A stretch of 12,871 nt of DNA, taken from positions 1-12,871 of the forward strand of contig PXQM01000116.1 of the NCBI GenBank assembly GCA_003021325.1, in the 5' to 3' direction. This DNA is from Halobacteriales archaeon QH_10_70_21. GTDB taxonomy: Archaea; Halobacteriota; Halobacteria; Halobacteriales; Haloarculaceae. Below, piece after piece: positions 1-12,871 of this stretch. The notes below the pieces were generated by a model that had not been told where the DNA came from, did no database searches, and saw nothing but the letters and a program-made list of their open reading frames with translations. The position numbers and the translations under genes were made by a program. The number at the start of each line of letters is the position of its first letter. The first letter of the stretch is position 1.

Positions 1-262
1 CCACCACCGCAACGAGTACCTCGCGCCGCTGCTCTGTGAGGACCTCTCGGGGCTGCCGCCGGCGACGCTCGTCACCGCGGGCTTCGACCCGCTCCGCGAC
101 GAGGGCGACGCCTTCGCCGCGGCGCTCGATGCCGACGGCGTCGACGTCTCCCACGCCCGGTACGACGCGATGATACACGGCTTCGTCAGCTTCCTCGGGA
201 TGGTCGACGCCGCCGAGGACGCGGTCCGCGTCGCCGCCGCCGGGCTCGAGGCCGCGCGGTAG
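1..262 (+). CDS. Alpha/beta hydrolase (HSL/esterase-lipase type), C-terminal 86 residues, 5' end outside window
   Basis: The reading frame is open from base 2 to a TAG at 260-262, so only the last 86 residues are present. They match the end of the alpha/beta-hydrolase fold-3 (hormone-sensitive-lipase-like) family. A 'PPATLVTAGFDPLRDEG' stretch carries the catalytic Asp, and 'YDAMIHGF' carries the catalytic His about 35 residues later. The nucleophile Ser and oxyanion HGG motif would lie upstream of the window. By family it is a cytoplasmic esterase acting on short acyl esters; its own substrate cannot be inferred. It converges on the ABC importer operon, with 174 bases between the stops. That gap is GC-rich and shows no clear T-run terminator. 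The family is confident, the substrate unknown. Confidence 0.88.
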   Translation, partial: HHRNEYLAPLLCEDLSGLPPATLVTAGFDPLRDEGDAFAAALDADGVDVSHARYDAMIHGFVSFLGMVDAAEDAVRVAAAGLEAAR

Positions 263-436
263 AGCGGCCCGGGGTCGGCCGGTACGGCGGTCGGGCCGCG
301 GGCTGCGTCGAGTCGTAGCGACGGCCGCTCCCGGGGAAGACCGGGTGCGGCAGCGACCCGACTCCGAGCGGACGGAGAACGGTCGCGGAGCCGAAACGGT
401 TGGGAGTCCGGCGCAGGCGGTCGTTTCCGGTCGAAC

Positions 437-1153
437 CTACCCCCCGAGGTAGAGCTTCGAGACCTCGGGGTCGTCCAGGAGGGAGTCGGCGTCGCCCTCG
501 TAGGCGACGGTCCCCTGGTCGAGGACGTAGCCGCGGTCGGAGATGTTCAGGCCCTTGATGGCGTTCTGCTCGACCATGAGGATGGCCGTGTCCATGGCGT
601 TGACGGCCTCGACGTGGCCGAAGACCTCGTCGGCGGTGTTCGGCGCCAGCCCCGCCGACGGCTCGTCGACGAGGAGGACGTCGGGCTCCATGACCAGCGC
701 CCGGGCGAAGGCGAGCACCTGCCGCTGACCGCCCGAGAGGTCCCGCGCCTTCGCCCCCCGCTTCTCCCGGAGGATGTCGAACCGTTCGTAGAGGTCCTCG
801 ATGACCGCCTCGAGGCGGTCGTCGTCGCGGGCGACCCCGCCCATCCGGAGGTTCCCGTCGATGGTGAGCGAGCCGAACACGTTGTCGGTCTGCGGGACGT
901 AGCCGATTCCCTCGCGGACGATGTCCTCGGGTGCCATGCCGCCGATGTCGTCGCCGTGGTACCGGACGGCCCCCGTCCACGGCGTCAGCAGCCCGAAGAC
1001 CGTCTTGAGGACCGTCGACTTCCCGGCGCCGTTGGGGCCGATGAGACAGACGATTTCGCCGGCCTCGAGGTGCAGCGAGAGGTCCTCGAGGACCTGCACC
1101 TCGCCGTAGCCGCCGTCGACGTCGGACAGCTCGAGGACGGGCCGGCCGCTCAC
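437..1153 (-). CDS. livF: LivF-type ATPase of a branched-chain amino-acid (HAAT family) ABC importer
   Basis: This 238-residue ABC ATPase is close to the usual LivF length. Visible motifs are Walker A GPNGAGKST (39-47), Q-loop Gln88 in 'YVPQTD', signature LSGGQRQ (139-145), Walker B VLLVDEP (159-165) and the LivF-typical switch 'MVEQN' (194-198), where Gln replaces the usual His. It would hydrolyse ATP on the cytoplasmic face, paired with the LivG ATPase, to drive uptake through LivHM. The start is GTG at 1153, overlapping the livG TGA by four bases (GTGA). The end of livG supplies a GGGGGTGG stretch that can serve as ribosome-binding site. It is the last gene of the five-gene operon. The family is certain; whether the cargo is branched-chain amino acids, an amide or urea is not decided by the sequence. 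Confidence 0.95.
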   Translation of the reverse strand: MSGRPVLELSDVDGGYGEVQVLEDLSLHLEAGEIVCLIGPNGAGKSTVLKTVFGLLTPWTGAVRYHGDDIGGMAPEDIVREGIGYVPQTDNVFGSLTIDGNLRMGGVARDDDRLEAVIEDLYERFDILREKRGAKARDLSGGQRQVLAFARALVMEPDVLLVDEPSAGLAPNTADEVFGHVEAVNAMDTAILMVEQNAIKGLNISDRGYVLDQGTVAYEGDADSLLDDPEVSKLYLGG

Positions 1154-1992
1154 GCGCCACCCCCGAGGTAGGCGTCGATGACGCGCTCGTCGGCCTGCAC
1201 GTGCTCGGGCGGGCCCTGCGTGAGGACGCTGCCGCGGTGGAGGACGATGACCGGGTCCGCGAGGTCCATCACGAACTCCATGTCGTGCTCGATGAGCAGG
1301 CAGGTCGTGCCGGCCTCGTTGAGCCGGCGTATCTGGGCGGCGAGCTTCTTGCGGAGCGTCGGGTTGACGCCCGCGGCGGGCTCGTCGAGCAGCAGTATCT
1401 CCGGCTCGGCCAGCATCGCGCGGGCCAGCTCGACCAGCTTGGTCTGGCCGCCGGAGATGTCGGTCGCCGGCTGCGTGGCCAGGTGGTCGATCTCGAACTC
1501 GGCGAGCATCCGCTCGGCGTCGGCGAGGTTCCGCTTCTCGGCCGCCCCGACCTCGCCCGGCGAGGTGAACAGCTTCAGGAACGACTCGCCGGGCTGGTCC
1601 TGCGGGCCCACGAGCATCGCCTCCCGGACCGTCATGCCCTCGAGCTTGCGGGGCGTCTGGAACGTCCGGATGAGGCCGTGGTCGGCCACCTCGTACGGCT
1701 CGAGCCCGGTGACGTCGACGCCGTTGACCTCGACGCGGCCCGCGTCCGGCTCGTAGAAGCCCGAGACGAGGTTGAATATCGTCGACTTGCCGGCGCCGTT
1801 CGGTCCGATGAGGCCGGTGATGGTGCCGCGCTCGACCTCGAAGGTGGCGTCGTCGGTCGCGACGAGGCCGCCGAACTCCTTGCGGAGGTCCTCGACGCTG
1901 AGGACGACGTCGTCGGTCGGCCCGCCGGTCCCGGCCGCCGCGTCGGCGGCGTCTCCGGCGGCGGGCTCCCGGTCGGCGACGGCGTCAGTCAT
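1150..1992 (-). CDS. livG: LivG-type ATPase of a branched-chain amino-acid (HAAT family) ABC importer
   Basis: From ATG at 1992 the protein has 280 residues: an Ala/Asp/Gly-rich N-terminal extension of about 28 residues, then a complete ABC ATPase. Motifs are Walker A GPNGAGKST (63-71), Q-loop Gln112 in 'RTFQTPRKL', signature ISGGQTK (179-185), Walker B ILLLDEP (199-205) and switch His236 in 'IEHDM'. The 'RTFQ' Q-loop context and C-terminal 'AYLG' are typical of LivG. A GTG at 2001 is also in frame, but a Shine-Dalgarno-like GGGGTGAG lies about five bases before the ATG and overlaps the GTG, so the ATG is preferred. The start overlaps the livM stop by eight bases, which suggests translational coupling. 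The acidic extension is probably a halophilic feature with no catalytic role. Confidence 0.94.
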   Translation of the reverse strand: MTDAVADREPAAGDAADAAAGTGGPTDDVVLSVEDLRKEFGGLVATDDATFEVERGTITGLIGPNGAGKSTIFNLVSGFYEPDAGRVEVNGVDVTGLEPYEVADHGLIRTFQTPRKLEGMTVREAMLVGPQDQPGESFLKLFTSPGEVGAAEKRNLADAERMLAEFEIDHLATQPATDISGGQTKLVELARAMLAEPEILLLDEPAAGVNPTLRKKLAAQIRRLNEAGTTCLLIEHDMEFVMDLADPVIVLHRGSVLTQGPPEHVQADERVIDAYLGGGA

Positions 1993-3151
1993 CGCTCTCA
2001 CCCCGGGCCTCCCGGACGCCGGTGTCGGGCCGTTCCGGCGCCTCGTCGACGGCGCTCGGCCAGATGAGCTCCCGCTGTGGCGGCAGGATGCCCTGCGGCC
2101 GGAACCGCATCAGGAGGACGATGAGCAGGCCGATCATCACCAGCCGGAGCGGCGGGGCCTCGAGCGGTATCCACTCGAGGCCGGTGAGGCCGCGCGTCCC
2201 CTCGCGGAGGACGACGACGACGACGCCGCCGAACACCGCCCCGCGCGTCGAGCCGGTGCCGCCGAGGATGACCGCGACCCACACGTAGAACGTCGTGATG
2301 GGGTCGAGCGTGGCCGGGCTGACGAAGAGGTTGAGGTGGGCGTAGAAGACGCCCGCAAGCGCCATCACGAGGCTGCCGAGGACGAACGCCTGGAGCTTGA
2401 ACAGGTAGGTGTTCTTGCCGAGCGCGCGGGCGAGGTCCTCGTCCGAGCGGATGGTCCGGAGCACCCGCCCCCACGGCGAGCGGTGGACCCGCGAGAGCAG
2501 GAGGTAGCTGCCGACCACGAAGACGGTGACGAGCAGGACGTTCAGCAGCATCCGGTAGAACGGCGTCCCGAGTTCGATGACCGGACCGAGCGGGACGGCG
2601 ATGCGGAGCCCGGGCATCGCCTCGGGGAACGTCGAGAGGACGGGCCAGCCGTCGAAGAAGCCGGGGATGCCCCGGACGCCGAGGTTCCCGTTCGTCCAGC
2701 GCCGTTCGTTGAGAATGACCCGGCGGACGACCTCGGCCAGCCCCAGCGAGGCGATGGCGAGGTAGTCCGCCCGGAGCCGCAGCGTCGGGAGCCCGATGAA
2801 CAGCGCCAGGACCGTCGCCAGCACGAGCGCGACGGCCAGCCCGTACACCGAGTTGAAACCACCGGCGACCGGCGAGCTGCTCGCGGTCATCAGCGCCGCG
2901 CCGTAGGCACCGATGCCGAAGAAGGCGGCGACGCTGAAGTTGATGAGCCCGCTGAACCCCCACTGGGAGTTCAGCCCGAGCGACAGCAACGCGTACATTC
3001 CGGCGAGCCCGACGAGAAAGAGGAAGTACGTCGGACCGAGCCGCCCCGAGAGCAGCCCGAGGAGCAGGACGGCGCCGAACGCGGCGACGGCGACCGTCAC
3101 GCCCTGCTCTTCGGCCGTCATATCGCTCACCATCCCGGTAGCGTCGGCCAT
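1985..3151 (-). CDS. livM: LivM-type permease of a branched-chain amino-acid (HAAT family) ABC importer
   Basis: This 388-residue polytopic membrane protein has the hallmarks of LivM. A 'GLNSQWGFSGLINFSVAAF' segment (59-77) leads to a Gly/Ala helix, 'LRLRADYLAIASLGLAEV' (124-141) is the conserved segment before the coupling region, 'NLGVRGIPG' follows at about 156-164, and the C-terminal 'GTGSTRGAVFGG' loop is typical. It forms the translocation channel with LivH and receives LivG/LivF at the cytoplasmic face. The ATG at 3151 is one base after the livH stop (TGAGATG) and is preceded by a very strong purine-rich ribosome-binding site, GGGGAGGGGGG; an internal ATG at 3133 is less likely. The C-terminus ends in an acidic, arginine-containing tail of about 30 residues that is probably cytoplasmic. 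Confidence 0.94.
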   Translation of the reverse strand: MADATGMVSDMTAEEQGVTVAVAAFGAVLLLGLLSGRLGPTYFLFLVGLAGMYALLSLGLNSQWGFSGLINFSVAAFFGIGAYGAALMTASSSPVAGGFNSVYGLAVALVLATVLALFIGLPTLRLRADYLAIASLGLAEVVRRVILNERRWTNGNLGVRGIPGFFDGWPVLSTFPEAMPGLRIAVPLGPVIELGTPFYRMLLNVLLVTVFVVGSYLLLSRVHRSPWGRVLRTIRSDEDLARALGKNTYLFKLQAFVLGSLVMALAGVFYAHLNLFVSPATLDPITTFYVWVAVILGGTGSTRGAVFGGVVVVVLREGTRGLTGLEWIPLEAPPLRLVMIGLLIVLLMRFRPQGILPPQRELIWPSAVDEAPERPDTGVREARGESDD

Positions 3152-3152
3152 C

Positions 3153-4100
3153 TCAGCCCCCCTCCCCGGCGATGCCGGTCGGTCGGACGAGCAGGACCGC
3201 GACCATGATGACGAAGGCGACCGCCTCCGCGTACTCGATGCCGATGGGGACGCCGAACGCGTCGGGGACGAGCGGGAGCAGTTCGCCGACGTCCGACAGC
3301 AGTGGCATCGCCTCGTGTATCATCCCGATGAGGAGGCCGCCGAGCATCGCCCCGTAGACGGAGCCGATGCCGCCGAGGATGACCGCCGCGAAGACGAGCA
3401 GGAGCAGGTTGAACCCCATCCGGGGGCTCAGCCGGTTGAACAGCCCGAGGAAGACGCCGCCGACGCCCGCGAGGCCGCCGCCGATTGTCCACGTGACGAG
3501 CCGGATGCGGTCGGTCCGGATGCCGCTGACGCGGGCCAGCTCCGGGTCGTCCGCCATCGCGCGCATCTTCCGGCCGAGGTCCGTGTACTGCAGCAGGGCG
3601 TGGAGGCAGCCGACGAGGACGACCGACGTGACCACGATGGCGACGTCGTGGTATGTCACCCGGACGCCGTAGGGAATCAACGACTCGATGGGGCGGAGCC
3701 GCTGGACGCCGTACCGCGTGGGTTCGGCGGAGAAGACCATCTGGACGAGCCCGCGGTAGATGAACGCGACGCCGATGGAGGTGATGAGCAGACCGATGGA
3801 GCCGACCTCCAGCGGGTCGTAGACGACCTTCTCGGTCACGACGGCCACGAGGGCTGCGACGGCGAAGCCGGCCGAAAGCGCGAGGAAGAAGGCGGCCGGG
3901 AGGCCGAGCACGGCGGGTCCCCCGACGCCGCCGACGGCGCCGAACGTCACCAGGGTGGCGTAGGCGCCGACGGTCATCGTATCGCCGTGGGCGAAGTTGG
4001 CGAAGTCGGCGATGCTGTAGACGAGCGACAGCCCGATGCTCCCGAGCACGATGATGCTGCTGAACACCAGCCCGTTGGCGAGCAACCCGAGAGCGGCCAT
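3153..4100 (-). CDS. livH: LivH-type permease of a branched-chain amino-acid (HAAT family) ABC importer
   Basis: This 315-residue hydrophobic protein matches the LivH permease. The N-terminal segment 'LVYSIADFANFAHGDTMTVG' (26-45) is the family signature. Several long hydrophobic helices follow, with a 'DDPELARVSGIRTDRI' cytoplasmic loop corresponding to the coupling region. The last third has 'FAAVILGGIGSVYGAMLGG', the typical final LivH loop-helix. It pairs with LivM to form the membrane channel. The start at 4100 is six bases after the stop of the substrate-binding protein gene. The ribosome-binding site is weak (GAGGG about 13 bases upstream), so translation may depend on coupling to the upstream gene. 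Length and motifs are complete, with no sign of damage. Confidence 0.94.
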   Translation of the reverse strand: MAALGLLANGLVFSSIIVLGSIGLSLVYSIADFANFAHGDTMTVGAYATLVTFGAVGGVGGPAVLGLPAAFFLALSAGFAVAALVAVVTEKVVYDPLEVGSIGLLITSIGVAFIYRGLVQMVFSAEPTRYGVQRLRPIESLIPYGVRVTYHDVAIVVTSVVLVGCLHALLQYTDLGRKMRAMADDPELARVSGIRTDRIRLVTWTIGGGLAGVGGVFLGLFNRLSPRMGFNLLLLVFAAVILGGIGSVYGAMLGGLLIGMIHEAMPLLSDVGELLPLVPDAFGVPIGIEYAEAVAFVIMVAVLLVRPTGIAGEGG

Positions 4101-4106
4101 CGGCGC

Positions 4107-5402
4107 TCAGCCCTCGACGAAGCCGGCCTCGACGTACTCGTGGTCCTCGACCTCGAGTATCTGGAGGAAGCCGACGGGGTCGCCGTTCTCGTCGAGGTCG
4201 ATGGGACCGCTGACGCCCTGGTAGTCGACGTCCCCGGGTCCGCCGCCGTCGGCGAGTATCTCGCTCGCGGCCTCGAAGCTGGTCACCGCCTCCCCCTCGG
4301 GGCGGGTGACGTCGCGGACGACCTCGCCGAGGGCGGCACCGCTGAACTCGTCGGCCGCCTGGATGGTGATCGCCGCCGTGACGACGCAGTCGTAGGCGAA
4401 GGCGGCCCACGTCGTCGGCGGGTCGCCGTACTCGTCCTCGAACCGCGAGGCGAACGCCTGGTAGTTCTCCTGGTCGACGGGGGCCGACGGGAGCGCGATC
4501 TTCATGCCCTCCATGCTGCCCTCCGGCGTCTCCTCGATCACGCTCGACCCCTGGGTGGAGTCGGTCCCGTAGAACTGCGCCTCGTAGCCGCTGGAGAACA
4601 CCTCGTTCACCATCGAGATGAACACGTCCTGGTAGGTGTTGAACAGCCACGCGTCGGCACCGGAGTCGTTCATCTCCGAGACGACGCTCGAGTAGGACTG
4701 CTGGTCCCTGTCGTGTGGGCTGTTGTAGACGACCTCGCCGTCGTACGCCTCGACGAAGGCGTCGGTGAGCGTCTGCCCGAAGTCGTCGTTGACGAAGGTG
4801 ACCGCCACCTCGTCGTAGCCGTCCTCGGTGATGATGTCGGCCAGCGCGACCGACTGTGACCGCCCGCTGGGCGACATCCGCAGGAGGTCCGGGAACTCCG
4901 TCAGTCCCAGGCCGGTGGAGTTCTGGCTCAACTGGACGACGTCGGTGTCCTGGATGACGCTCTCGTAGATGGACAGCGAGACGCCGGAGCCCACCGCGCC
5001 GATGAGGAACGGAACCCCGTCCTGGTTCACGAGCTTCTGGGCGGCCGAGACGCCCCCCTGTGGCTCGCTCGTGGAGTCCTCGACGACGATGTCGAGTTCG
5101 CGGTCGCCGATACCGACCTCGTTGACCGCCGAGAGCGCGAGGTCCTTGCCGCGCTGGTTCCGCTCGCCGAACGCCGACAGCGACCCGGTCAGCGAGTTTA
5201 CCATCCCGATCTGGTAGGGCTCGGTCTCCTCGTCCGCGTCGCCGTTGCCGTCGCCGCTGGTCTCTGTGCCGTCGCCGTTGCCGTTGCCGTTGCCGTTTCC
5301 GTCGTCCGTGCTGACGCAGCCGGCGACCCACGCGAGGCCGGCGGCCCCGGAGGCCCGCAGCAGGGCCCGGCGGTCGGTCGTCGATGTGCTATCGTCGCTC
5401 AT
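4107..5402 (-). CDS. Extracellular substrate-binding lipoprotein of the HAAT-family ABC importer (LivK/UrtA-like fold)
   Basis: The ATG at 5402 gives 431 residues. The N-terminus has a Tat lipoprotein signal: Arg11-Arg12 in 'TTDRRALLRASG', a short hydrophobic stretch and a lipobox 'VAGC' with Cys29 as the likely lipidated residue. Next comes a flexible GNGNGNGDG tether (35-45) and acidic linker, then a type I periplasmic-binding-protein domain starting 'YQIGMVNSLTGSLSAFG', with the family's 'TGSLSAFG' ligand loop and 'FLIGAVGSGVS'. It would sit on the cell surface, bind the substrate and deliver it to LivHM. An upstream in-frame ATG at 5471 is rejected because the TATA box at 5434-5442 lies inside that extension. 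As first gene of the operon it probably sets overall expression. The ligand may be a branched-chain amino acid, amide, urea or another small molecule. Confidence 0.94.
   Translation of the reverse strand: MSDDSTSTTDRRALLRASGAAGLAWVAGCVSTDDGNGNGNGNGDGTETSGDGNGDADEETEPYQIGMVNSLTGSLSAFGERNQRGKDLALSAVNEVGIGDRELDIVVEDSTSEPQGGVSAAQKLVNQDGVPFLIGAVGSGVSLSIYESVIQDTDVVQLSQNSTGLGLTEFPDLLRMSPSGRSQSVALADIITEDGYDEVAVTFVNDDFGQTLTDAFVEAYDGEVVYNSPHDRDQQSYSSVVSEMNDSGADAWLFNTYQDVFISMVNEVFSSGYEAQFYGTDSTQGSSVIEETPEGSMEGMKIALPSAPVDQENYQAFASRFEDEYGDPPTTWAAFAYDCVVTAAITIQAADEFSGAALGEVVRDVTRPEGEAVTSFEAASEILADGGGPGDVDYQGVSGPIDLDENGDPVGFLQILEVEDHEYVEAGFVEG
5274..5300 (-). repeat. Hexanucleotide tandem repeat encoding the Gly-Asn tether of the binding protein
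   Basis: Four perfect copies of gccgtt (plus strand) run from 5274 to 5297 and are followed by a near copy. They lie inside the substrate-binding-protein gene and encode alternating Gly-Asn just after the lipidated Cys. A six-base unit keeps the frame, so slippage would only lengthen or shorten the tether between membrane anchor and binding domain. Such linkers are common in haloarchaeal surface lipoproteins. Confidence 0.85.
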
Positions 5403-5413
5403 TGGAGTACGTC

Positions 5414-5425
5414 GTACATCTGTAC
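5414..5425. promoter_or_regulatory. GTACA-TC-TGTAC palindrome at the importer operon promoter (candidate operator)
   Basis: The perfect inverted repeat GTACATCTGTAC lies between the TATA-like box (5434-5442) and the start codon (5402) of the operon. It overlaps the zone where transcription should begin, about 5410-5415. A third GTAC at 5407-5410 extends the pattern. A dimeric repressor bound here would block initiation, as is typical of archaeal operators downstream of TATA. No cognate regulator gene is in the window, and the function is inference. Confidence 0.4.
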
Positions 5426-5433
5426 CGGGAACA

Positions 5434-5442
5434 CTTAAAAAG
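5434..5442 (-). promoter_or_regulatory. TATA-like box for the importer operon
   Basis: Read on the minus strand the sequence is CTTTTTAAG, an AT-rich octamer standing out from GC-rich surroundings. Its centre is about 36 bases before the ATG at 5402, so transcription would begin about 10 bases before the start codon, giving a very short leader. It decides between the two possible starts of the binding protein. No other convincing promoter is seen inside the five-gene operon. Confidence 0.65.
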
Positions 5443-5561
5443 ATGCAGTCGATGGCCGGCGTTTCAGGCATTCGTTACCGATAGGGGCCGGCTACCGCCC
5501 CGGTCCGGGATGTGGCCGGGAACGTAACCGTTTCGACCGGCCGGAGCGAACCGTCGACCGT

Positions 5562-6536
5562 ATGGCTCCGTCCCTGGGTGCGCTGCTCGTTGGCGAGGTC
5601 CTGCCGCGGGTGCTGGTAATCGCGGTCGCCATCGCCGGCGGGGTCGCCATCGCGAACCTGCTCGTCGCCTTCGGCGCCGTCGACTACGTCGCGGCGCTGT
5701 CGGAGCCGCTGACGGGGCCGGCGAACCTCCCCGACGAGGTCGGCGGCGCCATCCTGACGACGGCGGCCTCGACCACCGCCGGCTACGGCATGCTCGCCGA
5801 GTACCGCGACTCGGGACTGCTCGACGACCGCGCGACGCTCGTCGCCGTCACCATCAACACGTTCTTCGGCTTCGTCCAGCACGTATTCACCTTCTACGCG
5901 CCGGTGCTGATACCCATCCTCGGGCTGCGGGTCGGCCTGCTGTACGTCGGCTTCCGGGCCGGCATCGCGCTGGCAATCACGTTGTCGGGGGTCGCCGCCG
6001 GCGCGGTCCTGCTCGGGCCGGGGAACGTCGACCCCGACGCGATGGTCGAGGTCGAGGCCGACGCCCGCGCGGACGGGGGCGAGGCCGCCGGAGACGACCG
6101 CGAGGACGGGGAGTCCGACGCCGAGGACGAGGAACCGTCGACGCCGCGGCTGGTCGTCGTCTACGCCGTCGTCGCCGCGCTAACGGCGTACTACGACCTC
6201 GAGGCGCTGACCGGCGGCGCAGCCGACCCGCTGGCGTCGCTGACGGGGCTGCCGTCGGCGGCCGTCCCCGTCATCGTGGTCTCCGCCGTCGACACCACGA
6301 GCGGCGCCGTCACCATCGCGCCGCTGATCGAGGACGGCGTCTTCACCGCCCGGACGGCCGTCGCGACGATGCTGCTGGGCGGCATCGTCTCCTTCACCGT
6401 CTCGACGTTCAAGCGCTCGATCCCGTTCCAGTTCGGCATCTGGGGGGCCGAGTTCGGAACGAAGGTGGTCCTCGTCAACACCGCGCTGAAGGTCGTCTGG
6501 ATCGCCGCCGCGCTCGTCGCGCTGTTGGCCTGGTGA
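5562..6536 (+). CDS. Nucleoside-recognition (Gate) domain membrane protein, archaeal type
   Basis: This 324-residue integral membrane protein of the nucleoside-recognition/Gate family has two halves with similar motifs. The first half has 'TGPANLPDEVGGAILTTAAS' then 'TTAGYGML' (51-78); the second has 'TGLPSAAVPVIVVSAVDTTS' then 'GAVTIAPL' (228-255). Each half is followed by a hydrophilic turn and further helices, including 'INTFFGFVQHVFTFYAPVLI' (98-117). A strongly acidic, probably cytoplasmic or extracellular, loop (about 163-195) joins the halves. The family resembles the core of concentrative nucleoside transporters and FeoB gate domains, but substrates of the archaeal stand-alone members are, as far as I know, not established. 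The ATG at 5562 fits the onset of the hydrophobic domain; I see no strong TATA box in front. It is transcribed divergently from the ABC importer. Confidence 0.8.
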   Translation: MAPSLGALLVGEVLPRVLVIAVAIAGGVAIANLLVAFGAVDYVAALSEPLTGPANLPDEVGGAILTTAASTTAGYGMLAEYRDSGLLDDRATLVAVTINTFFGFVQHVFTFYAPVLIPILGLRVGLLYVGFRAGIALAITLSGVAAGAVLLGPGNVDPDAMVEVEADARADGGEAAGDDREDGESDAEDEEPSTPRLVVVYAVVAALTAYYDLEALTGGAADPLASLTGLPSAAVPVIVVSAVDTTSGAVTIAPLIEDGVFTARTAVATMLLGGIVSFTVSTFKRSIPFQFGIWGAEFGTKVVLVNTALKVVWIAAALVALLAW

Positions 6537-6561
6537 ACAGGGGGAATAATCAAGACCCTGT
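6537..6561. repeat. Six-base inverted repeat directly after the Gate-protein stop codon
   Basis: ACAGGG (6537-6542) and CCCTGT (6556-6561) are perfect complements separated by 13 bases and begin immediately after the TGA of the preceding gene. The spacer holds AATAATCAA, the only AT-rich stretch before the zinc-ribbon gene and a possible TATA box. The structure could be an mRNA 3'-end hairpin or part of the next promoter. No long T-run follows, so a terminator call is weak. Confidence 0.3.
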
Positions 6562-6600
6562 GGCGACCTGAACACAACGAGAGGGGGATACGAGAGATGC

Positions 6601-6616
6601 GACCGACCGACCGACC
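6601..6616. repeat. Short GACC tetranucleotide repeat in the leader of the zinc-ribbon gene
   Basis: Four perfect copies of GACC occur 25 to 40 bases before the ATG at 6641, followed by an imperfect fifth. They lie in the presumed 5' untranslated region, so slippage would change spacing only. A ribosome-binding-site-like GGAGG follows at 6626-6630, ten bases before the start codon. No function is evident. Confidence 0.6.
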
Positions 6617-6640
6617 GGCCGAAACGGAGGCACGGACGGC

Positions 6641-7387
6641 ATGAGCGACGCCGACCCGCACTGCCCGGAGTGCGGCGAGCCCATCGGGCAGACGGCGACC
6701 TACTGCATGCACTGTTCGGCCGACCTCACGGCGGAGAAGGACGCGGCCGACGCCGACAGCGACGGGGCGTGGGACAGCTCCGGGTCCGACGGCGGCAGCG
6801 ACGCCGGGAGCATCGGCGAGACCAGGACCTGGGGGTCGTCGGACGAGGGGACCGGCGGGGAGCCGGAGCCGACCTACGGCCCCACCGAAGAGGGGGGCGG
6901 CCGGAGCGTCACGGAGGCGAGTACGTCCGCCTCCTCGTCCTCGTCCTCATCTACGTCCACGTCCGCGGACGGACAGCTCCTGGACCCGGACGGGCTCGTG
7001 GACAACACGCTCACCGTCGTGGTCGGCATCGTCGGCGGCATCGTCGTCGGTATCGTCGGGCTCATCGTCACGCCCATCGTGACCGGGAGCGGCTGGGGCG
7101 TCCTGGTCGGACTCGTCGCCTGGCTCGGCTCGACGGCCTACCTCGTCCGCCAGCGGACCGTCCAGGGAGCGGTCGCCAAGAGCGGCTACGCCGTCGCGGT
7201 CGTCCTGCTTCTGATACCCCTCGTCGCTTTCAGCCCCCTCGCGGACGTCGATGGCGGGCTGACCGGGCGCGGGGAGTTCTTCCTCGCGAGCCTGTTCGTG
7301 GTCGCGTTCCCGGCCGGAATCGCGGCCGCCGTCGGATACGTCGCCTCGCGGTTCGTCCCGGAGGACGCCGGCGAGACCCCCGCCTGA
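6641..7387 (+). CDS. Zinc-ribbon membrane protein with long disordered Ser/Asp/Gly linker
   Basis: This 248-residue protein has three parts. An N-terminal zinc ribbon has two CxxC knuckles (Cys8/Cys11 and Cys22/Cys25, with 'CPECGEPIG' and 'YCMHCSADL'). A low-complexity linker (about 30-115) is rich in Asp, Gly and Ser, including a run of seven Ser near 98-104. The C-terminal membrane region has about four hydrophobic helices (roughly 122-146, 150-169, 182-200, 212-235). Two-knuckle zinc-ribbon plus membrane-helix proteins are common in haloarchaea and mostly uncharacterised; the ribbon is usually cytoplasmic and thought to mediate protein contacts. The start at 6641 puts the first knuckle right at the N-terminus, as expected. 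It lies 104 bases after the Gate-protein gene and may share its transcript. No specific function can be assigned. Confidence 0.85.
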   Translation: MSDADPHCPECGEPIGQTATYCMHCSADLTAEKDAADADSDGAWDSSGSDGGSDAGSIGETRTWGSSDEGTGGEPEPTYGPTEEGGGRSVTEASTSASSSSSSSTSTSADGQLLDPDGLVDNTLTVVVGIVGGIVVGIVGLIVTPIVTGSGWGVLVGLVAWLGSTAYLVRQRTVQGAVAKSGYAVAVVLLLIPLVAFSPLADVDGGLTGRGEFFLASLFVVAFPAGIAAAVGYVASRFVPEDAGETPA

Positions 7388-7405
7388 CCCGTCCGCGCCG
7401 CCGGC

Positions 7406-7411
7406 CTTTTG
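7406..7411 (+). promoter_or_regulatory. TATA-like box for the THUMP methyltransferase gene
   Basis: CTTTTG is the only AT-rich patch in the 47-base gap after the zinc-ribbon gene. Its centre lies about 27 bases before the GTG at 7435, the spacing expected for a leaderless haloarchaeal transcript. It is weak as a TATA sequence, so read-through from upstream is also possible. It supports the chosen GTG start. Confidence 0.4.
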
Positions 7412-7434
7412 TCCCGCTCGCCGTTACCGACGGT

Positions 7435-8517
7435 GTGCGCCTGCTCGCGACGACGAACGGCGGCCTCGAGTCCGTGACAAGCGCCGAGCTCGCCGACCTC
7501 GTCGGCGCCGACGCCGACCGGCACCACCGCGGCGTCGTCGTCTTCGAGGGGCGCCGGACGGACGTCTACGACCTCCACTACCGCTCGCGGACCTGCCACC
7601 GGGTCATGGAGGTGCTGGTCGACGGCACCGTCACCGAACTCGAGGACGTCTACCGCCTCACGCGGAGCGTCGACCTCGCGGCCCACCTTCCGGTCGAGTC
7701 GTTCGGCGTCGTCGGGACGCGGCACGGCGGCCACGAGTTCACCAGCGTGGACGTCGCCGAGCGGGTCGGGCAGGCCGTCATCGACGGCTACCGGGCGGCG
7801 ACGGGCGAGCGGCTCCCGGTCGACCTCGACGACCCGACCGTCCGGCTGGAGGCGTACCTGTACGACGACCGGTTCACGCTGGCGGTCGACCTGACGGGCG
7901 ACTCCCTGCACAAGCGGCCCTACCGGGTCTGCGAGCACGACGCGCCGCTGCGCGGGACGCTGGCGTCCTCGATGCTCCGGCTGGCGGGTTACGGGGCCGG
8001 CGACCGGCTCGTCGACCCGATGGCGGGGTCGGCGACCATCCCTATCGAGGCCGCGCTGGCGGCGACCGACCGGGTGCCGCGGCCGGACCTCGACCCCGCC
8101 TTCGCCGTCCTGCCGCGGTACGACGCCGCGCGGTTCCGCGAACGCCGGGCCGACCACGAGCCCCGCGACCCCGACCTCGACGTCGAGGCCCGGGAGCGCC
8201 GCGCGAAGTGGCGCCGCTGTGCCCGGGTCAACCGCGAGGCCGCCGACCTGGAGGACGAGATCGACGTCGTCGAGGCCGACGCCCGGGCGGCGAGCCTCGA
8301 GGCCGACTGCGTCGTCACGAACCTGCCGTTCGGCGTCCGCGTCGATGAGGACCTGCGGGACCTCTACGGCGCCGTCGCCGACCGCGCCCGCGAGGGGTCG
8401 GTCGGCCGGCTGGTCGCGCTCACGACCAGGCCCGACCTGCTCCCGCTGGCGTTCGTCGACCGCCACGACATCCCGTACGGTCGCCTCGACGCCACCATCG
8501 TCGTCTGGGAGCCGTAG
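7435..8517 (+). CDS. THUMP-domain tRNA (guanine-N2)-methyltransferase, Trm14/TrmN-like
   Basis: The gene encodes 360 residues from a GTG start; no ATG precedes the conserved N-terminus 'MRLLATTNGGLESVTSAEL'. Domains in order are an N-terminal ferredoxin-like plus THUMP RNA-binding region (about 1-155), the linker 'GDSLHKRPYRVCEHDAPLRG' (155-174) typical of the family, and a Rossmann-fold methyltransferase. Motif I is 'LVDPMAGSATIPIEAA' (192-207) and motif IV is 'TNLPFG' (295-300), the N-x-P-F-G signature of exocyclic-amine methyltransferases. Characterised archaeal relatives methylate N2 of G6 in tRNA. Motif I reads SAT where the family usually has SGT, a Gly-to-Ala change close to the S-adenosylmethionine site. 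The exact target base is inferred from family; a 23S rRNA (RlmL-like) target is less likely. The zinc-ribbon gene upstream gives no functional link. Confidence 0.85.
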   Translation: MRLLATTNGGLESVTSAELADLVGADADRHHRGVVVFEGRRTDVYDLHYRSRTCHRVMEVLVDGTVTELEDVYRLTRSVDLAAHLPVESFGVVGTRHGGHEFTSVDVAERVGQAVIDGYRAATGERLPVDLDDPTVRLEAYLYDDRFTLAVDLTGDSLHKRPYRVCEHDAPLRGTLASSMLRLAGYGAGDRLVDPMAGSATIPIEAALAATDRVPRPDLDPAFAVLPRYDAARFRERRADHEPRDPDLDVEARERRAKWRRCARVNREAADLEDEIDVVEADARAASLEADCVVTNLPFGVRVDEDLRDLYGAVADRAREGSVGRLVALTTRPDLLPLAFVDRHDIPYGRLDATIVVWEP

Positions 8518-8555
8518 GTTGACGACCGTCCGCAATGATCGTCCGCCTTCGGTAT

Positions 8556-8563
8556 CTTTATGA
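8556..8563 (+). promoter_or_regulatory. Strong TATA-like box driving the small-protein region
   Basis: CTTTATGA sits in a distinctly AT-rich 40-base stretch just after the methyltransferase gene. Transcription should start about 26 bases on, near 8585-8588, exactly at the ATG of a 20-residue ORF (8587) and inside a tandem palindromic element. It is one of the clearest promoters in the window. It would drive the leader peptide and the 68-residue protein that follows. Confidence 0.6.
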
Positions 8564-8588
8564 ACAATCGTGTAATACAGCGGTGTAT
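8564..8588. promoter_or_regulatory. Tandem ACA-N4-TGT element (candidate operator) abutting the TATA box
   Basis: Two copies of ACA-N4-TGT occur at 8564-8573 and 8577-8586 with a 13-base period. The second is extended to ATACA-GCGG-TGTAT (8575-8588), a 5+5 inverted repeat. The element begins right after the TATA box and covers the predicted transcription start, the classic position for an archaeal repressor site. The cognate regulator is not evident in the window. The element is seen directly; its role is inference. Confidence 0.45.
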
Positions 8589-8649
8589 GCGAGACGCCAC
8601 ACGCGTCCGCGGTTCGACGCTCGCGCTCGCCGTCGGTGTACGCCCCTGA
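8587..8649 (+). CDS. Possible leaderless 20-residue peptide
   Basis: An ATG at 8587 opens a 20-codon frame (MRDATRVRGSTLALAVGVRP) ending in TGA at 8647-8649. The start falls within a base or two of the predicted transcription start, so it could be translated from a leaderless mRNA. The peptide is basic and mildly hydrophobic, unlike the acidic haloarchaeal proteome, so it may be a regulatory upstream ORF or chance. It precedes the 68-residue ORF by 49 bases. Such a short ORF cannot be validated by sequence alone. Confidence 0.22.
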   Translation: MRDATRVRGSTLALAVGVRP

Positions 8650-8698
8650 TTCTCGCCCGACAGTACCGACGACGAACGCCGAACGACACACACGACAC

Positions 8699-8905
8699 AT
8701 GAGCACTGGACCCGCACCGACGCACGACCCGCAGACGACCACCCGAACGACCGAGATAGCCGCCCGCGGACGGACCGACCCGTGGGCCGCGACCGACGGG
8801 ACCGACCCGGCTCCCGCTGCTGCACGGGCCCCGCGGCAGTTCGAGCCGCTCTCGCTGGCCCGCATGCGGAACCTGGTTGACGACGAGAACGCCTACTGTA
8901 GCTGA
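8699..8905 (+). CDS. Small 68-residue protein of unknown function
   Basis: ATG at 8699 to TGA at 8903-8905 encodes 68 residues. The first 45 are rich in Pro, Thr and Ala and probably disordered. The last 23 look ordered: 'FEPLSLARMRNLVDDENAYC' followed by Ser, with a predicted short amphipathic helix and a penultimate Cys. I do not recognise the family. An in-frame GTG at 8636 would add 21 residues, but no ribosome-binding site supports either start. The ORF is co-oriented with, and 54 bases ahead of, the cytochrome-molybdopterin gene, which has its own TATA box. The layout, a long variable N-terminus with a compact C-terminal end carrying a Cys, is compatible with an adaptor or a modified peptide precursor, but nothing in the window encodes a maturation enzyme. 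It may also be a spurious GC-rich ORF. Confidence 0.42.
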   Translation: MSTGPAPTHDPQTTTRTTEIAARGRTDPWAATDGTDPAPAAARAPRQFEPLSLARMRNLVDDENAYCS

Positions 8906-8930
8906 CCCCGGCGGCGACCGCGACCGAACC

Positions 8931-8936
8931 TATTAG
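8931..8936 (+). promoter_or_regulatory. TATA-like box for the cytochrome b-molybdopterin gene
   Basis: TATTAG is centred about 27 bases before the ATG at 8960, the distance expected for a leaderless transcript. It stands out in otherwise GC-rich sequence. It supports ATG 8960 as the start and suggests the gene is transcribed independently of the small ORF upstream. Confidence 0.6.
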
Positions 8937-8959
8937 CGACTCGCGTCCCTTCATCCGGT

Positions 8960-10024
8960 ATGGACTGGCCAGCGTGGCTGACCGCGCCGAGCCCGCGCGT
9001 CCTCGACGGCTCGCTGCTCGTCGGCGTCGCCTTCGTCCTCGCGACCGGAATCGTGGGCCTCTACTCCGGGCGGCCCAGCCGGGCGTGGGTCTTCCTCACC
9101 CACGGGCTCGGCGGGCTGGTGCTGGCCGGGCTGGTCGGGCTGAAGCTCCGGCGGGTCCGCCCCCGGCTGCGCGGAATCCGCCACAGCGCCGTCGTCGCGC
9201 TCTCGGCGCTTCTGGCCGTCGTCACCGTCGGTGCCTTCGCCTCCGGTGTCGCCTGGGTGTTCGGCGCCTCCCTCGACCTCGGCCCCTGGGGGCTGCTGAA
9301 CCTCCACATCGGGCTCGGGCTCGTCGTCGCCGGGCTGCTGGCCGTCCACCTCCTGTCGCGCTTCCGGCTCCCCTCGCGGGCCGACTTCGAGGGGCGGCGG
9401 ACCGCACTCCGGTACACCGCCGCCGTCGTCGCCGGGGCGGCGGTCTACCGGCTCCAGGGCACGGTCAACGGCGCCCTCGAGACGGCCGGCGCCGAGCGCC
9501 GCTTCACCGGCTCCCGGGAGACGGGCAGCGACGACGGCAACGCCTTCCCGGTGACCAGCTGGGTGGCCGACGACCCCGACCCCGTCGGCGTGGCGTCGTG
9601 GTCGCTGACCGTCGACGGTGCCGTCGCCGAGCCGATGGACCTCGAGTACGCCGAGCTCGCCGCCGACGACGAGCGCCGCGCGCTGCTCGACTGCACGAGC
9701 GGCTGGTACTCCGAGCACGACTGGCGCGGCGTCGACGTCGGGTCGCTGCTGGACGCCGCCGACCCCGACGAGAGCGCGGCGTGGGTCTCCTTTCGCTCGG
9801 TCACCGGATACCGGTGGAGCCTGCCGATCGAGGAGGCCCGCGACGCCCTGCTGGCGACGGCCGTCGACGGCGAGCGGCTCGGCCACGGCCACGGCTTCCC
9901 GCTGCGACTCGTCGCCCCCGGCCGTCGCGGCTTCCAGTGGGTCAAGTGGGTCGAGGAGGTCCGGGTGACCCGCCGCCGGGACCACGCCGAGCGGGTCGCG
10001 ATATTCGTCAGCGGCCTCCGGTAG
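8960..10024 (+). CDS. Membrane-bound molybdopterin oxidoreductase fused to a four-His b-type cytochrome domain
   Basis: The 354-residue protein has an N-terminal membrane part and a C-terminal sulfite-oxidase/YedY-type molybdopterin domain. Four hydrophobic helices (about 15-37, 43-63, 75-101, 110-132) are followed by a fifth (about 150-166). His48 and His116 fall near one membrane face, His75 and His130 near the other, as expected for two b hemes. The basic loop 'KLRRVRPRLRGIRH' (62-75) places the N-terminus inside by the positive-inside rule. The catalytic domain (about 195-354) has the Mo-ligand candidate Cys245 in 'LLDCTSGWYSEHDWRGVDVG', plus 'GFPLRLVAPGRRGFQWVKWV' (312-331), typical of the fold. 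'EGRRTALRY' before helix five resembles a twin-arginine motif. The role is inferred as quinone-linked oxidation or reduction of a small substrate (sulfite or methionine-sulfoxide-like) outside the membrane. The gene converges on the UPF0201 gene with 21 bases between stops. Confidence 0.85.
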   Translation: MDWPAWLTAPSPRVLDGSLLVGVAFVLATGIVGLYSGRPSRAWVFLTHGLGGLVLAGLVGLKLRRVRPRLRGIRHSAVVALSALLAVVTVGAFASGVAWVFGASLDLGPWGLLNLHIGLGLVVAGLLAVHLLSRFRLPSRADFEGRRTALRYTAAVVAGAAVYRLQGTVNGALETAGAERRFTGSRETGSDDGNAFPVTSWVADDPDPVGVASWSLTVDGAVAEPMDLEYAELAADDERRALLDCTSGWYSEHDWRGVDVGSLLDAADPDESAAWVSFRSVTGYRWSLPIEEARDALLATAVDGERLGHGHGFPLRLVAPGRRGFQWVKWVEEVRVTRRRDHAERVAIFVSGLR

Positions 10025-10045
10025 CGTCGCCGCCGGCGCTGTCGT

Positions 10046-10459
10046 TCAGGAATCGGGGTCGACCGGGGTCCCGTCCTCCGTCGGCGGCGCGACGTGGTCG
10101 ACGTAGCTCTCGACGTCCGGCTCGGTCACCCGCACGCGGACGTGGATGTCGCCCAGCTCGCTGTCGTCGCCGACCGCGAAGTTGACCACGCCGCGGAAGG
10201 CCGCCTGCTTCTTCAGCCGGAAGCTGAACGTGTCACCCTCCTGTCCCGAGAAGAAGGCGCCGCGGGCCGTGTCGAGGATGGCCTGCTCGTGGAGCCGCTC
10301 GGAGAACGCCTCCATCGAGTGGCAGGTGGCGACGAGTTCGCCCGGGTACGACTCGATTTCGGCCTCCGGGAAGAGGTTCCGAACCGCGTCGGCGACGCGG
10401 TCCGTCACCTCGGTGTCGTTGACCGGCGCCGTGACCTGGACGTCGACGCTGTATATCAT
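10046..10459 (-). CDS. UPF0201-family RNA-binding protein
   Basis: This 137-residue protein belongs to the archaeal UPF0201 family of predicted RNA-binding proteins. It opens 'MIYSVDVQVTAPVNDTEVTD', continues with 'AVRNLFPEAEIE', and has the diagnostic 'LHEQAILDTARGAF' and 'TFSFRLKKQAAFRGVVNFAV' segments. The family is thought to adopt a dsRBD-like or ribosomal-protein-L5-like fold; no reaction is established. Its ATG at 10459 overlaps the TGA of the upstream UPF0200 gene (ATGA), so the two are translationally coupled. The acidic C-terminal tail is ordinary for haloarchaea. This kinase-like plus RNA-binding pairing is recurrent in archaea and suggests a shared role in RNA or nucleotide metabolism, which remains inference. 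Confidence 0.9.
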   Translation of the reverse strand: MIYSVDVQVTAPVNDTEVTDRVADAVRNLFPEAEIESYPGELVATCHSMEAFSERLHEQAILDTARGAFFSGQEGDTFSFRLKKQAAFRGVVNFAVGDDSELGDIHVRVRVTEPDVESYVDHVAPPTEDGTPVDPDS

Positions 10460-10992
10460 CCGAGCACCTCCCGAACCTGCTCGCGGAACTCCTCGAGCGT
10501 TCCGGTGTTGTGGATAGTGCGGTCGGCCCGCTCCATCGCGTCACCGAGGCCGAACCCGAGTTCGCGCTCGTCTCGCACAGCGAGGCTCTCGCCGTCGTCG
10601 CCGACGTTGTCTCGGCCCCGCTCGCCGACCCGCTGCCGCCGGAGCTCGAACGGCGCCTCGATGCTGACCAGCAGAAAGTCCTCGCCGAACCGCTCCTCGA
10701 AGACCTCGACCTCGACGTCCGAGCGGATGCCGTCGACGAGAACGGTATCGGCGTCCGCCAGCGCCGCCTCGACGTGCGGCAGCGACGCCTCGGCGATGGC
10801 CGTCGGTCCGTTCTCCTCGCGGAGCGCCTGGGCCACCGCGCCGTGGTGCTCGGCTGGGTCCAGCCCCCGGTCGCGGCACGCTTGACGGATGACGTCGCCC
10901 ATCGTGACGGCCGGGACGCCCAGCTCCTCGGCGACGGTCGCGAACTCGCCCTTGCCGCTGCCGGCCAGCCCGACGGTTCCGATGACTCGCAT
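10456..10992 (-). CDS. UPF0200-family P-loop nucleotide kinase-like protein
   Basis: The 178-residue protein is a small P-loop NTPase of the archaeal UPF0200 group, related to dephospho-CoA and adenylate kinases. It has Walker A 'GLAGSGKGE' (8-16), 'VTMGDVIR' (29-36) as substrate-binding segment, 'VLVDGIRSDVEVE' (84-96) as the Walker-B-like region, 'LVSIEAPFELRRQR' (108-121), and a lid 'RDERELGFGLGDAMERAD' (140-157) followed by 'IHNTGTLEEF'. The phosphoryl acceptor is unknown; true dephospho-CoA kinase activity should not be assumed. The ATG at 10992 is about 29 bases after a TATA-like box, consistent with a leaderless transcript. It is the first gene of a two-gene operon with the UPF0201 gene. 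Confidence 0.9.
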   Translation of the reverse strand: MRVIGTVGLAGSGKGEFATVAEELGVPAVTMGDVIRQACRDRGLDPAEHHGAVAQALREENGPTAIAEASLPHVEAALADADTVLVDGIRSDVEVEVFEERFGEDFLLVSIEAPFELRRQRVGERGRDNVGDDGESLAVRDERELGFGLGDAMERADRTIHNTGTLEEFREQVREVLG

Positions 10993-11016
10993 TCACCGAC
11001 GGTAGTCCGAGCGGCC

Positions 11017-11026
11017 GCTTAACGGC
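11017..11026 (-). promoter_or_regulatory. TATA-like box for the UPF0200-UPF0201 operon
   Basis: On the minus strand the stretch reads GCCGTTAAGC, with TTAA at 11019-11022. Its centre is about 29 bases before the ATG at 10992, placing transcription initiation at or just before the start codon. It is modest in AT content but correctly placed. No other candidate lies in the neighbourhood. Confidence 0.5.
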
Positions 11027-11186
11027 TTTGTTCGGCGGTCCGTGCGCGAGGGGGTCCCACGGCGCTCGCGAAGCCGTGTCCCGCTCTCGTGGCAACCCGG
11101 TGACGACCGGCGGACACGTCGCGCGGGTCGGATAGCGCGTCGGGCCGGCAGCGGAATCCATCCGGACGTCCGGTCACTCCGCAACC

Positions 11187-11192
11187 TCTATT
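11187..11192 (+). promoter_or_regulatory. TATA-like box for the tRNA-Arg gene
   Basis: TCTATT lies about 30 bases before the first base of the mature tRNA at 11219. It is the only AT-rich patch in the roughly 190 bases between the TATA box of the divergent UPF0200 gene and the tRNA. The distance suits an archaeal tRNA promoter with a very short 5' leader. Confidence 0.45.
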
Positions 11193-11218
11193 CGGTTCGG
11201 CACAGAAACCGACGACGA

Positions 11219-11322
11219 GGGCACGTAGCTCAGTTCGGATAGAGCGTCGGACTTCTATCCGTACCCGGTCCCCGGTGCGGGAAGACATCCGACGGTCGTG
11301 GGTTCGAATCCCACCGTGCCCG
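11219..11322 (+). tRNA. tRNA-Arg, anticodon UCU, with a 29-nt intron
   Basis: The gene folds into a complete cloverleaf. The acceptor stem is GGGCACG/CGTGCCC (11219-11225 with 11315-11321), discriminator G at 11322, and CCA is not encoded. The D stem is GCTC/GAGC, and the anticodon stem is TCGGA (11247-11251) with TCCGA (11288-11292). The T arm is GTGGG-TTCGAAT-CCCAC (11298-11314). The anticodon TCT is at 11254-11256, so the tRNA reads AGA and AGG. Arg identity is supported by C35, A20 and G73. An intron after position 37 (11258-11286) must be removed, leaving 75 nt. Spacing from the TATA-like box suggests a dedicated promoter. The gene lies upstream of a compositionally disturbed region, fitting the common use of tRNA 3' ends as integration sites. 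Confidence 0.97.
11258..11286 (+). other. Archaeal tRNA intron with canonical bulge-helix-bulge splice sites
   Basis: The intron is 29 nt, inserted between tRNA positions 37 and 38. The precursor forms the standard motif: a three-base bulge TAT (11256... shifted to 11256-11258 as T-A^T), a four-base central helix CTTC (11252-11255) with GAAG (11281-11284), and a three-base bulge ACA (11285-11287, cut AC^A). The intron itself closes with CCGTACC (11259-11265) and GGTGCGG (11274-11280) around an eight-base loop. tRNA splicing endonuclase would recognise it without help from accessory factors. Confidence 0.92.
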
Positions 11323-11447
11323 CTGCTGCGAACTGCTGTGAGCAGCGACGGCACCCGGGGTCGAGCCCGCGAGGTCGCAGCCCGAAAGGCGAAGGTGTAG
11401 GTCCCCCGGGACGGCTCGTGGCGGAACGCCAGGTCGGGCGGAGACGG
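11323..11447 (+). other. Gene-free GC-rich stretch after tRNA-Arg with many possible stems; possible structured RNA
   Basis: No convincing ORF lies here. Several perfect complements do: CTGCT/AGCAG around GTG (11333-11345), CCCGGGG (11354-11360) with CCCCGGG (11404-11410), CGAGCC (11362-11367) with GGCTCG (11413-11418), GCCCGA (11380-11385) with TCGGGC (11434-11439), and the hairpin TGGCG-GAA-CGCCA (11419-11431). The second and third pairs cross, so they would form a pseudoknot. T-rich tracts follow from 11448 and could terminate a transcript. I recognise no known RNA family: no SRP, RNase P or box C/D motif is present. In GC-rich DNA some of these complements are expected by chance. Confidence 0.3.
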
Positions 11448-11455
11448 ATTTTGAG

Positions 11456-11519
11456 GTGTGAATAAATTTGGTGGTTTTTAGCTATTTTCTTATTTATTTC
11501 GGCCTTTCTTTATTCACAC
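11456..11519. repeat. 64-base AT-rich element bounded by an 11-base perfect inverted repeat
   Basis: GTGTGAATAAA (11456-11466) and TTTATTCACAC (11509-11519) are perfect reverse complements with 42 bases between them. The 60 bases 11461-11520 hold only 17 G or C (28%), against 70% or more in neighbouring genes. The spacer has T-runs (including TTTTT at 11475-11479) that could end transcription from the tRNA side. It could be a terminator, a small non-autonomous element with terminal inverted repeats, or a remnant of integrated DNA. No target-site duplication is obvious. Confidence 0.6.
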
Positions 11520-11542
11520 GCATACAGAATAGGCTATTAGGA

Positions 11543-11550
11543 CATATATA
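11543..11550 (+). promoter_or_regulatory. TATA-like sequence after the AT-rich element
   Basis: CATATATA, followed closely by a second AT-rich patch (GTTTTATT, 11556-11563), lies ahead of the small ORF at 11591. The second patch is about 31 bases before that ATG, compatible with a leaderless start. Because the whole area is AT-rich, these matches are less discriminating than elsewhere in the window. Confidence 0.35.
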
Positions 11551-11590
11551 CGGAAGTTTTATTCCCCGTCCCCCAGTTTGTGCGAGTGCA

Positions 11591-11719
11591 ATGTCCGCAA
11601 GCCACCGCCCGTACGCGGGGTCCGCCGGTTCGGTGCCACCTGCCGGTCGTAGTCGTCCGACGTCGGAGGGCTCCGCCGACCGGAACGGTCTCGTGGAGGT
11701 GAGACGCCACGCCCGGTAA
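11591..11719 (+). CDS. Doubtful 42-residue ORF
   Basis: ATG at 11591 to TAA at 11717-11719 would encode a basic, Arg/Ser/Gly/Pro-rich 42-residue peptide beginning 'MSASHRPYAGSAGSVPPAG'. It has no recognisable domain, signal or metal motif. Its basic, low-complexity composition is unusual for a haloarchaeal protein. The only support is placement downstream of two AT-rich TATA-like patches. Chance is the most likely explanation, but a small DNA- or RNA-binding peptide cannot be excluded. The bases after it, up to the lipoprotein promoter, hold no gene I can support. Confidence 0.2.
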   Translation: MSASHRPYAGSAGSVPPAGRSRPTSEGSADRNGLVEVRRHAR

Positions 11720-11931
11720 CACCCATCTGGTTCGACCTGCCATCAAGTCCGGCGACGCTGGCCTCGTCGCCGGCCCGGTCCCGTGCACCGGTGTACTCCT
11801 GCCTCGGCCACGCGCGACCCCGTCGGCGACCTGCCCGCCGCGAGGGTCGCATCCTGCCGCCGGCGCCTCCGCCTCGCCGGCGGAAGAACTCTTGTAACGT
11901 CTCTCGTGCAGTTCCACAGACCGATGCGAGC

Positions 11932-12408
11932 ATGCGCCGCCGGAACTGCCTCCGGACGCTCGCCGGAGCCGGACTCCTCGGGACGGCGGGCTGCGTCGGG
12001 GTCGTCCGCGACCTGCGGGCGGGGGCGACCATCGACGCGCCGCAGGCCGCGATGGTCGACGAGCGGTTCGGCGTCGTCGTGACCGACGTCGACGCCGAAG
12101 AACCGGTCTGGGTGGAGGCCCGCACCGGGGACGGCGCCGGCCACGCCTGGTTCGGGCGGAGCCTGTTCGAGCCGGACGACGGCCGAATCGAACTGCGGGA
12201 CGCGCGGCCGGTCCAGGGAACCTGCGAGGAGCCCGACCGGATGAAGCTCCTCCGGTCGATGCAGCCCGCCGACCCCGACCAGGGGTTCTGTGCGACCGAC
12301 CAGCGGACCCGGGCGGTGACCCTCAGCGTCCTCCCCGACGAGCGCGACCCGTCCGCGCTGGCCGAGGCGACGCTCGACCGGCACGTCGCCGCCCCGGACG
12401 TGAGCTGA
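11932..12408 (+). CDS. Tat-type lipoprotein made of a lone acyl-CoA thioesterase/BAAT N-terminal domain, probably truncated
   Basis: ATG at 11932 gives 158 residues. The N-terminus is a Tat lipoprotein signal: Arg2-Arg3-Arg4, hydrophobic 'LAGAGLLGTAGC' and Cys21 as lipidation site. The rest matches the N-terminal immunoglobulin-like domain of the acyl-CoA thioester hydrolase/BAAT family: 'TIDAPQAAMVDERFGVVV', 'EEPVWVEARTGDGAGHAWFG', 'FEPDDGRIELRDARPVQGT' and 'MKLLRSMQPADP' near 110. In complete members an alpha/beta-hydrolase domain with the catalytic Ser/Cys follows; here the frame stops at TGA 12406-12408, in the linker between the domains. The base composition changes sharply just there. 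It therefore lacks the catalytic half and is either a truncated gene or a binding-only surface protein. CTTGTAAC at 11890-11897 is a possible TATA box. In-frame starts farther upstream would bury the signal peptide and are rejected. Confidence 0.72.
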   Translation: MRRRNCLRTLAGAGLLGTAGCVGVVRDLRAGATIDAPQAAMVDERFGVVVTDVDAEEPVWVEARTGDGAGHAWFGRSLFEPDDGRIELRDARPVQGTCEEPDRMKLLRSMQPADPDQGFCATDQRTRAVTLSVLPDERDPSALAEATLDRHVAAPDVS

Positions 12409-12410
12409 AC

Positions 12411-12797
12411 CAGGTAAACGTCAGCGGGGAGTTCATTGGAATCCTTTCGGTTGAGTTCGTCGAACCACTGATAAGGGGCGACCGTTTCGAACTGGAGATC
12501 ACTAGCCGGTTCGGTACCTGGGACGTCACTGACGGGGAGTACCTGTTCACTGACTGCAATCGTTTTACCCGCGGTGTCGGTGAGTTAGAATTCACCGCTG
12601 AGGTCATGACCGAACCGGAGACGGTTGCTGGCTACCGCGCGGAGAGTAAGGCAGAGATGGTTCACCATCGCGACCCGATGAAGCTCGACTTCGATATCGA
12701 AGAGATTGAAGTCGGACGCGACGGCAGCAGCCTCGAGTACTGGATTCAGGATGAGGAGGTCTTCAAGAGCGTCTACGTTCTTGAACTCCAGTGGTAG
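12411..12797 (+). pseudogene. 5'-truncated open frame of lower GC content, protein not recognised
   Basis: A frame offset from the lipoprotein is open from before 12411 to TAG at 12795-12797, followed by a second TAG. The first 65 codons hold no ATG, GTG or TTG; the only ATG candidate, 12606, would leave 63 residues. The translation reads like real protein: 'VNVSGEFIGILSVEFVEPLI', then 'FELEITSRFGTWDVTDGEYL', and a C-terminus 'EVFKSVYVLELQW', with alternating hydrophobic residues suggesting beta strands. Hand counts give 32 of 60 (12421-12480) and 31 of 60 (12541-12600) G or C, against 47 of 60 in 12121-12180. It is best read as the 3' part of a gene from elsewhere, cut off and joined behind the truncated thioesterase. 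A functional short protein from 12606 is possible but less likely. Confidence 0.5.
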
Positions 12798-12871
12798 TAG
12801 ATATTTGCCGAGGGGAGCCCGGAATCAACGCCCCCGTGCAGCCGACTACGTCGAGTGGCTAATCGCGCCAC

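Follow-up and report, generated by a model that had tools for sequence, protein, structure and literature searches.

The gene at positions 8960..10024 of the window (the whole stretch of 12,871 nucleotides of Halobacteriales archaeon QH_10_70_21 DNA that was analysed; this gene and all its parts given below lie on the forward strand) encodes a haloarchaeal version of the already described Sco3746-type architecture, in which a five-helix membrane cytochrome b and a molybdenum (Mo) domain are joined in one chain. The fusion itself is ordinary and published; the new observation is a conserved lysine, Lys62, accompanied by an Asp or Asn at position 16. On the evidence of the alignments, Lys62 and His130 may be the axial ligands of a second heme b at the inner site of the membrane bundle, a tentative reading, which is nevertheless the most likely one.

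The open reading frame is genuine: it starts with ATG, codes for 354 amino acids and is supported by Pfam and homologue matches. A Pfam profile search placed the Oxidored_molyb domain (PF00174) at residues 210-341 (9587..9982; E 1.2e-29), and structural matches, headed by sulfite dehydrogenases, agree, as expected from the sulfite-oxidase fold originally assigned to the C-terminal part. AlphaFold2 models, built for the full chain (47-row alignment, mean pLDDT 81.7) and for the membrane part alone (53 rows, mean pLDDT 84.9), contain long helices at residues 12-35, 39-70, 77-100, 112-134 and 146-173, followed by the Mo domain. The single-chain fusion of a predicted membrane cytochrome b with a Mo domain is thus borne out by Pfam, models and conservation. 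The original prediction had counted four hydrophobic helices; the one missed is the fifth, which opens with an invariant pair of arginines.

In window coordinates, TM1 (8993..9064) carries Asp16 and Gly30, TM3 (9188..9259) Ser82 and Gly96, and TM4 (9293..9361) His116 and His130, each pair, located by model and alignment, being spaced 14 residues. TM2 (9074..9169) has a cytoplasmic extension in the model, and TM5 (9395..9478) is less hydrophobic than TM1-4. The loop spanning residues 63-77 of the query has a net charge of +6 and the one spanning residues 100-111 of -1, which is consistent with an inside N-terminus and therefore with a Mo domain located outside; loop charges and models together support the orientation initially proposed, with an extracytoplasmic Mo domain. 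His48, His75, His116, His130 and Cys245 were all verified at the positions first given for them. The first half of the PF01292 profile is matched by TM1-TM2 in some members of the family and by TM3-TM4 in other members (window 8960-9475, by match coordinates), which hints at a repeat within the membrane bundle. Source names of the homologues include 'sulfite oxidase', 'cytochrome b561' and 'DMSO/TMAO reductase YedYZ molybdopterin-dependent catalytic subunit', a spread of names in which the fusion is already reflected.

Sco3746 was described as having five transmembrane domains (TMDs) and a C-terminal Moco domain; two hemes b were predicted to be held by histidines of TMDs 2, 3 and 4, and TMD5 follows a conserved twin arginine (Tooke et al. 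2017, PMC5449189). Reporter fusions showed that its insertion depends on both Sec and Tat, with Tat inserting the last helix (PMC5449189), a result repeated in a 2022 review (PMC9360617). Homologues were reported throughout actinobacteria, and also in firmicutes, chloroflexi and euryarchaeota, and Table 4 of the same paper includes one from Haloprofundus marisrubri (PMC5449189); the locus of that species in our set (L024) encodes a protein 55% identical to the query. The query family shares with Sco3746 the five helices followed by a PF00174 domain in a single chain, the twin arginine directly before TMD5 (R146-R147, an internal Tat motif at 9395..9400, found in 287/287 alignment rows), and the low hydrophobicity of TMD5 with positive charges after it, evaluated here on the Kyte-Doolittle scale and in the paper with the dG server. 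On that scale, the mean peak hydropathy of TM5 is 1.05, against 2.04-2.39 for the other helices, over the 161 haloarchaeal rows, and 1.45 against 2.23-2.42 over the bacterial-like rows. R146-R147 and the weakly hydrophobic TM5 are the marks of the Sec-to-Tat handover described by Tooke et al. By analogy, Sec would insert TM1-4 as a cytochrome b bundle, and Tat would insert TM5 after cytoplasmic folding of the Mo domain, leaving that domain outside.

Distribution was evaluated in several collections. Among 7997 scored candidates, 3755 proteins match at E <= 1e-5, of which the best 120 were listed. Relatives are encoded by 85 stretches of genome contigs, 80 of which, most of them titled Halobacteria, were kept. 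Within the class, 73 of 145 genomes contain one full-length match by our count, 2 a two-piece match in one open frame and 1 a partial match at a contig start; some match occurs in 139/145, the listed remainder being matches to the Mo domain. A phylum-wide draw of 148 genomes gave a full-length or two-piece match in 12, all already present in the class search; the rest of its listed matches lie on the Mo domain and in a few cases extend into the helix that precedes it. As far as this archaeal phylum was sampled, the fusion seems to be restricted to the class. In two haloarchaeal orthologues (G013:C15:35613-36722 and G020:C8:150928-152064) the match falls in two pieces, separated by 63 and 93 bases respectively, within one open frame; the break, at model position about 262-264, suggests an insertion in the Mo domain. 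At four loci (L067, L075, L078 and L080) the orthologue is broken across frames, by sequencing error or decay.

Seventeen stretches of viral contigs matched a pattern, and no relative was confirmed among them. Of 313 matching plasmid records, none has one place covering 80% of the query. Eight of the 60 listed plasmid matches were inspected: two of them are split pairs, five have a single annotated Mo gene and one is an unannotated stretch. The split pair, on two Streptomyces plasmids (L098:2324-3725 and L100:1791-3285), resembles the fusion in that a Mo protein lies beside a cytochrome b/b6, but is made up of two genes, the Mo gene overlapping the cytochrome gene; by eye, the L098 cytochrome has a histidine in TM1 and a Gly where Lys62 would be. 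The unannotated stretch (L097) was rejected as a five-helix homologue: its 599-aa ORF has hydrophobic stretches without the histidine pattern.

No gene for a redox partner accompanies the fusion family among the 11 window neighbours tested across the 80 loci. The most recurrent neighbours are the downstream genes for an RNA-binding protein (PF01877) and an AAA/kinase-like protein (10046-10992, reverse strand), each present in 38/80 loci; this pair is probably housekeeping. Gene neighbours were discarded as a clue to the substrate. Also found in the window are a branched-chain amino-acid type ABC transporter cluster (437-5471, reverse strand), with two ATPases, two permeases and one binding protein according to Pfam, and a gene for a Gate-domain (PF07670) membrane protein (5562-6536, forward strand), with relatives in 18/80 related loci.

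Conservation was evaluated on an alignment of 292 proteins from the homologue searches plus the query. The aligned proteins were sorted by our own assessment, which gave 161 rows regarded as haloarchaeal, 122 as bacterial-like and 4 as intermediate. In their membrane part the bacterial-like proteins share 24-36% identity with the query, as measured on the 118 rows of sufficient length. Five proteins were left out: P0169, which matches over 29% of the search query, and P0170-P0173, which match over 36-41% and have neither His nor Lys at the aligned columns. These four, like the L097 ORF (L097:1607-3406, itself unaligned), are long PF00174 proteins with several hydrophobic stretches, a twin arginine, located in most of them shortly before the last hydrophobic stretch, and no membrane histidine; they are possibly a heme-free kind of membrane-Mo fusion. 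A partly independent set of 81 ORFs comprises 5 repeat copies and the ORFs of 76 loci, the four frame-broken ones among the 80 having been dropped.

His48 (9101..9103) and His116 (9305..9307), the predicted ligands of the outer heme, are present in 283/283 and 286/286 rows with a letter, so that the pair originally proposed is confirmed as conserved. His130 (9347..9349), at the inner site, and Cys245 (9692..9694), the predicted Mo ligand, which aligns with a Cys of MsrP (1xdq), are each found in 287/287 rows, in line with the conservation expected of a ligand in the case of Cys245. All of these, together with Lys62, R146 and R147, are present in 81/81 members of the locus set. As in the Sco3746 family, the histidines of TMD2 and TMD4 (three in all) are conserved, while that of TMD3 is variable.

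The query had been described as a predicted diheme cytochrome, with His48/His116 as one pair and His75/His130 as the other. The first pair stands, but His75 (9182..9184) is not conserved and the second pair does not withstand comparison: His75 is kept in 7/161 haloarchaeal (30 gaps), 0/4 intermediate and 0/122 bacterial-like (120 gaps) rows, in 6/120 homologues, and in 7/81 members of the locus set. Allowing for misalignment, a His anywhere in the 14-residue stretch that ends at position 84 is found in 11/161, 0/4 and 15/118 rows. In the model, moreover, the position precedes TM3. Tooke et al. also described the N-terminal His of TMD3 as not conserved, and gave the fourth ligand a question mark in their drawing (PMC5449189). 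A conventional cytochrome with two hemes, in which His75 supplies the fourth ligand, is therefore very improbable, even if the residue is present in the query and seven relatives, mostly the nearest ones, and is predicted to lie on the same side as His130; as the fourth ligand, His75 was rejected on these counts.

Position 62 behaves differently. Lys62 (9143..9145), located 14 residues after His48, is a Lys in 282/283 rows with a letter (160/161, 4/4 and 118/118 in the three groups) and never an Arg, the sole exception being P0038, with Thr; it is among only 14 positions invariant in 53 diverse membrane parts. Outside this column, the membrane part contains 2751 Arg to 29 Lys in haloarchaeal rows and 2249 to 25 in bacterial-like rows (about 99% Arg), against 0 to 160 and 0 to 118 at column 62. 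A role in topology or in pairing with a propionate would be expected to drift to Arg, while a requirement for a primary amine would not. Asp16 (9005..9007) is Asp in 160/160 haloarchaeal rows with a letter, the same position being Asn in 114/114 such bacterial-like rows. The spacing of 14 between His48 and Lys62 equals that between His116 and His130, and each of the four helices contains an invariant pair so spaced, an arrangement matched by a fraction of 0.0017 of 100,000 random placements; this null model ignores helix periodicity, and the figure was hence not used as proof. In the available passages of the Sco3746 paper two hemes are drawn and the fourth His is left uncertain, and neither the conserved Lys nor the Asp/Asn of TM1 is mentioned (PMC5449189).

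Comparison with cytochromes of the b561 type (PF01292; FdnI and hydrogenase cytochrome b) indicates how such a site may have arisen. The profile is matched at E <= 0.01 by 38/53 members, while the query reaches 18.1 bits, below the curated cut-off of 30.1; a relationship is likely. Shared features are the TM2 His, the His-x13-His of TM4 and these weak profile matches. In contrast, the TM1 His of the b561-type subunits corresponds to Asp/Asn in our family, which also has the conserved Lys beyond the TM2 His. In the 32 archaeal PF01292 proteins used (two sets of 20 and 12, from 52 loci fetched), four aligned His including one on TM1 are present in 32/32, and in 32/32 no Lys occurs at a distance of 12-16 residues beyond the TM2 His. 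The b561-type inner site presumably consists of the TM1 His and the second TM4 His, which we take as the ligands of the cytoplasmic heme of FdnI. When each set was aligned by HHalign, the top-ranked alignment put Asp16 opposite the TM1 His, and His48, His116 and His130 opposite the remaining three. Neither alignment is strong (E 0.0092 and 0.0056, probability 4.4% and 6.5%), and lower-ranked ones, as well as the query's own Pfam match, use other registers; they support a ligand swap without deciding it. Taken most simply, the data suggest that the TM1 His was lost from the inner site and the TM2 Lys gained.

Other searches for relatives of the membrane part were negative. PF00033 (bc1/b6f cytochrome b) is matched neither by the query (E <= 0.1) nor by the 53 members (E <= 0.01), and sequence similarity to bc1 cytochrome b was not found, HHalign to 15 haloarchaeal cytochromes b giving only E 0.19. 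The membrane alignment profile found, among PDB sequences, only three rhodopsin-type matches (E 0.43-1.4), taken as chance.

The best explanation of the data as a whole, and a probable one, is a single-chain membrane molybdoenzyme of the Sco3746 type. A bis-His heme b held by His48 and His116 would lie near the outer face, adjoining the Mo domain, and the inner site would be a rebuilt one, with Asp/Asn16 on TM1, His130 retained and Lys62 gained on TM2. Lys62 and His130 would both line this site, most likely as axial ligands of a second heme b, or else within a quinol site that is heme-free. The electron path would lead from quinol to the inner site, from there to the outer heme and on to Mo, where an external substrate would be reduced, as by MsrPQ; the link to the quinone pool, the direction and the substrate are what we infer.

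The main rival to a His-Lys heme is a monoheme cytochrome b, in which only the outer bis-His heme is bound, the inner site has lost its heme, and Asp/Asn16, Lys62, Ser82 and His130 form a polar quinol-oxidation site or a proton path on the cytoplasmic side. This is a real, though not a favored, possibility: the three conserved His make only one bis-His pair, Asp/Asn16 and Ser82 contribute polar side chains at what is predicted to be the inner level, and a lysine can serve to bind quinol, as Lys86 of NarI reportedly does. It accounts poorly for the finding that Arg replaces the Lys in 0/283 rows, even though Arg outnumbers Lys roughly 100 to 1 in the rest of the membrane part, for a His130 as invariant as the outer ligands, and for position 82 being Gly or Ala in some relatives, which would leave room for a heme. 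A five-coordinate inner heme, having His130 as sole protein ligand and Lys62 paired with a propionate or with Asp16, appears improbable. Asp16 and Lys62 are indeed polar residues predicted to lie level with each other; yet the Lys stays in the bacterial-like rows where position 16 is Asn, so that a simple salt bridge is not conserved, and heme propionate partners are often Arg.

In bc1, replacement of one His by Lys gave low-spin, functional hemes b with raised midpoint potentials (PMC4807273). One ligand of the inner pair would here be a Lys, as it is in the engineered H212K mutant of bc1, although on a different helix (PMC4807273). Pintscher et al. 2016 stated that, to their knowledge, neither Met nor Lys had been reported as a natural heme ligand of an integral membrane protein, and anticipated that examples would emerge (PMC4807273); among the open-licence papers listed, a later natural His-Lys membrane heme was not found.

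The direction of the reaction is independent of how the inner site is read. The fusion had been contrasted with MsrP/MsrQ (YedY/YedZ), which combine a sulfite-oxidase-fold Mo domain and a membrane heme protein as two proteins rather than one chain; the contrast is real but not new, since Tooke et al. had already compared Sco3746 with the split system (PMC5449189). The ferric-reductase profile of MsrQ (presumably PF01794) is absent both from the 3 families matched by the query at E <= 0.1 and from the 14 matched by the 53 members at E <= 0.01. Oxidation of sulfite or another external donor by the Mo domain, with electrons flowing through heme to the quinone pool, seems rather unlikely. Sulfite dehydrogenases are the best structural matches and one source names a homologue 'sulfite oxidase', but the SoxC, SorA and SorT equivalogs score 52.3/420, 47/600 and 34.8/570 bits, far under cut-off, and the top equivalog is that of MsrP, a reductase (NCBIfam NF003767), itself under cut-off with 55.6 of 207 bits.

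The conserved Lys matters because the redox potential of a heme is set by its ligands, and b hemes within membranes mostly have two His. The family, made up of haloarchaeal and actinobacterial-like bacterial members, may represent a natural case of a His-Lys transmembrane heme that arose by ligand swap, a suggestion based on residue conservation and offered with caution. If the His-Lys ligation is true, a raised midpoint potential of the inner heme is to be expected from the bc1 mutants, whose signature is an EPR gz near 3.2 together with the raised midpoint (PMC4807273). A large natural family of this kind, or one in which a heme site became a quinol site, would show how evolution retunes transmembrane electron wires.
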